Shown here piece by piece: positions 1 to 64,000 of a stretch of DNA of 64,000 bases. Every line of letters starts with the position of its first letter. Position 1 is the stretch's first letter. The translations under genes were made by a program, and so were the position numbers. Origin of the DNA: Haloferax litoreum (GTDB lineage Archaea > Halobacteriota > Halobacteria > Halobacteriales > Haloferacaceae); contig NZ_WKJO01000001.1 in assembly GCF_009674605.1 (NCBI RefSeq), positions 682,001 to 746,000 on the forward strand, written 5' to 3'. The notes below the pieces were generated by a model, which was not told the origin of the DNA, searched no databases, and saw only the letters and a list, made by a program, of their open reading frames with translations.

Positions 1-14
1 GGCCCATTCGGGCC
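1..14. terminator. short hairpin after the hom gene
   Basis: A perfect 5-bp inverted repeat (GGCCC, 4-nt loop, GGGCC) lies 10 nt beyond the stop codon of the minus-strand homoserine dehydrogenase gene. Its position suits a 3' end signal, but there is no clear T tract and the window edge cuts off the context. It may be chance in GC-rich DNA. Confidence 0.3.
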
Positions 15-24
15 TGAAAGCGGG

Positions 25-978
25 TTATTCGAGACGCGAAACGTCGGACAGGACCGCCGTCGCAGTCTCTGGACCACCCGCACCGCGGCCACTAACATTC
101 AGCTGACCAGCATGTTCTGTCTCCAACTGGACGATGTTCTGCGTGCCCGTGACCGCCAGCGCGGCCCCCTGTGGGACCAACCGCGGTGCCACGCGCACAC
201 CGTCGGCAGTCGCCTCACCGATGAGACGAACGGTGCGTCCGTCTTCCGCCGCGAGGTCGAGTGCCGTACCGGGGACGTTTCTGATTCCCTCGACGTCCGC
301 GTCGTCGAGTCGGTACTCGGCGTCACCGTCGCTCAGGACGTTCGCGAGGATGACGAACTTCAGCGCGGCGTCGATGCCGTCCACGTCGAACGTCGGGTCC
401 GCCTCGGCCACACCGAGGTCCTGCGCCTCCGCGAGGACGTGCTCGTAGTCGAGTCCTTCCGCGGCCATGCGCGAGAGGATGAAGTTAGCGGTGCCGTTGA
501 GGACGCCGCGCGCAGCAGTCACGTGCTCAGCCCCGAGGTCCGAGATGGTCGAGAGGACCGGAATCGCACCACCGACGGTCGCTTCGAACTGGACGCGCCC
601 CGCACTCTCTGCTTCGAGTGCGCGTAACTCGGCGTAGCGTTCGGCGACCGGCCCCTTGTTCGCGAGGACGACGTGTTTGTCGTCGGCCAGCGCGCGTTCG
701 ACGTGCGAGAAGCCCGGTTCGGCGTCGCCGAGTGTGGTCGGCGTCGCCTCCACGAGCACGTCGTAGTCGGCGTCGAACAGTGCCTCGGGGTCGTCGTCGC
801 CGACGACGCCTTCGCGCTCTTTTCGGTCGTGGACCACTGCCGGGTCGAGACCTGCGTTGTCCGTGACCGACGACGACGAGTCGGCGAACGCGACGACTTC
901 GTGGCCGTACTCACCGGCGAGGTCCAAGACGGACCCGCCGACTGCACCCGCGCCGAGGACAGCGAGTCGAAGCGTCAT
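25..978 (-). CDS. hom: homoserine dehydrogenase
   Basis: This enzyme reduces aspartate-semialdehyde to homoserine with NAD(P)H, the branch point to threonine and methionine, in the cytosol. The 317-residue protein begins with a Rossmann fold (VLGAGAVGG, residues 7-15). It continues into the catalytic domain with the LNGTANFILSRM stretch and an ADPTFDVDGIDAALK segment, both family hallmarks. It has no C-terminal ACT domain; instead the upstream gene encodes a separate ACT protein whose stop overlaps this start (ATGA at 975-978). The two are therefore translationally coupled, and the ACT protein probably supplies allosteric control in trans. The length is normal for the short archaeal form. Confidence 0.95.
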   Translation of the reverse strand: MTLRLAVLGAGAVGGSVLDLAGEYGHEVVAFADSSSSVTDNAGLDPAVVHDRKEREGVVGDDDPEALFDADYDVLVEATPTTLGDAEPGFSHVERALADDKHVVLANKGPVAERYAELRALEAESAGRVQFEATVGGAIPVLSTISDLGAEHVTAARGVLNGTANFILSRMAAEGLDYEHVLAEAQDLGVAEADPTFDVDGIDAALKFVILANVLSDGDAEYRLDDADVEGIRNVPGTALDLAAEDGRTVRLIGEATADGVRVAPRLVPQGAALAVTGTQNIVQLETEHAGQLNVSGRGAGGPETATAVLSDVSRLE

Positions 979-1550
979 GCTGCGTCCTCCGTGAGCGGTT
1001 CGATGACGTGCAAGTCTTTCTCCGCCGCGATGTCACGGACGACGGTGAGTGCCTCGTCGGCTTTGCCTGCTCGTGCAGCGAGCCTGAGGCGCGCGCTGGA
1101 CGATTCTTGCGTCCCGTCGGGGGCAGACAACGAGAGGTCCTTCACCGTCGCGTCAGCGGACGCCTCGACTCTGTGGAGCGTGTCCGAGAGGTCGGAGTCG
1201 ACGAGGTCGCCGACGAGGATGAGCGTCACCTCTTCGCCGAAGTGCTCGGCACCGGCGCGGATGACGTTGACACCGGCCTCGCGGAGGGCCTCGACGATGC
1301 CCTCGAACCGGTCCGGCGGACATTCGAGGTCTACTTCGACCGGGATGTGTCCGCGGGGCGTGAGGTTCCCGCGTTCGTGGAAGATGGAGAGCAGGTTCCC
1401 GCCGTTTTCGGCGATGGGTTGGAGCGCGGCGAGGAGTTGACCGGGTTCGTCGACGAGTTCCAGCCGAACCGTGTGTGGTTTCGGCATCTGACCGCCGCCG
1501 TCGGTCTCTGCGTCGGCATCGGCGTCGCTGTCGACGTCTTGTGCGCTCAT
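975..1550 (-). CDS. ACT-domain amino-acid-binding protein
   Basis: This 191-residue protein has an acidic N-terminal leader (about 20 residues), then a PHTVRLELVDEPGQLLAAL segment typical of an ACT fold, and a second ACT-like half near GEEVTLILVGDLVD. It has no catalytic domain, so it is probably a small-molecule sensor. Overlap with hom (ATGA) suggests it senses threonine or another aspartate-family amino acid. I chose the ATG at 1550 because a strong Shine-Dalgarno sequence (GGAGGT, 1557-1562) lies 6 nt upstream. The longer reading frame to 1817 has Arg/Cys-rich, non-acidic content unlike a haloarchaeal protein. Confidence 0.85.
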   Translation of the reverse strand: MSAQDVDSDADADAETDGGGQMPKPHTVRLELVDEPGQLLAALQPIAENGGNLLSIFHERGNLTPRGHIPVEVDLECPPDRFEGIVEALREAGVNVIRAGAEHFGEEVTLILVGDLVDSDLSDTLHRVEASADATVKDLSLSAPDGTQESSSARLRLAARAGKADEALTVVRDIAAEKDLHVIEPLTEDAA

Positions 1551-1863
1551 CGCCCCACCTCCGTGGGCCGTCCCGACGATGTTGTCGGCGACGCGTGGCT
1601 CAGCCGTGGTTCCGCGTCGACGCGACAGGAGTCGGGAGACGTACCCGTACGCATATGTGTTCGTGATTCGGCCACGAGGTATAAGCCTTCGCAGGTGACA
1701 CGGCTTGCCGATATCGCCCGCGTGGTGGCACGTGACACGGAGAGACGGGAGATGAGTGACTGCGACGACGAGAGGGAGATGGCCGCGCAGCAAACAGACG
1801 ACGGCGCATCCGAGCACTGTCGCTGGTGGGCCGATAAACGAAAGAAGGCGCTGAGGTGCGCGC
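1551..1863 (-). promoter_or_regulatory. leader and promoter of the ACT-hom operon
   Basis: This 313-bp stretch holds no convincing gene. On the minus strand a TATA-like CTTATA (1680-1685) would start transcription near 1655, leaving a leader of about 100 nt that ends in GGAGGT (1557-1562). A leader with a Shine-Dalgarno site is uncommon here, where most genes look leaderless. It contains CGTCGCGTCGACGCG-type self-complementary sequence and could carry post-transcriptional control, but no known riboswitch is recognised. Confidence 0.45.
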
Positions 1864-4047
1864 TTAGATGTAGTCGATAGCCTGCGAGAGTTCGAGCTTC
1901 ATGCCCTTGCGCTCGCGAATCTCCATAATCTTCTCGCGCTGGAGGTTGTCCGAGAGGACGCGGAAGCCAGCGTTCTCCGTGTTCCAGGAGGCGCGGCCTT
2001 CCGTCGCGGAGCGAACGTCCGAGGAGAAGCCAATCATCTCTTCGACGGGTGCGATACCCTCGATGACCATGAGGTCACCTTCCTGGTACATGTCGTCGAC
2101 GCGGCCACGGCGACCCTGAATCTCGCCGGATGCCGAGCCCATGTAGTCGGACGGAACGTCGATGCGGACGTTCTGGATGGGTTCGAGGAGCTTCACCTGA
2201 CCCGCGATGAGCGAGCGGTGGACCGCGTCACGGACTGCAGGGATGACCTGCGCGGGACCACGGTGGATGGTGTCCTCGTGGAGCTTCGCGTCGTGGAGAC
2301 GGAGGAGCGTACCCTGAACGGGTTCCGCAGCGAGCGGACCGTCGTCGAGTGCCTCTTCGAGACCCTCGATGACGAGTTCCATCGTCTCGTTGAGGTGCTG
2401 GATACCCTTCGTGTCGTCGATGAGGATGTTCGTCCCGTGGATGTGTTCGACGTTCTGGGACGTGTCCTTGTCCATGCCGGCTTCCTGCAGTGCCTCACGG
2501 CGCTCCAGTTCGGGCATGTCCATCGAGATTTCGCCGAGCTTGATGTCGTCGACGATGTCCTGCGAGAGGGGTTCCGCCGTGATGTAGAACTTGTTGTGGC
2601 GGTTCGGGGAGACACCCTCGACTTCGTGGGATTCGCCCTGGACCTGCTCGCGGTAGACGACAATCGGCTCACCGGTGCGGACCGGGATGCCCTGGTTGTC
2701 GCGGATACGCTGCGTGATGACTTCGAGGTGGAGTTCACCCTGACCGGAGATGAGGTGCTCGCCCGTGTCCTCGTTAATCTCGATGCGGATGGTCGGGTCT
2801 TCCTTCGCGACCTGCTGGAGCGTCTCGATGAGCTTCGGCAGGTCGTCCATGCGCTCTGCCTCGACAGACTTCGTGATGACAGGCTCGGAGATGTGTTCGA
2901 TGGACTCGAACGGCGTCATCTCGACGGAAGAGACGGTAGAACCGGCGATGGCGTCACGGAGACCCGTGACGGCCGCGATGTTCCCTGCGGGGACGCCGCG
3001 GTCGAGTTCCTCGCGTTCGCCACCCATGAAGACACCGACGGACTGGACGCGGTTCTTGCCCGCGGTACCGGAGACGTAGAGCTCCTGACCCTTGCGGATG
3101 GTACCGGAGAAGAGGCGGCCCGTCGCGATTTCGCCCGCGTGGGGGTCCATCGAGATGTCCGTCGCCATGAAGACGACTTCGCCGTCGTCGTCGACTTCGC
3201 GCATCTGGCGCGCGAGTTCGGACTCGGAGTCACCACGCCAGACCGTCGGGATACGACGGGGCTGGGCTTCGAGCGGGTTGGGGAAGTGCTCCGCAACCAT
3301 GTCGAGGACGACGTCCGAAAGCGGCGTGCGCTCGTGGAGTTCCTGGCGGTCGCCAGCGCGTTCGAGTTCCATGATGTCGCCGAAGGAGATACCGGTCTCT
3401 TCCATCGACGGCATGGAGACACCCCACTTGTAGAGGGCAGACCCGAAGGCGACGGTCCCGTCTTCGACGGAGACAGTCCAGTCGTAGTCCTTCTCTTCGG
3501 TCATCCCGCGGATGAGTTCGTTGACGTCGGTGATGACGTCGACGAGACGCTGCTGCATCTCCTCGGGACCTTCCTGCAGTTCGTTGATGAGGCGGTCGAC
3601 CTTGTTGATGAACAGGGCCGGCTTGACGCCCTCACGGAGTGCCTGACGCAGAACCGTCTCGGTCTGCGGCATGGCACCTTCGACGGCGTCGACGACGACG
3701 AGCGCACCGTCGACGGCACGCATCGCACGCGTCACGTCGCCACCGAAGTCGACGTGGCCCGGCGTGTCGATGAGGTTGATGAGGTGGTTCTGGTCGTTCC
3801 ACTCGTGGGTCATCGAGACGTTTGCCGCGTCGATGGTGATACCGCGTTCCTGTTCGTCTTCTTTCGTGTCCATCGCGAGTTGCTGACCAGCAGTCTCGTC
3901 AGAGATCATGCCGGCACCCGCGAGGAGGTTGTCCGAAAGGGTCGTCTTCCCGTGGTCGACGTGAGCTGCGATGGCGATGTTCCGGATCTGCTCCGGCTTG
4001 TCCATCAGTTTCTCACATTCCTGGACGATTTTCTTTCGTCGGCCCAT
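1864..4047 (-). CDS. fusA: translation elongation factor aEF-2
   Basis: This GTPase moves the ribosome along mRNA. The 727-residue protein carries the P-loop [11 protein letters not shown] near residues 22-32, the switch [10 protein letters not shown] and the NKVD guanine-specificity motif. Domains II-V follow. The IHRGPAQ motif has its histidine at about residue 595, the site of diphthamide modification in archaeal and eukaryotic EF-2. The ATG at 4047 (MGRRKK) is preferred over an upstream in-frame start because it gives the usual length. It stands alone downstream of rps7 and the divergent HExxH gene, consistent with the archaeal str-like cluster. Confidence 0.97.
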
Positions 4048-4236
4048 TATACAGAGGTCTACCGGAAGGAGGGTCAAAAGAGTAGTGTTTTTGCCGAGCG
4101 GATTTGCCCTCGTCAGCCTCCCTACTGCCGGGGTATGAGCATTTTTGTCACGATAGCATGAGTGTCATTCACACTGTCTCGTCGCTGGTCACCCGGCGGA
4201 AGAGTCATGTCGGTTGATAACATTACACACATACGA

Positions 4237-4992
4237 ATGGACCTCCGTGTGCTCGGAGGCGCACCAGCAGACCCGTTCTTGAGCGCCGCCGACCTGTTCG
4301 AAACCGAGTTCGACCTCGAATATCCAGTCTTCGTGCACGTGCGCGACGACCCAGACTCCCGCACCTGGGCCGCCCACTATCAGGACCACCACGTCCTCAA
4401 CATCTCGCGGCAGGTGGCGACGAGTGCGATGAGTCGTGAACTCGCATTGCACGAACTGTCCCACATGGCCCGCAACGAGGAAGGCCACGCCTCGCACTAC
4501 CAGTCGACCGAAGAAGCGGTCTTCCTCGCACTCACCGGCCGGACGGTCGAACGGCGAAAACTCTCCCATTGCTACCAGATTGCGAATCACTGCAAGGACA
4601 TCTACGCCGACGACCTGACACTCGCCGTCGCGCCCGCGGACAAACTCGTCCAGTTCCTCGAATCGCAACTCGCTGCCGCTCTCGCCGACCGGCCACAACC
4701 GGTGGCGCGGCCGGGGTCACAACTCGTCACGACTGGGTCGGACCCAGAGATAACGGCCGTCAACGCGGCGTTCGCACTCGCACTCGCAGAGCGACACGAC
4801 CTCATCACTCCCGACCACCGGCTCTACGACCTGGCGCACGCCGCCGCAGACGACGCCCCGTCCGTCTCACTGGAGACGTTCAAAGAACACTTCCGTACCC
4901 TCGCGGCAGACCCCTCGAAGAGCGAGTACCGGCGCACGCTCGTGGACGTGGTGAAGAACTACGTCGTCGGGTCGAACGTCGCCGCCGACTGA
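4237..4992 (+). CDS. HExxH-motif haloarchaeal protein (probably DUF5781)
   Basis: This protein of about 251 residues has unknown function. It carries HELSH followed by EEGHASH, the layout of a zincin metallopeptidase (HExxH plus downstream His), within the first third. A C-terminal half rich in Asp and Ala follows. I recall a haloarchaeal family, DUF5781, of this kind, but could not check. The start is uncertain: ATG 4207 and GTG 4162 are in frame, but 4207-4236 uses rare A/T-rich codons, so ATG 4237 is preferred. It is transcribed divergently from aEF-2 and convergently with rps7, interrupting the S12-S7-EF2 order. Confidence 0.75.
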   Translation: MDLRVLGGAPADPFLSAADLFETEFDLEYPVFVHVRDDPDSRTWAAHYQDHHVLNISRQVATSAMSRELALHELSHMARNEEGHASHYQSTEEAVFLALTGRTVERRKLSHCYQIANHCKDIYADDLTLAVAPADKLVQFLESQLAAALADRPQPVARPGSQLVTTGSDPEITAVNAAFALALAERHDLITPDHRLYDLAHAAADDAPSVSLETFKEHFRTLAADPSKSEYRRTLVDVVKNYVVGSNVAAD

Positions 4993-5050
4993 GACGAATC
5001 GAGACAGCACGACCGCTCAGGAGGGGTGAAAAACGAAGAGAGAGGGTAGA

Positions 5051-5665
5051 TTATCGGGCTGCTTCTGCGACGCGCTCTTTTTCTTCCTTCTGGGAGATAG
5101 CGTACGCCTGCACGTCGTAGTCGGCGGCACCGATGAGTTGCTGCGCGAGTGCCTCGGCGGCGCTCGTCTTGGTCTTGTAGGAGCCCTTGAGGGTGCCCTG
5201 TGCGATGAACTTCAGCGCTTCGTCGACACGGCGCTGGGGTGCAACGTCGACGGCCTGCGGGACGGAGATGCCACCGTACTTGAGACGGACAGTCTCCTCG
5301 CGGGGGCCGGCGTTCTCGACGGCACGGATGAGGACCTGAACAGGGTTCTCTTCGGTGCGCTCGTTGACGATTTCGAGCGCTTCCTTGACGATTTTACTCG
5401 TCTTCTGCTTGTGGCCCGTGTTGTCCTCCGTCTGCATCAGACGGTTGATGAGACGCTCGACGATGCTAATTTCGCTCTTCTTGAACTGCTTCGAGGCGTG
5501 ACGACCCATCGTGTGGGCGATGGGCGTCGCCTTGATGTAGCGGCTCATGCTGGGGTCGGTGTACTCCATCTCGGAGACGTCCCAGACGCCGAACAGAAGC
5601 GCGTTCTGGTTCGCTTCGTCGCTGCTGGCGGGAGACTCGGGTTCGGGGGATTCGCTCTCCGACAT
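5051..5665 (-). CDS. rps7: 30S ribosomal protein S7 (uS7)
   Basis: This is a primary binder of the 3' domain of 16S rRNA that forms part of the mRNA exit channel. The 204-residue archaeal form has an acidic N-terminal extension rich in Ser, Glu and Pro (residues 1-20). It is followed by the conserved core with NPVQVLIRAVENAGPREET and VAPQRRVDEAL motifs. It starts two nucleotides after the rps12 stop and is surely cotranscribed with it. The acidic extension is typical of haloarchaeal ribosomal proteins. Confidence 0.97.
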   Translation of the reverse strand: MSESESPEPESPASSDEANQNALLFGVWDVSEMEYTDPSMSRYIKATPIAHTMGRHASKQFKKSEISIVERLINRLMQTEDNTGHKQKTSKIVKEALEIVNERTEENPVQVLIRAVENAGPREETVRLKYGGISVPQAVDVAPQRRVDEALKFIAQGTLKGSYKTKTSAAEALAQQLIGAADYDVQAYAISQKEEKERVAEAAR

Positions 5666-5667
5666 GG

Positions 5668-6096
5668 TTAGCGCACCGGCTTCTCAGCGTTTCCACGGAC
5701 GAGTTCGATCATCGAGACGCCGTTGACCTTCTCGACCTTGTAGTTGACACCCGAAAGGTCACCCATCGCGCGACCCTTCGCACCACCGATACCGGCGATG
5801 GTGACTTCGTCGTGCTCGTCGATGAACGAGATTGCACCGTCACCGGGACAGAAGGCGGTGACCTGCTTTCCGTTCTTGATGAGCTGAACACGGACACACT
5901 TCCGGATTGCCGAGTTCGGCTGCTTTGCTTCGATACCAACCTTCTCGAGGACGATGCCACGACCCTGCGGGGCACCCTCGAGCGGGTCGGACTTCTTGCC
6001 GAGGCCGCGCTCACGGCGCGCGTACTCAGAGTCGGACCAGCGTCGCTTCTGCCGGTCCTTCTTGAGCTTGCGCGCGGCGTATTTGCCGTTCGCCAT
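5668..6096 (-). CDS. rps12: 30S ribosomal protein S12 (uS12)
   Basis: This decoding-centre protein has 142 residues. The [15 protein letters not shown] motif and the [12 protein letters not shown] region are diagnostic of uS12. The ATG at 6096 (MANGK) is chosen over an in-frame codon at 6105. A TATA-like CTTAAG at 6124-6129 lies 28 nt upstream, so the rps12-rps7 pair has its own promoter and a nearly leaderless mRNA. That is notable because in many archaea these genes follow nusA directly; here a channel gene intervenes. Confidence 0.97.
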
Positions 6097-6283
6097 AGTG
6101 AACATGAGTTCCAGATGGAGCTACTTAAGCCTCCCCTTTCGAATCCGACGAGACGGCCTCAGATTCCTCCTTAGGGGTCGCTAATCGGAGCTGAACCCGT
6201 TTCGGGAGGATTCCGAACGACGGCCGCTCGTACGCGAAGAGGGACTAAAGTGCCCGGAGAGTGTGTCGTTCGGGGTGGGCATG

Positions 6284-7195
6284 TCATTCACCAACGAGGT
6301 CCGGCGTCGAACCCCGCCCATCCGCGAGGTCCACGTTCAACGACCCGCTGACCTCGCGGCCCGAAGGCGGGCCGAGCGTCAGTCCGACCTCGTCGAAGCG
6401 AAGTTTCACTCGCCGTCTGAACTGCGACCGTAGGTCGATGAGGTTCACGTCCATCGGCGATTCGACCCAGAACTCGGCTTTGAGTCCCACAGAACTCCCC
6501 GCGAACTCGACGATACGCGAGGTCGGTTCGGGGTCTTCTAACACGCGGTCGTCTCCACGAGTCACTTCGACCAGTTCGCGGAGCGCGAGTTCCACGTCGT
6601 CGCTGTAGGCGACGTCGACTCGTTCCGTGACTCGGTACCGTTCTCTCCCGTACGGGCGAACGAGGACGTTCGTGGTGAGTTCGGTGTTCGGGACGGTCAC
6701 GGTTTCGTTGTTCAACGTGCGCACGCGGGTGACGCGGAAGTCGACCGCTTCGACCACCCCCTCGCCGTTGGGCCACGAAATCCAGTCACCGACGTTGAAG
6801 TCCGGGTCGGCGACGAGAAAGAGACCGCTGATGAGTGCACCGATGACTTCCTGTCCAGCGACGCCGAGGACGAGCGTCAGTGCCGCGATGATGAGTGCTG
6901 TGTCGGTCAACAACGACCCGTATCCTGCACCGACGAGTCCCGCGAGCCCGGCAGCGAGGACGACGAACGCGTGTGTGTAGGTCCGCGTCGCCGTCTCTAA
7001 CGTCGGGTTGTTCTCGTTGCGGGAGCTGACGACGCGTGTGACTCCGGGGACGAGGGCGAGTCGGCCAAAGAGGTAGACGACGAGTGCTCCGACCACGAAT
7101 CCCGCAGCAGCACCCGCAGCGTCCTCGTACACCCCGAATTGCCCGGGGTCGATTTGTGCGAGGACAGCGACGACTACTGGTCGAAACGGCAACAT
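6284..7195 (-). CDS. MscS-family mechanosensitive ion channel
   Basis: This is a predicted small-conductance mechanosensitive channel of the cytoplasmic membrane that releases solutes on osmotic downshock. The 303-residue protein has about four N-terminal membrane helices. The pore-lining helix is near LVLGVAGQEVIGALISGLFL. The MscS beta domain (VGDWISWPNGEGVVEAVDFR, then TVPNTELTTNV) and an alpha-beta C-terminus follow. The ATG at 7195 is preferred over 7222. It sits between nusA and rps12 on the same strand, inside an otherwise conserved transcription-translation cluster, which looks like a lineage-specific insertion. Confidence 0.9.
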   Translation of the reverse strand: MLPFRPVVVAVLAQIDPGQFGVYEDAAGAAAGFVVGALVVYLFGRLALVPGVTRVVSSRNENNPTLETATRTYTHAFVVLAAGLAGLVGAGYGSLLTDTALIIAALTLVLGVAGQEVIGALISGLFLVADPDFNVGDWISWPNGEGVVEAVDFRVTRVRTLNNETVTVPNTELTTNVLVRPYGRERYRVTERVDVAYSDDVELALRELVEVTRGDDRVLEDPEPTSRIVEFAGSSVGLKAEFWVESPMDVNLIDLRSQFRRRVKLRFDEVGLTLGPPSGREVSGSLNVDLADGRGSTPDLVGE

Positions 7196-7266
7196 GAATA
7201 CCCCGCCGCACGCGGCGGACAAAAACGTGTGGTCGAGGGATGTCGCAGACGACCCAGCGTCGCCGA

Positions 7267-7686
7267 CTACGTCAACTGGATGTCGTCGATGTCGTAGTGA
7301 CGACGGGCCAGTTCACGGGCGGTGTCGATGGTCTTCCCCTGTGCACCGATAGCGACCCCGCGGTCTTCTTCGGCGACTTCGACGTAGGCGACGGTGTCGT
7401 TCTGGCGTGAAATCGTCACGTGTCGAACGGCGGCCGGTGCGAGTGCGCTCGCGACGAACGCTTCCGGCGTGTCGGCGTCTTCGACCAACTCGACGGAGCG
7501 ACCGATGCGTCGTTCGACCGACTGGACCGTCCGCCCGCCGGGACCGATTGCCGTCGCCATCTCCCCCGCCGAGACGAGGAAGACGACCCGGTCGTCGAAG
7601 ACGAGACAGTCGTTCGCCGTCGCGCCGGTTTCGTCCTCGAAGAGGGCGATGTACCGGCGTGCCGTATCCGACAGCGTGACTTTCAT
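7267..7686 (-). CDS. nusA: NusA-like transcription elongation/termination factor
   Basis: This archaeal NusA homologue of 139 residues consists essentially of two KH RNA-binding domains. The first has the GXXG-type loop in AIGPGGRTVQSVE, the second in AIGAQGKTIDTARELA. It lacks the N-terminal polymerase-binding and S1 domains of bacterial NusA, as is normal in archaea. It follows rpoA2 with a 2-nt gap and belongs to the RNA polymerase operon. Confidence 0.93.
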   Translation of the reverse strand: MKVTLSDTARRYIALFEDETGATANDCLVFDDRVVFLVSAGEMATAIGPGGRTVQSVERRIGRSVELVEDADTPEAFVASALAPAAVRHVTISRQNDTVAYVEVAEEDRGVAIGAQGKTIDTARELARRHYDIDDIQLT

Positions 7687-7688
7687 CG

Positions 7689-8948
7689 TCAGTCGTCCGA
7701 CGGTTCGGGCGCAGCGTTGGCCTCGGCGTCGTCGACGTCGAGCGACCCCATCCGCAGGTCCACGTCACCGGTGCCGATTGCAATCGGCTTGCCGACGATG
7801 ACGTTCTCGATGACGCCGTCGAGGTCGTCTTCTTCGCCGTGGATGGCCGCGTCGAGCAGGTGGTTGACCGTAACCTCGAATGCCGCACGGGCGAGGACGG
7901 AGTCCTTCGACCCAGAGATACCGTGGCGACCGATGGACTCGATGGTCCCGTCGTTCGTCATGATGTCCGCGACGAGCATCAGGTGACGGATGTTCACGTC
8001 GTCGAGACCCTGCTCTTTGAGCGTGTTCATCGTCTCGTTGATGATAGCCTCGCGAGCGGCCTCGATACCGAGTTGCTTGTGCACCTCGTGGATGTTGTTC
8101 GAGGTGGTTCGAGAGGCGTCGACGCCCTCGATAGAGAGTACGTCGCCGAAGGCGGACCCCTCGGTGTAGAGGACGAACTCTTCTTCGTCCGTCTCGTCGT
8201 TCTGCTCCTTGCGGATGACGACGCGAGAGACCTCCTCGATACCCTTGAACACGATGTCGCGCAGTTCCTCGACGAGTTGGAGGAGGCGGCGGTAACTCGG
8301 GCTCTCGGGACCGAACTCGATGAGCGTCCCCTCACGGCGAGTCTTGACACCGAGGGCGTCCTCGATGGTGTCTGCAATCTCGCTGGCGACGACGCCTTCG
8401 TCGTCGTAGGTCGGCCACCGTTCGAGCAGTGTCTCGTCGTTGAGGTTGATCTGAACGACCATGTCGGCGACGTTGGTCGAGATGTCACCGAGTGCGAGAA
8501 TCTTCGTGGACTCGATGTCCCAGACGACTTGGTGAGCGAGGTCACGGTTCTCGGCGTACTCGTCGTCGAGGTAGACCGTCATCATCGGCGTGTCCGGCGT
8601 CTTCCGCGCGTCCACGAGTTCGATGAGTCGGGGGAGCCCCTGCGTGACGTCGATCTCTGCGACACCCGCGTAGTGGAACGTGTTCATCGTCATCTGCGTT
8701 CCGGGCTCACCGATAGACTGCGCCGACACCGTCCCGACGGGGTCGAGTGGGTCGACACGCGTGTCGGTGTAGCGCGTCGCGACAGCCTGCGCGATTTCGC
8801 GGGCCTGGTCGGACGAGACGCCCTCGCGGTCTTCGATAGTCTGGTAGATGCGGTCCTTCAGGCGTCGGGGCAAGTCTTTGGCCTCGACGACGTCGGCGAT
8901 GGTCTCGTCGACGAATTCGTACTGGGAGAGGTCAACGTTCTCAGTCAT
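7689..8948 (-). CDS. rpoA2: DNA-directed RNA polymerase subunit A''
   Basis: This is the C-terminal third of the archaeal equivalent of the largest subunit (bacterial beta-prime), 419 residues. The conserved [22 protein letters not shown] segment covers the trigger-loop region that closes on incoming nucleotide. The C-terminal [13 protein letters not shown] and [16 protein letters not shown] motifs are also conserved. Its start overlaps the rpoA1 stop by 8 nt, so the halves are translationally coupled. An acidic tail ([11 protein letters not shown]) is a haloarchaeal trait. Confidence 0.98.
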
Positions 8949-11871
8949 CGGATTCTACCTCCGCACGGGAACTGATGCGCGGTTCGGCGTGTTCGGAGAG
9001 GTTGGTCGGCGGTGCACGTTCCCCGAGGAAGCGCTCTTTCTCCGCTTCGGACTTGAACTCGGATTCGAGGACGCGGTCGGCGATGGCGTCGACGTCGATA
9101 GGCGTGTCCTCGCTCGACGACACCTTCACCGGACTCGTCCCGTCCTCACCGAACTCGAACTGGACGATAGTGCCCGACGTGTCGCGGACGGACCCGTCGT
9201 ACTGCGCTTCGAGTTCGGACAGTGCGTTGATGAGACGACGCTGCAGGTACCCGGACTTCGAGGTACGGACTGCAGTGTCGACAAGCCCCTCGCGGCCACC
9301 CATCGCGTGGAAGAAGAACTCACGCGGGGTGAGGCCGGCGCGGTAGGAGTTCTCGACGAACCCGTGGGCGTCGGCGGAGAGGTCACCCTTCTGGTAGTGG
9401 CTCAGGGTGCGGCCTTCGTAGCCGCGGTTGATTCGCTCGCCCCGAACTGCCTGCTGACCGACACACCCGGCCATCTGCGTCAGGTTGAGCATGGACGCAC
9501 GCGCACCGGACTTGGACATCACGACTGCCGGGTTGTCCTCTGCGAAGTGGTCTTCGGCGATTTCACCGGCAGAGTCGCGTGCCTTGCCGAGGCGCTGCAT
9601 AATCTTCATCTCGAGCGTCTCGTCGACCGAACGACCCGGGAGCGACTCGAGTTCGCCGTTCTCGTAGATTTCGATGAGTTCCTGAATCTTCTCGTAGGCG
9701 GACTCGATGGCCTCGTCGACCTGCGCGTTCGCCTCTTCCGGGATGGACTCGTCGTCGATACCGATAGAGAGACCGAAGTGCATGATGGCGCGCATCGCCA
9801 GCGACGCAATCTCGTTGATGAAGATGCGCGAACGCGTCTTCGAGTAGTCCTTGGCGAGGACGTCGACGATTTCGCCACCGAACGCACCGACGGCGTCTTC
9901 GTCGATAGTCCCCTCGACGAGTTGGCCGTCTTCGATGCGGACCGTGTCGCCAACCTTCGAGGTGAACTCCATGTCGAGGTCGTCGGGCAGGAGTTCGGAG
10001 AAGATTTGCTGGCCCGTCCAGTACGGGCGACCGTCTTCGTCTTCGCCCGCGGGTTCTGGGAGCGTGTCCACGCGCGTCGCGCGGAGCAGGTCGAGTGCCT
10101 GCGTCTCGACGAAGTGCGGGTTGTCGTGGGTCAGCAGGTACGTTCCCGAAATGTGGTCCTGAATGGCGCCGATGATGTTCTCACCGAAGCGCGGCGAGAG
10201 AATCTGCTCTTGGACGCGCATGAGGACGCGCGCCTCGGCACGGGCCTCCTCGTTCTGGAGGGCGTGCATGTTCATCTCGTCGCCGTCGAAGTCTGCGTTG
10301 TACGGCGGGCAGACGACAGTGTTCAGGCGGAACGTCTTGTACGGCATCACGACGACTTCGTGCGCCATGATGGACATCCGGTGCAGCGATGGCTGTCGGT
10401 TGAAGATGACGATGTCACCGTCGACGAGGTGTCGGTTGACTTCCCAACCGAGTTCGACCTTCTCTGCGAGTTCTTCGCAGTTCTTCTCGGTGACCTTCAG
10501 GCGACGGCCGTCGGGACGACGGACGTAGTTCGCACCGGGGTGTTTCTCGGGGCCGTTGCGGACGTACTGCTGGGCCTCCTCGATGTTTCGCTCGGTGACG
10601 TTCATCGTCTGGGTCATCTCGGTGGCGACGCGGTCCGGGACACCGACTTCGTTGAGCGAGAGCGTCGGGTCCGGCGAGATGACGGTACGCGCGGAGAAGT
10701 TGACACGCTTCCCGGACAGGGAACCGCGGAAGCGACCTTCCTTGCCTTTCAGACGCTGACTGAGCGTCTTGAGGGGGCGGCCGGAGCGGTGGCGCGCCGG
10801 CGGCGTGCCCGAAATCTCGTTGTCGATGAACGTGGTGACGTGGTACTGGAGCAGTTCCCACAGGTCCTCGATAATCAGTTGCGGCGCACCGGCCTCGCGG
10901 TTCTCCATGAACCGCTGGTTGATGCGGATGATGTCGACGAGTTTGTGGGTCAGGTCGTCCTCTGAGCGCTGGCCGTTGTCGAGCGTAATCGACGGCCGTG
11001 CCGTGACCGGCGGGACGGGGAGGACGGTCAGAATCATCCACTCGGGACGCGACCGGTCGGGGTCGATGCCGAGCGTGACGAGGTCTTCGTCCGGGATGTC
11101 CTCGAACCAGTCGCGGATGTCCGAGGGCATCAGTTTGTTCATGTCCTCTTCGGTCAGGTCGATACCGAGGGCCTTCTCCAGTGCCTTCCGGTCGTCGCCG
11201 ACGGGGCGGAACTCACCGGCCAGCACCTGATTGATGCGGTCGGCCGGGAGGTCTGCTTTCTCCGCGAGGTCGACCGGCGAGATGCCTTCGTCGTCCTCGT
11301 CGTCGGGGTCCGGTTGCATCGCGGACGCGATGCGCTCGGAGAAGTCGCCGGCGAGCACGTTCTGGACCTCGTAGTAGGTCGTCGGCTTCTCGTGTTTGAT
11401 GTCGTGCTGTGGGGAGCCACAGTGGGGACAGCGGTGGGCCTTACGGGCCTGCCGGACTGCCGCCTTCATCACGTCGCTCCAGTCGTCGCCGAGTTCCTTC
11501 GTACGCTTGAGGTTGCCGCGGTACTCGTCTGCTTCTTCCTGCGTGAGCGCGAGGCGACCGCACTCGCGACAGGTCGAACGGAGGAGGCGACGGATGAGTT
11601 TCGTGAAGCCGACGTGGATGACGGGTGCGGCCAGTTCGATGTGGCCGAAGTGCCCGTTACACGACCCGGAGTGCTGGCCGCAGGTGCGGCACTGCAGACC
11701 GGGGTCGATGACGCCCAGACGCGGGTCCATGAGACCCATGTCGATTGGGTAGCCGTCGTCGTCGTAGGTGTCCGCGGTGATGACCTTCGTCGCGGACATG
11801 TCTCGGTACGTCTCCGGGTCCATCAACCCGAACTGAATACTGCCGATTTCTTTGGGTGTCTGCATTGACAT
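8941..11871 (-). CDS. rpoA1: DNA-directed RNA polymerase subunit A'
   Basis: This is the N-terminal part of the largest RNA polymerase subunit, 976 residues. N-terminal zinc ligands appear in [17 protein letters not shown], and further pairs in CRECG and CPHCG. The active-site [10 protein letters not shown] near residue 524 holds the three aspartates that bind the catalytic magnesium. The Asp-Glu-rich stretch around [14 protein letters not shown] is a haloarchaeal insertion. It begins 6 nt after the rpoB1 stop. An internal in-frame ATG (MQTP) two codons later is an alternative start. Confidence 0.98.
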
Positions 11872-11877
11872 GTGTGA

Positions 11878-13707
11878 TTAGACCGCGTCCTTGAGCTCGA
11901 TTCGCGGGCGAACGCCGAGTGCGACCATCTCGTCTAAGAGCAACTTGAACGCGTAGCTGATGTCGATTTCGTGGATGTTGTCCTCGTCGCCGGTGACGGG
12001 GTCGTAGATACGGCGCTGGTCGCGGTCCTCGACGGCGACCATGCCAGTGTCGGCGGAGATGTAGACTTTCTCCTTGTCGGAGGAGTCGAGCAGACGCTCT
12101 TGCAGCACCATCGCCGCGCCGTGCCCGATGACGGTGTCACGCTCCATCTCCCCGAGACGGAGACCACCCTCGCGGGCGCGACCTTCCGTCGGTTGACGGG
12201 TGAGAACCTGCACGGGACCGCGCGAACGGGCGTGCAGTTTGTTGCTCACCATGTGGTACAACTTGTGGTAGAAGATGATGCCGACGAAGATTTCGGCCTC
12301 AATCTTCTCGCCGGTGACGCCGGAGTACATGACCTCCTTGCCGGAGGACATGAAGCCGCGCTCTTCCAGTGCCGAGCGAAGTTCGTGTTCGTCTTCGCCC
12401 TGGAAGGCGGTCCCGTCGACGCGGCGACCTTCGAGCGCGCCGACTTTGCCACCGAGCATCTCCAGCACGTGACCGACCGTCATACGCGACGGCAGTGCGT
12501 GCGGGTTGAGGACGAGGTCAGGGACGACGCCGTCTGCGGTAAAGGGCATGTCTTCTTGCGGCGCAAGGTGGCCGATGACACCCTTCTGTCCGTGCCGGGA
12601 CGCGAACTTGTCTCCGAGTTCCGGAACGCGCTGGTCACGGACGGAGACCTTGGCGAGTTTCGACCCGTCTTCACCCTCCATGAGGGTGACGGTGTCGACG
12701 ACACCGGACTCGCCCGAGCGCATCGTGACGGACGTTTCACGGCGCTTCTGCGGCGAGAGACCGGCCATGTCGTCGGGTTCTTCGAGGAACCGCGGCGGCG
12801 AAGTCTTGCCGAGGAGGACGGAGTTCTCGTCGACGACGGTCTCTGGGTTGACGAGGCCGTCTTCGTCGAGGTGCGAGTACGCGTCTTCACCGCGCGCACC
12901 GCGCACGTCCTGCGACGGAATCTCGAAGCGGTCTTCCTGTCCACCGGGGTAGCGGCGCTCTTCGCCCTCGTAGGTACGGAAGAAGTGCGAACGGGCGAGT
13001 GCGCGCTCGACCGACCCCTTGTTCATGACGAGTGCGTCCTCGATGTTGAACCCCTCGTAGGACATCACGGCGACGACGAAGTTCTGTGCCGCCGGGCGCT
13101 CGTCGAACCCAATCTGCTCCGTGGTCTGGGTCTTGACCATCGAGAGCTGTGGGTAGTGCATGAGGTGCTGGCGGGTGTCCGGGCGGATACGGTAGTTCGC
13201 GGCCGGAATCCCCAGCGACTGCTTCATCATCCCTGCACCCATCGTAATACGCGGCGAGGCGTTGTGTTCCGGGTACGGAATCATCCCGGCACCGATACCG
13301 AAGATGAGTTGCGGGTCGATTTCGAGGTGCGTGTGGTCTTCGTTGAGTTCGTCTTCGTCGACCGAGACGTAGATGTCCTCTTCTTCTTCGGCGTCGATGA
13401 ACTCGACGAGTCCTCGCTCGACGAGGTCCTCGAAGTCGAGTTCGTCGTTCTCGAGTGCTTCGACGTGTTCGTCTGTGAGCAGCGGTTCACCGTCTTCGAC
13501 GACGATGAGAGGACGACGGGCACGCCCGGCGTCTGCGTTGATGATTACTTCGCGGGTGCGCTCCTTGACGGAGACGTTCACCATCTGGCTGACGTCGCCG
13601 CGGCGACGCGCCTCGCGAATCTGCGCTGCGAGTTGGTTGGGGTCGGGGTGCGTCCCGACGAGACTACCGTTGACGTATACTTTCGCTTCTCGCTGTGCCT
13701 GAGCCAT
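11878..13707 (-). CDS. rpoB1: DNA-directed RNA polymerase subunit B'
   Basis: This is the C-terminal part of the second-largest subunit (bacterial beta), 609 residues. Recognisable elements are [29 protein letters not shown] and a C-terminal clamp region with [17 protein letters not shown]. The split of B into B'' and B' is an old trait of many euryarchaea, not damage. The ATG at 13707 lies 2 nt before the end of rpoB2, so the two are coupled. Upstream in-frame codons would overlap rpoB2 and are rejected. Confidence 0.98.
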
Positions 13708-13708
13708 G

Positions 13709-15274
13709 TTAGTCGTCTGCGGGTGTGGCGTCGATGCTGTCGATGCCGGGGATACCCTCGACACCCATCGACGCGAGTTCTCGTTTCAGTGCCTGTTCGT
13801 CTTCGACGTTCTGGGAGAGCTCCATCGCCTGCGCGAAGTTCTTCACCAGTCCACAGTTCGGCCCTTCCGGGGTCTCCGAGGGGCAGATGCGACCCCACTG
13901 GGTCGCGTGCAGGTCGCGCGCCTCGAAGTGAGGCTGGGAGCGCGACAGCGGACTGCGAAGGCGGCGCAGGTGAGACAGCACACCCATGTAGTCGGTGCGG
14001 TCGACGAGTTGGGAGACGCCGGAGCGGCCACCAACCCAGTTCCCCGTCGCGATGGGGTGTTCGAGGCGCTCCGTGAGCACGTCGGACCGAACCACGGTGT
14101 TGACCGTGAGGTTGCGGTTACGCATGTTCGCGCGCTCGAGCTGGTACTTCACGTCACGTGCGAGTTTGTTGAGCGCCGTCCGGAAGAGGTCCTTCATCAG
14201 GTCGCCGGAGACCTTGAGGCGCTTGTTGGCGTAGTGGTCTTTGTCGTCGGACTCGCGGCGCTGGAGTGCGAGTTCGAAACACGCCTCGGCCATGCGGCAG
14301 AGGTAGTACGCCTTGTTCATGCGGACTTCCTCTTCTTCGGCACCTTCTTCGTGGAGGTGCGGAAGGAGGTAGCGGTCGATGACGTAGTTGGCGCGCTTCA
14401 GCTGGTAGTTCTTACCCTGCCCGCCGGCGACGCGCTTCCCGAGTGCCTCGATGGCCTGTTCTTGGGTCTGAACGTCGGCCTCTTCGAGGTTTTCGAGCAT
14501 GAACTTCACAATCTCCGGGTCGTCGGAGACGCGGTGGACGATTTCCTCGTCGGATTCGAGTCCGAGTGCGCGAACGAGCGTGACGAAGTTGACGCTCCCG
14601 GAGACAGACGGGAACGACACTTCGAGGAGTCCTTCGCGGTTGCGCTCACAGAGAACGAGGGCGCGGTAGCCGCGGCGCTGGCTGAAGGTCTTTGCGACCT
14701 GAATCTCGTCGCCGTACTTCGTGTCGTACTCGGCGAGAATCTTGTTGGGTGCCAGGTCCTCCGAGGTCATGAGCACGCGCTCGGACCCGTTGACGATGAA
14801 GTAGCCGCCGGGGTCGACGGGGTCTTCACCGATTTCGACGAGGTCCTCGTCGGAGAGTTCGGCGATGTTACACTTCGAGGAGCCGACCATGATGGGCATC
14901 CGACCGACCTTCGTCTCGGCGGTGTCGACGACGACTTCCTCTTCTTCTTCGCCGCCGCGGACGATGGACATCTCCATGAACACGGGGGCGGAGTAGGTGA
15001 TGTTGCGCAGGCGCGCTTCCTGCGGGAAGAGCAGTTCCTCGGAACCGTCGGCCTCGCGGACGCGGGGCGTCTCCACGCGGACGCCACCGAGTTCGACGTA
15101 GACCGGCTCTTCGCCCTCTTTGTCACCGATGTCGGTCTCGATGGTTGCCTTCTCCTCGACGACTTCGGACATGCCGCGTTCGAGGAAGGCGTTGAAAGAG
15201 CGGAAGTGGTGTTCTGCGAGCCGTTCTTCTGAGAAGTACTTACGAGAGACTTCGCGTCGTGCTTGTCGGTTCAT
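13709..15274 (-). CDS. rpoB2: DNA-directed RNA polymerase subunit B''
   Basis: This is the N-terminal part of the second-largest RNA polymerase subunit, 521 residues, covering the protrusion, lobe and fork. It ends at the fork-loop motif [20 protein letters not shown], which is where archaeal B is usually split. The start ATG overlaps the end of rpoH by 4 nt (15271-15274). Together with H, B', A', A'' and NusA it forms one operon. Confidence 0.98.
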
Positions 15275-15498
15275 TCGATCACCAGTCGATATACGACTGC
15301 TTTGTCGGTCGTTCGCGAATTCCGGACGATCTTGATGACGTCACCGGGCTCTGCGTCGTCGGGGAGCGCCGGGTCTTTCCGCTTGATCTTCGGGAGATTC
15401 GTCTTCACGACGTTGTACTCCTGTAACACACTCTCGACTTCCTCGTCGTCGAGAACCGTGTGTTCTGGAACCAGTGTGTGTTGGCTTACGTCTACCAT
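15271..15498 (-). CDS. rpoH: DNA-directed RNA polymerase subunit H
   Basis: This 75-residue protein is the archaeal counterpart of the eukaryotic RPB5 C-terminal domain. [19 protein letters not shown] and the C-terminal [18 protein letters not shown] motif identify it. It is the first gene of the RNA polymerase operon. The ATG at 15498 gives the usual length; the frame can be extended to 15573 but that part would overlap the promoter and operator-like palindrome. Confidence 0.96.
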
Positions 15499-15566
15499 GT
15501 ATGGTGCTGCTGGGTGCTGGAAGAAGCTGTCACGGGATACTACGGCAGATTTTGGCAGCCATCCAT

Positions 15567-15580
15567 TTAACACTTGTTAA
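15567..15580. promoter_or_regulatory. palindrome at the rpo operon promoter
   Basis: TTAACA-CT-TGTTAA is a perfect 6-bp inverted repeat with a 2-nt spacer. On the minus strand the same bases read as an A/T-rich TATA-like box (GTGTTAAAT) about 70-80 nt before the rpoH start. It could be a regulator site overlapping the promoter or simply the promoter itself. Confidence 0.45.
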
Positions 15581-15729
15581 CTGCGTCGAAGAAAGGCGAG
15601 GCTATCGGAGGTCACGCACCGGAGATGCGCGAATCGTCACGTATTGGCATGGGGTATCTCGATATAAATGTCTTCGGGGCAAGAATCGCGGTACCGCGGG
15701 CCATGGGCAAATCAGATGGTAAGTCTTAT

Positions 15730-15738
15730 CTATAAACC
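15730..15738 (+). promoter_or_regulatory. TATA box of the tRNA-Asp pair
   Basis: CTATAAACC lies about 30 nt before the first tRNA-Asp gene, the standard archaeal spacing for a start at or near the tRNA 5' end. A second A/T-rich box (GATATAAATG, about 15660) lies further upstream. Confidence 0.55.
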
Positions 15739-15765
15739 TCGGCTACGAATGAGTGCAGACGGAGG

Positions 15766-15838
15766 GCCCGGGTGGTGTAGTGGCCCATCATACGACCCTG
15801 TCACGGTCGTGACGCGGGTTCAAATCCCGCCTCGGGCG
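15766..15838 (+). tRNA. tRNA-Asp (anticodon GTC), copy 1
   Basis: This 73-nt gene forms a full cloverleaf. The acceptor arms GCCCGGG and CTCGGGC pair, with one G-U. The anticodon loop CTGTCAC carries GTC for aspartate, and the T arm is GCGGG-TTCAAAT-CCCGC. The discriminator is G, as expected for tRNA-Asp. CCA is not encoded. It is identical to the second copy 30 nt downstream. Confidence 0.97.
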
Positions 15839-15868
15839 CTCTCCGTATCCGACAACTCACTTCAGTAA

Positions 15869-15941
15869 GCCCGGGTGGTGTAGTGGCCCATCATACGACC
15901 CTGTCACGGTCGTGACGCGGGTTCAAATCCCGCCTCGGGCG
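15869..15941 (+). tRNA. tRNA-Asp (anticodon GTC), copy 2
   Basis: This is an exact repeat of the first tRNA-Asp over all 73 nt, separated by a 30-nt A/T-richer spacer, so the two are probably cotranscribed. It is followed by CTTTTCC, a short T run that could end transcription. High aspartate usage in haloarchaeal proteins makes extra tRNA-Asp copies understandable. Confidence 0.97.
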
Positions 15942-16016
15942 CTTTTCCGAACGTTACAGGCCAAGCGATGCGTCTCGTCGCGTCGTGCCCCTACGTGCTG
16001 TAAACGCCCAGACAAA

Positions 16017-16080
16017 GGGATTTGAACCAGCGAGCAACGCGAAGCGTTGCGAGTGAGGTCACGCGAGCGAAGCGAGCGTG
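16017..16080 (-). repeat. inverted tRNA 3'-tail fragment followed by palindromic repeats
   Basis: On the minus strand GGTTCAAATCCC (16017-16028) matches the T arm of the adjacent tRNA-Asp genes and is followed by TTTGTCTGGGCG, close to the tRNA 3' acceptor. The T stem is not complete, so it is not a working tRNA. On its other side are two hairpins: CAACGC-GAA-GCGTTG (16035-16049) and CACGC...GCGTG (16060-16080), the latter built from GCGAGCGAAGCGAGC units common in haloarchaea. It may be an old attachment-site scar. Confidence 0.5.
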
Positions 16081-16118
16081 GGCGGGGAAACTAGTACTCA
16101 CCAATCGGCAGATGATGC

Positions 16119-16475
16119 ATGGCCCACATCGTCCACATGCTCTCCCCGTCGGACTGGGACACCTTCGAACAGACGGGAGAGTATCGACCCAACTCACTCA
16201 GCGAACAAGGGTTCGTCCACTGTTCGAAACCGGGGCAAATCGTCGTCGTCGCCGACGTGGCCCACGCACACCGCGACGAGTGGGTGCTCCTGTTACTGGA
16301 CGAATCACGTTTAGAATCACCCGTCCGGTACGAAACAAACGAAGACGGTGGAAGCGCGTTTCCGCACGTCTACGGCCCGCTGACGCTCGGTGCAGTCGTC
16401 GATTCGTTCGAATTCGTCCGAGACGAGACCGGCTTTCGCCTTCCAGATGGGATGCTAAACTACGAGTCGCGGTGA
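16119..16475 (+). CDS. DUF952 family protein
   Basis: This 118-residue cytosolic protein belongs to DUF952: it has the conserved early EQGFVHCSKPGQI segment with its His and Cys, and the later HVYGPLTLGAVV. The function of the family is not known; glutathione-S-transferase-like or ADP-ribosyltransferase-like folds have been suggested for relatives. It is monocistronic on the plus strand and convergent with the crcB genes. Confidence 0.85.
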   Translation: MAHIVHMLSPSDWDTFEQTGEYRPNSLSEQGFVHCSKPGQIVVVADVAHAHRDEWVLLLLDESRLESPVRYETNEDGGSAFPHVYGPLTLGAVVDSFEFVRDETGFRLPDGMLNYESR

Positions 16476-16488
16476 AGGGCTGACTGCC

Positions 16489-16845
16489 TCACCCAACAAT
16501 CCCGCCCATCGCCCCACCAATCGCTACTCCAACCAACGCCGCCAGCAACGTGCCGAAGGCGTACCGTGCCGCCGTCCGATAGTCACCCACGTCGAGGAGT
16601 TCAGCGACACCCACCGCGAACGACGAGAACGTCGTAAATGCGCCGCAGAATCCCGTTCCAGCGAGCGTCGCCGTCGCGTCACCCACTGGCGCAGTCACGA
16701 CGAACCCAAGCGCGATGCTCCCGAGGACGTTGACCGTAAAGGTGCTCCACTTACCGACGATTTGTTGGTCCACGACGTGCCGGGAGAGTGCGCCGAGCAT
16801 GCCGCCGACGCCGACGAGCACCACGGACGAAAACGAGAGAGTCAC
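16489..16845 (-). CDS. crcB: fluoride channel CrcB/Fluc, subunit 2
   Basis: This is a small membrane protein (118 residues, four helices) that exports fluoride. GGMLGALSRHVVD, the VNVLGSIALGF helix break and FCGAFTTFSSFAV with its conserved Phe/Thr/Ser track are all family signatures. It overlaps the upstream crcB by 4 nt. Paired Fluc genes usually make an antiparallel heterodimer, with each subunit fixed in one orientation, and that is the likely arrangement here. Confidence 0.93.
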   Translation of the reverse strand: MTLSFSSVVLVGVGGMLGALSRHVVDQQIVGKWSTFTVNVLGSIALGFVVTAPVGDATATLAGTGFCGAFTTFSSFAVGVAELLDVGDYRTAARYAFGTLLAALVGVAIGGAMGGIVG

Positions 16846-17180
16846 AGTTTCTTCCCTCCGACGAAGAGACCCAGTGCTGCGGCGCTAAATCCGAGGACGT
16901 AGTTCGCGCCGACGTTGAGCAGTCCGCCCGTCATCGTCAGTTCGGCCGTCTGAACAGCGAAGGTACTGTAGGTGGTAAACGACGAGAGCAGACCCGTCCC
17001 GAAGAGCAACTGCACCCGGCGTGAGGAGACGGTGGTGACGAACGTCCCGAGGACGAAACTCCCGAGGACGTTCACGACGAGTGTCCCGCCGGTTCCGGGG
17101 ATGCCGACGGCGACGAGAAAGCGCAACGTCGCCCCGAAGAAGCCACCAACGGCGACCAACGCCAGTTCCGAACGGTCCAT
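16842..17180 (-). CDS. crcB: fluoride channel CrcB/Fluc, subunit 1
   Basis: This is the partner Fluc subunit, 112 residues with four membrane helices. GGFFGATLRFLV, VNVLGSFVLG and LLSSFTTYSTFAV are the conserved elements. ATG 17180 is preferred; GTG/ATG at 17192 is in frame and would add four residues. The gene follows the HerA-like ATPase by about 20 nt and may be read from the same transcript. I saw no fluoride riboswitch-like structure in that short gap. Confidence 0.92.
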   Translation of the reverse strand: MDRSELALVAVGGFFGATLRFLVAVGIPGTGGTLVVNVLGSFVLGTFVTTVSSRRVQLLFGTGLLSSFTTYSTFAVQTAELTMTGGLLNVGANYVLGFSAAALGLFVGGKKL

Positions 17181-17201
17181 ACCGTCCCTCACCCGGAGAG
17201 G

Positions 17202-18260
17202 TTACTCTATGGTTTCGGAAGCGACGCGCGACGAGGCGGCCGTCGGGCTTGCACCCCCGTCTGACGTCTCACGCGAGCGCACGCGAACGTCGTGAACCGA
17301 CTCCGTCGTGTCGTCGACGACGAGTGCACACCCGCGCTCGGTGGGGAGTCGAGACGCCACCGACTCGGCGAAGTACGTCGGGTCGGCGGCGGCCATCGCC
17401 GACACGTCGGGGCCGGCGGTGAGTCGGTGGACGATTCGAAGGTCGGCCTGCGAGAGTGCCACGTCGGGGAGCGCGGAGGGTCGCTGGGTCGCCAGCACGA
17501 TGCCGACGCCCGGTGCGCGCCCACGCGTGAGAAGTGTCCGAAGCGCAGGTTCGGCGGTGTTGCCGACGAACGCGTGGGCTTCGTCCACCAGTACCCACGG
17601 AATCCGACCGACTGACGCCGTGAGACGGGCGTCGTACAGTCCACGAGCGACGACCCGGACCACGGCGCTCGCGGGTATCGAGTCCATCTCCGAGAGGTCG
17701 AGGACGTCCGGTTCAGGGCCACAGAGGTCAGTGGGGTCCAGTCCGTCGGGGTCGAACACGTCCCACGAGTCGGCGAGTGAGAGATGGTTCGTCGCCGCAC
17801 GTCTCGTTGCTTCCGACGCGTCGGCGTCTGCCACTGCGTCGCGCATCCCCGCGAGTGAGTCCTCGCTGGCGGCGAGTTGCCAGACGAGCGACCCCACCGG
17901 TCCTGTCGGGTCGAGGCCGAGAAGGTTGGGCCACGCACTCGGTGGGAGTGCGTCGGCACGAACCAACGGCGAACGGTGGACCGTCGCCCCGACAGGTGCA
18001 TCTTCGAGGCCGGTGAAGACGCCCATCGGGTCAACGACGACTGGTGCGACGCCGTCAGCGTGGGCCAATCCTTCGGCGACGACGCCGAGTGTGTGTGACT
18101 TTCCGCTCCCGCGTTTGCCGACGACGATAGCCGCGTGCGGGTGATTGACGTCGAGTTCGACGGGTGCGCCATCACTCCCGTCGCGTGCGCGGTAGAACCC
18201 GAACCGACAGGCTGGGCCCGTTGGTTCGTCCGAATCAGTGGTGCGGCCGATGACGTGCAT
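17202..18260 (-). CDS. HerA-like P-loop ATPase
   Basis: This 352-residue ATPase of the HerA/FtsK superfamily has Walker A GKRGSGKSHT near residues 48-57. Walker B is in WVLVDEAHAFVG near 218-229, and an LATQRPS sensor-like motif and an arginine-bearing C-terminus follow. It lacks the N-terminal beta-barrel of full HerA, and no NurA nuclease gene is adjacent, so its role (DNA translocation or another task) is unclear. The N-terminal GRTTDSDEPTGPACRFGFYRA segment replaces the barrel. It stands upstream of the crcB pair. Confidence 0.85.
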   Translation of the reverse strand: MHVIGRTTDSDEPTGPACRFGFYRARDGSDGAPVELDVNHPHAAIVVGKRGSGKSHTLGVVAEGLAHADGVAPVVVDPMGVFTGLEDAPVGATVHRSPLVRADALPPSAWPNLLGLDPTGPVGSLVWQLAASEDSLAGMRDAVADADASEATRRAATNHLSLADSWDVFDPDGLDPTDLCGPEPDVLDLSEMDSIPASAVVRVVARGLYDARLTASVGRIPWVLVDEAHAFVGNTAEPALRTLLTRGRAPGVGIVLATQRPSALPDVALSQADLRIVHRLTAGPDVSAMAAADPTYFAESVASRLPTERGCALVVDDTTESVHDVRVRSRETSDGGASPTAASSRVASETIE

Positions 18261-18335
18261 GGCGACTGGTGGCCGCGGAATGTAACTTGAACCTCGGGAC
18301 GAGAGTTTATATACGAAACCGCGGCCAGACGGGCT

Positions 18336-18785
18336 ATGCTCGAAGTGTTCCGCTCGGATACGCGCGCCATCGAAGGTCTGCCAGTTCGTCTCGTCGTCGC
18401 ACTCGTCGTCGGCGTCGCCAGCATGAGTGTCATGCTCAACATGCTCTCTGGCGTGCAGGGTCTCGCCACCTCAGAACTCGACGTGAAACCGTCGCCCGAT
18501 GTCGTCGAACCGGGCGAACGGGACCTGACGTTCACCGTCGTCGACCACGAGGGCAACCCGGTCGAAGGCGCGACAGTCATCGTGAAATCCGGCACCGCCG
18601 AACTCGGTGACGACGGTATTCCGAGGGCGGAGACTGACGACGGGGGGACGGCGACGATTTCGCTCGACCCTGACCTCGCTGCCAATCGCGAAGACGGCAC
18701 ACTCGTCGTCGACGTGAAACCACCCGCAGGAAGTTCGTTCGTGGACCGTCGCGAGAACACGAACATCCTCGTCGTGCAGGGGTGA
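18336..18785 (+). CDS. membrane-anchored Ig-like domain protein (pilin-like N-terminus)
   Basis: This 149-residue protein has a short basic leader ending in RAIEGLPVR, then a hydrophobic helix (residues 17-38). The arrangement resembles haloarchaeal prepilin-like proteins in which IEGLP precedes the helix. The rest is one carboxypeptidase-regulatory or Big-type beta-sandwich outside the cell (DHEGNPVEGATVIV, then GTATISL). Function is unknown; a surface or pilus-associated role is an inference. It is monocistronic. Confidence 0.75.
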   Translation: MLEVFRSDTRAIEGLPVRLVVALVVGVASMSVMLNMLSGVQGLATSELDVKPSPDVVEPGERDLTFTVVDHEGNPVEGATVIVKSGTAELGDDGIPRAETDDGGTATISLDPDLAANREDGTLVVDVKPPAGSSFVDRRENTNILVVQG

Positions 18786-18827
18786 GGTGCTGGCCCATTG
18801 AGTCGTGAACCGACCGCGTGTGCGTCC

Positions 18828-20096
18828 TCAGCGCTCGGGGTGCGTCGGTGCGTCGAACCCACCGCGAACGAGCGGTTTCGCGATGTGCCGGCGGGCACAC
18901 GGCGGTACTTCGTACCACCCGGTTTCGAGGTCACGTTCGACCGGACGCTCGACCTTTCCGGGCGCGTCGGTGCCACAATCGCGACACCGGTAGCCTTGGT
19001 TGCGACCTGCGCTCTTCATCGTGCGACCACAGTCGGGACAGACGGGTGTCGCAGGTTCTGTCCGAACGAGGTCACGGACCGCGAACTTCTCCAGTTTGAG
19101 CGTTCCCTCGGTTACCTCGCCACAGACCGTGAGGCGGTCACCGACGCGGAGTGACCGAACCCGATTCCGGAAGCGCTTCGTCGGTTCGAACGCGGCCATC
19201 GTGACTTCTGAGTCGTCTGCTTCGAGGTCGAAGAAGACGTGGCCACCAGTCCGAGTTTCAGGGGCCGAGGCGACAGTTCCTGTCGTCCGATACGCTCGGC
19301 CGTCTCGGAGGGCCGAGAGCGACCCCTCGCGTAAGTGCGCGTCGCTGCCCTGATTCGTGAGGAACGTCGCCGACCGGTCGACGGGTTCGGACTCGATTGC
19401 CTCGGCAACCTCGCGGACCACGTCCGGGTCGTCGCCGCGGATACCGTGGAGAATCGGACCGGGGGCGTTGGGAACGCAGACTGCTTCGCCCTCGCCGTGG
19501 TCGACCGTGTCCCACGCCGCCGGGTACGCGGCATCGGCCGCCTCGAAGACGGAGTCGATATCCACCTCACGCGAGGTTCCGCAGCGGTGGAACTCCCGGT
19601 AGGAGATGTGTTCGTACGTCCACTCGTCGAAGGCCGCCCACGCGCCGACGGCGGCGAGTGCACCGATTCGGCCACGACCACCGTGCCACCCCTCGCTCAG
19701 GAACCCCGACACGGAGGCCAGCGTTTCTGCGTCGTCCACGTCGTGGAAGTCGCGGATGGCGTCGCGTGCGAAGTCGGCCACGGCAGTCGAGACGGTGTCG
19801 GGCGACCCCGGTGCGACGACGAGGCCCGGACTGGTCCGGTCGTCGTCCGCAATCGCCCACCGGTCGAGTTCGGCGCTCGCTACGTCGAAAGCCGTTCCCG
19901 CCGGGAGGTCGGTGTGGATAGCCAAGGCGGCGTTTCCGCGCGTCTTGTGCTCCACAGCGGGGTTCAATCGGACGAGGAGTCGTCGTTCGACGGTCCCACC
20001 GTGCGCCTCGATACTCTCGGCGACCAGCGTCGCGAGGTAGGTCGTACACATCCCGAGAGTACGGGAGTCGGTGTCGTCGAGGCCGATGACCGTCAT
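18828..20096 (-). CDS. tiaS: tRNA(Ile2) 2-agmatinylcytidine synthetase TiaS
   Basis: This enzyme uses ATP and agmatine to modify cytidine 34 of tRNA-Ile(CAU) so that it reads AUA rather than AUG; it is essential in archaea. The 422-residue protein opens with GLDDTDSRTLGMCT, the nucleotide-binding kinase-like site. An OB-fold follows in the last third (TGTVASAPETRTGGHVFF). It ends with a zinc ribbon, CPDCG...CRDCG. Length and domain order are normal. Confidence 0.95.
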   Translation of the reverse strand: MTVIGLDDTDSRTLGMCTTYLATLVAESIEAHGGTVERRLLVRLNPAVEHKTRGNAALAIHTDLPAGTAFDVASAELDRWAIADDDRTSPGLVVAPGSPDTVSTAVADFARDAIRDFHDVDDAETLASVSGFLSEGWHGGRGRIGALAAVGAWAAFDEWTYEHISYREFHRCGTSREVDIDSVFEAADAAYPAAWDTVDHGEGEAVCVPNAPGPILHGIRGDDPDVVREVAEAIESEPVDRSATFLTNQGSDAHLREGSLSALRDGRAYRTTGTVASAPETRTGGHVFFDLEADDSEVTMAAFEPTKRFRNRVRSLRVGDRLTVCGEVTEGTLKLEKFAVRDLVRTEPATPVCPDCGRTMKSAGRNQGYRCRDCGTDAPGKVERPVERDLETGWYEVPPCARRHIAKPLVRGGFDAPTHPER

Positions 20097-20204
20097 CGCC
20101 GGAGATAGCCGAAGGGTGAAGTAACGCCTTTCGGGTCGGTGACGACTATATAAATGCGTGCGAAGAAAGGGAGACGAGTCCGCGAGGGCGGCGATATCCG
20201 GGGA

Positions 20205-20213
20205 AAACGCTTT
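20205..20213 (+). promoter_or_regulatory. promoter of the HTH regulator gene
   Basis: AACGCTTTATGG carries a TATA-like TTTATG centred about 28 nt before the ATG at 20240, so the mRNA is predicted to be leaderless. Confidence 0.5.
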
Positions 20214-20239
20214 ATGGGCCGAATCACTTATTGCCCCCT

Positions 20240-21214
20240 ATGTCCCGGTCAGCGCTGGTTGGTAACGTCGCCGCGATGCTCCAAGACGCGGGCTTCGTCG
20301 TGAGCGACCGTATCGCCATCCGGCCGAAGAGCTTCGACCTCGCCGCCCGGAGGGGTGAGGACCTGTTGCTCCTCAAGATACTGGGGAACATCGACGCGTT
20401 CGACGGCGTCACCGGCGCAGAGATGCGCCGACTCGGGTCGTACCTCGACGCGACGCCCCTCGTCGTCGGCCTTCGCACCCGCGACGAGGACCTCAAACCC
20501 GGCGTCGTCTACTTCCGTCACGGCGTGCCGGTGTTGAACCCCGACTCCGCGATGGATATGTTCGTCGAGGGCGTCCCACCGCTCATCTACGCCGCGCCCG
20601 GTGGCCTCTACGTGAGCATCGACGGCGACATCCTCGCCGAGGAACGCAAAGAACGCGGCTGGAGCCTCGGCCGCCTCGCGACCGAACTCGGCGTCTCTCG
20701 CCGGACCGTCTCGAAGTACGAAAGCGGGATGAACGCGAGTATCGAAGTCGCGATTCAACTCGAAGAGTTGTTCGACCGACCCTTCTCGAACCCGGTCGAC
20801 GTGCTGGAAGGTGCCGAAGACGTGCGCGACGCCGAACCGACGCCGGACGACCCGGCGGCAGACCCGGACGACGAACACGTCGTCTCGGTCCTCACGCAGG
20901 CGGGATTTACCGTCCATCCAACGTCCCGCGCACCGTTCAAAGCCGTGAGCGAAGACGCCGGGCGGCGCAAGAAGACGAACGTCCTCACCGGCCACTCGCC
21001 GTTCACCCGGAGTGCCGAGAAGCGCGCACAGATTATGTCGTCACTGGGTGAGATTACGCGCACGCGCTCTGTGTACTTCGTCGAAGAGAATCAAAAGCGC
21101 GAGTCGGTCGATGGGACCGGCATCGTCAGTTGCGAGGAACTCGCCGACATCAACGACCCCGACGAGATTCGCGACCTGATTCGAGAACGCGCCCGCGACC
21201 CGGCCGAAATCTGA
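20240..21214 (+). CDS. HTH-type transcriptional regulator (COG1395 family)
   Basis: This 324-residue archaeal DNA-binding protein has an N-terminal region (about 1-125) that resembles a restriction-endonuclease-like or sensing fold. It is followed by a Cro/XRE helix-turn-helix, [26 protein letters not shown] (start only of a longer motif, about residues 138-163). An acidic linker and a second alpha-beta domain follow. The target genes are unknown. It is present in most euryarchaea as a putative HTH-type regulator. ATG 20240 fits the leaderless promoter better than TTG 20231. Confidence 0.85.
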
Positions 21215-21299
21215 CGGCGGGTATCGCACGCGGCGACACCCTCGCACACGACGTCCCTCGGCGCGCAGAATTATCGTGACTCCCAGCGTAGCCACCGGT

Positions 21300-21650
21300 A
21301 TGGCGAAGTCGAGAGAGGCGTCGCGGGCGGAAGTGGAGTCACTCGCCGCAGCAGTCCTGCGAGTCGTCGAGTCGTGGCCGGACGTAGAGCGGACGACGAT
21401 GTTCGGAAAGCCATCGTTCCGGGCGAACGGGACGCTGTTTGCCGTGGTATCCGAGCAAGGGCTTTCGTTCACGTCGCTCCCGGACGACGCCCGCGTCGCC
21501 GTCGCAGAGCACCATCGAATCCTCCCGTTCGAGGCGAACGGCCGACTCGTCGGGTCGTGGGCGACAGTCGACATCGAACCGAATCGGGTTCGTGAACTTA
21601 CCGACGCGCTTCGGGCGAGTTACGAGACGGCACACCGCAGAAAAGCGTAG
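21300..21650 (+). CDS. TfoX/YjbR-like small protein
   Basis: This 116-residue protein carries RTTMFGKPSFRANGTLFAVV, typical of the TfoX N-terminal or MmcQ/YjbR fold, and a following SFTSLPDDARVAV segment. Relatives bind DNA or act in competence in bacteria, but no role is established in haloarchaea. ATG 21300 (MAKSREAS) is preferred over an upstream codon. It is followed closely by the convergent glutaredoxin-like gene. Confidence 0.7.
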   Translation: MAKSREASRAEVESLAAAVLRVVESWPDVERTTMFGKPSFRANGTLFAVVSEQGLSFTSLPDDARVAVAEHHRILPFEANGRLVGSWATVDIEPNRVRELTDALRASYETAHRRKA

Positions 21651-21739
21651 GTGCGTCGAACAGCGGAAAAGAGAGCGTCACTGGCGTCGTTCGTGGCGGG
21701 AAGTGCGGTACCACTGGGCCGCACTTCGTTCGAGCGAGA

Positions 21740-21994
21740 TTACGCTGCCGACCCGTAGGTCTCTTCGAGGTACTGGACGATATCGCTGCTCTCGGGCATT
21801 CCCTCGACGTCGTTTTCTTCGTCGACGAGCACGGGCACACCGGTTTGCCCGCTAATCTCTTTGACTTCGGTCCGTTCGTGGTGGGCGCGAGGAACCATCC
21901 GCGACTCGTACTCCAAGTCGAGTTCGGCGAGTTTGTTTCTGACCTTGATACAGAACGGACAGCCCGATACCTCGTAGAGGATGAGGTTTGACAT
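21740..21994 (-). CDS. glutaredoxin-like / GST N-terminal domain protein
   Basis: This 84-residue single thioredoxin-fold protein has the dithiol active site CPFC at residues 12-15. The cis-proline sits in TGVPVLVDEE and the glutathione-site-like PESSDIVQYLEE follows. It is likely a thiol oxidoreductase; haloarchaea use gamma-glutamylcysteine rather than glutathione, so the partner thiol may differ. ATG 21994 gives the compact fold; longer starts lack support. Confidence 0.88.
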   Translation of the reverse strand: MSNLILYEVSGCPFCIKVRNKLAELDLEYESRMVPRAHHERTEVKEISGQTGVPVLVDEENDVEGMPESSDIVQYLEETYGSAA

Positions 21995-22106
21995 CAGCCG
22001 TTGGTATGGAAGCCGAAATGAAAAGGGCGACGGAGCTGTGTGTCGGCGATGCAATGCGAAGAGGCGCTGAAGCGGCCGAACTGAGAGACCGCGAGCGCTT
22101 GCCGCC

Positions 22107-23513
22107 TCAGACCTGCGCTTGCAGCATGCCGGAGGTCCGGACGACGAAGTAGATAAAGAACGCGACGGCGAGGGCCCACTGGCCCGCGCTGATGTCGTCG
22201 TACTCGCCGGAGGCGACTTTCACGAGGGGGTACGAGACGATGCCCGCCGCGATGCCGTAGGCGATGGAGTAGGTGAACGGCATGATGAGGATGGTCATAC
22301 CGGCCGGAATCGTGTGAGAGAGGTTGTCCCACTCGATGTCGACGACGTTGCGGAGCATCACGACGCCGATGACGACGAGCGCGATGTGCGACGCGTAGAG
22401 GGGAACTGCGGTCGCGAGGGGGATGAGCGCGAGCGACGCGAGGAACAAGAGTGCGACGACGAGTGCCGTCAGGCCGGTGCGGCCGCCCTCTTCGACACCC
22501 GTCGCGGACTCGATGTAGGTCGTGACCGTGGAGGTACCGAGCATGGCACCCACGGTGGTTCCGACTGCGTCGGCCATGAGCGGCTTGTCGATGTCAGGGA
22601 GGTTGCCGTCTTCGTCGAGGAAGTCAGCGGCCTGCCCGACACCGACGAGGGTGCCCGCGGTGTCGAAGAAGTCCACGAAGAAGAACGTGAAGACGATGAG
22701 GGCGAAACTGAACGCCTCGATGCCGCCAAAGCCGGAGATGAACGCACCGGCGAGGGGCGTGATGTCGTAGGTTGCGGCCGAAGAGCCAGCGACGAGGCCG
22801 GCCTCGGGAGAGACGACACCGAACGTGGTGAGCGCCCACCCGAGAATCGAGGTGCCGGCGATGCCGATGATGATCGACCCGGGGATACCCGCGGCGTAGA
22901 GGCCGAACGTGAGGAACAGGCCGACGACCGAGACGATTGCGACCGGGTTGGACGCGAGGTTACCGAGCGTGAGCAGGGTCGCCGGGTCGTTGACGACGAT
23001 GCCCATCGCTTGCAGGCCGATGATGGTCAAGAACAGGCCGATACCGGTCCCGACAGCCATCTTGACCGGTTGCGGGAACACCTTGATGATGGCTTCACGC
23101 GCGCCGACAGCGGTGAGGGCGATGAAGACGAGACCCTCGACGAAGACGGCGGCGAGTGCCGTCTGCCACGAGACGCCGAGCGCACCGACGACGGTGAACG
23201 CGAAGAAGGCGTTCAGCCCGAGACCGGGCGCTTGCGCGAACGGTCGATTGGCGTAGAACGCCATCACGAGTGTGGCGACGACGGCAGCGAGGATGGTTAC
23301 GACCGCGAGCATCGACTGGACCTGCCCCGGACCGAATCCGGAGATGATGACGCCCGGTTTCGCGTCCGGGATACCCGTCATGATGGCAGGGTTGACGACG
23401 ACGATGTAGGACATCGTCAGGAACGTCGTGATGCCGGCGATGATTTCGGTCCCGACCGAGGACCCGTGTTTATGCACGTCGAAGTAATTTGCGAGGGTTT
23501 CAGAGAGCCCCAT
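22107..23513 (-). CDS. NCS2-family (AzgA-type) nucleobase permease 1
   Basis: This 468-residue transporter has about 13 membrane helices and very probably imports purine bases (adenine, guanine or hypoxanthine) by proton symport. It starts with the soluble segment preceding TEIIAGITTFLTMSYIVVVNP, characteristic of the AzgA/GhxP branch. ALGLNAFFAF-like and STVTTYIESATGVEEGGRTG motifs line the substrate site. A TATA box and a GTTCGTGC motif lie upstream. It is the first of two tandem paralogues. Confidence 0.92.
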   Translation of the reverse strand: MGLSETLANYFDVHKHGSSVGTEIIAGITTFLTMSYIVVVNPAIMTGIPDAKPGVIISGFGPGQVQSMLAVVTILAAVVATLVMAFYANRPFAQAPGLGLNAFFAFTVVGALGVSWQTALAAVFVEGLVFIALTAVGAREAIIKVFPQPVKMAVGTGIGLFLTIIGLQAMGIVVNDPATLLTLGNLASNPVAIVSVVGLFLTFGLYAAGIPGSIIIGIAGTSILGWALTTFGVVSPEAGLVAGSSAATYDITPLAGAFISGFGGIEAFSFALIVFTFFFVDFFDTAGTLVGVGQAADFLDEDGNLPDIDKPLMADAVGTTVGAMLGTSTVTTYIESATGVEEGGRTGLTALVVALLFLASLALIPLATAVPLYASHIALVVIGVVMLRNVVDIEWDNLSHTIPAGMTILIMPFTYSIAYGIAAGIVSYPLVKVASGEYDDISAGQWALAVAFFIYFVVRTSGMLQAQV

Positions 23514-23581
23514 GATGCACGACTAAGCATACCCACGATTGCACACATAAGCATTACCATCTCCAGAGAAAATATATACAA

Positions 23582-23589
23582 GTTCGTGC
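23582..23589 (-). promoter_or_regulatory. GTTCGTGC motif upstream of permease 1
   Basis: GTTCGTGC (minus strand GCACGAAC) lies directly before the TATATATTTT promoter of permease 1 (about 23571-23580). The same octamer recurs at 25979-25986 and 26049-26056 around the HTH-PRTase gene. The position just upstream of the TATA box would suit an activator, or a repressor that blocks TFB. Confidence 0.5.
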
Positions 23590-23683
23590 ATTAACGCGTG
23601 GGTTTGAGCAAGGCTACCAACACGCCCGTGACTACTTACGGTCGGGATAGGCCTGGAAAAAGGACAGTCTTGTTAGTGCACTA

Positions 23684-25180
23684 TCACGAGAGACCACCGG
23701 AACGGACGACGAAGTAGGCGACGAACGCCGCCGCGAGGGCCCAATGGCCGGGTCGGAGGTCTTCGGCGTCGCCGACGGCCACCTTCACGAGTGGGTACGA
23801 GACGATGCCCGCGGCGATGCCGTAGGCGATAGAGTACGTAAAGGGCATCACGAGCATGGTGAGTCCCGCCGGAACGAGCGACGCGGTGTCGTCGAAGTCG
23901 ATATCGACCACGTTCTGGAGCATCACGACGCCGATGACGACGACGGCGATGTGCGAGGCAAAGAGCGGAATCGCCGCCACGAGCGGGACGAGTGGAATCG
24001 CCACGAGGAACAAGAGTGCGACGACGAGCGCAGTCATCCCGGTTCGGCCACCCTCCTGAACACCGGTTGCCGACTCGATGTAGGTCGTCACGGGCGACGT
24101 GCCGAGTGCGCCGCCGGCGGTGGTCGCCACGGCGTCGGCCATGAGTGGTTTCTCCACCTCGGGCAGGTCGCCATCGTCGTCGAGGAACCCGGCGGCCTGT
24201 CCGACGCCGGTCAGTGCGCCGGCGGTGTTGAAGAAGTCCACGAAGAACAGGACGAAGACGACGAGGGCGAACGAGACGGGGTCGATTCGCGAGAATCCGC
24301 CGACGAACGACCCGGCGATGGGCGAGATATCGTACGTCGCGCCCGCGGCAGCACCGGGGACGACGAGGTCGAACGTCCCCACGACGGGGAGCGAGACGGG
24401 GGTGGTCGCGGCGGCGACGACGAGTCCTGTGTTGACTCCGACGAGGCCGAGTTGCGTCACGACCCACCCGAGTGCCGTCGTACCGAGGATACCGAGGACG
24501 ATTGCACCGCGGGTGCCGCGCGCGTAGAGGCCGAACGTGAGGAACAGTCCGACGACCGAGAGGATAGCAATCGGGTCCGAGGCGACGTTGCCGAGGCCCA
24601 CCAGTGTCGCCGGGTCGTCGACGACGACGCGCATCTCTTGGAGTCCGATGATAGCCAAGAAGAGGCCCAGACCGGTCCCGACGGAGAGTTTGACCGGTTC
24701 TGGGAAGAGTCGGAGAATGTACTTCCGTGCGCCGAGTGCCGTGAGGGCCACGAAGAGCACCCCTTCCACGAAGACGGCGGCGAGCGCTGTCTGCCACGGA
24801 ATCCCGAGTGCACCCACTGCGGTGAAGGCGAACACCGCGTTGATACCCATCCCCGGTGCCTGTGCGAACGGTCGCTTCGCGTAGAGTGCCATGACGAGCG
24901 TTCCGATTGCGGCCGAGAGGATGGTGACGACGGCCAGCATCTGCTGGACCGTTCCTACCTCGTACCCCGGAAGCACGATGCCCGGTTTCGCGCCCGCGAC
25001 ACCCGCGAGGATGGCCGGGTTGGCAACGACGATGTAGGACATCGTCAGGAACGTCGTGAGACCCGCCAGCACTTCGGTTCGAAGCGTCGTGTCGTGCGCC
25101 TCGAAGTCGAAGTACGACCCGAGGGAGTCGGCCACGCCGGCGAGGCCGACGCTCTCGTCTACGTGCTGCATCCAATCCAT
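23684..25180 (-). CDS. NCS2-family (AzgA-type) nucleobase permease 2
   Basis: This paralogue of permease 1 has 498 residues and the same TEVLAGLTTFLTMSYIVVANP start and TSPVTTYIESATGVQEGGRTG motif. It has a longer loop near residue 260. It presumably carries a different nucleobase or has another affinity. The ATG at 25180 (MDWMQHVDE) is preferred; the frame runs on to 25309 but that would overlap the regulator gene. It lies 76 nt downstream of the HTH-PRTase gene and could share its transcript. Confidence 0.92.
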   Translation of the reverse strand: MDWMQHVDESVGLAGVADSLGSYFDFEAHDTTLRTEVLAGLTTFLTMSYIVVANPAILAGVAGAKPGIVLPGYEVGTVQQMLAVVTILSAAIGTLVMALYAKRPFAQAPGMGINAVFAFTAVGALGIPWQTALAAVFVEGVLFVALTALGARKYILRLFPEPVKLSVGTGLGLFLAIIGLQEMRVVVDDPATLVGLGNVASDPIAILSVVGLFLTFGLYARGTRGAIVLGILGTTALGWVVTQLGLVGVNTGLVVAAATTPVSLPVVGTFDLVVPGAAAGATYDISPIAGSFVGGFSRIDPVSFALVVFVLFFVDFFNTAGALTGVGQAAGFLDDDGDLPEVEKPLMADAVATTAGGALGTSPVTTYIESATGVQEGGRTGMTALVVALLFLVAIPLVPLVAAIPLFASHIAVVVIGVVMLQNVVDIDFDDTASLVPAGLTMLVMPFTYSIAYGIAAGIVSYPLVKVAVGDAEDLRPGHWALAAAFVAYFVVRSGGLS

Positions 25181-25256
25181 ATCGTAACCCGTCGGGTCGA
25201 TGCGAAACTGGGTGAAAAGGATACTGAAATCCCCGGCCGCGTGGGGTGTGTCGCCG

Positions 25257-25970
25257 TTACTCGAAGATGCTGAGTGCGCCGACCGGCGCGTCCGTGAGTT
25301 CACGGGCACGGCTGGTTCCTTCGTCGCCGACGGCGATGAGGGCGAAGACGCCGGCGATGTTCGCGTCGGCTTGCAGGGCGATATCTAAGAGGAGTTCCTG
25401 CGTCTCACCGGAGCGGATGAGGTCATCCACGACGAGGACGCGTTCGCCGGCGTCGATGGCGCTGGCGGGGAGGTAGTACGTCAGTTCGATACCGGAGGCG
25501 AGGCGCTGACGGGACTCGATGAATTCCTCGACGGCGGTCTCTTTGGACTTCTTCGCGTACGCGAGACGGGCACCGAAGTAACTCGCCATCGCGGCACCGA
25601 GGGTGATGCCGTCGGTCGCGGCGGTCAAGACCACGTCAGGGCGTTCGAACCCGAGCGTGTTCGCCGCGACGGGGGCCACAAGGTCGAGGAACGACTGGTC
25701 GAAGACGACGTCCGAGTTGTCGACGTACCCTTCGTCGTCGAAGCGAACGCGGGCCTCCAGTTCGTCCGCGAGTGCGTCGCGTCCGACTCCTTCGACGACC
25801 TCACGGGCGCGTTCGACACCGGGCAAGACGTGCCCGTTGACGTAGCGGTTGAGGTCGCCGGCCGGCAACCCAGTCAACTCGGCGAGTTCGTCGTACGTCC
25901 GGGTCTCTTTGAGCATCCGGAGTACGGAGACTGCCTGTAACTGGAGTGCGGCCTTCTCTGCTCTGTTCAT
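25257..25970 (-). CDS. HTH-phosphoribosyltransferase transcriptional regulator (GfcR/PyrE-like family)
   Basis: This 237-residue protein couples an N-terminal helix-turn-helix (residues 1-55: TYDELAELTGLPAGDLNRYV) to a type I PRTase domain. The PRPP loop is VLVVDDLIRSGET. The archaeal family was once annotated as PyrE-like; one Haloferax member, GfcR, regulates sugar catabolism. Because a true PyrE2 follows immediately upstream and two purine-type permeases downstream, this paralogue probably senses PRPP or nucleotides to regulate nucleobase genes, much like bacterial PurR. ATG 25970 is preferred over 25994. Confidence 0.85.
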   Translation of the reverse strand: MNRAEKAALQLQAVSVLRMLKETRTYDELAELTGLPAGDLNRYVNGHVLPGVERAREVVEGVGRDALADELEARVRFDDEGYVDNSDVVFDQSFLDLVAPVAANTLGFERPDVVLTAATDGITLGAAMASYFGARLAYAKKSKETAVEEFIESRQRLASGIELTYYLPASAIDAGERVLVVDDLIRSGETQELLLDIALQADANIAGVFALIAVGDEGTSRARELTDAPVGALSIFE

Positions 25971-25978
25971 GCCTTCGC

Positions 25979-25992
25979 GTTCGTGCTTGCAC
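25979..25992 (-). promoter_or_regulatory. GTTCGTGCTTGCAC operator-like site
   Basis: GTTCGTGC (25979-25986) overlaps the palindrome GTGCTTGCAC. It sits between the A/T-rich promoter (about 25993-26005) and the start codon of the HTH-PRTase gene. This suggests autoregulation by repression. Confidence 0.5.
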
Positions 25993-26048
25993 AAAAATGA
26001 ATACTTCGATTGCTTTCTGTGCGTGAATTAGTCACAGGCGTGTATTAG

Positions 26049-26060
26049 GCACGAACGTGC
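26049..26060. promoter_or_regulatory. GCACG-AA-CGTGC inverted repeat
   Basis: This 5-bp perfect inverted repeat with a 2-nt centre contains GCACGAAC. It lies directly between the pyrE2 stop codon and the promoter of the HTH-PRTase gene, about 80 nt before the latter's start. It could be an upstream operator or a short terminator hairpin. Confidence 0.45.
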
Positions 26061-26591
26061 TTAGCTGTCGGCGTCGGCGAGTAGGTCCTCGGCGGTGAGG
26101 AGCGACTGGAGTTCGATATCGTGCTCGGCGAGCAGTTCGTCTGCACCCTCTTGGCGGTCGACGACGACGACGACGCGGTCCACGACGGCACCCGCCTCAC
26201 GGAGTGCCTCGACGGCGTCCACGGCGCTCTGGCCGGTCGTCGCGATGTCTTCGAGGACGACGACGTGTTCGCCTTCCTCCAGCGCACCTTCGATGCGCTT
26301 GGCCGTGCCGTACTCCTTGGCCTTCTTCCGGGCGATGACGTAGGGCTTGCCCGTCTCGACGGACGTTGCGGCCACGAGCGGGACTGCACCGAGGGCGACA
26401 CCCGCCAGTTTGTCGTCGTCTGCGACGACCTCGGCGAACGCCTCGGCGATGAGTTTCAGACACCGGGGGTCGGTCTCGAAGAGGTACTTGTCGACGTAGT
26501 AGCTGGACGTGCCGCCGTGGGAGAGTTCGAATTCACCGAACTGGACCGCGTCGGCGTCGCGAAGCGCCGCGATGAGTTCTGAGTTCGCCAT
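26061..26591 (-). CDS. pyrE2: orotate phosphoribosyltransferase
   Basis: This enzyme converts orotate and PRPP to OMP, the fifth step of UMP synthesis. The 176-residue protein has the orotate-side loop [24 protein letters not shown] with catalytic lysines, and the PRPP motif [14 protein letters not shown]. It is the close relative of the H. volcanii pyrE2 gene used as a 5-FOA counter-selectable marker. It lies upstream of the HTH-PRTase gene on the same strand. Confidence 0.97.
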
Positions 26592-26660
26592 CTTGTTTCG
26601 AGAGGTATCACAGAGGCGCTTAAGCGGGACGGTTCGGGTGGGCGGACCCACGCGTTCGAC

Positions 26661-26909
26661 TCAGCGGTAGCGGAGTTCTGCGTACACCCCGTAGACGACT
26701 GCGAGGAGGCCAACGACCGCACCGACCCACCGAAGGGGCGAGGTGGCCGTCCAGACCAGTGCCGCGGAGACGACGACGATACTCGCTACGGCGAGTCGGG
26801 CGACCCACAGTTGCCGCTTTGCCGTCTTCTGGTCCAGTGCCTCGTCGATGACGAAGATTTCGATGGCACCGGTGAAGAGAGACCCCAAGAGTTCCAAGAG
26901 TAGACTCAT
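26661..26909 (-). CDS. small two-to-three-helix membrane protein
   Basis: This 82-residue membrane protein has helices near residues 1-18 (SLLLELLGSLFTGAIEIFVI), 34-52 and 58-76, and a basic loop (DQKTAKRQLWVARL). I recognise no family. The start at ATG 26909 (MSLLLELL) is preferred because the extension to 26993 is His/Arg-rich. It lies between pyrE2 and the hairpin region after carS. Confidence 0.6.
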   Translation of the reverse strand: MSLLLELLGSLFTGAIEIFVIDEALDQKTAKRQLWVARLAVASIVVVSAALVWTATSPLRWVGAVVGLLAVVYGVYAELRYR

Positions 26910-26987
26910 CGTGTGTTCGTCGTGACACAACCGGGCATTGTGGGTGTGTCGGTTCGAGACGTGGGGCAAGAAGACACCGGCACTGTA

Positions 26988-27094
26988 CCGCAAGACGAGC
27001 GAAGCGAGTTCTTGCGGCTCTTCTCTTTGGTCCAGCTTTCTTCCGGGGGTTTGAGGCGACGGCGGAGCCGTCGCCGATGACCCCCGAAAAGAAA
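26988..27094. repeat. pair of strong hairpins downstream of carS
   Basis: The first hairpin has CCGCAAGA (26988-26995) paired with TCTTGCGG (27010-27017). The second is larger: an outer arm TTTCTTCCGGGGGT (27037-27050) with ACCCCCGAAAAGAAA (27080-27094) and one indel, and an inner perfect 9-bp stem GGCGACGGC / GCCGTCGCC (27055-27075). The latter begins 14 nt past the carS stop, so it could serve as terminator or mRNA stabiliser. Its GAGCGAAGCGAGT core also resembles the repeat at 16.06 kb. Confidence 0.55.
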
Positions 27095-27107
27095 GGCGGA
27101 GTGCCGA

Positions 27108-27659
27108 CTACCAGGGCTCGTTCTTCAACCCAAGCAGGTACGCACCGACGTTGGTGACGACGTGGAGAATTGGCGTTATCACGAGGACGACGACGAGGAC
27201 GGGGAGCGTGAACGTCGCCGTGAACCACGCGGGCGCGGCGACGAACGCGAAGACGAGTGCGCCGACGACGAAGTCGAGTTGGTCGAGGCCGGGGAAGGCG
27301 GCACCGCGTTCGCGACCCGAGCGTCGCTTCAGGAACGACGCGCCGATGTCGCCGAGCATCGCGCCGAGTGCGAGACCGAACCCGGCAGTGAGCGGGAACG
27401 TCGGCAGGTCGATTCCGACGAGTCCAGACACACTCGGTTCGAGGACGTTGAGGACGACGGCGAGCACCATCCCCGCGAGCGTTCCAGCAGCAGTCCCACG
27501 CCACGTCTTTCCATCGCCGAGGATGCGCCGTCCACCCCACGTCCGACCGCCGTCGATGGGGCGGCCCCCGCCAGCGAGGACGGCGGCGTTGTTCGGAACG
27601 TACGCAGGCAACATCACCCAGAAGGCGGTGACGACGAGTGCGGCGAGAGAGACGGCCAT
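27108..27659 (-). CDS. carS: CDP-archaeol synthase
   Basis: This enzyme activates the archaeal lipid precursor digeranylgeranylglyceryl phosphate with CTP to form CDP-archaeol, in the cell membrane. The 183-residue protein has five predicted helices. Its motif cluster [21 protein letters not shown] and [11 protein letters not shown] is characteristic, as is [27 protein letters not shown]. Start and length match the family. Confidence 0.94.
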
Positions 27660-27785
27660 ACCGGTACGTCAAACGGGAGGACTGTAAGTTCCGACGATTC
27701 GTTCGAGCCAGTGGCGTCGGTGTCACGCGATTAGCGGAGACAGCGGATGAGAAGTCTGATTACCAGACGGTCGTAATCTTTCGAT

Positions 27786-28625
27786 ATGATTCCGCCCATC
27801 GCGAGCAAGTTCGTCGCGGGTGAGTCCGCGGCGGCAGCGCTCGACCACGCGCGACAGATGAACGACGACGGCGTGGCGGTCATCTTGAATCTGCTCGGCG
27901 AGCACTACCACGAACGCGGACCCGCCGACGAGGACGCCGACGTGTACGTCGAGTTAGTCGAAGACATCGCCTCGACAGGTCTCGACGCGTGCGTCTCGGT
28001 CAAGCCCTCCCAAATCGGCCTCGACGTGGGCGACGAGGTGTTCGAAGAGAACTACCGCCGCATCGCCGAGGCGGCGGACGAACACGACGTGTTCCTCTGG
28101 TGCGACATGGAAGACCACGAGACGACGGACGTGACGCTCGACGCCTTCGAGGAACTCGCCCGCGAGTTCGACGGCGGCATGGGCCTGTGCGTGCAGGCGA
28201 ACCTGAAACGCACGCCCGACGACCTGGAGCGCTTGGCGGACGTTCCCGGCAAGATTCGACTCGTGAAGGGCGCGTACGACGAACCCGCGGCCATCGCGCA
28301 CAAGAAGAAGTCGAAGGTGGACGAGGTGTACACGGAACTGCTCGAGTTCCTCTTCGACGAGTACGTCGGTGGCATCGCCGTCGGCAGTCACGACCCGAAG
28401 ATGATAGCCGCCGCGCGCGAACTCGCCGCCGAGTACGACCGAGACTACGAGGTACAGATGCTCATGGGCGTCCGCGAGGATGCACAGCGCGAACTCGCCG
28501 CCGAGGGCGTTCGCGTGTGGCAGTACGCACCCTACGGCGGCAAGTGGTTCCAGTACTTCTATCGTCGCGTGCGCGAGCGTAAGGAGAACGCGCTCTTCGC
28601 CCTGCGAGCAGTCGTCGGTATCTGA
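27786..28625 (+). CDS. putA: proline dehydrogenase
   Basis: This FAD enzyme oxidises proline to pyrroline-5-carboxylate. The 279-residue monofunctional form keeps the beta-alpha barrel signatures: the flavin-contacting VSVKPSQIG, GLCVQANLKRT and RLVKGAYDEP, and the C-terminal WFQYFYRRVRERKEN with the paired arginines that bind the proline carboxylate. It is on the plus strand alone, with A/T-rich promoter sequence (GTAATCTTTCGAT) right before the start, so probably leaderless. Confidence 0.93.
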   Translation: MIPPIASKFVAGESAAAALDHARQMNDDGVAVILNLLGEHYHERGPADEDADVYVELVEDIASTGLDACVSVKPSQIGLDVGDEVFEENYRRIAEAADEHDVFLWCDMEDHETTDVTLDAFEELAREFDGGMGLCVQANLKRTPDDLERLADVPGKIRLVKGAYDEPAAIAHKKKSKVDEVYTELLEFLFDEYVGGIAVGSHDPKMIAAARELAAEYDRDYEVQMLMGVREDAQRELAAEGVRVWQYAPYGGKWFQYFYRRVRERKENALFALRAVVGI

Positions 28626-28738
28626 GAGCGTCGGGTTTTCGCCTCGCCGGGCGGTTTCTGGAGCGTTGCACCGAGTATCGGCAGGACGAACCGTACTAGA
28701 AATCCCCTTAAGCCCACAGGTTCACACTTCGCGTATCA

Positions 28739-29380
28739 ATGTCCTCGTGGAGACGTGACTTCGCAAGCGGACTCGTGGTCCTCGTTCCGCTTCTCGTCAT
28801 CCTGTACGTCCTGTCTATCTTGTACAATAGTATCGTCAAGCTCCCGATAATCGAGAACATCCAACCACCCTACGGCTTCTTCATCGCTATCATCGTGTTC
28901 TTGATGCTCGTCCTCTCGGTGGGCTACCTGATGCGGACGACTGTCGGCCGGTTGCTCGAATCCGGACTCGACACGATGATGAACAAAGTCCCACTCGTCC
29001 GAATCGTCTACAACGCTTCTAAACTCGCCGTCGAAACCGCACTCACCGGTACCGAAGACCTCCAGAAACCGGTCCGTCTGGAGACGTGGCCGGGCATCCG
29101 GATGACCGCGTTCAAGACCGGGAAGAAGACCGCAGACGGCAGGGAAATCATCTTCATGCCGACTGCACCGAACATCACCACCGGCTTCGTGATGGAAGTC
29201 GACCCCGACGACATCGAAGAGACCGGCGAGAAAGTCGAAGAAGCGCTCACGCGTGTCCTCTCTGCCGGGTTCGCCGAACAGGACCACATCAACGAGTACA
29301 GCATCGAAGTGACCGAAGAGTCGACCGATGGAACGACGAACGACGGAACGACGAACGACGGGCCAGTCGTCAACGAGTAG
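28739..29380 (+). CDS. DUF502 family membrane protein
   Basis: This 213-residue protein has two N-terminal membrane helices (about residues 10-30 and 46-66). They are separated by a short external loop IIENIQPPYG, and a soluble beta-rich domain with MPTAPNITTGFVMEVDPDDI follows. That motif defines DUF502. Function is unknown. The C-terminus holds a near repeat (DGTTNDGTTNDG). CCTTAAGCCC about 33 nt upstream of ATG 28739 is the likely TATA region. Confidence 0.88.
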   Translation: MSSWRRDFASGLVVLVPLLVILYVLSILYNSIVKLPIIENIQPPYGFFIAIIVFLMLVLSVGYLMRTTVGRLLESGLDTMMNKVPLVRIVYNASKLAVETALTGTEDLQKPVRLETWPGIRMTAFKTGKKTADGREIIFMPTAPNITTGFVMEVDPDDIEETGEKVEEALTRVLSAGFAEQDHINEYSIEVTEESTDGTTNDGTTNDGPVVNE

Positions 29381-29431
29381 GGACTCTGCGCGAGTCGCGA
29401 CGGGCAAAAATGAAGATACAGTGGTCGTCGT

Positions 29432-30370
29432 CTACTGTTCGTCGACGTAGGTGAACCACTCTTCGTGGTCGTCGGTGCGACGCTCCACGAGGTCGAAGAA
29501 GGCGGTCTGGAGTTCCTCGGTGACTGGACCGCGCGTCCCCTCGCCGATGACGACGTTGTCCACCTTCCGGATGGGCGTGACTTCTGCGGCGCTACCGGTG
29601 AAGAACAGTTCGTCGGCCGTGTGGAGTTCGCCACGGCTGATGACGGCGCTGTCGTCGACTTCGTAGCCACGTTCGCGGGCGAGCGTGATGACGGTGTCGC
29701 GGGTGATGCCGTCGAGGATGCTCTGGGAGAGACCGGGCGTGAGGATTTTGCCGTCACGGACCATGAAGAGGTTCTCACCGGGGCCTTCGGCGACGTTGCC
29801 TTCCTTGTTCAGGACGATTGCTTCGACGTAGCCGTTGCGGCGGGCCTCTTCTCCGGCGAGAAGGGAGTTCACGTAGAGACCGGTCGTCTTCGCGTTCGTC
29901 GGAATCTGGCTGGAGGCGTGCTTGCGCCACGACGAGACCATCACGTCGACGCCGTTTTCGAGGGCGTCTTCGCCGAGGTAGGTTCCCCACGGCCACGCCG
30001 CGATGGCGATATCGGTCGGGTTGTCCTGGGGACTCACGCCGAGCGAATCGTAGCCGTAGTAGGCGATGGGGCGGATGTAACACCCGTCGAGGTCGTTGCG
30101 CTTGATGACCTCGATGGTCGCCTCGGTGAGTTCCTCGGGCGTGTAGTCGATGTCCATGTTGTACGGCTTCGCGGAGTTGTAGAGGCGCTCGAGGTGTTCT
30201 TCCCAGCGGAAGATAGCCGGGCCGCGGTCGGTGTCGTAGGCGCGAACACCCTCGAAGATACCCGTGCCGTAGTGAAGTCCGTGCGAGAGGACGTGAATCT
30301 GCGCGTCGTCCCAGTCCACGTATTCGCCGTTCATCCAAATCGTGGACACGTCCATGTCGTCAAATCCCAT
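29432..30370 (-). CDS. ilvE: branched-chain amino acid aminotransferase
   Basis: This PLP enzyme makes valine, leucine and isoleucine from their keto acids and glutamate. The 312-residue fold-type IV protein shows FEGVRAYDT, the catalytic lysine in NAKTTGLYVNSLLA, the phosphate-binding EGPGENLFMV and the GITRDTVI region. Start ATG 30370 is just after a divergent promoter region; an internal ATG at residue 6 is possible. Complete and normal length. Confidence 0.95.
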   Translation of the reverse strand: MGFDDMDVSTIWMNGEYVDWDDAQIHVLSHGLHYGTGIFEGVRAYDTDRGPAIFRWEEHLERLYNSAKPYNMDIDYTPEELTEATIEVIKRNDLDGCYIRPIAYYGYDSLGVSPQDNPTDIAIAAWPWGTYLGEDALENGVDVMVSSWRKHASSQIPTNAKTTGLYVNSLLAGEEARRNGYVEAIVLNKEGNVAEGPGENLFMVRDGKILTPGLSQSILDGITRDTVITLARERGYEVDDSAVISRGELHTADELFFTGSAAEVTPIRKVDNVVIGEGTRGPVTEELQTAFFDLVERRTDDHEEWFTYVDEQ

Positions 30371-30463
30371 GTAAGGCCCTTCGGTGGCCCCCCTCTAAAA
30401 TCATGACGAACCGGCCACCGCGTCCCCCGGGAATCTATGGTTACCTGTCAGTATTTCCATAGT

Positions 30464-31354
30464 ATGTCACTCGAATCTGTCGCCGTCACCGGCGGTACGG
30501 GAAGACTCGGACCAACTGTCGTCAGCCACCTCCAGGCCCACGGGTACACAGTGACCAACCTCAGTCGGAGCGGTGGGTCGGACCGCGCAGACAACGACGT
30601 CCGCGTGAGTGCGACCGACCCCGGTGACCTCGTCGCGGCACTCGCGTCCGTCGAGGCCGACGCCATCGTCCACCTCGGGACCATCTCGACGCCCGACCAC
30701 GACCCCGGCCACCGCGTCTTCGAGAGTAACGTCCAATCGACCTACGTCGTCCTCGAAGCGGCGGCGGCCCTCGACATCGAGAACGTCGCCATCGCGTCGA
30801 GCATGAGCGCAAACGGCGGGTCGTTCGAACCTGACCCCGCGCGAATCGATTATCTTCCCATCGACGAGTCACACCGCGCAACCCCGTCGAATCCGTACGG
30901 ACTGGGAAAGTACATCGCTGAAGAGACGGCGACGGGGTTCGCCCGCCGCAGCGACGCGCCGACGACAATCGCGAGTCTCCGCTTCCCGTGGATGCCGAGT
31001 ACAGCGGAGGCACGAGAGGCGTTCGCCGAACGCGACCGGACGCTCGCCGGACTCCGCGACGACGGTGTCTTCCACACGGCCAGAAACACCCTGTTTGCCT
31101 ACCTCGGCCGGGAGGATGCCGCGAGACTGGTCCGTCGGGCTATCGAGGCAGACTTCGAAGGACACGAAGTGTTCTGGGCGGCAGCAGACGACACGTCGAC
31201 GACAGTCGAGTCGGCGAAGATTGCTCAGGAGGTGTATCCAGACGCCGGGGTTCGGACACCTCTCTCGGGACACCAGTCACTCGTCTCGACAGAGAAAGCA
31301 CAGGAGATGCTCGGGTGGGTACCCGAGTGGTCGTGGCGCGACGAACGCGTCTGA
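30464..31354 (+). CDS. NAD-dependent epimerase/dehydratase family protein
   Basis: This 296-residue extended short-chain dehydrogenase has the nucleotide-binding motif TGGTGRLGPTV at the N-terminus and the catalytic YGLGK. Its substrate cannot be told; nucleotide sugar or uronate processing are both possible, and no sugar genes are adjacent. ATG 30464 (MSLESVAV) is preferred over 30437. It is divergent from ilvE and convergent with ribB. Confidence 0.87.
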   Translation: MSLESVAVTGGTGRLGPTVVSHLQAHGYTVTNLSRSGGSDRADNDVRVSATDPGDLVAALASVEADAIVHLGTISTPDHDPGHRVFESNVQSTYVVLEAAAALDIENVAIASSMSANGGSFEPDPARIDYLPIDESHRATPSNPYGLGKYIAEETATGFARRSDAPTTIASLRFPWMPSTAEAREAFAERDRTLAGLRDDGVFHTARNTLFAYLGREDAARLVRRAIEADFEGHEVFWAAADDTSTTVESAKIAQEVYPDAGVRTPLSGHQSLVSTEKAQEMLGWVPEWSWRDERV

Positions 31355-31384
31355 AGAAAAGTCGGGAGTCCGAGATGGGTCGAG

Positions 31385-32068
31385 TCAGCGAAGCGCGTCG
31401 ACCAGTCGTTCGCCGTCGACGAACGCCAAGTCGTGTCGGGTCGCGTAGTCGCGCGCAGTGGCCTTCGGGAGTGCCGCACCGCTCTCGTCGTCGAGCATCT
31501 CACAGACGACGACGGCGGGTGGGACGTCCGCCTCGTCGGCGAGGGCTAATCCGAGTTCGGTGTGGCCCTGTCGGTCGTCGAGGAGGTTCGGCGCGCCGCG
31601 GAGCAAGTGGACGTGGCCGGGTGCGCGAAACTCGGTCCCGAAGTCGTCGGCGTCGTAGTCACCGAGGCGCGTCGACTCGGCGACGGGCGCGAGACGAGAG
31701 ATAGTCATCGCGCGGTCCCGGTCGGTGATGCCAGTGAAGGAGTCACGGTGGTTCACCGTGAACGAGAACGACGACCGAGAGTCGTATCCGAGGTCGTGGG
31801 AACTCGCGGCGGGGTGGTTCAGCACGTCGTCCATGAAGGGTAACGAGAGCGTCTCGGCCACGTCGTCCGGGAGGGCGACGCAGACGAGACCACCGGCGTC
31901 GTTGCGCATGCGCGCGACATCGGCGGGGGTGACGGCACCAGCGGGATAGACGAGGTCGACCTCGCCTTCCCGGTCGTCGAAGTCGTGAATGAGAACCGGT
32001 TCGCCCGCGCGGAACGCGTCGAGGACGCGTTCGACGCTGTCGTAGTCGCTCTCGGCGGAACGACTCAT
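31385..32068 (-). CDS. ribB: 3,4-dihydroxy-2-butanone-4-phosphate synthase
   Basis: This enzyme makes the four-carbon precursor of riboflavin from ribulose 5-phosphate, using magnesium. The 227-residue protein has [13 protein letters not shown], with the acidic metal-binding residues, then [15 protein letters not shown], and the HTELGLALA segment. It is a single-function form without a cyclohydrolase II domain. It overlaps the rbkR stop by 4 nt, so both belong to one riboflavin operon. Confidence 0.95.
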
Positions 32069-32778
32069 TCGAACTCGGCCTCCTCGACGCAGACGGTGAT
32101 GCTGTCGCCATCTTCGAGGTCCAGTACGTCACGGAGTTTGTCCGGCGCGATAATCTCCAGTTGCGACTCGTCGTGGTGGGTTCGCTCGGGCACGATGATG
32201 TGGACCGGGTCGTAGGTGTCGCCGTCCACGTCGATGGCGGCGGCGTAGCACGTCGCCGGACCGAAGGTTCGCTCGTCGTCTTCCCACCCGTCGATGGGAA
32301 CCGCGTCGAGGGCAGACATGCCCGCACGAGAACGGACCGCGTCGTCGTCGAGACGGACGTTCAGCGTCCCCGGGAACGGTTCGTAACCTAGTCGCTCTGT
32401 GAACTGTTCCATGTACCCCAGAAGCGAGATGTAGTGGCGACCCTCGCCCATCCCGCCCGTGACTTCGCCGTCAAGGACGACGACAGAAGGCGTCTCGAAG
32501 ATTCGCTGGTAGTCGGCGTACTCGCGTCGGAGGGCGGACTCACCGTCGTCGGTGACGGTGACCCACTGTCCGTCCGAGACGACTTCGCGGTCGACGAAGG
32601 CGGCCTCTTCGAGACGTTGGAGACGACGTGACGCCGTCTGATTGGAGACACCCAGTCTGTCTGCGAGACCCGAACAGGAGACTTTGACTGGGCCGGAGCG
32701 GCCACCGTCGAGGGCGACGAGTTTCAGTGTGGCCAACTCGTCGTACCCGACCGTGGCAGCAACTACCGATTCTGACAT
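32065..32778 (-). CDS. rbkR: CTP-dependent riboflavin kinase with HTH domain (RbkR type)
   Basis: This 237-residue protein joins a winged helix-turn-helix (residues 1-95: [20 protein letters not shown]) to archaeal riboflavin kinase (residues 100-237). The kinase carries [28 protein letters not shown] and the [10 protein letters not shown] motif. Kinases of this family use CTP to make FMN. The fused form is known in archaea as RbkR, which also represses riboflavin genes. Self-regulation is likely: a 10-bp direct repeat lies upstream. It overlaps ribB. Confidence 0.93.
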
Positions 32779-32816
32779 ACGTCAGCGTTCGAGCGCGCGT
32801 CCCATAAGCGTATCGT

Positions 32817-32844
32817 AAATGAGATGCATTCCAGAAATGAGATG
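32817..32844 (-). promoter_or_regulatory. tandem 10-bp direct repeat upstream of rbkR
   Basis: AAATGAGATG occurs twice without mismatch (32817-32826 and 32835-32844; 18 nt start to start). On the minus strand this reads CATCTCATTT twice, immediately before the TACGATACGCTTATGGG promoter region of rbkR. Two sites on nearly the same helix face fit a regulator such as RbkR itself. The exact haloarchaeal RbkR motif is not known to me. Confidence 0.55.
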
Positions 32845-33086
32845 GTGCCAGACAGAGGCACCGAACACTTCGTACGTGGTGACTATCGGGGCACCGGTGG
32901 TAAGTCCGTCGGTCAGTCTACCGAATCGAGAAGGTGCCGACCGAAGCCTCTCTCGACACAGAAGTTAAGAGTGGAAAATCGGGGAGTGGGATGGGCAAGG
33001 AGAGCCGGGCACAGCGGAGCAGGTGCTGTTTTCGGAACGGTCGGTCCAGGGCTACGCGTCGAGGGTCGTCCAGTCGTGCTGGTGAA
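32845..33086. other. intergenic stretch without a recognised gene
   Basis: About 240 bp between the rbkR control region and the DUF7563 gene. A perfect hairpin GGTGCC-AGACAGA-GGCACC (32844-32862) opens it. An A/T-rich AGTTAAGAGTGG near 32961 could promote a plus-strand transcript. No good acidic reading frame is present, and I matched no known RNA family. A small RNA is possible but unproved. Confidence 0.35.
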
Positions 33087-33239
33087 TCAGGATTCTGCTG
33101 CCCTGCGCTCGGCACTTATTTGGGAGATGCCGGCGTTCGCCGAACACCTCGGGCACGCGTAGACACGGCCATCGTCGTCACCGAACACGCGGACGAAGTT
33201 CCTCGACACGAACGCATCGCAGTGGTTGCATTGACTCAT
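33087..33239 (-). CDS. small CxxC zinc-ribbon protein (probably DUF7563)
   Basis: This protein of 50 residues starts [11 protein letters not shown] and ends with [10 protein letters not shown]; the two CxxC pairs probably bind one zinc. Haloarchaeal genomes hold many such mini zinc-finger proteins, and the CxHCxAxVSxxFxRVF pattern is the one I associate with DUF7563. Function is unknown, perhaps nucleic-acid binding. The ATG at 33239 is chosen over an upstream codon because it gives the usual 50-residue size. Confidence 0.82.
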
Positions 33240-33455
33240 AGTGGGGGTGGTGGCAGTGGGGTTCTGCCTCGACAGATACGTGGAGCGCACAGGATATACC
33301 GCTACTACCTAACTGGTAAGGTGTCTCTGTGCGGTGCCGTCTCATCGACGATGGAGAGCGCTGAGACGATAGTCCTCCACCGAGAGCGACGAGAGGGACG
33401 GCCGTGCTCGGACGGTTCGGAAAGGCCTTTAGCCGCCTGCCGAGAATCCGCGTAC

Positions 33456-35219
33456 ATGTTCAGACAGTTCCGTGAGGAGGTCGAGGCGGCGCTCTCTGCG
33501 GCGCTCTCGTCGCTCGACCTCCCCACCGACGACCTCGGGGTCGAGGAACCACCGGAGGACGTACCTGCAACCCTCGCCTCCAGCGTCGCGTTCCGACTGG
33601 CCGGCGTCGTCGGTGCCGCACCGCCGAGCGTCGCTGCCGACATCGCCGACGAGATATCCGTCGAGGGCTACGACTACCTCGCCGCGGTCGATACGCAAGG
33701 GCCGTACGTGAACTTCCACGTGACCGATGCCTACTACGACGACACGCTCGATTCGGCCGCCACCGACACCGAGTACGGTCGGCTTCCGTCGACCGGCGAC
33801 AGCGTCGTCGTCGAACACACGAGCGCGAACCCGACGGGACCGGTTCACGTCGGCCGTACTCGAAACCCCGTCATCGGTGACGCCGTCGCCAACTTGCTCG
33901 ACTTCGCCGGCAACGACGTGGAGCGGCACTACTACGTGAACGATGCCGGCCGCCAGATGGCCGTCTTCACGTGGGCCTACGAGACGTTCGACGAGGAGGA
34001 CCTCGACAGCGAACCCGCCCGTGACCGCATCGAATACGACCTCGTCCGGTACTACCAGAAGGGCAACGCCTACCTCGAAGACGCGGACGCCGCGGACGCC
34101 GAGGCCGCCGAAGAAGAGATTACGGCGATTCTCCAGGGCATCGAAGAAGGCGACGAAGAGACCTACGCGCGCGTCGAAGAAGTCGTCGACCAAGTTCTCG
34201 GCGGCATGCGCGAGTGCCTCGAACGCCTCCCCGCCGAGTTCGACGAGTTCGTCAAAGAGACGCGCTTCATGTTCGACGGGAGCACCCGTGACCTCGCCGA
34301 CCGCCTCAAAGAGACCGAGTACGCGGTCTACGAGGAAGACGCGTGGCAACTCGAACTCGACGACTACGGGTTCGAGAAGAACCTCGTGTTCCTCCGCTCT
34401 GACGACACGTCGCTGTACACGACGCGTGACCTCGCCCACCACGAGTGGAAGTTCGACAACTACGACCGCGCCGTGACCGTCCTCGGTGAGGACCACAAAC
34501 TGCAGGCCGGCCAACTCCGTGCCGCCCTCGACATCCTCGGCAACGACGTGGACAAACTCGAGAACGTCATCTACTCGTGGGTCAACCTCCCCGGCGGCGA
34601 GACGATGTCCACCCGGAAGGGAACCGGCGTCATGCTCGACGACCTGCTCGACGAGTCAGTCTCGCGCGCCCGCGACGAAGTCGAAAAACGCCTCGAAGGC
34701 CGCGTCCGCGACGACGACTTGGACGACGACGACATCGACCGCATCGCCCGGCAGGTCGGTATCGGCGCTGTCCGCTACGACATCGTCTCGAAGCAACCGA
34801 CGAAGACCATCACGTTCGAGTGGGACCAAGCGCTCAACTTCGAGGCCCAATCCGCACCGTACATCCAGTACGTCCACGCACGCTGCTGCGGCATCGTCGA
34901 CGAGGCGGCCAACGCCGGCCTCGACGACACCAACGTCGACCCGTCTGTCCTCACGACCGAGGCCGAACGTGACCTCGTCCGTACGATTGCACGGTTCCCC
35001 GCCGTCGTCGAAGCGGCGGCCGACGACCTCGAACCTCACGCAGTCGCCACTTACGCCCGCGAACTCGCGGAAGTGTTCAACACCTTCTACCGCGAGTGCC
35101 CGGTACTCGACGCCGACGAAGGTGTCGGTGCCGCCCGCCTCGCACTCGTCAAAGCCGCGCGGAACGCCGTGGCTAACGCACTCGCTATCGTCGGCGTGGA
35201 AGCACCCGAGTCGATGTGA
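33456..35219 (+). CDS. argS: arginyl-tRNA synthetase
   Basis: This is a class I aminoacyl-tRNA synthetase of 587 residues. [17 protein letters not shown] carries the HIGH-equivalent signature, and MSTRKGTG is the KMSKS-equivalent loop. The N-terminal Add1 domain recognises the tRNA D loop, and the C-terminal helical anticodon domain follows. GCCTTTAGCC about 25-30 nt upstream of ATG 33456 is a plausible TATA element, giving a leaderless mRNA. The frame stays open far upstream, but that part is Arg/Gly-rich and not coding. Confidence 0.97.
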
Positions 35220-35246
35220 ACACGGGCTGAAACGACTTTTTCTGAC

Positions 35247-35384
35247 TTAGAACAAGAACGGAAGTGCGACTACCGCGGAGACGAGCGACCCGCCGAGCGC
35301 GAGGACCGTCACGGCACCGCCGCCGAGTGCCAGCAGTAGGAACAGCACTATCCACCAGAAGGGAACTGACTCAGAGTCTGCCAT
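35247..35384 (-). CDS. 45-residue small membrane protein
   Basis: Read on the minus strand from the ATG at 35382-35384 to the TAA at 35247, this frame encodes 45 residues. It has an acidic start (MADSESVPFW), one or two hydrophobic helices and a C-terminus LPFLF. The GC3 pattern and acidic-then-hydrophobic layout suit a real haloarchaeal small protein. It lies 39 nt downstream of minD4 and may be in the same transcript. No family is recognised. Confidence 0.6.
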   Translation of the reverse strand: MADSESVPFWWIVLFLLLALGGGAVTVLALGGSLVSAVVALPFLF

Positions 35385-35423
35385 AGGGGCCTTTCAGCGG
35401 ACCCGAGTAAAAGAACTTCCCGT

Positions 35424-37304
35424 TTAGCCGAGGAAGCGACTGAAGAAGCCTTTCTTCTTCTCCTCGTCGTCGTCGTCGAGCGATTCGACCTCTTCGACGA
35501 GTGAGGTGGTGTAGACGCCCTCTTCGTCGTCGTCTTCGTCTTCGTCGCGGTCGACGACTTCTGTCGACTGCTGGGTTGCATCCGGTTCTGCCTCGGCGAC
35601 GAGGGGTTCGTCCGCCGATTCCGACGATGCGTCCTCGACGACCGCGGATGCATCGTCAGAGCGGTCCGTGGCGTCGTCAGAGCTGGACGGGTCCGTAGCA
35701 TCGTCAGAGTCGGTCAGTGCTGCGTCATCATCAGCGTCTTCCGTGGGTGGGAGGTGGTCGGCGTCGGCCGTCTGTGTGTCTGCGCCCTCCGCGACGCCGG
35801 GTCCACTCGTCGGTTCGACGACGTCGTCTCCAGCGAGTGGGTCTGCGCCCATCGAGTCAGCCGCGTCGAGATTGGCGGTGACTGGGTCTTCGACAGAGAC
35901 GACGTCCTCGGGAGGTTCCTCGTCGGCAGTGGTGTCGGTTCCGTCACCAGCGAGGGGGTCGTCGTCTACCGACTCGGAGGACTCGTTGCCCTCGGACCCG
36001 AACGGAATTGCGGCGTCGAGCGCTGCTTCGGCCTCGTCTTCGAGTGTCGTCGTAGTCGACGCCGATTGGTCTGTGGCAGTCTCGTCGGGCGATGGTGGTT
36101 CCGTGTCGGCAGGCGACTCCTGAACGGGGTCTGGGTCAGCAGGCGGTTCCTGAACAGGGTCGAGAGATGGGTCGGGGTTCGAGTCGGACTCAGGTTCGGG
36201 GGGCAGGTCCAGTTCGGGTTCGGGTTCGGGTTCGGGTTCAGGTTCAGGCTCAGATGCCTGGTCCCGGAACGACTTCGGCGTCGATTCGGGTTCCGGGTCC
36301 GATTCGGGTTCCGGGTCCGATTCGGGTTCCGGGTCCGGGTCCGGCGTCGATTGTTGGTCCAAGTCGGTGTCGAGGGCCGGTTCGGGAGCGGCCTCGTCGA
36401 TGGCGGTCTCGGTGGTGGGTGCGTCACCTGCGACGGGGTCCGAGCCAGAGTCGTCGTCGGTTTCGACGACGGTCACGTCGTCGGCATCGTCGTCTGCTGT
36501 GTCTGAGGAGTCGACAACACCCTCAGTGTCAGCAGAAGTCGGCCCTGTCGGGTCACTCGTCTGGTCCACGTCGTCGTCCGAGGGTGCATCGGGTATCGGA
36601 ACTGGGTTGCCAGTGAGTGCCTCTGCGAGGGCACGGTACCCGGCGGCAGCGATACTCTTCGGCGCGCGCGCGACGACTGGGACCTGAGTACTGAGTGCCT
36701 CGCGAATCGCCGAGTCTTCGGGAACGACGGCGATGACGCCCGTGTCGAGGAGGGATGCGACCTCGTCGGCGTTCGGATTCGACTGGTTGACGCGAGTGAG
36801 GACGACGCCGACGACGTCCGCACCGATTCGTTCGCCGAGTTGGCGCGTCTTCTCGGTGTCGCCGAGTGCTTCTCGTTCCGTCGTCGAAACCAAGAGCACC
36901 TCGTCGGCGAGTTTCAGCGGGACGAAGGTGTCGTCACTGAGGCCCGCGCCGGTGTCGACGAGGACGATGTCGTATCGTTCTTTGAGTTCTTCGATGACCG
37001 GGTGGAGTTCCTTCGCGTTCGCACTGGCGAAGGCCTCCAACGCCGTCGACCCGGGGAGGACAGAGAGACCCTCTGGTCCCTCGTAGGTGGCCGATTCGAC
37101 CGTCGTCTCGCCTGTCAGCACGTCGTGGAGGGTCTCTCCGTCGGGGTCAACACCGAGAGCGCCGGCGAGATTCGGCATCCCGAGGTCACCGTCGACGACG
37201 ACGACGTCCTGCCCGGCCATCGAGAGGACGGTTCCGAGGTTGGCTGTCGTCGTGGTCTTTCCAACCCCACCTTTTGCGCTGGCGATTGCGTACACCCGTG
37301 CCAT
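35424..37304 (-). CDS. minD4: MinD/ParA-family ATPase with long acidic tail (MinD4 type)
   Basis: This 626-residue protein has a MinD-type ATPase (residues 1-250) with the deviant Walker A KGGVGKTTTT (residues 11-20). It also has DGDLGMPNLAGALG and the Walker B VLVDTGAGL. The rest is an Asp/Glu/Pro/Thr-rich tail with a DPEPES hexapeptide repeat (near residues 318-340) and a PE run. It ends with a basic, hydrophobic KKKGFFSRFLG tip that could bind membrane. The H. volcanii homologue MinD4 controls polar placement of chemotaxis arrays and archaella. ATG 37304 is preferred. It is divergent from prf1. Confidence 0.87.
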   Translation of the reverse strand: MARVYAIASAKGGVGKTTTTANLGTVLSMAGQDVVVVDGDLGMPNLAGALGVDPDGETLHDVLTGETTVESATYEGPEGLSVLPGSTALEAFASANAKELHPVIEELKERYDIVLVDTGAGLSDDTFVPLKLADEVLLVSTTEREALGDTEKTRQLGERIGADVVGVVLTRVNQSNPNADEVASLLDTGVIAVVPEDSAIREALSTQVPVVARAPKSIAAAGYRALAEALTGNPVPIPDAPSDDDVDQTSDPTGPTSADTEGVVDSSDTADDDADDVTVVETDDDSGSDPVAGDAPTTETAIDEAAPEPALDTDLDQQSTPDPDPEPESDPEPESDPEPESTPKSFRDQASEPEPEPEPEPEPELDLPPEPESDSNPDPSLDPVQEPPADPDPVQESPADTEPPSPDETATDQSASTTTTLEDEAEAALDAAIPFGSEGNESSESVDDDPLAGDGTDTTADEEPPEDVVSVEDPVTANLDAADSMGADPLAGDDVVEPTSGPGVAEGADTQTADADHLPPTEDADDDAALTDSDDATDPSSSDDATDRSDDASAVVEDASSESADEPLVAEAEPDATQQSTEVVDRDEDEDDDEEGVYTTSLVEEVESLDDDDEEKKKGFFSRFLG

Positions 37305-37456
37305 AATTCCAACTGTCGAAGTCCACCCGTGACAGCAACATAAATGTTCTCCGACCGGTGCCGTGATTATCCCGTCCGTTCGGTGACGTGTGGGTCGGTA
37401 CCGCGAGGCGTAGCCAGTCAAAGGTTACTTAGCCGCTGGATGGACTAGGAAGAGTG

Positions 37457-38701
37457 ATGAGTAGCGACGCCGAGGAGGCGAGCGAAGACCGCCGAAAGTA
37501 CGAATTCAAGAAGGTCATCGAGGACCTCAAAGAGTACGAAGGCTCCGGTACCCAGCTCGTCACCATCTACATCCCCGAAGATAAGCAGATTTCTGACGTC
37601 GTCGAGCACGTCATTACAGAGCATAGTGAAGCGTCTAACATCAAGTCGAAGCAGACGCGAACGAACGTGCAGGACGCCCTGACGAGTATCAAAGACCGCC
37701 TTCGGTACTACGACACGTTCCCGCCAGAGCGCGGCATCGTCATGTTCTCCGGCGCGGTCAACTCCGGCGGCGGCCAGACGAACATGGTCACGAAAGTCTT
37801 AGACAGCCCACCGGAACCGATTCAGTCGTTCCGCTACCACTGTGACTCGAACTTCCTCACCGGCCCACTCGAGGACATGCTCATGGACAAGGGCCTCTTT
37901 GGCCTCGTCGTCCTCGACCGCCGCGAGGCGAACGTCGGGTGGCTGAAAGGCAAGCGCGTCGAACCCGTCAAGAGCGCCTCGTCACTCGTTCCGGGCAAGC
38001 AGCGCAAAGGTGGCCAGTCCGCCCAGCGTTTCGCCCGCCTCCGTCTCGAAGCAATCGACAACTTCTATCAGGAAGTCGCCGGGATGGCGAACGACCTGTT
38101 CGTCCCCAAGCGCCACGACATGGACGGCATCCTCGTGGGCGGTCCCTCCCCGACGAAAGACGAGTTCCTCGACGGGGACTACCTCCACCACGAACTTCAG
38201 GACCTCGTCGTCGGGAAGTTCGACGTCGCGTACACCGACGAGTCGGGCCTCTACGACCTCGTCGACGCCGCACAGGACGTGTTGGCCGACCAGGAGGTCA
38301 TGAAAGACAAAAAGGAGATGGAAGAGTTCTTCGAGAAACTCCACCGCGGCAACGAGTCCACGTACGGGTTCGAAGCGACCCGGAAGAACCTCGTCATGGG
38401 CTCTGTCGACCGCCTCCTCATCTCCGAGGACCTGCGGAAAGACGTCGCCGTCTACGACTGTGGCGGCCAAGAGGAGTTCGAACTCGTCGACCACCGCCAC
38501 AACACCCCCTCGCACGACTGCGAGGACGGCAGTGAGGCCGAACTCAAGGAACGCGAGGACGTCATCGAGTACCTGATGGACCTCGCCGACCAGCGCGGGA
38601 CCGAGACGAAGTTCATCAGCACCGACTTCGAGAAAGGCGAACAACTCTACGACGCGTTCGGTGGCATCGCCGGCATCCTCCGGTACTCCACCGGCATCTA
38701 A
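37457..38701 (+). CDS. prf1: peptide chain release factor aRF1
   Basis: This factor recognises all three stop codons and releases the peptide. The 414-residue protein has the NIKS motif (ASNIKSKQT) for stop-codon reading in domain 1 and KGGQSAQRF in domain 2, where the GGQ loop reaches the peptidyl centre. ATG 37457 is preferred over the adjacent GTG 37454. GTTACTTAGCC about 30 nt upstream is the likely TATA element. Confidence 0.97.
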   Translation: MSSDAEEASEDRRKYEFKKVIEDLKEYEGSGTQLVTIYIPEDKQISDVVEHVITEHSEASNIKSKQTRTNVQDALTSIKDRLRYYDTFPPERGIVMFSGAVNSGGGQTNMVTKVLDSPPEPIQSFRYHCDSNFLTGPLEDMLMDKGLFGLVVLDRREANVGWLKGKRVEPVKSASSLVPGKQRKGGQSAQRFARLRLEAIDNFYQEVAGMANDLFVPKRHDMDGILVGGPSPTKDEFLDGDYLHHELQDLVVGKFDVAYTDESGLYDLVDAAQDVLADQEVMKDKKEMEEFFEKLHRGNESTYGFEATRKNLVMGSVDRLLISEDLRKDVAVYDCGGQEEFELVDHRHNTPSHDCEDGSEAELKEREDVIEYLMDLADQRGTETKFISTDFEKGEQLYDAFGGIAGILRYSTGI

Positions 38702-38752
38702 GCGACTCCTCCTCGGCGTCTTTCGTGTGCGCGAGCGCTCACAGACCGTACT

Positions 38753-39136
38753 CTAAAGAAACGTCTCTAACTGCGTGTGCCGACGCCCCACGTCGAAGTG
38801 TGGGTCGGAGACCGACTGTTCGAGTCTGTCGAGCGTGAGGTGTACGTCCACTCCCTCGCGTTCGGCGTACTCGGCGGACTCGACGATAGCCTCGCGGTTC
38901 AGCGCCAACGAATCGAGAAAGCCGACGAGCAACGCGAACGCGGCCCCACCCTCTCCATCGGGGATGACATCACCGAGTGGTCGCGCATCGCCATCGGTCA
39001 CTCGTTCGTCACTCGGATGGACGCGGAGGCAGTCGGCACAGAGACCAATCGTCACCGCACCCTGTGGTGCGTACTCTTCGAGTGGTTCGGGGACGGCGAA
39101 GACGGCCTCGTCACCCCCACAGTTGGGACACGGCAT
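38753..39136 (-). CDS. zinc-ribbon protein (probably DUF6276)
   Basis: This 127-residue protein begins MPCPNCGGDEAVF and has a second CADC pair near residue 34, so it probably binds zinc. The rest is an alpha-helical domain with SLALNREAIVESAEYAEREG. I recall a haloarchaeal family DUF6276 of this layout, but could not check. It follows atpD by about 70 nt on the same strand and may be read through from the ATP synthase cluster. ATG 39136 is preferred. Confidence 0.75.
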   Translation of the reverse strand: MPCPNCGGDEAVFAVPEPLEEYAPQGAVTIGLCADCLRVHPSDERVTDGDARPLGDVIPDGEGGAAFALLVGFLDSLALNREAIVESAEYAEREGVDVHLTLDRLEQSVSDPHFDVGRRHTQLETFL

Positions 39137-39208
39137 ACGCACTGCTACGCAGTGGAAGCGTGAAAATTGGTCGGTGAGACGACCGTGGGTGGTGGCGAAT
39201 CGACGTGG

Positions 39209-39886
39209 TTACGCGGCGGCCGCTTCGGCCTCTTCGGCGGCTTTCCGCTCTTCTTTCTCTTCTTCTTCCTTCTTCGCCTTGATCTTCTTCAGACGGAAAA
39301 TCTCTTCGCGCTCTTGTTCTTCGAGTTTCTGCTCGATGTACTCTTTGTTCTCGTAGAGTTCGGGGAGCAGTTTGAATTCGAGTGCGTTGACACGGCGCTT
39401 CGTCGTCTCGATTTCTTCGAGCATCTTCTTCATCGCCGTCTCGACTTCCGCCGCGAGGATGATAGATTCGAGAAGTTCCTCGTACGCGTCGGCGGCCTCG
39501 TCGATGCGGGCGGACGACCCGAGAAGCCCGTAGCCACGCTGGTCGAGGCTCTTCTTCACGCGCGAGGACTCGATCTGCGGGACGACGACGCCCATGATGT
39601 TCTTCGACTGCGTCGTGATTTCGGGGTACTCCTTCAGCGCTGCTGCTGCGCCCCGAACCGCGACGTCGCCTTCCATGGCGCGCGCCATGTTGATGGTGCG
39701 CTGTGCGCGTTCGTAGTCCGCGTTGAGGTTCGCACGCACGTCCTGTGCCTGGTCGAGGATGTCCATGAACTCCATGATGAGACCGTCACGCTTCTGTTCG
39801 AGCGTGTCGTGGCCCCGCTCCGAGAGTTCGATGCGATCCTCGATCGCCATCAAGTTCTTGCGGGTCGGCTTGACGTCTTCGGCCAT
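39209..39886 (-). CDS. atpD: A-type ATP synthase subunit D
   Basis: This is part of the central stalk that turns inside the A3B3 head, 225 residues. It is almost wholly coiled coil; [21 protein letters not shown] at the N-terminus is the family signature, and the C-terminal helix is rich in Lys and Glu. It is separated from atpB by the Bat-like regulator gene. The AATCTTTTACTG sequence upstream (about 39917-39928, minus strand CAGTAAAAGATT) may be its own promoter. Confidence 0.95.
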
Positions 39887-40029
39887 CTTTGGCGAGGGTT
39901 GTTCGTCAGGGGTGTTAATCTTTTACTGTCTGGCCCGTCAGACCGGGTGAAATTCGTCACTGAGTGGGGAAGACGAGTGGTGAGCGACCACGGCAAGTCA
40001 CCTAGTGCGACCGAATTGGCCCGGCCCGA

Positions 40030-42000
40030 CTAGTTCGACCCCACTTCGAAGAACTGTGTGACGAGTTTTCGCTCGGCCGCACGAAGGTGCTGGTGGAACG
40101 TCGCCCGCGACACGTCCATCGCCTCGGCGAGTTCGTCGCCCGTGACGCCGTGCGGCCACTCGAAGAACCCGCCCAAGTACGCGAGTTGGAGTGCCGTGTG
40201 TTGTCTATCGGTGAGGTCCGCGCCGACGCTCCCGACGAACTCACGGGGCGTCTGCGGTGGTTCCGACCGGTCTCTGACGGCACGGAGTTCGACACCCGTC
40301 GCGGCCTGTCGAAGGTCGTCGAGTAGTGCACGACCGACCGAGCGGTCTGGAACGACGACGGTGAACCGACTGCCGGTCTCGTCGGCTTCGAGGTCGATGA
40401 GTCGTCCACCGGCGTCCGCGACGAGGTGCGCGAGTGACCCCCCCGACAAGACGAGTTCGGACAGGCCGACATCGTCTCCGCGCGGGACGCGTGCGATGGT
40501 GCCGACACCATCGACGTCGACGTCGGCCGCGTCGAGTTGCGTCGGCGGCGTCGACGAGACGAACAGACTGAGCGTGCCGTCGTCGTGGAGGACCGACCCC
40601 TCGTACGCGAGTTCGCACTCGGTTGCCGCCGCGATTTGGACGAGAGGCTGGGTCGGGTCACTCACGTCGAGTTCGAGTTCGAGGACGCCCTCAGAGATGA
40701 GCGAGCGTCTGCTCTCGAAGGCGTCGATTGCCGCGCCGACCGCTCGGCCGAGCGTTCCGAAGACCACGTTCACCTCGTCGTCGAGTTCGTCTGTGTCTGC
40801 GTACACGGTCAACACGCCGTAGAGCGTCTCTCGGTGGATTATCGGCACTGCAATAGCCGCCCGAAACGGCACGGCCTCACCCTCGTGTAACGACCCGTTT
40901 GCGGCGACGGCAGACTGGACGCGAAGTGTCTCTGCGGCCCGTGCAGTGACATCGTCGGCGTCGCCATCGATTTCGAGTGCTTCGACGAACGCCGTCTCTG
41001 TGCCGGCCCACTCGTTCGGGACGATGACCGCAGGCGAGAGGTCACAGTCACCAATCCACGCGCACGTGAACGACTCTGTCTCCGCGACGCGGGAACACAC
41101 CGCCGCTTCGAGTTCTTGGCGCGTCTCCGCCCTGACGAGGGCCTCCGTCACGTCTTCGAGGAGTCCTTCGATGAGGTCGACGAGCGTGCTGAGTCGCGCA
41201 CGCTCTTCTTCTACCCGCTCGGCGTTCCGCTCTGCGGCTTCTTCGGCACGCACCCGTTCGGTGATGTCCGTCTGGAACCCGACGTAGTGTGTCACCTCGC
41301 CGTTCGGTCCGCTGAGTGGGGCGAGGTCGACCCGGTTCCAGAACGTCTCACCGCCCTCTCTGTAGTTCAGGAGTTCGACCGACGCCGCCGCTTCGTTCTC
41401 GATTGCCGTGCGGAGTTCGGCGACACGTTCCGGGTTCGTTTTCGGCCCCTGTAGGTAACGACAGTTTCGACCCAACGCCGACTCGACAGAGTAGCCCGTC
41501 ATCGACTCGAACGCCTCGTTGACGTAGACGAGAGGTCGGTCGGGGAGCGTGCAGTCGGCGATGGTGATACCGACGGGCGCTTCGTCTATCGCCTGTTCTT
41601 TCAGGTCTTCGGTGATTCGTTCGGCCGCGACTGTTCCGTGTCGGTGCCACGCGACGGCACTCTCGACTCGTTCTGGGAGTCGGTCGAAGAGATTCGAGTC
41701 GACGAGAGGGACAGCATCTGCTGCACCAGCGTCCAGTGCCTGTTCAGACGAGAGGTCACCGTCAGGTGTGACGACTGCGACGAGTGGGGCCGTCGTCTCG
41801 GGTCGCAACGACGAGATGGCGTCGACCCGGTCCGTCGCGACGACGAGGCAGTCGACCGACTCGGCGTCGCATTGCTCCTTCGCTGCATCGACCGACGGTG
41901 CGACAGTGACCGACAGTGGTTCGAGTGCGTCCTCGATTCGACTAGACTCGACCGAATCGACGACGAGAAGGACGTGAGTCTGAGACGAGGATTCATCCAT
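40030..42000 (-). CDS. LOV-domain Bat-type transcriptional regulator
   Basis: This 656-residue sensor-regulator has in order: a receiver-like region without the usual phosphoacceptor (1-115); a PAS/LOV domain (about 138-255) with GRNCRYLQ, whose Cys180 is the photoactive cysteine; a coiled coil; a GAF domain (about 290-430); a Bat-type domain; and the HTH-10 at the C-terminus (LTDRQHTALQLAYLGG...MDVSRATFHQHL). LLNYR and FWNR add the FMN-binding asparagines. Bat proteins control bacteriorhodopsin and other genes in haloarchaea. It sits between atpB and atpD, an unexpected place that hints at energy regulation. Confidence 0.93.
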   Translation of the reverse strand: MDESSSQTHVLLVVDSVESSRIEDALEPLSVTVAPSVDAAKEQCDAESVDCLVVATDRVDAISSLRPETTAPLVAVVTPDGDLSSEQALDAGAADAVPLVDSNLFDRLPERVESAVAWHRHGTVAAERITEDLKEQAIDEAPVGITIADCTLPDRPLVYVNEAFESMTGYSVESALGRNCRYLQGPKTNPERVAELRTAIENEAAASVELLNYREGGETFWNRVDLAPLSGPNGEVTHYVGFQTDITERVRAEEAAERNAERVEEERARLSTLVDLIEGLLEDVTEALVRAETRQELEAAVCSRVAETESFTCAWIGDCDLSPAVIVPNEWAGTETAFVEALEIDGDADDVTARAAETLRVQSAVAANGSLHEGEAVPFRAAIAVPIIHRETLYGVLTVYADTDELDDEVNVVFGTLGRAVGAAIDAFESRRSLISEGVLELELDVSDPTQPLVQIAAATECELAYEGSVLHDDGTLSLFVSSTPPTQLDAADVDVDGVGTIARVPRGDDVGLSELVLSGGSLAHLVADAGGRLIDLEADETGSRFTVVVPDRSVGRALLDDLRQAATGVELRAVRDRSEPPQTPREFVGSVGADLTDRQHTALQLAYLGGFFEWPHGVTGDELAEAMDVSRATFHQHLRAAERKLVTQFFEVGSN

Positions 42001-42143
42001 GTGGCGTGGTAGCGTTCACGACGTAAGGAAGTTCGTGACCACTCGGCACTGAGACACGGTGGCGGACCGGGTCGGCGACGCGTCCGCTCTCGGTGGAAAA
42101 TAGAGAGAGAAATCGGGACCGAAACTGCGAACGAAAACCCGGA

Positions 42144-43550
42144 TTAGGCTTCCGCTTCGACCGTCTCGGCGTCTTCCTGGTAGTACTTCTCGATGAGTTC
42201 TTCGTCGATACGGTTGAGTTCCGACTTGGGCAGGGTCGACAGCAGTTCCCAGCCGATGTCGAGCGTCTCGGCGATGGTACGGTTGGAGTCGAAGCCCTGG
42301 TTGACGAACTCAGCCTCGAAGCGCTCGGCGAAGTCGAGGTACTTGTTGTCACGCTCGGAGAGCGCCTCACGACCGACAATGTTCACGAGGTCGCGAAGGT
42401 CTTCACCCTCTGCGTACGCCGCGTACATCTGGTCGGAAACGTCTGCGTGGTCCTCGCGGGTGAGGCCCTCACCGATACCGTCGTCCATCAGTCGCGAGAG
42501 CGACGGGAGCGGGTTGATCGGCGGGCGGATGCCCTGCGAGTTGAGGTCGCGGTCGATGTAGATCTGACCTTCCGTAATGTAGCCGGTCAGGTCCGGAATC
42601 GGGTGCGTGTCGTCGTCACCCGGCATCGTGAGGATGGGAATCTGGGTGACAGACCCTTCGCGTCCCTCGATACGACCTGCGCGCTCGTAGAGTTGCGCAA
42701 GGTCGGTGTACATGTAACCCGGGTAGCCACGGCGACCGGGGACCTCTTCGCGAGCCGCACCGATTTCGCGGAGCGCCTCACAGTAGTTGGTCATGTCGGT
42801 CAGGATGACGAGGACGTGGTAGTCCTTGTCGAACGCGAGGTACTCGGCCGTGGTGAGCGCGAGACGCGGCGTGACCGTCCGCTCGACTGCGGGGTCGTCC
42901 GCGAGGTTCGTGAAGACGACGGAGCGCTCGAGTGCACCCGTGCGCTCGAAGTCCTCCATGAACTCGTTCGCCTCTTCCTGCGTGATACCCATCGCGCCGA
43001 AGACGACAGCGAATTCGGACTCTTCGTCGTCTCCTTCTTCCTCAGGCACAGTCGCCTGACGGGCGACCTGCAGTGCGAGGTTGTTGTGGGGAAGCCCCGA
43101 TGCGGAGAAGATTGGAAGCTTCTGGCCGCGAACGAGCGTGTTCATGCCGTCGATGGCGGACACACCCGTCTGGATGAACTCCTCGGGGTACTCGCGGGAG
43201 TAGGGGTTGATTGCTGCGCCGACGATGTCACGACGCTCGTCGGGGACGATTTCTGGGCCGCCGTCGATTGGCTGGCCGGAACCGTCGAGCACGCGACCGA
43301 GGAGGTCCTCGGTCACGGGCATCTTGAGCGTCTCGCCGAGGAATCGGACGGACGCGTTCCTGTCGATACCGGTGGTGCCTTCGAACACCTGAATCGCGAC
43401 AAGACCCTCGCTCGATTCGAGGACCTGTCCGCGCTTGGTTTCGCCTCGGGGCGTCTCGATTTCGACGATTTCGTCGTACCCGATCGGCTCGTCGACCTCG
43501 GCGAACACCAGCGGGCCGCTGATTTCGGTGATAGTCTGGTATTCCTTCAT
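42144..43550 (-). CDS. atpB: A-type ATP synthase subunit B
   Basis: This is the noncatalytic nucleotide-binding subunit of the A3B3 head, 468 residues. It has the beta-barrel start ([17 protein letters not shown]) and central [11 protein letters not shown]-like and [17 protein letters not shown]-type motifs of the family. It lacks the P-loop lysine motif, as expected for subunit B. It begins 4 nt after the atpA stop. Downstream a T-rich TCTCTCTCTATTTTCC (minus strand, about 42098-42113) may end some transcripts before the Bat-like gene. Confidence 0.97.
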
Positions 43551-43554
43551 GGTC

Positions 43555-45315
43555 TCAGTACAGCTCGCGGAGTTGCTCGGTGATCTCTGCCTTCAGGTCC
43601 TCGATGTACGCATCCCAGTCTTCCTGGACACCGATGCGGTTCAGCTGCGGAGCCGCCTCGATGGCCTGGATTTCTTCGACGGGGACGCCGGCTTCGAGCG
43701 CCTTGAACGCCTCGTCGTTGAACGTGTGGATAGCGGTGAGGATACCGTACGTCTTCTGGGGTTCACAGTACGTGTCCGTCGGGTGGAACGCGTTCTGCTG
43801 GAGGTACGCCTCACGGAGGTAGCGAGCGACTTCGAGCGTCAGCTGCTGGTCCTCTGGCAGGGCGTCCTTACCGACGAGCTGAACGATTTCCTGAAGCTCG
43901 GCCTCTTCGTCGAGCACGTCGACGGCCCACTGGCGCTCTTCTGGCCAGTCGTCCTGAACGTTCTCGACGAACCACGGGTCGAGCTGGTCCTGGTAGAGCG
44001 AGTAGGACTCGTTCCAGTTGATAGCCGGGAAGTGACGACGCTCTGCGAGGTCTGCGTCGAGTGCCCAGAACGTCTTCACGATACGCAGGGTGTTCTGCGT
44101 GACCGGCTCAGAGAAGTCGCCGCCCGGCGGCGACACTGCGCCGATGACGGAGACCGAACCCTCGTCACCGTTGATGGTGGTGAAGTATCCTGCGCGCTCG
44201 TAGAACTCGGAGAGACGCGCGGCGAGGTACGCGGGGTACCCCTCTTCACCGGGCATCTCTTCGAGACGCGAGGAAATCTCGCGCATGGCCTCTGCCCACC
44301 GGGAGGTGGAGTCGGCCATCAGGGCGACGTCGTATCCCATGTCGCGGTAGAACTCCGCGATGGTGATGCCGGTGTAGATGCAAGATTCACGGGCCGCCAC
44401 AGGCATGTTGGACGTGTTCGCGATGAGGCACGTCCGAGCCATGAGGGGGTTGCCCGTCTTCGGGTCGTCGAGTTCCGGGAAGTCCTCGATAACCTCGGTC
44501 ATCTCGTTACCGCGCTCACCACAGCCGACGTAGACGACGATGTCAGCGTCGGCCCACTTGGCGAGCTGGTGCTGCGTAACCGTCTTGCCGGACCCGAACG
44601 GACCCGGAATCGCGGCCGTCCCACCCTTCGCGATGGGGAACAGACCGTCGAGGATACGCTGCCCGGAGACGAGCGGTTCGCGGGGCGTCTTCTTCTCCGT
44701 CGAAGGACGCGCCTGTCGAACCGGCCACTCCTGATGCATCGTCACTTCTTCGCCGTTGTCGAGTTCGACGACCGTCTCGGTGACGGTGAACTCGCCTGCT
44801 TCGGCGGTGACGACTTCGCCACCCTCGAAATCCGGCGGGACCATGACCTTGTGTTCGATGGTCACGGTTTCGGGAACGGTACCCACGACGTCACCGGGGG
44901 CGACTTCGTCGCCTTCGGAGACGCTGGGTTCGAACTCCCACTTCTTTTCCATGTCGATACCGGGTGCGTCAACACCACGGTCGAGGAACGGCGAGCCCAT
45001 CTTGGACTCGAGCACGTCCAGCGGGCGCTGGACACCGTCGTAGATGGCGTCCAGCATCCCGGGACCGAGGTCGACCGTCAGCGGTTCGCCCGTGTTCTCG
45101 ACGGGTTCGCCCGGAGCGACGCCCGACGTTTCCTCGTACACCTGAATGGTCGTGAAATCGCCCTCCATTTCGATGACCTCGCCCATCAGACCTTCGTCGC
45201 CGACATAGACGACGTCGTTCATGCGGGCGTCGAGGTCACGGGCGGTCACGACCGGACCACTCACGCTTGCGATGATGCCGTCCTCGCGGACAGTATCTTG
45301 TGTTGCCTGACTCAT
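43555..45315 (-). CDS. atpA: A-type ATP synthase subunit A
   Basis: This is the catalytic subunit that makes or splits ATP, 586 residues. The P-loop [13 protein letters not shown] is near residue 238, and [12 protein letters not shown] holds the catalytic glutamate region. The V/A-type nonhomologous insertion lies at about residues 110-190. No intein is present at the P-loop, where some archaeal subunits carry one. It starts 7 nt after atpF. Confidence 0.97.
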
Positions 45316-45322
45316 GTTTTGG

Positions 45323-45643
45323 TTATTCGTCCATCAGATCGATACCGATTGCTCTCTTGATCTGGTCTCGGAGGCCGCTTGCCCCACCAGACCCGCCGAG
45401 CGTCACGAGCGTTGGCTCGATGCTGCGCTCGACCGACTGACGAGGGTTACGCGAGAGGTGGTCGAGGTCGTCTTCGTGCATCACGATGATGCCGACGTCC
45501 TCGTCCTCGAGCGTCCGCATAACGGCCTCGTCGAGTGCTTCGTCCTTGTCTTCGTCCGGGACGTTCTCGAACTTGCGGACACCCGCAAGTCGGAATCCCG
45601 TAGTGAAGTCCGGACTGCCGATAACTGCGATTTCCTGGCTCAT
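45323..45643 (-). CDS. atpF: A-type ATP synthase subunit F
   Basis: This small central-stalk subunit has 106 residues and a Rossmann-like fold. [19 protein letters not shown] and [13 protein letters not shown] are typical. Subunit F stimulates ATPase activity in other archaea. It overlaps the atpC stop by 4 nt. Confidence 0.95.
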
Positions 45644-46686
45644 TGGATGACCAGCTCCTCTTCGATTGCGTCGGGGTCCAGTCCGGCCTCGCGGCCGCGG
45701 GCGATTGCCCGAATGTTGTCAACCTCGCGCTCCTTGGCGAGGATGTACGAGATGACTGGCGTGACCGAAAGCGGGAACACGTATCCGAGTGTGTCCGCGT
45801 ACTCCAAGAGCGCCGCGTCGAGGGCGCGCTCGAAGCCGATGAGGCTGTCTACCTCTTCGAGGTCTGACAGCGCATTCGAGAGGCGGTCACCGTACCGACT
45901 GTCGCGAATCTTCGAGACGAGTTCGTCCGTGTTCGTCGCCAGCGACGCGAGTTCCGCCGCGCGGAACAGCGTGCCGCCCTCGATGAAGTAATCGATCGGG
46001 TCGAGGTCGGCACCACTGCGAGCGATGCGGAGTGCGTTGCGAGCGTTTCGGAAGTCTATCTCTGCTTCGAGGAATTCGCGGTACTGCTTCGTCTCTTCAC
46101 CGACGACCAGTCCTTCGAGCAGTTGCTCGTAGAAGGCTCGGTCGACGGCGTTCTCTAACGGGACGAGGACGCCTGTGTCTTCGTAGTCGTCGAAGGCGGC
46201 CTCGAGACCGTCACCGAAGATAGTCCCCGAGAGGAGTTCGACGGCTTCCTCGATTTCGGCTGCGTCGAGCAGGCGCGAGAGAAGTCGGTCGTCGAACTCG
46301 CCGGCACGGATGAGGTCGGTTTCGACCTCGTCCCGTGGGGCCTCGGAGTAGATTCCGCGGATGATGGTCTTGACGTTCCACGCGTCGAACTTCCGAAGGT
46401 ATCGCGCGATGAGGTCGTAGAGGCGGCCGTCAGCCCAGTCGAGGATGTCGTTGAACTGCTTCGCCATGTTGCGATTCAGTCCGTACTCGATGAGGTCGAC
46501 ACCAGAGAATCGGCTTCCCAGGGCGTTGATCTCCGTCTCGTACTCCGACTCCTCCATGAATCGGGCGATTTCGGCCGGTCCCATACGGACCAGTTTGCGG
46601 TACTCTTCGTCTCCGAACAGAGCGCTACGTCGCGCTCGCACGCGGGCGATGACGTATTCCGGGTTCGAGCCGCCAGCAGCGCTCAT
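45640..46686 (-). CDS. atpC: A-type ATP synthase subunit C
   Basis: This subunit (V-type subunit d equivalent) links the rotating membrane ring to the central stalk; 348 residues, mainly helical. The YVIARVRARRSALFGDEEYRKL start and the YILAKEREVDNIRAIARGRE C-terminus are diagnostic. It overlaps atpE and atpF by 4 nt each. Confidence 0.95.
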   Translation of the reverse strand: MSAAGGSNPEYVIARVRARRSALFGDEEYRKLVRMGPAEIARFMEESEYETEINALGSRFSGVDLIEYGLNRNMAKQFNDILDWADGRLYDLIARYLRKFDAWNVKTIIRGIYSEAPRDEVETDLIRAGEFDDRLLSRLLDAAEIEEAVELLSGTIFGDGLEAAFDDYEDTGVLVPLENAVDRAFYEQLLEGLVVGEETKQYREFLEAEIDFRNARNALRIARSGADLDPIDYFIEGGTLFRAAELASLATNTDELVSKIRDSRYGDRLSNALSDLEEVDSLIGFERALDAALLEYADTLGYVFPLSVTPVISYILAKEREVDNIRAIARGREAGLDPDAIEEELVIQ

Positions 46687-47267
46687 TGGTCGTCGAATAG
46701 TCGCGCACTCACTTCCTTCAGGTTGTCCTCCCAGACTGTGTCGAGGACCGAGTCGAAGGTGTTGTTCACCCGGACGCGCGAATTCGTGCCTTCGACCACG
46801 ACGCCACCGAGGCAGTCGCGCTCTCCAGCAACTTCGTAGCCGTCGTAGTCGGCGAGGATATCTTCGAGTAGGTCGGCGTCATCGGCGCGACCGTAGACGT
46901 AGACTTTGTCTTCGTCTTCGAACTCGACCGAGGCAGCGTCGAGAAGCGTGCGCGTGAGTTCTTCACGACGCTCGCCTTCGAGCCCTGCGAGTTCGTCCTC
47001 GACCTGAGAACGAACGCGCTGGAGAACGTCACGGCGTGCGCCGAGACGTGCCTGCTTGGCTTCGAGTTTCGCGCTTGAGAGCGCCTGTTCGCGCTCCCGT
47101 TTGATCTGGGCTTCGACGGACTCCTTGCGCTCTTCGACGAGCGCGTCGGCTTCCGCTTCGGCCTCGGAACGAATCTCGTCCGCTCGTTCCTCGCCGGCCT
47201 CTTTGATTTCCTCCGCACGTGCGCGGGCTTCGTCTCGGATGTCCTCAACGACGTTGTCCAAACTCAT
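46683..47267 (-). CDS. atpE: A-type ATP synthase subunit E
   Basis: This is a peripheral stalk subunit of 194 residues. The N-terminal half is a Glu/Arg/Ala coiled coil that pairs with subunit H, and the C-terminal globular part with DCLGGVVVEGTNSRVRVNNT holds the A3B3 head. It lies 21 nt after atpK and overlaps atpC. Confidence 0.95.
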   Translation of the reverse strand: MSLDNVVEDIRDEARARAEEIKEAGEERADEIRSEAEAEADALVEERKESVEAQIKREREQALSSAKLEAKQARLGARRDVLQRVRSQVEDELAGLEGERREELTRTLLDAASVEFEDEDKVYVYGRADDADLLEDILADYDGYEVAGERDCLGGVVVEGTNSRVRVNNTFDSVLDTVWEDNLKEVSARLFDDQ

Positions 47268-47288
47268 GATGGGAAAGGAAGGGGTGGT

Positions 47289-47546
47289 TTAGACCAGGAA
47301 GACGACGACCAGCGCGAGGATGACGAGGGTTTCGGGAAGAACCGTAAGGATCAGCCCGTTGACGAAGAGGTCCTCGTCCTCAGCGATGGCGCCCATCGCG
47401 GCGGCACCGATGCCACGTTCCGCGTAGCCTGCGCCGAAGGCGGCGAGACCGACAGCCAGGGCCGCGGCGGCCGAGGGCTCGATTGCGGGGGCAGCAGCTG
47501 CTTCACTCTGCAGTGCAGTCATGAGGGGTTCAATTGCTTCAATCAT
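47289..47546 (-). CDS. atpK: A-type ATP synthase subunit K (proteolipid)
   Basis: This is the membrane rotor ring subunit, 85 residues. Two membrane helices (about 25-50 and 60-85) flank a polar loop (AEDEDLF). VLPETLVIL carries the ion-binding glutamate. It lacks the full Na+ ligand set of sodium-dependent rings as far as I can judge, so proton coupling is likely. An alanine-rich leader precedes helix 1. It has its own promoter, CTTTATGAGA, about 55 nt upstream. Confidence 0.95.
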   Translation of the reverse strand: MIEAIEPLMTALQSEAAAAPAIEPSAAAALAVGLAAFGAGYAERGIGAAAMGAIAEDEDLFVNGLILTVLPETLVILALVVVFLV

Positions 47547-47600
47547 TGTGTGCTAAGTACCGGATTGTCGTCTCCGAACGTTCGTATGTGTTGCAAGCCG

Positions 47601-47612
47601 TCTCATAAAGGT
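47601..47612 (-). promoter_or_regulatory. internal promoter before atpK
   Basis: On the minus strand ACCTTTATGAGA lies about 57-65 nt before the atpK start, in the 178-bp gap between atpI and atpK. A second promoter here would allow extra K-E-C-F-A-B transcription, fitting the high copy number of K. Confidence 0.5.
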
Positions 47613-47724
47613 TCCCAAAACAATCGGCCGAAAACGCGGGATTGGGGCGTCTCAAAACCGAGTTCAGACGGGTGCTGTGGCTATCAGGTCTGGTCGAAAG
47701 AAAATCACCGAGGGAAACGGACGG

Positions 47725-49896
47725 TTAGTCCTCGGTGGTGAACTGGCGTTCGTAGCCGAACGGTTCGTACTCGCGGCCACCGCCCTCGAAGAACTTGCCG
47801 AAGAACTCGACGTACTCGAGACGCACGGCCTGCAGACCGGCACTCGTGACACCGAGTGCGAGGACGAGTGCGTGACCGAGGACGAGGACGACGAGGCCAC
47901 CGACCAGTCCTGCTGCACCGGAGTGCATCAGGCCGGGGAACAAGATGACTGCTCCTTCGTAATGCTCGAGAGCGTACTGCGGCCCGTAGTTGAGCAGGAA
48001 GTGGAACTCGCCGTGGTGTTCGTACGCGCCGAAGAACAGCAGGTTGACTGCGAACGCCATTCCGGCCTTCGCCAGCAACACTGCGGCAAGACGAGTGTAC
48101 GACAGCACGTTCGAGAGGACGCTGATGAACTCAATGAGTTCTGCGGGCTCAGCCATCGCAAGGAGTGCGAGTCCGACGAAGAACGCTCCGAGTCCAGCCC
48201 AGCCGATGATTTCCGGGAAGCCGGTGAAGCCGAGCGGGATAACGCCCTCACTGCTGAACGTCGTGAACAGGAACTCCGGTGGGATGTCGCCGAGCGCAGG
48301 GCTGAAGATCCAGACCCACAGGCCGTTGAGCATCAGAATCCACGAACCGGCTTCGAGGACTGCTTCCTTCACACCGTGAAGGTCAGCGAGGTCAACGAAG
48401 TCGAAGATGTACCCGATGTTGAGGTGGATGATGCCAAGGATGACGCTGACGGTGAGCCAACCGAGTGCCCACTCAGCGGTCGCCGGCGACAGACCCTTCT
48501 CGATCGGCGCGTGTGTGAGATCGACCACACCGACCCAGAAGTACTCGGTGATGAGGTGCAGCCCGAAGATTTCGCCATACAGGATGCCGAAGAGCGTCGT
48601 GGACACACCGGCCGCGATGGTGACGCCACCCATGCTCTTGAGTGCGTTACTGTCGAAGTTCGTGTAGAGGAAGTACCCGATTGCGGTGTACAACAGTCCG
48701 TACCCGAAGTCACCAATCATGAACCCGAAGAACGCCGGGAACGTCAGGAACAGGATGACGGTCGGGTCGAGTTCGAAGTAGTTCGGCCGGTTGACTGCCT
48801 GAACGAGCAGTTCGAACGGCTTGACCGCCCCACTGTTGTTCTGGACCGTCGGCGGTTCGTCGTTGGCCATGGTGACCACGCCGCCGTCGGTCGCCGCGGC
48901 GGTACCGCCAGTTTCGGAGACATCTTCCGTGGCGTGGTCGTGGCCGTCGTGGGAGAACTCGGCGCGTTCGAGTTCCTCGACGTCGACGCGCTCGCCGACG
49001 ATGCTCTTCAGTTCGCTGGCGAACTCGTTGTACTGTCCGGTCGGAATCCACCCTTCGGCGACGAAGGCGTTCTCCGTCGTCGCGAACGAGAGCGGTGCTT
49101 CGGTTTTCTGGACGTCGATGGCGAGACGCTCCTCGGCCGCGAGGAGGAACTCGCCCTCTTCGACTTTCAGGTCGTGAAGCTCGGATTCGACCGTGTCGAG
49201 CTTGGACTCGATTTCGCGCTTCTGCTGTTCGAGGTCACGGACGTGGTCTTTGGGACTTCCCTCGGCGTCCGGAATTTCGAACGTCGCGAAGTCCGACCCG
49301 ACGAGTGCGTCCACCAGTGCCGTCTCCGAAGCGTCCTCGGTGGGACGGCCGAAGATGGCGTGGGTTCGCTCACCCGAGAAAATCTCGTAGGTGTCGATAG
49401 TCGGTGCGTCGACGATGGCACGCTCGACCGGTTCGAGTTTACCCTGTCCGACGACGACCTGAAGGGAGTCGTACCCCGACAGGAGTTCGAGGTCGATTCC
49501 GAGGTCGACGAAGGGTTCCATCGCCTCGATTTCGTCCCCGATGGCGTTCTGTTTGTTCTCCAGTTCGGAGCGACGGTCGTCCAGTTCGTTGACCTTCTCT
49601 CGGATCTCTTCGAGGGGTTCACCCAGCGCGTCGTCGGGGACGATGCGCTGACGGCCGGCGTCGTTCTCGTCGACACCGAGGATGCTCTTGAGCGAGCGAA
49701 TGGTGACGAGTTTGTCGGACGCACTCTCTGCGCCTTCGATTGGCGCTCCCGTCTCGAATCCGAACTCCTCCTGCCACGACCCGTCGTACTCGGTGACGTG
49801 GAGCAGTCGGAGGTCGTGGACAGCCTCGATGACCTCGGACATGACGCCCTTGGAACCGGTCACCGAGACCTTGCTCATCTGCTCAGGTCTGAGCAT
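47725..49896 (-). CDS. atpI: A-type ATP synthase subunit I (a subunit)
   Basis: This membrane stator subunit, 723 residues, forms the proton half-channels. The N-terminal half is soluble and coiled (residues 1-330), carrying a haloarchaeal acidic and Gly-rich insertion near 310-350. The C-terminal half has about seven membrane helices with GIEGLQAVRLEYVEFFGKF-like ending (TSAGLQAVRLEYVEFFGKF) containing the essential arginine. It overlaps the end of atpH; ATG 49896 is preferred over TTG 49899. Confidence 0.96.
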   Translation of the reverse strand: MLRPEQMSKVSVTGSKGVMSEVIEAVHDLRLLHVTEYDGSWQEEFGFETGAPIEGAESASDKLVTIRSLKSILGVDENDAGRQRIVPDDALGEPLEEIREKVNELDDRRSELENKQNAIGDEIEAMEPFVDLGIDLELLSGYDSLQVVVGQGKLEPVERAIVDAPTIDTYEIFSGERTHAIFGRPTEDASETALVDALVGSDFATFEIPDAEGSPKDHVRDLEQQKREIESKLDTVESELHDLKVEEGEFLLAAEERLAIDVQKTEAPLSFATTENAFVAEGWIPTGQYNEFASELKSIVGERVDVEELERAEFSHDGHDHATEDVSETGGTAAATDGGVVTMANDEPPTVQNNSGAVKPFELLVQAVNRPNYFELDPTVILFLTFPAFFGFMIGDFGYGLLYTAIGYFLYTNFDSNALKSMGGVTIAAGVSTTLFGILYGEIFGLHLITEYFWVGVVDLTHAPIEKGLSPATAEWALGWLTVSVILGIIHLNIGYIFDFVDLADLHGVKEAVLEAGSWILMLNGLWVWIFSPALGDIPPEFLFTTFSSEGVIPLGFTGFPEIIGWAGLGAFFVGLALLAMAEPAELIEFISVLSNVLSYTRLAAVLLAKAGMAFAVNLLFFGAYEHHGEFHFLLNYGPQYALEHYEGAVILFPGLMHSGAAGLVGGLVVLVLGHALVLALGVTSAGLQAVRLEYVEFFGKFFEGGGREYEPFGYERQFTTED

Positions 49897-50215
49897 CAAC
49901 CGCCTCCTCGAACTTGCCGATGGCGGATTCGACCGCCTCGTCGATGCGGTCTTCCGCCTCGGCGATCAGTTCGTCACGGGCTTCCTCGCCCTCTTCGAGG
50001 ATGCGTTCCCGTTCGGCCTCTATCTCTTTGCGTCCTTCCTGCAGACGCTCCGATTCGAGTTCGTCAGCCTCTTCTTCGGCCTCGGAGCGAATCTCGTCGG
50101 CCTCGCGGCGCGCCTCCGCGACGAGTTCCTCACGTTTGGCCTCGGCCTCTTCGACAATGTCGTCGGCCTCCTGCTCGGCCGTTTTGATTCGTTCGAGAAC
50201 CTCTTGTCTCGGCAT
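49883..50215 (-). CDS. atpH: A-type ATP synthase subunit H
   Basis: This peripheral-stalk subunit of 110 residues is nearly all Glu/Ala/Arg coiled coil (KREELVAEARREADEIRSEA) and pairs with subunit E. It is the first gene of the ATP synthase operon. ATG 50215 (MPRQEVLERI) is chosen. The C-terminus overlaps the atpI start. Confidence 0.93.
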   Translation of the reverse strand: MPRQEVLERIKTAEQEADDIVEEAEAKREELVAEARREADEIRSEAEEEADELESERLQEGRKEIEAERERILEEGEEARDELIAEAEDRIDEAVESAIGKFEEAVDAQT

Positions 50216-50243
50216 ACTCGTATCACAGGAACGTTGCACAAGC

Positions 50244-50254
50244 GCTGTATAAGG
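50244..50254 (-). promoter_or_regulatory. main promoter of the ATP synthase operon
   Basis: On the minus strand CCTTATACAG, about 30-38 nt before the atpH start, is the only clear TATA box here. Transcripts would have a leader of about 5-10 nt. Confidence 0.6.
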
Positions 50255-50372
50255 TGTTTGCGGAAAGTTGGCGAGAGGGTCTCAGTTTCGTACGTGATGA
50301 GTGTGGAGAAAACACCCAGGTCCGACGGCGAATCCGCACCGTTATCATCAGTGAGTCCTAATTCCGCCGCAA

Positions 50373-50999
50373 ATGGGAGTCCTCGAAAATAAAGCGCGGG
50401 CCCGCCTGTTCTACAAATACCTCTCGAAGGTGTACGACCAGGTCAACCCGTTCATCTGGAACGAGGAGATGCGCGACGAGGCGCTCGAACTACTCGACAT
50501 CCAACAGGACGACAGAGTCCTCGACGTTGGGTGTGGAACTGGCTTCGGGACCGAAGGTCTGCTCCAGTACACGGACGACGTTCACGGCCTCGACCAGAGT
50601 ATCCACCAGATGCAGAAGGCGTGGGAGAAGTTCGGCAAGAACGACGAAGTCCGGTTCTACCGCGGTGACGCCGAACGCCTGCCCTTTGCCGACGACTCGT
50701 TCGACGTCATCTGGTCGTCTGGGTCCATCGAGTACTGGCCGAACCCCGTCACGGCGCTAGAAGACTTCCGCCGCGTGGTCAAACCCGGTCACAAGGTGCT
50801 CGTCGTCGGCCCCGACTACCCGAAGACTGGTGTCTTCCAGAAACTCGCCGACGCAATCATGCTGTTCTACGACGAGGAGGAGGCCGACCGGATGTTCCAG
50901 GCCGCCGGATTCGTCGACATCGAACACCACATCCTCCAGCGCCAACCGGGAAGCCCCCGCGCTATCGTAACCATCGCGCGCGCACCTGCGGACGAATAA
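50373..50999 (+). CDS. SAM-dependent quinone methyltransferase (VTE3-like)
   Basis: This 208-residue class I methyltransferase has LDVGCGTGFGTEGLL as SAM site. The flanks closely resemble plant VTE3 (MPBQ/MSBQ methyltransferase): FYKYLSKVYDQVNPFIWNEE at the start, GDAERLPFADDSFD, and the telling GSIEYWPNPVTALEDFRRV. By analogy it probably methylates a prenylated quinone, here perhaps menaquinone to methylmenaquinone. It is divergent from the ATP synthase operon, consistent with a respiratory role. Confidence 0.8.
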   Translation: MGVLENKARARLFYKYLSKVYDQVNPFIWNEEMRDEALELLDIQQDDRVLDVGCGTGFGTEGLLQYTDDVHGLDQSIHQMQKAWEKFGKNDEVRFYRGDAERLPFADDSFDVIWSSGSIEYWPNPVTALEDFRRVVKPGHKVLVVGPDYPKTGVFQKLADAIMLFYDEEEADRMFQAAGFVDIEHHILQRQPGSPRAIVTIARAPADE

Positions 51000-51048
51000 T
51001 CCAATCGGGCCACTCACTGTTCTCCAAGCCTCGGACCACTCACTGTTC

Positions 51049-51531
51049 TCACGACGCCATCGTTCGGCCGACGGCGACCGGCGTGTCGTCGTCGTAGACG
51101 CGGACGACGACTCGCACACCCGGCGAGAGAGCAGGTTCGTTCGTGCCCGCGAGTTCGAGACTCGCCTCCTCGCCGACTGTCCACCGGGGGTCCGACGCGA
51201 CGTTGAACGGCCCGGTTGGTCCCGGTCGAAACCCGCGTGCCGAGAAGAACGGAATCGGAGGTTGATACGCCAGTGGGTCTCCATCGACCGTGATTCGGAG
51301 TCGAAGTGACCGAACGTCGAGCGGCGCGCCCCCTTCGTGTATCAGTGTAACAGTCTCGTCCGCGACGGAGACAGACAGGACCGTCGGCCGAATCGGGTCT
51401 TGGGTGGAGTCGGCAGTGTCGAGGGCGGCGGCACCGACGACGCCCGCGAGGACGACGAGCAACCCGACGAAGAGAACGCTTCCGACGAGACCTGTGGACC
51501 CGCGCGTGGCGTGGTGAAACTGGCGAGGCAT
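51049..51531 (-). CDS. archaeal type IV pilin-like protein
   Basis: This 160-residue protein has a short N-terminal leader (ATRGSTGLVGSVLFVGLLVVLAG without the classic acidic site) and one hydrophobic helix at residues 12-38. An extracellular beta domain follows (VSVADETVTLIHEGGAPLDV). That layout is the archaellin/pilin N-terminal family (DUF1628). It probably assembles into, or sits near, a pilus. It is adjacent to other exported proteins on the minus strand. Confidence 0.78.
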   Translation of the reverse strand: MPRQFHHATRGSTGLVGSVLFVGLLVVLAGVVGAAALDTADSTQDPIRPTVLSVSVADETVTLIHEGGAPLDVRSLRLRITVDGDPLAYQPPIPFFSARGFRPGPTGPFNVASDPRWTVGEEASLELAGTNEPALSPGVRVVVRVYDDDTPVAVGRTMAS

Positions 51532-51598
51532 CGAGGTGAGGTGGCCCCGTCATCAGATAAGAAGGTTCGGCGAACGCTGGTCGAGAGGCGGTGTGGGC

Positions 51599-52954
51599 TT
51601 ACGCTGTCGATGCTGTCAGCGGCGACGTTGCCGATGCCGTCGTTGGCGACGCTGTCGGTTGTACGTCAGTCGTGGTGTTCGTCGACCCGGTCGAGTTCGT
51701 CGCTAACTCGGGAATCGGCGTCGGCGAGACGGTGAGGACGACAGCGGCGTTCCCTCTGATGACCGTGATAGTGTACGGACTCGACGGCGAGACGGTCCAA
51801 ATCGTCCCATCGGGTCCGGTCCGACCGAGAAGCGTACTCTCTCGACTCGCCTCGACACCGATAGTGACGTTCGCGTTTATCGGGTCGCCAGTCGCCGACT
51901 CGTTCAGTTGGATTCGAAGCGGGCCACCGGGATACGTCCGGTAGACGGTGAGGTTGATGCCGTCTTTGATTTCGCTCTCCGGGGCGCCGCGCGACAGGGC
52001 GTCGAGCGGGCGCGTTTGTGACTCTTTGAAGACGTTCTTACTCCCGCTGTCGACGTACGCGTACAACTGGCCTCTGTCGTGCGTGATACGGACGAGGTAA
52101 CTGTTCCCCGCGCCGACTACGTCTGCACCGTTCTGCGTCGCACGACTCTCCCAGACTTCGGGATAGTTCGCGGAGACGGTTTCGAGTGCCTCGGTGGGTG
52201 AGACGCCACTTTCGTCTCTGTCGCGCAGGTCACCGCGGTAGGCTTCCCGGACGTAGGTGTCGTCCGTGATGGTACTGAGAACGGCACCGGACTGACTCGT
52301 GCGGACGGAGAACCGCGTCGGGTCTGCCTTTCCGGTGAGCACCTCTGCGGCGTGAGCGCGGACCGGGCCAGTGAAGGTATCGAGTTCGCGTTCGAGTGCC
52401 GCTAACCGCCCAGAGTCGACAGAGAAGTCGGGCGTCTCGGCGGCGAGTTCTCGCAACGCGATGCGTCGCTCGTTGAGGTCACGCGCTTCGGCGTCGATGC
52501 GGGCGAACTCGACGAGCAGTTCGCGCGCCGTCAGTTCGTCGGCGTTGTACTGGGTGATAGCGGACTGCTGGTCGCTCTGAAGCGCGATTGCGCGTTGTTC
52601 GACGCGGTTCAGTTCGCCGAGAATCAGTTGACTGCGGAGACTCACGTCGTCGCCCACAGACTCGATTCGGTTGATGGACGCGCGCGTCTGAATCTGGCCA
52701 CCGGTCCTGAGGGCGGCGAAGTCGAGCGACGGACCGAGGTCGACATACTCTGTTTCGACGGTCGAACGGACCAGCGACGTCTCTTCGATGTCGAGGACGC
52801 GGATGGTCTCGTTTGCTGGGGGTTGGACCTGAGCGGTGGTCGTGCCATCGATGGCCGTCGCTTGGCCTGCGACGCCACCGGGATTCGCCGCGGCGAGAAC
52901 CGGTGAAGCCACCAGGAGTATGACGACGAAGAGCGGGAGGGCCTTCATCGCCAT
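51599..52954 (-). CDS. secreted protein with Thr/Ser-rich C-terminus
   Basis: This 451-residue protein begins with a signal peptide (MKALPLFVVILLVASPVLAAANPG). A long central helical region (about 95-215) is rich in Arg/Glu/Ala. It is followed by beta-rich segments (NLTVYRTYPGGPLRIQLNE) and a Thr/Ser-rich tail suited to glycosylation (residues 410-451). I recall a haloarchaeal family of such proteins but cannot name it safely. No catalytic motif is visible. Internal ATG at residue 3 is an alternative start. Confidence 0.7.
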   Translation of the reverse strand: MAMKALPLFVVILLVASPVLAAANPGGVAGQATAIDGTTTAQVQPPANETIRVLDIEETSLVRSTVETEYVDLGPSLDFAALRTGGQIQTRASINRIESVGDDVSLRSQLILGELNRVEQRAIALQSDQQSAITQYNADELTARELLVEFARIDAEARDLNERRIALRELAAETPDFSVDSGRLAALERELDTFTGPVRAHAAEVLTGKADPTRFSVRTSQSGAVLSTITDDTYVREAYRGDLRDRDESGVSPTEALETVSANYPEVWESRATQNGADVVGAGNSYLVRITHDRGQLYAYVDSGSKNVFKESQTRPLDALSRGAPESEIKDGINLTVYRTYPGGPLRIQLNESATGDPINANVTIGVEASRESTLLGRTGPDGTIWTVSPSSPYTITVIRGNAAVVLTVSPTPIPELATNSTGSTNTTTDVQPTASPTTASATSPLTASTA

Positions 52955-53077
52955 ATCGGTACACGATGCCGGTACTAAAATGGCCCTCTTGTGAGCGAGT
53001 CTGTCGATCGAAACGACCCGCCGAGGGGGGTGAGTCGATGGAAAGCGTTTTCATCGCCCGACGAAACGGATTCACGT

Positions 53078-54220
53078 ATGCGGAGCGTCGCCCTCATCGT
53101 TGCTCTCCTCACCGTCGCCGCTGGTATCGCGGCACCGGTTGCGGCGGGAGGCCCGTCCGTAGCCGGCACCTCCGGTTCCGAGACGGTGACGGCCCTCGAC
53201 GACACGACGGTCGTCGCCCAACAGTCGACGCTCGAACGGTCACCGCAGACGGACATTTTCATCGAACTCCACGGCGACCAATCGGCATCGTGGCGCGTCG
53301 AGATGCGCTACGAACTCGAAAGCGAAAACGAGACGGCGGCGTTCGAAGAGTTCGCACAGGAGTACGAGGCTGGAAGCGCGGACGTCGGCCTCGACGCGGC
53401 CCTCTTCGAGCGAGTCAGCGACACAGCAGAGTCGCAAACCGGACGTACGATGGCTATCGAGAACGCGACGACGAGAGCGTACATCGAGAACCAGACGGGC
53501 GTCGTCGCACTCACGTTCACGTGGACGAACTTCCTCGAACGAACGGACAACGGCGTCCGACTCGGTGACGCATTCGCTGCCGGAGGGGGCCAAACGTGGC
53601 TCACCTCACTCGGCGAGAATCAGAACCTCACCATCCAGACGCCACCGGGATACGCGGTCAGCAGTACGAACCTCCCACTCGAAGACAACGCCATCGTCAT
53701 CGAGGGGCCGCGAACGTTCGAATCGACCGACGAGTTAACCGTGAGTTACGTCTCCACGGGTGGACCGTCGGCCGGTATTCCCTGGGGTGTCCTCGTCGGC
53801 CTCGCCGTCGTCGTCACCCTCTCGGGCGCGGCAGTCGTGTACGTCCGTCGGCAGTCGAAAGACGGAATCGAGTCAGCGCCGGCCAGTGACAATGCCACGT
53901 CGAGCGACGAACTCTCATCCGAACCAGAGCCAGCAGCAGCGTCGGACCCAGAGCCGACTGAAGAGCCAATCGGCCCCATCGAATCGTCGGAAGCGGGCGT
54001 CGACTTGGACCTCCTGTCCGACGAAGAGCGCGTCGAACTGCTCTTAGAACAGAACGGCGGCCGGATGAAGCAGGCCAACATCGTCAAGGAGACTGGCTGG
54101 TCCGATGCCAAAGTCTCGCAACTGCTCTCGTCGATGGCCGACGAGAACCGCGTGGAAAAGCTCCGTCTCGGGCGCGAGAACCTCATCTCGCTCCCGGACG
54201 AAGTCGAAGACGACACGTAA
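53078..54220 (+). CDS. membrane-anchored winged-helix regulator
   Basis: This 380-residue protein has a signal peptide (residues 1-23), an extracellular beta domain with four or more N-glycosylation-type Asn sites (residues 24-230), and one membrane helix (about 232-254). An acidic, Pro-rich linker and a cytosolic winged helix follow (RMKQANIVKETGWSDAKVSQLL, in parts). This is a one-component sensor: an outside domain directly tied to a DNA-binding domain. It is divergent from the secreted-protein gene. ATG 53078 with the upstream GCGTTTTCATCG element looks leaderless. Confidence 0.82.
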   Translation: MRSVALIVALLTVAAGIAAPVAAGGPSVAGTSGSETVTALDDTTVVAQQSTLERSPQTDIFIELHGDQSASWRVEMRYELESENETAAFEEFAQEYEAGSADVGLDAALFERVSDTAESQTGRTMAIENATTRAYIENQTGVVALTFTWTNFLERTDNGVRLGDAFAAGGGQTWLTSLGENQNLTIQTPPGYAVSSTNLPLEDNAIVIEGPRTFESTDELTVSYVSTGGPSAGIPWGVLVGLAVVVTLSGAAVVYVRRQSKDGIESAPASDNATSSDELSSEPEPAAASDPEPTEEPIGPIESSEAGVDLDLLSDEERVELLLEQNGGRMKQANIVKETGWSDAKVSQLLSSMADENRVEKLRLGRENLISLPDEVEDDT

Positions 54221-54289
54221 TCGATTGACGACGCCGCCGTTGGCCGCGGTGCGAAAACGTTTATTCGCCCCCGTCGGTAGTGAACGTTG

Positions 54290-55084
54290 ATGAAAGTTCT
54301 CGTAACTGTCAAAGAGGTAGCCGAGGTGGAGGAGGACTTCCAACTCGATGGCCTCCACGTCGCAGAACAATATCTCGAGTACGACCTCAACGAGTGGGAC
54401 GAGTACGCGGTCGAAGAGGCCGTCCAAATCGCCGAGGAGAACGACGACGTCGAAGTCGTCAGCGTGACCATCGGCCCCGAGCGCTCTGAAGAGACCATCC
54501 GCATGGCACTCGCCAAAGGTGTCGACCGTGCCATCCGCGTGTGGGACGACGCACTCGACGACGTCGACCTGCTCGACGTCGGCGCGAAGGCGCGACTGCT
54601 CTCGGCCGTCGTCGAAGAAGAAGACCCTGACCTCGTCCTCACGGGTGTGCAGGCGAACGACGACAGTTTCGGCGCGACCGGTGTCTCGCTCGCGTCTGCA
54701 ATCGACTTCGAGTGGGCAGCAGTCGTCAACGCCCTCGACCTCGACGTCGATGGCGGCGTCGCGAACGTCCGCCGCGAACTCGAAGGCGGCGTCGAAGAAC
54801 TGACCGAGGTCGACCTCCCAGCCGTCCTCACCATCCAGACAGGTATCAACGAACCCCGCTACGCGAGTCTGCGCGGGATTCGGCAGGCCCAGTCGAAGGA
54901 AATCAAGCCGATGGCGCTGTCGGACCTCGGTCTCGACGACGCTGTCGTCGAGTCGGACCTCGTCCTGACCGACGTGTACGAACCGGAGACGGAATCCGAC
55001 GCCGTCTACTTCGAGGGTGACGCCGGGGAGCAAGCCGCCGAACTTGCGACTGTCCTCCGCGAGAAGGGGGTGGGTGCCCAATGA
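54290..55084 (+). CDS. etfB: electron transfer flavoprotein beta subunit
   Basis: This subunit works with EtfA to carry electrons from acyl-CoA dehydrogenases to the quinone pool. The 264-residue FixA-type protein has KVLVTVKEVAEVEEDF at its start, GPERSEETIRMALAKGVDRAI as AMP-binding core and ANDDSFGATG. ATG 54290 is preferred over TTG 54287. ACGTTTATTCGC about 30 nt upstream is the TATA element. It overlaps etfA by 4 nt. Confidence 0.94.
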   Translation: MKVLVTVKEVAEVEEDFQLDGLHVAEQYLEYDLNEWDEYAVEEAVQIAEENDDVEVVSVTIGPERSEETIRMALAKGVDRAIRVWDDALDDVDLLDVGAKARLLSAVVEEEDPDLVLTGVQANDDSFGATGVSLASAIDFEWAAVVNALDLDVDGGVANVRRELEGGVEELTEVDLPAVLTIQTGINEPRYASLRGIRQAQSKEIKPMALSDLGLDDAVVESDLVLTDVYEPETESDAVYFEGDAGEQAAELATVLREKGVGAQ

Positions 55085-56034
55085 GCGACGTTCTCGCAAT
55101 CACCGAGCACCGCCGCGGCGAACTCCGCGACGTGTCGTTCGAACTCGTCACCGCCGGCAGCGACCTCGTCGGTGAGACTGGCGGCGACCTGCACCTCGCA
55201 GTCATCGGCGGCGACGTCGACGCCTTCGCCGACGAACTCGCACTCGACGGCGTGGACACCATCCACACCGTGCCGGAAGGCGACGAGTTCAATCACGACG
55301 TGTACGTGCAGGCCATCGCGGCCCTCTACGAGGAACTCGACCCCACGTACGTCCTCATGGGCAACACGGTCAACGGCCTCGACTACGCGCCGGCCGTCGC
55401 CGAGCAACTCGACATTCCGCTCGTGACCGACGCAATCGGCCTCCAGAACGACGGGAACCTCGTCGTCACCCGCGAGATGTACGCCTCGAAGGTCGAATCC
55501 ACCGTCGAAGTCGACGCCGACCACGCCGCGGTCACCATCCGCTCCGCCGAGTGGGAACCGACCGAGGCGGCCGGTGAACCCGCCGTCGAAGCGTTCGACT
55601 TCGAACTGGACGAGTCTCGCGTACGCTCGCGCGTGACTGGATTCGAAGAAGTCGGCGGCGGCGACGTGGACATCTCCGACGCGGACGTGCTCGTCTCCGT
55701 CGGCCGCGGTATCGAAGAAGAAGAGAACCTCGAACTCGTCCAGAACCTCGCCGACGCACTCGGTGCGACGCTCTCGTCGTCGCGCCCCATCGTCGACAAC
55801 GGGTGGCTTCCGAAAGACCGGCAAGTCGGCCAGTCCGGGAAAGTCGTCACGCCGAAGGTCTACCTCGCCATCGGTATCTCCGGGGCAGTCCAGCACGTCG
55901 CCGGAATGAAAGGCGCAGAGACCATCATCGCGGTCAACACCGACCCCGACGCGCCTATCTTCGACATCGCCGATTACGGTATCGTCGGCGACCTCTTCGA
56001 CGTGGTTCCGGAACTCATCGAACAGTTCGAGTAG
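55081..56034 (+). CDS. etfA: electron transfer flavoprotein alpha subunit
   Basis: This subunit holds the FAD. The 317-residue FixB-type protein has the typical alpha subunit domain at the N-terminus, then the FAD domain with VSVGRGIEEEENLEL, GASLSSSRPIVDNGWLP-like (GATLSSSRPIVDNGWLPKDR) and ISGAVQHVAGMKGAETI near the end. The last 34 bp and stop plus 9 nt are repeated 104 nt downstream. It forms one operon with etfB. Confidence 0.95.
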   Translation: MSDVLAITEHRRGELRDVSFELVTAGSDLVGETGGDLHLAVIGGDVDAFADELALDGVDTIHTVPEGDEFNHDVYVQAIAALYEELDPTYVLMGNTVNGLDYAPAVAEQLDIPLVTDAIGLQNDGNLVVTREMYASKVESTVEVDADHAAVTIRSAEWEPTEAAGEPAVEAFDFELDESRVRSRVTGFEEVGGGDVDISDADVLVSVGRGIEEEENLELVQNLADALGATLSSSRPIVDNGWLPKDRQVGQSGKVVTPKVYLAIGISGAVQHVAGMKGAETIIAVNTDPDAPIFDIADYGIVGDLFDVVPELIEQFE

Positions 56035-56146
56035 ACGACTACGTCTTTTTGGTCCAGATTTTTGCGGTCGCGAACTCGTGAGCGACCGGAAAAAGGTGGT
56101 CGCACGTGGTTCCGGAACGCATCGAACAGTTCGAGTAGACGACTAC
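56000..56146 (+). repeat. duplicated 3' end of etfA
   Basis: A 43-bp segment covering the last codons and stop of etfA (56000-56042) is repeated at 56104-56146 with a single mismatch (T to G at 56015). The spacer holds T5 and T6 runs and a 7-bp hairpin CGGTCGC/GCGACCG (56065-56088). It could be a tandem duplication or slipped-strand scar. The second copy is noncoding in its present frame. Confidence 0.8.
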
Positions 56147-56322
56147 TGCGTCCGTGTCTCACTTTTTCAGTTTCGGCACCCCGAGCGGTGGCCGCGCGAC
56201 GACACCGTCGGACCGAAATCTCGTTGCCAGTCGACGGTCAGAAACCGCCACGCGCTCCGTCCCTGTCGCTCGGTTTCGTCAAATCCGGTACGTACTTCCC
56301 TACCCAACCCTACGAACCGACA

Positions 56323-57165
56323 ATGGAATACCTGGAGCGCCGGGTCACGATGGTAAACGACCGCCTCGAGGAGGTCGTCTCGGCGGTCGAACCGTCGGAA
56401 CTCGCCGACCAACTCGACCACGTCGCTCTGGCGGGAGGTAAGCGCGTCCGCCCTGCTGTGACCATTCTCGCCTGTGAGGCCGTCGGGGGTGCCCCCGAAG
56501 ACGCCGTCGACTTCGCGGTCGGCGTGGAACTCGTCCACAACGCGTCACTCGTCATCGACGACATCATCGACCGGTCCGACATCCGCCGCGGGACGCCGAG
56601 CGCGTGGTCCGAATACGGCTACGGCCCCGCCATCATCGCCTCGGACGGCCTGCTCGGAGAGGCGTTCGCCCTCCTCTCGTCGAGCGACCGAGCGACCCGC
56701 ATCGTCGCCGAATCGATGGTCGAACTCGGAGAGGGCGAAGCGACCGAACTCGTCGCTATCCCGTCGAACGAAGAAGAGTACATGGAACTCGCCCGGCGAA
56801 AGACGGGCGCGTTGTTCCGCGCCGCCGCCGAACTGGGTGCTGTCGCCGCCGGTGGCGACGCACAGGTCGTCGAGGCCTTCGGTGACTACGCAGAACGCGT
56901 CGGTGTCGCCTTCCAGATTCGAGACGACGTACTCGACGCCACGGCAGACGCCGAAGAACTGGGGAAGCCGACCGGGCAGGACGCCGAGATGGGTCGCCCG
57001 TCGCTCGTACAGGTGACGGAACTCACGCCCGAGGACGCGAACCAGCGCGCTCGGAAACAGGCTGACGACGCGCTCAGCGCGCTCGAATCCTCCGGCGTCG
57101 GTGACTCGGAGTCGTTGGAGTACCTCCGCGACTTGGCGCAGTTCGTCGTCGTTCGCGAGAGCTAA
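56323..57165 (+). CDS. idsA: polyprenyl (geranylgeranyl) diphosphate synthase
   Basis: This makes the isoprenoid chains for archaeal lipids or quinones. The 280-residue protein has the two Asp-rich motifs, DDIIDRSD near residue 80 and QIRDDVLD near 200, plus GGKRVRP near the N-terminus. Length and motif spacing suit a short-chain (C15-C25) synthase. The chain length cannot be read from the sequence. ATG 56323 is preferred; the frame runs to 56062 but that part is Arg/Ser-rich. Confidence 0.9.
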   Translation: MEYLERRVTMVNDRLEEVVSAVEPSELADQLDHVALAGGKRVRPAVTILACEAVGGAPEDAVDFAVGVELVHNASLVIDDIIDRSDIRRGTPSAWSEYGYGPAIIASDGLLGEAFALLSSSDRATRIVAESMVELGEGEATELVAIPSNEEEYMELARRKTGALFRAAAELGAVAAGGDAQVVEAFGDYAERVGVAFQIRDDVLDATADAEELGKPTGQDAEMGRPSLVQVTELTPEDANQRARKQADDALSALESSGVGDSESLEYLRDLAQFVVVRES

Positions 57166-57206
57166 TCGGAGTCGTCGTTCGCGTCGGAAAACTCGCGGTC
57201 TCTTCC

Positions 57207-58334
57207 TCAGGCCGGTTGCTCGCCGTCGGGCGTCGTCGGGAACCGGGACTCGGCCACTGCGAACGTGAGCGTACTCAGCACACCGAGGAGCGTGCCGACG
57301 GTGAGTGCGACGGCGAGGCCGGTGAGGTAGAACTTCTGGACGCCGACGACGCCCTCCGGGAGGAAGAACCCGGAGAGTGCGTAGAGGACGATGGCGATAG
57401 CGGCCACGTAGAACGGCGCGTTGAGGTAGCGCCATTTGAACCGGTCGTGGAGGTACTCGTCGGTCACTTGCCCGAGACTGCTCGTGATACCGGCGGCGGC
57501 GAACCACTCGACAGCACCGTGGACGAGTGCAGCGAGGACGAGTCCCGCGGGTGGGTTGCCACCGACACTCTCTGTGACGGTCTGGAGGAGTTCGATACCG
57601 CGAACCCCACCAACGACGAGGAGTGCCGCGGCCGCGACGTAGGTGATGATGGTGACACGGCCTGCGTAGAGGACGTTCCGGGCACGATTCGCCGCTTCGT
57701 CGACGGCGGTTTCGAGGCCGAGGCCGCGAAACAGGGTGTAGAGGCCGAGCAGCGCCGAGATGAGCCCCAAGACGACGGCACCGGGCACGTCGAAGAGACT
57801 CGCGATGGTGACGAAGGGGTAGATGAGGAGCAAGATACCGAGTGGGACGAGAATCGTCCCGCGCGTCTCGGGGTCGGCGAGTACCTGCTTCATCGTGTAG
57901 TACATCGATTCGAGGTTCTGCGCCTGCCTGACGACGACGCGGCGAACGCCGTCGATAGGAACCCGTGAACGGATGACCGGGAGGACCGATTCGTCCTGTG
58001 CGCCGTCGGAGATGACGATGGCGTGGATGGACTCGGCGGTCGAGATACTGGCGAGGACGGTGTCTATCTCCTCGCCGATGGCCCGATTCGCCTTCACATC
58101 GCTTCCATCGACGCCCGTGACGGCGGCGACTTCGACCTCTTCGTCTTCTTCTTCGAGGAGTTGGTCGTGGACGCGGATTCCCTGAAACAGGACGTTCACG
58201 TCAGAGTCCTCTGGGTCGGCGGTAGCGAGTGCCACTGCCGCGTCCTCGACGTTCTGTCGGCCGACGACTGGGGTCGAGAGTCCCGTCTTCCGGCCAAGGT
58301 CGTCGTCGAGGTCGACACAGAGGACCAAGAGCAT
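57207..58334 (-). CDS. DUF373 family membrane protein
   Basis: This 375-residue protein starts with a cytosolic domain LVLCVDLDDDLGRKTGL (residues 2-18 acidic, conserved) and AIVISDGAQDESVLPVI near residue 108. About seven membrane helices follow between residues 165 and 365. That structure is the archaeal DUF373 family. Function is unknown. It is convergent with idsA. ATG 58334 is the natural start. Confidence 0.88.
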   Translation of the reverse strand: MLLVLCVDLDDDLGRKTGLSTPVVGRQNVEDAAVALATADPEDSDVNVLFQGIRVHDQLLEEEDEEVEVAAVTGVDGSDVKANRAIGEEIDTVLASISTAESIHAIVISDGAQDESVLPVIRSRVPIDGVRRVVVRQAQNLESMYYTMKQVLADPETRGTILVPLGILLLIYPFVTIASLFDVPGAVVLGLISALLGLYTLFRGLGLETAVDEAANRARNVLYAGRVTIITYVAAAALLVVGGVRGIELLQTVTESVGGNPPAGLVLAALVHGAVEWFAAAGITSSLGQVTDEYLHDRFKWRYLNAPFYVAAIAIVLYALSGFFLPEGVVGVQKFYLTGLAVALTVGTLLGVLSTLTFAVAESRFPTTPDGEQPA

Positions 58335-58433
58335 CGTTGGTTCCTATGCCATGGGGATATATCTGTTTTCGGGGGCGCGGTCAGTGAGTCGTGGTCCGTC
58401 GGTCAGCGCCCACCGACACCGCCCGAACGAGTG

Positions 58434-60392
58434 TCACGCCGAACCCTCGGAGTCACCGACGGTATCGAAGAGTATCTCGAACCGTGCACCGCCGGTGTCG
58501 CTCTCGGCGGTTCGGATAAGCCACCCGTGCGTGTGGACGATTTGCCGGACGATACCGAGTCCGAGTCCACGCTCTCCGTCGTCTGTGGAACTCACGCCCG
58601 TGTCGAAGATATCGTCACGAACCGACTGGGGGATACCGGGGCCGTCGTCTTCGACGAAGAATCCGCGTCGCGACGGCAGTTGACCGATGCGAATCACGAG
58701 TCCTGTGCCGTTGGTCGACGCACCGTGTCCCACAGCGTCGTCGGAAAGATTCTGACGGCCTGTTGGGCCATGCTCGACAGCGTCATCGGGCTTCGGCCGA
58801 TTGCTCGTGGAAGCGTGTTCCACTGCGTTGCGAAAGAGGTTCTCGAAGAGGCGTTTCACCCGACTCTCGTCTGCTTCGACGACCGGCAGGTCGCTGATTT
58901 CGAGCCTGACGTTTTCAGTGCCCGACCGACTCATCTCCCATGCAACCGCTGCAGTGTCGGCTAACGCGACGGGAGACGTGTCGATGGCGACCTGTTCGTC
59001 GCACGCCATCGAACGAACGTCATCGATTACCTCTTCGATTCTGCGGTGGGCACGTTCGACGTGCTCGAAGTGGTCCAGGTTCCCGTCTTCGCGGGCGAGG
59101 CCGAGTCTCCCCTGTGCCACCGCCAGTGGGCCACGAATGTCGTGCGACAGGACACGAGCGAACGCTTCGAGGCGAGCGTTCTGTTGTGCGAGTTCCTGCT
59201 CGCGTCTGATTCGGTCCGTGAGGTCGGTCATCACGCCGAGCACGTTCGAGACAGTACCGTCTTCTGCGAACAGTGGGACTGCCCGTGCGGCGGCCCACCG
59301 GATGGTCTCAGTTCCTTCGGGGGAGAACCGAAACTCGAAGTCGTATCGCTCTTCGACGACGCCCGCCTCGATATCGGCGAACAACCCGTCTATCTCCCGT
59401 TCGAGTCGGTCCCTGTCGTCGACGTGGACGAGTTCGAGAAACGACAACGGGTTCTCGTAGAGTGCTGTGCGTGGACGTCCCCAGACCTCCTCGAACGTGT
59501 CGTTGATGTAGACGATGTCGAACGCGTCGGGTTCGGAGAGAAAGACCATGTCCGGCAGCGACGAGATGACCTGTCTGGTGACGCGTTCTGACCGTCTAAG
59601 TTCGCGTTCCGAGGCCAAGCGAGCAGTGACGTCCGTCGCCGAACCGACGATGACCTCCTCACCGCCGACCGTCACACGCCGACCGGAGACTTCCATCGAA
59701 ATCGGTCGACCATCACCAGACAGTACGTCGACGGTGTGCGCCATGGCGTCGACACTGCCGTGGTCTCTGGGGGCGATGCCTTCCTCGATTAGATGACGGT
59801 CCTCGTCGGCAACGAACTCGACGACTGGGCGGCCGAGAGCCTCGTCCGGGTCGTAGTCGAGGCGGTCGAGCAGGTAGTCGTTCGCGTACCTCAGACGGCC
59901 GTCTTGGACGACGTACAGTCCGACGAGTGATTGTTCGACGATGGCTTCGTACCACGAGTTCATTCTGTCGCGTTCCGCAGAGTGGCGTGCGTCCGAGACA
60001 GCATCTCGGATGCGGTTACGAAGCGTGTCGAGCGTCGCGTTCGAGTGATCTTTCGGAAGATATCCGGTCGCACCGGCGGCGGTGGCGTCACCCGCAATGG
60101 ATTCAGACCCGTGGCGAGTGAACAGGATGAACGGGAGGTTCGGGTGTTCTTCGCGGACCGTCCGAAGCACGTCGATGCCTGTGGTCTCGTCGAATTCGTA
60201 CTCCGAGACGACGCAATCGACCGTCGACTCGAAGACGCAGTCTACCGCCTTCGTCGGGGAACGAACGGTGTTCACGTGGATGTCTTCGGTTGCGCCGAGT
60301 ACCGCCGCCGTTGCTGCGGCGAACGCACTCTCGTCGTCGACCAGAAGGACGTGAATGGGAGCGTCTGCTTCACGGACGTCCCGAGGAGCCAT
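58434..60392 (-). CDS. hybrid sensor histidine kinase with receiver and two PAS domains
   Basis: This 652-residue cytosolic protein has, in order, a receiver (10-130), PAS (about 148-265), PAS (about 275-405), a HisKA helix with the phosphoaccepting His in LSHDIRGPL, and an HATPase domain (DDGPGIP and GLGLGIV). In the receiver the usual phosphoacceptor position reads SEYE, not SDYD, so Glu64 replaces Asp. The acidic pair (DD at 19-20) and the lysine in GYLPKD stay. A Pro/Asp-rich insertion (EHASTSNRPKPDD) splits the N box region. Signal and partner are unknown. Confidence 0.93.
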   Translation of the reverse strand: MAPRDVREADAPIHVLLVDDESAFAAATAAVLGATEDIHVNTVRSPTKAVDCVFESTVDCVVSEYEFDETTGIDVLRTVREEHPNLPFILFTRHGSESIAGDATAAGATGYLPKDHSNATLDTLRNRIRDAVSDARHSAERDRMNSWYEAIVEQSLVGLYVVQDGRLRYANDYLLDRLDYDPDEALGRPVVEFVADEDRHLIEEGIAPRDHGSVDAMAHTVDVLSGDGRPISMEVSGRRVTVGGEEVIVGSATDVTARLASERELRRSERVTRQVISSLPDMVFLSEPDAFDIVYINDTFEEVWGRPRTALYENPLSFLELVHVDDRDRLEREIDGLFADIEAGVVEERYDFEFRFSPEGTETIRWAAARAVPLFAEDGTVSNVLGVMTDLTDRIRREQELAQQNARLEAFARVLSHDIRGPLAVAQGRLGLAREDGNLDHFEHVERAHRRIEEVIDDVRSMACDEQVAIDTSPVALADTAAVAWEMSRSGTENVRLEISDLPVVEADESRVKRLFENLFRNAVEHASTSNRPKPDDAVEHGPTGRQNLSDDAVGHGASTNGTGLVIRIGQLPSRRGFFVEDDGPGIPQSVRDDIFDTGVSSTDDGERGLGLGIVRQIVHTHGWLIRTAESDTGGARFEILFDTVGDSEGSA

Positions 60393-60500
60393 ACTATAAT
60401 GTCAGGTTAATTGATAATAATCGTACCGCCGGATTTGGCCTCCTCGCCGGTCCAAGTCGGACGCCTTTTGACGATGCACCAAGTATACGCCTACAACTGA

Positions 60501-61496
60501 ATGATCTCGAAGGGTTGCGAACAGTGCGCCATGGGCGGAAAGATGGTGCTGTTCGTCTACGGGTACTGCGACCAGCGTGATTGTTTCTACTGCCCACTCG
60601 GCGAGAACCGCAAGAACGTGACCGACGTGTACGCGAACGAGCGACTCGTCGAGTCCGACGAGGACGTCATCGAGGAAGCAACGCGGATGGACGCCCTCGG
60701 GTCGTCCATCACCGGCGGCGAACCCCAAGAGGCGCTCGACAAGACCTGTCACTACATCTCGCTTCTCAAAGACGAGTTCGGCGAGGACCACCACATCCAC
60801 CTCTATACGGGTATCACGGGCGGGCGCGAGAACATGCGCCGCCTCGCCGAAGCGGGCCTCGACGAGATTCGCTTCCACCCGCCGCTCGAACTGTGGGGCG
60901 ACATGCACGGCACCGAGTGGGAAGACATCCTCTACATCGCCCGCGAAGAGGGTCTCACGCCGGCGTTCGAGATTCCGGGCATCCGTGCCGAACCGGAGTT
61001 CCTCGAATTCCTCGACGAGGGTGCCGCGGAGTTCTGCAACATCAACGAGTTCGAGATGTCCGACGGGAACTACCGCCGGATGCAACAGAAGGGCTACGAA
61101 CTCCAAGAAGGCCACATGTCGGCCGTCGACGGCTCGAAGCAGGCTATCCTCGACGAGATGGGCGACCACGAGCGGGTCTACTTCTGTACGTCTGTCTTCA
61201 AAGACGCCGCCCAGCACCGCAACCGCCTGAAGCGGATGGCACAGAACCTGAGCCGACCGTTCGACGAGGTGACCGACGACGGGACACTCGTCTACGGAAA
61301 GACCTACACCCCGGCCGAACGCTTCATCGAACTCGGCGTCCCCGACGAGTTCTACACCATCAAGTCGAACCACGTCGAAGTCGCGTGGTGGTTGCTCGAA
61401 GAGATGATAGAAGACGGTGACGTCGACGACGGCGAAATCGTCGAGCAGTACCCGACGTACGACGGAACAGTGGTCGAACGAACGCCACTGGCGTAG
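60501..61496 (+). CDS. radical SAM protein with CX4CX2C cluster motif (COG2108-like)
   Basis: This 331-residue enzyme starts with a CEQC pair (residues 6 and 9), then KMVLFVYGYC. The iron-sulphur site is C23-x4-C28-x2-C31 rather than the usual CX3CX2C. TGGEPQ marks the SAM motif, and the barrel ends near CNINEFEMSDGNYRR. It resembles the archaeal COG2108 group, related to pyruvate-formate-lyase activases; the substrate is unknown. AGTATACGCC about 25 nt upstream makes a leaderless start likely. It is the last gene before the mobile element. Confidence 0.87.
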   Translation: MISKGCEQCAMGGKMVLFVYGYCDQRDCFYCPLGENRKNVTDVYANERLVESDEDVIEEATRMDALGSSITGGEPQEALDKTCHYISLLKDEFGEDHHIHLYTGITGGRENMRRLAEAGLDEIRFHPPLELWGDMHGTEWEDILYIAREEGLTPAFEIPGIRAEPEFLEFLDEGAAEFCNINEFEMSDGNYRRMQQKGYELQEGHMSAVDGSKQAILDEMGDHERVYFCTSVFKDAAQHRNRLKRMAQNLSRPFDEVTDDGTLVYGKTYTPAERFIELGVPDEFYTIKSNHVEVAWWLLEEMIEDGDVDDGEIVEQYPTYDGTVVERTPLA

Positions 61497-61519
61497 AGGC
61501 TGTCGTTTCCTTCCCCTAG

Positions 61520-61998
61520 CTCTGTTGAAATCCTCAGTCAGTGATAGTTCGTTAGAGTCGTGCTGAATACAGGGCGCGAGTCGGTTAGGGGAGACTGATT
61601 ACAAAACGAACTGCTGAATTGTTCGTTGCAGGTAGGTTGATAATCGGATGCCCAGTACAAATGTAATATGCTTGAATCGTCATTTGCTCGTTTTGTGACG
61701 ACCGTTCTGGGTGTCCTTTTCTTTGCACAATTGATAGACGGACTGTTCATCCCGCCTGACCCGTTCTCGCAGTTGCTCTTCATCGGCCCAGTGATGATTG
61801 TGACTCTTCCGGTTGCGTACTACCTGAGTTACCGAGGCGGGTACGAGCGACTGGCAACACGTGTGGTTTGGTGAATTTCCCACACTCAATCTCGGGGGAG
61901 TAAGCCGAACCAGCTTGAATACAACAGCAGGGATTTGCCGAATACAGCCTCTGTCTGTGTCACGCACTTCCTCTCAAGGTCTGAGGGATTCAACAGAG
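61520..61998. mobile_element. short inverted-repeat-bounded element (MITE-like)
   Basis: CTCTGTTGAAATCCTCAG (61520-61537) and, in reverse, CTGAGGGATTCAACAGAG (61981-61998) match at 16 of 18 positions as terminal inverted repeats. The 479-bp interior is more A/T-rich than the surroundings and carries GCTGAATACAGGGCGCGAG, which I associate with haloarchaeal IS ends. No transposase gene is present. No clean target duplication is visible. It carries one tiny membrane protein gene. Confidence 0.6.
61668..61874 (+). CDS. 68-residue membrane protein inside the inverted-repeat element
   Basis: The protein has two helices (about residues 8-26 and 34-55) with a PPDPF loop between, and a polar C-terminus YRGGYERLATRVVW. 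No family is confidently recognised. Unlike neighbouring genes it has less GC-rich codons (TTTGCTCGTTTTGTG at the start), in line with the surrounding mobile element. It may be a real passenger gene or a chance frame. Confidence 0.55.
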   Translation: MLESSFARFVTTVLGVLFFAQLIDGLFIPPDPFSQLLFIGPVMIVTLPVAYYLSYRGGYERLATRVVW

Positions 61999-62023
61999 TG
62001 CCTCCCCTCTCGTTTCTTCTCGT

Positions 62024-62692
62024 CTATCTCCGTCGCCCTCGCGTGAGCGCGACGAACAGACTCGGTGCCACCACGAGCGACGCAGCGGCCGCTGTCGTCG
62101 CATCGAGCGGCAATCGCATCGCGAGGCCGAACACCGCGACTGAGAGACCGAGGAGGACGCCGGCGACGATGCCGATGCGTTGCTGTCGGTACGTCGGACG
62201 GAAGCCACGAGCGTCGGCGTAGAGCGCCCCCGAGAGACCAATCACGAGACCGAGAACCGCACTGAGTGTTTCGAGCAGTGGTGCGAACGCGAGGAACGTC
62301 GCGCCGACAGCAACAGCAGCGACGAGGGTCTGCATCGGTGACAGCGGGTTCACGCCGGCACCGAATCGAGTGGCGTAGGCGGCCGGCGGCAACACGACCA
62401 CAGTCGCCGCCAGTAGTGCTGGAACGAGACCGACAGACGGGCGTTCGAGGAGGGCAGCACCCATGGTAACCACGCCGAGTGCGACGCCGATGCCGAGGAT
62501 GACCCTCGGTGGGAGCGCCTCTGTCGGGCCGTCCGACCGAACGATACCGAACGCGACGAACGGGTAGCAGACGACGACACCGAACAAGAGCGGGCGGAAC
62601 AAGGCACCGGTCAGAACTGCGGCGGAGACAGTCGCAGAGAGTCCGAGGAAGACGCCGATGAGGAGTGCGAACTCGGGGACACGTTCGGCCAT
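62024..62692 (-). CDS. multi-helix membrane protein of unknown function
   Basis: This 222-residue protein has about eight membrane helices. No charged catalytic residues are conserved in a way I know; the only polar loops are SDGPTEALPPR (about 54-64) and DARGFRPTYRQQR (about 165-177). It starts at ATG 62692. The gene is divergent from the TRAM gene, with a 90-bp shared promoter region. No homologue family named. Confidence 0.7.
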   Translation of the reverse strand: MAERVPEFALLIGVFLGLSATVSAAVLTGALFRPLLFGVVVCYPFVAFGIVRSDGPTEALPPRVILGIGVALGVVTMGAALLERPSVGLVPALLAATVVVLPPAAYATRFGAGVNPLSPMQTLVAAVAVGATFLAFAPLLETLSAVLGLVIGLSGALYADARGFRPTYRQQRIGIVAGVLLGLSVAVFGLAMRLPLDATTAAAASLVVAPSLFVALTRGRRR

Positions 62693-62782
62693 GGTTCGGG
62701 GTTCGGGTGGGCGGCAGAAAGCGTTTCGACGGGTGACGGCCTACCCGCAAGCGTTTAGACTACCCCTCGTGTACCTCCGCCC

Positions 62783-63250
62783 ATGTCGGACTGTCCACTC
62801 GCGGACGAGTGCCCCAGTTTCTCGGAACGAATCGCCGGGATGGGGTGCCAATACTACGGCGACCGTGGCGGTGCAGAGTGGTGTGACCACTACGAGCGGC
62901 CCATCTACGAACTGAAGCAACAACCCGTCAAACCGGGCGAGGAAGTCGTCGTCACCGTGGAGGACATCCACGAGAGCGGTGCTGGTGTCGGGCGAACCGA
63001 AGACGGGTTCATCGTCTTCGTCGACGGCCTGCTGCCGGAGGCGCGGGCAATCGTCCGAATCGACCAGGTCAAAGGAAGTCACGCTCGCGCGAAGAAAATC
63101 GTCGAGAGGCTTCCGCTCGACCCCGACGCGGACGAAGCGGAGGGCGAGACCAGCGAGGAAAGCCCCGCTGATCCAACAGAGTCGAAGAAGCGCTCGAAAC
63201 CCAAGCGACCCGAAGCACTTGGGAGCAGAGACAACTTCTGGGGCGAGTAG
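62783..63250 (+). CDS. TRAM-domain RNA-binding protein
   Basis: This 155-residue protein begins with a Cys-rich segment (CPLADECPSF, GMGCQYYG, WCDHY) that may bind zinc or iron-sulphur. It is followed by a TRAM beta-barrel (residues 50-108: GEEVVVTVEDIHESGAGVGR, then FVDGLLPEARAIVRIDQVKG). The tail is acidic then Lys-rich. Small TRAM proteins bind RNA and act as chaperones in archaea. The next gene, Tfx, follows 76 nt later. Confidence 0.88.
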   Translation: MSDCPLADECPSFSERIAGMGCQYYGDRGGAEWCDHYERPIYELKQQPVKPGEEVVVTVEDIHESGAGVGRTEDGFIVFVDGLLPEARAIVRIDQVKGSHARAKKIVERLPLDPDADEAEGETSEESPADPTESKKRSKPKRPEALGSRDNFWGE

Positions 63251-63326
63251 CGGTACCTCGCTGCCGCGGCCCAATGGACAGTCAGCCTGCTGTATCTTTT
63301 TTCACCCCGGAAGCATATCCCGTGGT

Positions 63327-63821
63327 ATGAGCGACGCTGGACACGACGACGAGACGGTCCCCGACGTAGACGAACTGCTCGACGCGGCAGGGTTCGACCC
63401 CGAGCGGAGCGTTCTCACCCGCCGTCAGGCCGAAGTCCTCGCACTCCGCGAGCAGGGAGTGCGCCAGTCGACCATCGCCGACCACCTCGGAACCTCGCGT
63501 GCGAACGTCTCCAGCGTCGAAGCGAGCGCCCGCGCCAACGTCGAGAAGGCCCACGAGACGGTTACGTTCGTGGACGCACTCACCGCCCCCGTCCGCATCG
63601 AAGTGCCCGCCGGGAGCGACCTCTACGACGTTCCGAAGCAGGTCTACGACGCCTGCGACGAGGCAGGTGTCAAGGTCAACCAGACAGCCCCCGACCTGAT
63701 GAAAATCGTCTCTGACGCCGCCGGTGAGGCCGTGAAAGGCCGGGAAATCAAAGAACCGCTCTTCGTCGGCGTCACGAGTGACGGACGGGTTCGTGTCCGT
63801 CGGCACGCAGACGGGGTCTGA
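63327..63821 (+). CDS. Tfx-family DNA-binding protein
   Basis: This 164-residue protein has an N-terminal sigma/LuxR-like helix-turn-helix (about 29-70: VLTRRQAEVLALREQGVR, then IADHLGTSRANVSSVE). A C-terminal regulatory domain follows. It is named after Tfx of Methanothermobacter, which binds the fmd promoter of molybdenum formylmethanofuran dehydrogenase. Targets here are unknown. ATG 63327 with TGTATCTTTTTTC upstream gives a probable promoter. Confidence 0.9.
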   Translation: MSDAGHDDETVPDVDELLDAAGFDPERSVLTRRQAEVLALREQGVRQSTIADHLGTSRANVSSVEASARANVEKAHETVTFVDALTAPVRIEVPAGSDLYDVPKQVYDACDEAGVKVNQTAPDLMKIVSDAAGEAVKGREIKEPLFVGVTSDGRVRVRRHADGV

Positions 63822-63914
63822 CGACTGTCGTGGGCGCGGGAGGCGAGGTACCCTCGAACCACCTGCCCACCCGCCCACCGTACGTTTTTGCTCGCGGCGG
63901 GCGTCGCGTCCCAC

Positions 63915-64000
63915 ATGGACCTCGGAATCGACGGTGACACGGCGATTGTGACGGCGAGTTCGGCCGGTCTCGGGCGCGCGAGTGCCGAAGCACTCGCGTC
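63915..64000 (+). CDS. short-chain dehydrogenase/reductase, N-terminal fragment
   Basis: Only 28 codons are inside the window. MDLGIDGDTAIVTASSAGLGRA has the TGxxxGxG-like cofactor motif (ASSAGLGR) of the classical SDR family, so it probably binds NAD(P)H. The gene continues past the right edge, so substrate and length cannot be judged. The start at 63915 follows GTACGTTTTTGC, a possible promoter. Confidence 0.75.
   Translation, partial: MDLGIDGDTAIVTASSAGLGRASAEALA

Follow-up and report, generated by a model that had tools for sequence, protein, structure and literature searches.

A perfect 10-bp direct repeat lies just upstream of rbkR, a riboflavin kinase gene, in the 64,000-nucleotide stretch of Haloferax litoreum DNA analyzed here (the window), and the question raised by this locus is whether the repeat marks a site through which the gene is regulated by its own product. 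An earlier note, made from the sequence, had described the kinase as carrying its own DNA-binding domain, had judged the repeat improbable by chance, and had proposed it as the autoregulatory site. The coordinates of the features discussed are collected in Table 1.

Table 1. Features of the rbkR upstream region and flanking genes. Positions are those of the window.
Feature	Position	Strand	Remarks
rbkR	32065-32778	-	237 aa, winged-helix DNA-binding domain and CTP-dependent riboflavin kinase
ribB	31385-32068	-	next gene, 4-nt overlap with rbkR
Gene for DUF7563 protein	33087-33239	-	50 aa, two CxxC pairs; between rbkR and argS
Whole predicted operator, 37 bp	32808-32844	-	model R1 match 35.1 bits, E 3.9e-8 genome-wide; 48/48 further haloarchaeal loci
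First decamer copy	32835-32844	-	operator columns 3-12
Half-site 1 (RTNNCR, ATCTCA)	32838-32843	-	inside first decamer copy
Half-site 2 (YGNNAY, TGGAAT)	32828-32833	-	opposite orientation to half-site 1, spacer of 4 bp
Second decamer copy	32817-32826	-	operator columns 21-30
Half-site 3 (RTNNCR, ATCTCA)	32820-32825	-	inside second decamer copy
Half-site 4 (CGNTAY, CGATAC)	32810-32815	-	overlaps BRE place
TATA box TTAT	32804-32807	-	29 nt before rbkR ATG; abuts operator

The decamer AAATGAGATG, or CATCTCATTT as read on the rbkR strand, is present in two exact copies that start 18 bp apart, 39-66 nt upstream of the rbkR start codon, as had been described. Exact 10-mer direct repeats spaced 8-40 bp apart are common in the window (28 cases). 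Those with at least seven A/T positions number two, and of 50 first-order Markov simulations of the window just one produced any A/T-rich 10-mer repeat, so that a chance origin is indeed improbable. The copies upstream of rbkR are the only exact decamer matches in the window, where up to one mismatch gives four matches versus 1.08 expected from shuffles. Searching with both decamers and a free 8-nt spacer returned a single occurrence in the 3.56-Mb genome, even at three mismatches.

In order to examine what is conserved at this position, 55 rbkR upstream regions were compared, drawn from 54 of the 56 genomes with a match and including one genome with two gene copies. The two genomes left out match the kinase half of RbkR only (G035:C10:12242-12646 and G051:C5:7759-8178, both of family f2), and the regulator domain may be absent there. 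The exact decamer pair was present in 2 of the 55 regions (the window and L003) and in 2 of 15 Haloferax genomes, with one exact copy in 10 other regions, which rules out the decamer as the functional unit that the earlier note took it to be. Aligned ungapped over about 40 nt, the regions instead share the consensus RTNNCR-N4-YGNNAY-GC-RTNNCR-N4-CGNTAY-GC-TTAT on the rbkR strand. The four alternating half-sites form two 16-bp inverted repeats in tandem with a period of 18 bp, and the decamers, previously read as a simple direct repeat, are the in-phase part of these inverted repeats, which extend 9 bp past the interval first pointed out, up to the TATA box.

Most of the regions (50 of 55) scored above 30 bits, and the remaining five comprised three with a version overlapping the start codon (L051-L053), one at 22 bits (L044) and one degenerate (L043). 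The strict pattern RTNNCRN4YGNNAY occurred in 53 of the 55 regions, compared with none for a reversed control pattern. Palindrome pairs exactly 18 bp apart were found in 29 of the 55 regions; among the 48 further named loci from haloarchaea 30 had such a pair, versus 0 of 1100 shuffled upstreams. Across the 15 Haloferax genomes conservation was 0.92 in the operator versus 0.54 just upstream, and in the named loci the TTAT end of the aligned block lies 18-30 nt before the start codon; the spacing between element and start codon is almost constant across haloarchaea. A matrix from 50 rbkR sites was then run on 62 named loci of haloarchaea, of which 48 lie on contigs that no training contig equals in length. 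It placed the operator before rbkR in 48 of these 48 further loci, many of which come from congeneric species or species of neighboring genera, with a lowest score of 22.5 and a highest score elsewhere in any further locus of 2.6, only the rbkR strand being compared. The same matrix scan found no operator in 13 non-haloarchaeal rbkR relatives (0/13), and on this basis haloarchaea have an operator of their own, absent from the sampled Thermoplasmata and methanogen relatives. In three small-genome relatives (L051, L052 and L053, the rbkR loci of G042, G044 and G057), the operator-like sequence spans the start codon, and one contig (G031:C8) carries two rbkR-like genes (L032 and L056, at about 114.3 and 116.7 kb) roughly 2.4 kb apart with an operator before each.

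The product of rbkR has the domains of an RbkR protein. A match to PF01982 (141.7 bits, cut-off 25) covers residues 106-230 and a match to HTH_20 (30.9 bits, cut-off 27) residues 30-64, so that an N-terminal winged helix is fused to a CTP-dependent riboflavin kinase domain, in line with the domain composition proposed before; the NCBIfam model for the fusion, NF010762, scored 228.5 bits, below its cut-off of 279. The nearest named relative, RbkR of Haloferax profundi, is 97% identical. An alignment-based AlphaFold model (pLDDT 87.2), which replaced a single-sequence fold of pLDDT 41.6, showed a MarR-like winged helix. The best structural match of this model was 5TRD (Z 19.9; sequence E 1.4e-35), the RbkR of T. 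acidophilum with CTP and cognate operator DNA, which is 34% identical with both domains aligned in the protein comparison. The overall rmsd of 13.8 over 208 residues indicates that the two domains are placed differently relative to each other in the model and in the crystal. The kinase domain is also alike to that of the M. jannaschii riboflavin kinase MJ0056 (2vbv, Z 19.4), which unlike RbkR has no DNA-binding domain. In H. volcanii the same gene is HVO_0326, annotated rbkR, with ribB (HVO_0327) as its neighbor by locus number (PMC8305020, Table 6), and the portion of that paper available to us describes no operator for HVO_0326.

Taken together, the repeat is most likely part of the RbkR operator at the rbkR-ribB operon. 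The proposal of an autoregulatory site therefore stands as regards its location in the rbkR promoter and is strengthened by an element that is conserved and common to another riboflavin gene (see below), as would be expected of such a site; its form has to be revised, the element being palindromic and longer than had been seen.

The operator abuts the core promoter. The accessible part of a study of H. volcanii gives TTWT as the consensus TATA box and CGAAA as the consensus BRE, and 72% of coding transcripts as leaderless (PMC4983044). The TTAT before rbkR fits this leaderless pattern, and we infer a leaderless transcription start at or near 32778. It could be argued that the proximal half of the operator is core promoter only, consisting of BRE and TATA, and that the distal palindrome alone is regulatory. 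Columns 32-43, CGNTAYGCTTAT, are where BRE and TATA must be, and in ribH promoters, which have no operator, the TATA box is closely preceded by CGGTA in 25 of the 30 loci (L089-L118), perhaps as a BRE variant or as a lone half-site. On the other hand, half-site 3, which lies upstream of the BRE, is itself conserved (T 0.94, C 0.98, A 0.83), the argS promoter next door uses CGGAAA at the BRE place, and the consensus BRE of H. volcanii is CGAAA (PMC4983044). This reading of the proximal half is unlikely. Half-site 4, which overlaps the BRE place, could act as a regulator half-site, as a BRE, or as the two at once.

In order to identify the same site at other genes, a sequence-only model (R1) was built from 30 rbkR operators and searched over the whole window genome. 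Up to E 10 it matched twice, at rbkR and, weakly, at the promoter of a gene that scores above the cut-off of the NCBIfam model for riboflavin synthase, ribE (E 1.78, 11 bits). The ribE site, GTCACG-AAAA-CGTGAT-GG-TAAACA-GAAA-CGATAG-CC-ATTA, has the layout seen at rbkR and runs up to ATTA, a TATA-like sequence some 25 nt ahead of the ATG. With a score this weak, the weight of the ribE site rests on its position and on its conservation within the genus. By position and layout it is kept in all 15 Haloferax genomes, its matrix scores spanning -4.1 to 14.6; the palindrome is perfect in 14 of the 15, and conservation in 13 aligned Haloferax is 0.87 versus 0.59 upstream. Outside Haloferax, the ribE palindrome was found in 2 of 15 loci.

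For each of ribE, ribH and arfA, 30 upstream regions were read, the genomes that gave a match numbering 58, 58 and 56, respectively; L093 (ribH) and L139 (arfA) have incomplete flanks and were unreadable at the assumed start. Palindromes preceded arfA, the gene for the first step of the pathway, in 7 of 30 loci, all outside Haloferax, compared with 2 of 30 control stretches of the same loci. These include isolated 16-bp palindromes such as GTCACGAATTCGTGAT and, in one locus, two palindromes 18 bp apart. No operator palindrome was found before Haloferax arfA in the 6 readable loci (0/6). The ribH promoters, which the earlier note had suggested checking, lack the element, with a palindrome in 1 of 30 upstreams, not above control stretches (0/30 and 4/30). 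The same site is found before ribE in Haloferax and before some arfA genes elsewhere, not before ribH. In G022 the sequence upstream of arfA (L128) matches the rbkR operator at 19.5 bits when the opposite strand is read. A search of 59 genomes with R1 used stricter filters, at which weak matches are lost, and several weak matches (G009, G010, G004 and G015, for example) were left out. Twenty regions outside rbkR were read, and one was a real promoter site, a complete operator before arfA of G057. The best of the remaining matches, in G047 (E 1.7e-4), was rejected, as convergent genes flank it with their 3' ends, and no neighboring riboflavin gene was recognized by a rough ORF pick in the other 18.

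The distribution of the site also bears on which protein binds it. Many MarR- and ArsR-like regulators exist in haloarchaea, and the operator might belong to one of these, controlling rbkR, ribE and arfA in place of RbkR. Nevertheless, the site accompanies the gene for the winged-helix kinase in every one of the further haloarchaeal loci, the remaining real promoter sites are all at riboflavin genes, and the T. acidophilum RbkR has been solved in complex with its own operator (5TRD). Another transcription factor is accordingly an improbable owner of the site, and RbkR remains the preferred candidate.

The geometry of the operator was analyzed in 37 non-redundant sites, 13 of 50 having been removed as near duplicates. 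The autocorrelation of the profile had its maximum at 18 bp (r 0.70), the next best being 0.20. Covariation between arms was marginal for the outer palindrome, where 420 of 5000 shuffles reach the observed value, and across the GC centre (341 of 5000), and the inner palindrome showed none (2685 of 5000). The resemblance of arm 1 to arm 3 within species exceeds that in shuffles (3 of 5000). In a true direct repeat the protein would face the same way on every copy and the YGNNAY arms would be incidental. This reading would account for the perfect 18-bp repeat in the window, for the period of 18 as the strongest signal and for the resemblance of arms 1 and 3. Against this, the YGNNAY arms (columns 14-19 and 32-37) are conserved equally to the decamer, lone 16-bp palindromes precede arfA, and the exact decamer pair is so rarely kept, which together make a direct repeat very improbable and favor tandem palindromes. 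Finally, an RNA element like the FMN riboswitches used by bacterial riboflavin genes can be dismissed as next to impossible, as the operator lies upstream of the TATA box and should not be transcribed from the rbkR promoter, and no Rfam match, the FMN riboswitch covariance model included, was found up to E 1 within 32000-33600.

MarR-like dimers bind inverted repeats. A MarR-like winged helix in the protein and tandem palindromes abutting the TATA box suggest that two RbkR dimers may sit side by side on the rbkR operator, and that the inner one would exclude TBP and TFB. The proximal dimer, placed over BRE and TATA, would thereby block both factors. For other RbkR proteins, Rodionova et al. 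2017 are reported to have found that CTP favors and FMN lowers DNA binding. A response of this kind may provide feedback in haloarchaea, as either repression or activation. The product of arfA also feeds F420 synthesis. Within Haloferax, control would fall on the steps of ribB and ribE, and arfA would be left free.

RbkR is reportedly a combined kinase and regulator that responds to CTP and FMN and has regulons in many archaea. The RbkR of Rodionova et al. 2017 reportedly joins a winged helix-turn-helix to a CTP-dependent riboflavin kinase, with an operator upstream of its gene and of riboflavin genes, as here; the haloarchaeal operator described here is a tandem of two 16-bp palindromes. The RbkR regulator is already known. 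In the portions of the literature on RbkR and haloarchaeal riboflavin regulation available to us, the full text of Rodionova et al. 2017 aside, no haloarchaeal RbkR operator motif is described; these papers cite the RbkR work, use its annotation or have other subjects (PMC8305020, PMC7693651 and PMC10746257 among them). A further-reaching reading, which we offer tentatively and consider rather doubtful, is that haloarchaea use an undescribed double operator with two RbkR dimers 18 bp apart, in which the inner palindrome would also be the element that TFB recognizes at a leaderless promoter and flavin status would be read by direct competition with TFB. On the same tentative reading, the module may have moved between riboflavin genes, standing at ribE in Haloferax, at arfA elsewhere, and over the rbkR start codon in a few small-genome families.

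The site before rbkR provides a precise candidate operator for a protein that both regulates a pathway and works in it as an enzyme, in the genetically tractable Haloferax, with a predicted regulon in this genus of rbkR-ribB and ribE that excludes ribH and arfA. Knowing it would open haloarchaeal flavin feedback, and its separation from F420 synthesis, to simple promoter mutants. If the movement of the module between genes is true, it would decide whether the F420 branch point is under flavin control.

Follow-up and report, generated by a model that had tools for sequence, protein, structure and literature searches.

Between the ATP synthase genes atpB and atpD of Haloferax lies a gene for a Bat-family transcription regulator that looks like a switch retained by selection after the loss of the machine it once controlled. 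We consider it probable that this gene, bat-LOV (hereafter bat), belonged to a bacteriorhodopsin (bop) cluster as its regulator, that it was kept under selection after bop, crtY, blh and the operator were lost, and that its product switches transcription through a LOV domain. Sequence comparison supplies the architecture of the protein, its residue set, its orthology, the gene cluster present in relatives, the gene losses, the continued selection and the absence of the ancestral DNA box.

A LOV-type Bat regulator in the ATP synthase cluster

The window, a stretch of 64,000 nucleotides of the Haloferax litoreum genome analyzed as a whole, carries bat as an intact frame that starts with ATG at 42000 and ends at 40030 on the minus strand. 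The gene, its neighbors and the parts of its product are as follows.

40030..42000, minus strand: bat-LOV gene, transcription regulator of 656 aa (open reading frame and Pfam; orthologue in the same slot in 15/15 Haloferax)
42144..43550, minus strand: atpB, A-type ATP synthase subunit B, upstream neighbor of bat (open reading frame; homologues in 167/170 genomes of the family)
39209..39886, minus strand: atpD, downstream neighbor of bat (open reading frame; homologues in 167/170 genomes of the family)
41617..41976, minus strand: receiver-like (beta-alpha)5 domain, residues 9-128 (AlphaFold2 secondary structure; alignment)
41236..41607, minus strand: LOV domain, residues 132-255 (PDB sequence and fold matches; invariant columns)
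41461-41463, minus strand: codon of the photoactive Cys180, within the LOV domain
41131..41262, minus strand: long signal helix, residues 247-290, joining LOV to GAF (AlphaFold2 model)
40723..41127, minus strand: GAF domain, residues 292-426 (Pfam GAF_2)
40237..40686, minus strand: BAT domain, residues 439-588 (Pfam PF15915)
40057..40215, minus strand: HTH_10 DNA-binding domain, residues 596-648 (Pfam PF04967)

A first-pass annotation of this DNA had described the gene as interrupting the A-type ATP synthase cluster on the same strand, with gaps of about 143 bp. This is borne out: atpB and atpD flank bat, all three genes are on the minus strand, and both gaps are exactly 143 bp. A literature search for HVO_0318, which we take to be the locus tag of the H. 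volcanii bat gene, gave no match. Elsewhere in the window, a second PAS-containing protein without the LOV Cys motif is encoded at 59166-60371 (minus strand, 655-aa open frame), and a tandem pair of tRNA-Asp (gtc) genes lies at 15766-15942 (plus strand).

Pfam placed PAS_9 at residues 143-248, GAF_2 at 292-426, BAT at 439-588 (1e-29) and HTH_10 at 596-648 (2e-19), matching the earlier description of GAF, Bat and HTH-10 domains after the PAS domain; GAF_2, PF15915 and PF04967 all scored above the Pfam cut-offs, as befits a Bat-family member. We added the receiver-like N-terminal domain (residues 9-128), which that description lacked, so that the product reads as a LOV-type Bat of the order receiver-like, LOV, GAF, BAT, HTH_10. 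Haloferax Bat does not show the combination of acceptor Asp and beta-5 Lys expected of a phosphorylated response regulator. In the alignment, read by eye, the beta-5 position of the receiver-like domain has no Lys in Haloferax, and the domain is therefore probably not a phosphorylated receiver.

The PAS domain has the sequence marks of a LOV photoreceptor: a GxNCRFLQ-type motif with Cys180, the Asn/Gln flavin set and the LOV fold. The motifs singled out by the first-pass annotation are where it saw them, GRNCRYLQ at 177-184, LLNYR at 210-214 and FWNR at 220-223. The predicted flavin contacts (N179, R181, Q184, N212, N222 and Q243) occupy invariant columns, and the flavin Gln is Q243, within GFQTD. 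A PDB search with Bat returned only LOV photoreceptors or LOV fusions among the 60 matches listed (best E 5e-34). Structure prediction of the LOV region, proposed earlier as a check, gave an AlphaFold2 model of Bat (mean pLDDT 84) in which this region adopts the LOV fold and overlays solved LOV domains at 0.7-1.2 Å, with TM by target of 0.92-0.96. Because the PDB matches listed are all LOV proteins and the model overlays so closely, the resemblance exceeds chance, and on this sequence and model evidence we identify the PAS domain as LOV. No other protein among the PAS/GAF/HTH relatives found in the H. litoreum genome carries the LOV signature (GxNxRxLQ).

The slot in relatives and the loss of the rhodopsin cluster

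We compared the positions of bat, atpB and atpD across 170 genomes of the family. In 15/15 Haloferax genomes bat is flanked by atpB and atpD, all on one strand, which answers the earlier question of whether the location is conserved in the genus. In other genera bat lies downstream of atpB, mostly directly, with extra DNA before atpD; the order in sister genera is atpB-bat-bop-crtY-(blh)-atpD, and the genes filling the slot are bacteriorhodopsin (PF01036), lycopene cyclase and often Brp/Blh (Pfam and NCBIfam). Among 35 non-Haloferax genomes, selected for carrying bat at the atp slot, bop lies just downstream of bat in 33, the exceptions being genomes G133 and G140. Elsewhere in the family, genomes show an empty slot, or one with bop or crtY-blh but no bat. 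Several Halobacteriales MAGs from outside the family share the arrangement with bat and bop in the slot, and Halosimplex has it without bop. Within one genus of the family (g21; loci L134, L135 and L136), some members have other genes of 2-4 kb directly after atpB. In G133 atpB matched as two pieces with ~700 bp between them (L178:201-1455, reverse-complement coordinates), which may reflect an insertion, a gap or an intein.

Since the slot of relatives holds bacteriorhodopsin, lycopene cyclase and Brp/Blh beside bat, gene order indicates that the location of bat in Haloferax is inherited from the bop cluster and marks a lost proton pump. Rhodopsin (PF01036) is absent from 14/15 Haloferax genomes, that of H. 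litoreum included. The sole exception (G032, which matches H. mucosum) has a proton-pump-type rhodopsin (ADW..TT..D; L179:5096-5827) far from bat and atp, in a genome without Blh. Blh (PF15461) is absent from 15/15 Haloferax genomes under a model that does detect a relative's Blh, and crtY had no match in the H. litoreum genome in a search lacking its own positive control. The link to bop, or action on it, that goes with Bat in related genera is thus missing here. In the Bat tree, whose deeper branches rest on SH-aLRT from a quick search, the Haloferax proteins form one clade (SH-aLRT 99) within a clade (100) that they share with bop-bearing atp-linked Bats. This topology agrees with bop having been lost on the stem of Haloferax, a genus for which rhodopsin loss was already proposed in 2007 (PMC1885257).

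Selection, the photoactive cysteine and the missing Bat box

Simple Nei-Gojobori pairwise values, as distinct from a codon-model test, put dN/dS of Haloferax bat at 0.11-0.28 in 8/9 pairs and at 0.46 in one pair with dS 0.04, compared with 0.21-0.34 in bop-bearing relatives. The LOV and HTH parts evolve slowest, with a LOV omega of 0-0.16. Bat identity within the genus is 65-92% against 96-99% for AtpB. On these sequence data, Haloferax bat is under purifying selection and is not decaying.

The first-pass annotation had staked its LOV reading on conservation of the Cys in close homologues, and the residue is kept in all 15 Haloferax species. In the tree it is present in 53/53 atp-linked Bats compared (L228 and L237 included as Cys-bearing). 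Among the Bats sampled from a separate rhodopsin locus (L161-L165, L172-L174) it was lost twice, one clade having Pro in its place and another His; these proteins retain the flavin residues N179, Q184, N212 and Q243 and are likely Cys-less flavin sensors. The contrast is one between atp-linked Bats and these two Cys-less clades rather than all non-atp Bats, as 20 of the 28 Bats in the tree that lie outside the atp slot, whether next to bop or away from it, keep the Cys. Several Natrialbaceae loci (L225, L226, L243-L245, L252, L254, L259 and L260) encode Cys-type LOV-Bats that have neither bop nor atp genes within 8 kb.

A near-invariant, ACTAGT-centered box of the CCNMACYRGTTSNGNA type stands before bop in almost every genome with an atp-linked bat-bop pair, with a consensus resembling CC(N)AACTAGTTG(T/G)G(T/G)A. 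This putative Bat box resembles, and presumably corresponds to, the UAS in front of H. salinarum bop. The literature consulted does not settle whether the UAS is contacted by Bat itself or by its partner Brz (PMC2253796). The box had 0 matches in the H. litoreum genome and none above chance within the window. Across the 15 Haloferax genomes, matches stood at chance level for the box (20 vs 16 for the reversed control) and for a second form of it (10 vs 21), and the sequences preceding bat and crtB in these genomes share no ACTAGT-type site. An ACTAGT-centered box in target promoters was not found above chance in Haloferax. The recognition helix reads SRATFHQHL in Haloferax Bat and SRSTFHQHL in most relatives.

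Two promoter-like elements border the gene.

42022..42034, minus strand: bat TATA/BRE-like element GAACTTCCTTACG (TTA 23 nt before the bat ATG; core TTCCTTA kept in 15/15 Haloferax)
39909..39930, minus strand: atpD promoter-like element GACAGTAAAAGATTAACACCCC (conserved; present with and without bat)

We infer a leaderless-type promoter for bat from the first of these. The second was considered as a Bat site and rejected, as it is also found in genomes without bat. Because the TATA-like element of bat is conserved and atpD has an element of its own, the two genes probably form separate units of transcription, which gives no indication that atp is controlled in cis.

Candidate mechanism, alternative readings and known systems

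The ancestor of Haloferax bat would have been the regulator of a bat-bop-crtY-blh cluster in the atpB-atpD slot. The stem lineage of Haloferax would have lost bop, crtY and blh together with the operator before bop, while retaining bat and its flavin photosensor under purifying selection. By analogy with LOV receptors, the LOV domain of Bat may bind FMN, blue light would form a Cys180-flavin adduct, and Q243 with the long helix 247-290 would relay the change from LOV to GAF/BAT. HTH_10 would then switch transcription at other promoters through a site unlike the ancestral Bat box. FMN binding, photochemistry, signal path and DNA target are thus all predictions for Haloferax Bat. In H. salinarum, Brz and Brb act alongside Bat in light activation of bop (PMC3184054), and by analogy Haloferax Bat may need such partners as well. 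That the regulator has been fully re-wired, so that a working blue-light LOV factor controls new promoters through a changed DNA site and gives a light response without rhodopsin, is plausible but tentative.

The input predicted for Bat is likely light or redox sensing. An alternative is that Bat serves mainly as a redox or oxygen sensor, its LOV-type PAS flavin reporting redox state with light playing a minor part. Halobacterium Bat is active both in light and at low oxygen (PMC3184054), excerpted literature shows that Cys-less LOV receptors can signal through flavin reduction (PMC4682037), and the family apparently manages without an adduct in the rhodopsin-locus Bats that carry Pro or His. 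The conserved Cys does not exclude such a role. A pure redox sensor would, however, be free to lose the Cys, as two other Bat lineages did, whereas all atp-linked Bats compared and every Haloferax species retain it in a LOV domain of low omega; we find this alternative unlikely.

Far less credible is control of the ATP synthase operon in cis, coupling ATP synthesis to light. Its attraction is the position of bat between atpB and atpD throughout Haloferax, but the ancestral bop cluster accounts for that position, the promoter element of atpD is common to genomes without bat, and the window has no Bat box above chance. The first-pass annotation therefore holds as far as a LOV-type Bat regulator with a conserved Cys and location is concerned, but is not supported where it took the location to mean light control of ATP synthase. 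Least probable of all is that bat is a functionless, decaying relic of the bop cluster. Its best-known target and the box are both gone and the protein diverges faster than AtpB, but against this the frame is intact in 15/15 species, purifying selection matches that of bop-bearing relatives in strength, the LOV and HTH parts evolve slowest, and every flavin residue is retained.

The reading we prefer, a bop-cluster regulator kept after its cluster was lost, builds on known systems. According to excerpts of Losi 2014 (PMC4844311), archaeal LOV-HTH proteins combine RR, LOV, GAF and HTH, as Haloferax Bat does, make up 30% of archaeal LOV proteins and had not been studied by 2014; the excerpts do not cover the atp location or the rhodopsin history of Haloferax Bat. 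H. salinarum Bat is a PAS-GAF-BAT-HTH activator of bop and shares its family with Haloferax Bat, but it lacks the photoactive Cys (PMC4844311, same excerpts) and sits inside the bop cluster with its target gene present, neither of which holds for Haloferax Bat. Excerpts of Verma 2020 (PMC7755889) report bop and accessory genes in the same slot between atpB and atpD, and bat alone there, with unclear function, in Haloferax strain pws11; LOV Cys, selection, DNA box and phylogeny are not addressed in those excerpts. The haloarchaeal LOV protein ALovD-1 of Halonotius (PMC12202551) has Cys and Tyr in GxNCRYLQ, as Haloferax Bat does, and a photocycle that works in 3 M salt, but is a histidine kinase rather than a transcription factor. 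Bacterial and plant LOV receptors (YtvA, LOV-HK and phototropin) share the LOV fold and residue set and have other effectors, whereas the output of Haloferax Bat is the haloarchaeal BAT/HTH_10.

LOV-HTH proteins, "bat without bop" in Haloferax, and the family and location of the gene are thus already published. What we add is threefold: the Cys is uniform in atp-linked Bats and missing from two rhodopsin-locus clades, selection on bat continued once rhodopsin was gone, and the box was lost. We found no prior report of any of these in a limited open-access literature, which also yielded no study of any archaeal LOV transcription factor.

Here a regulator has outlasted its target gene and operator and is still under selection. 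Haloferax is a haloarchaeal genetic model, nearly all of its species are rhodopsin-free, and a single LOV-signature regulator was found, so that blue-light sensing is directly testable in it. If true, a re-wired Bat would give rhodopsin-free Haloferax cells a light response.
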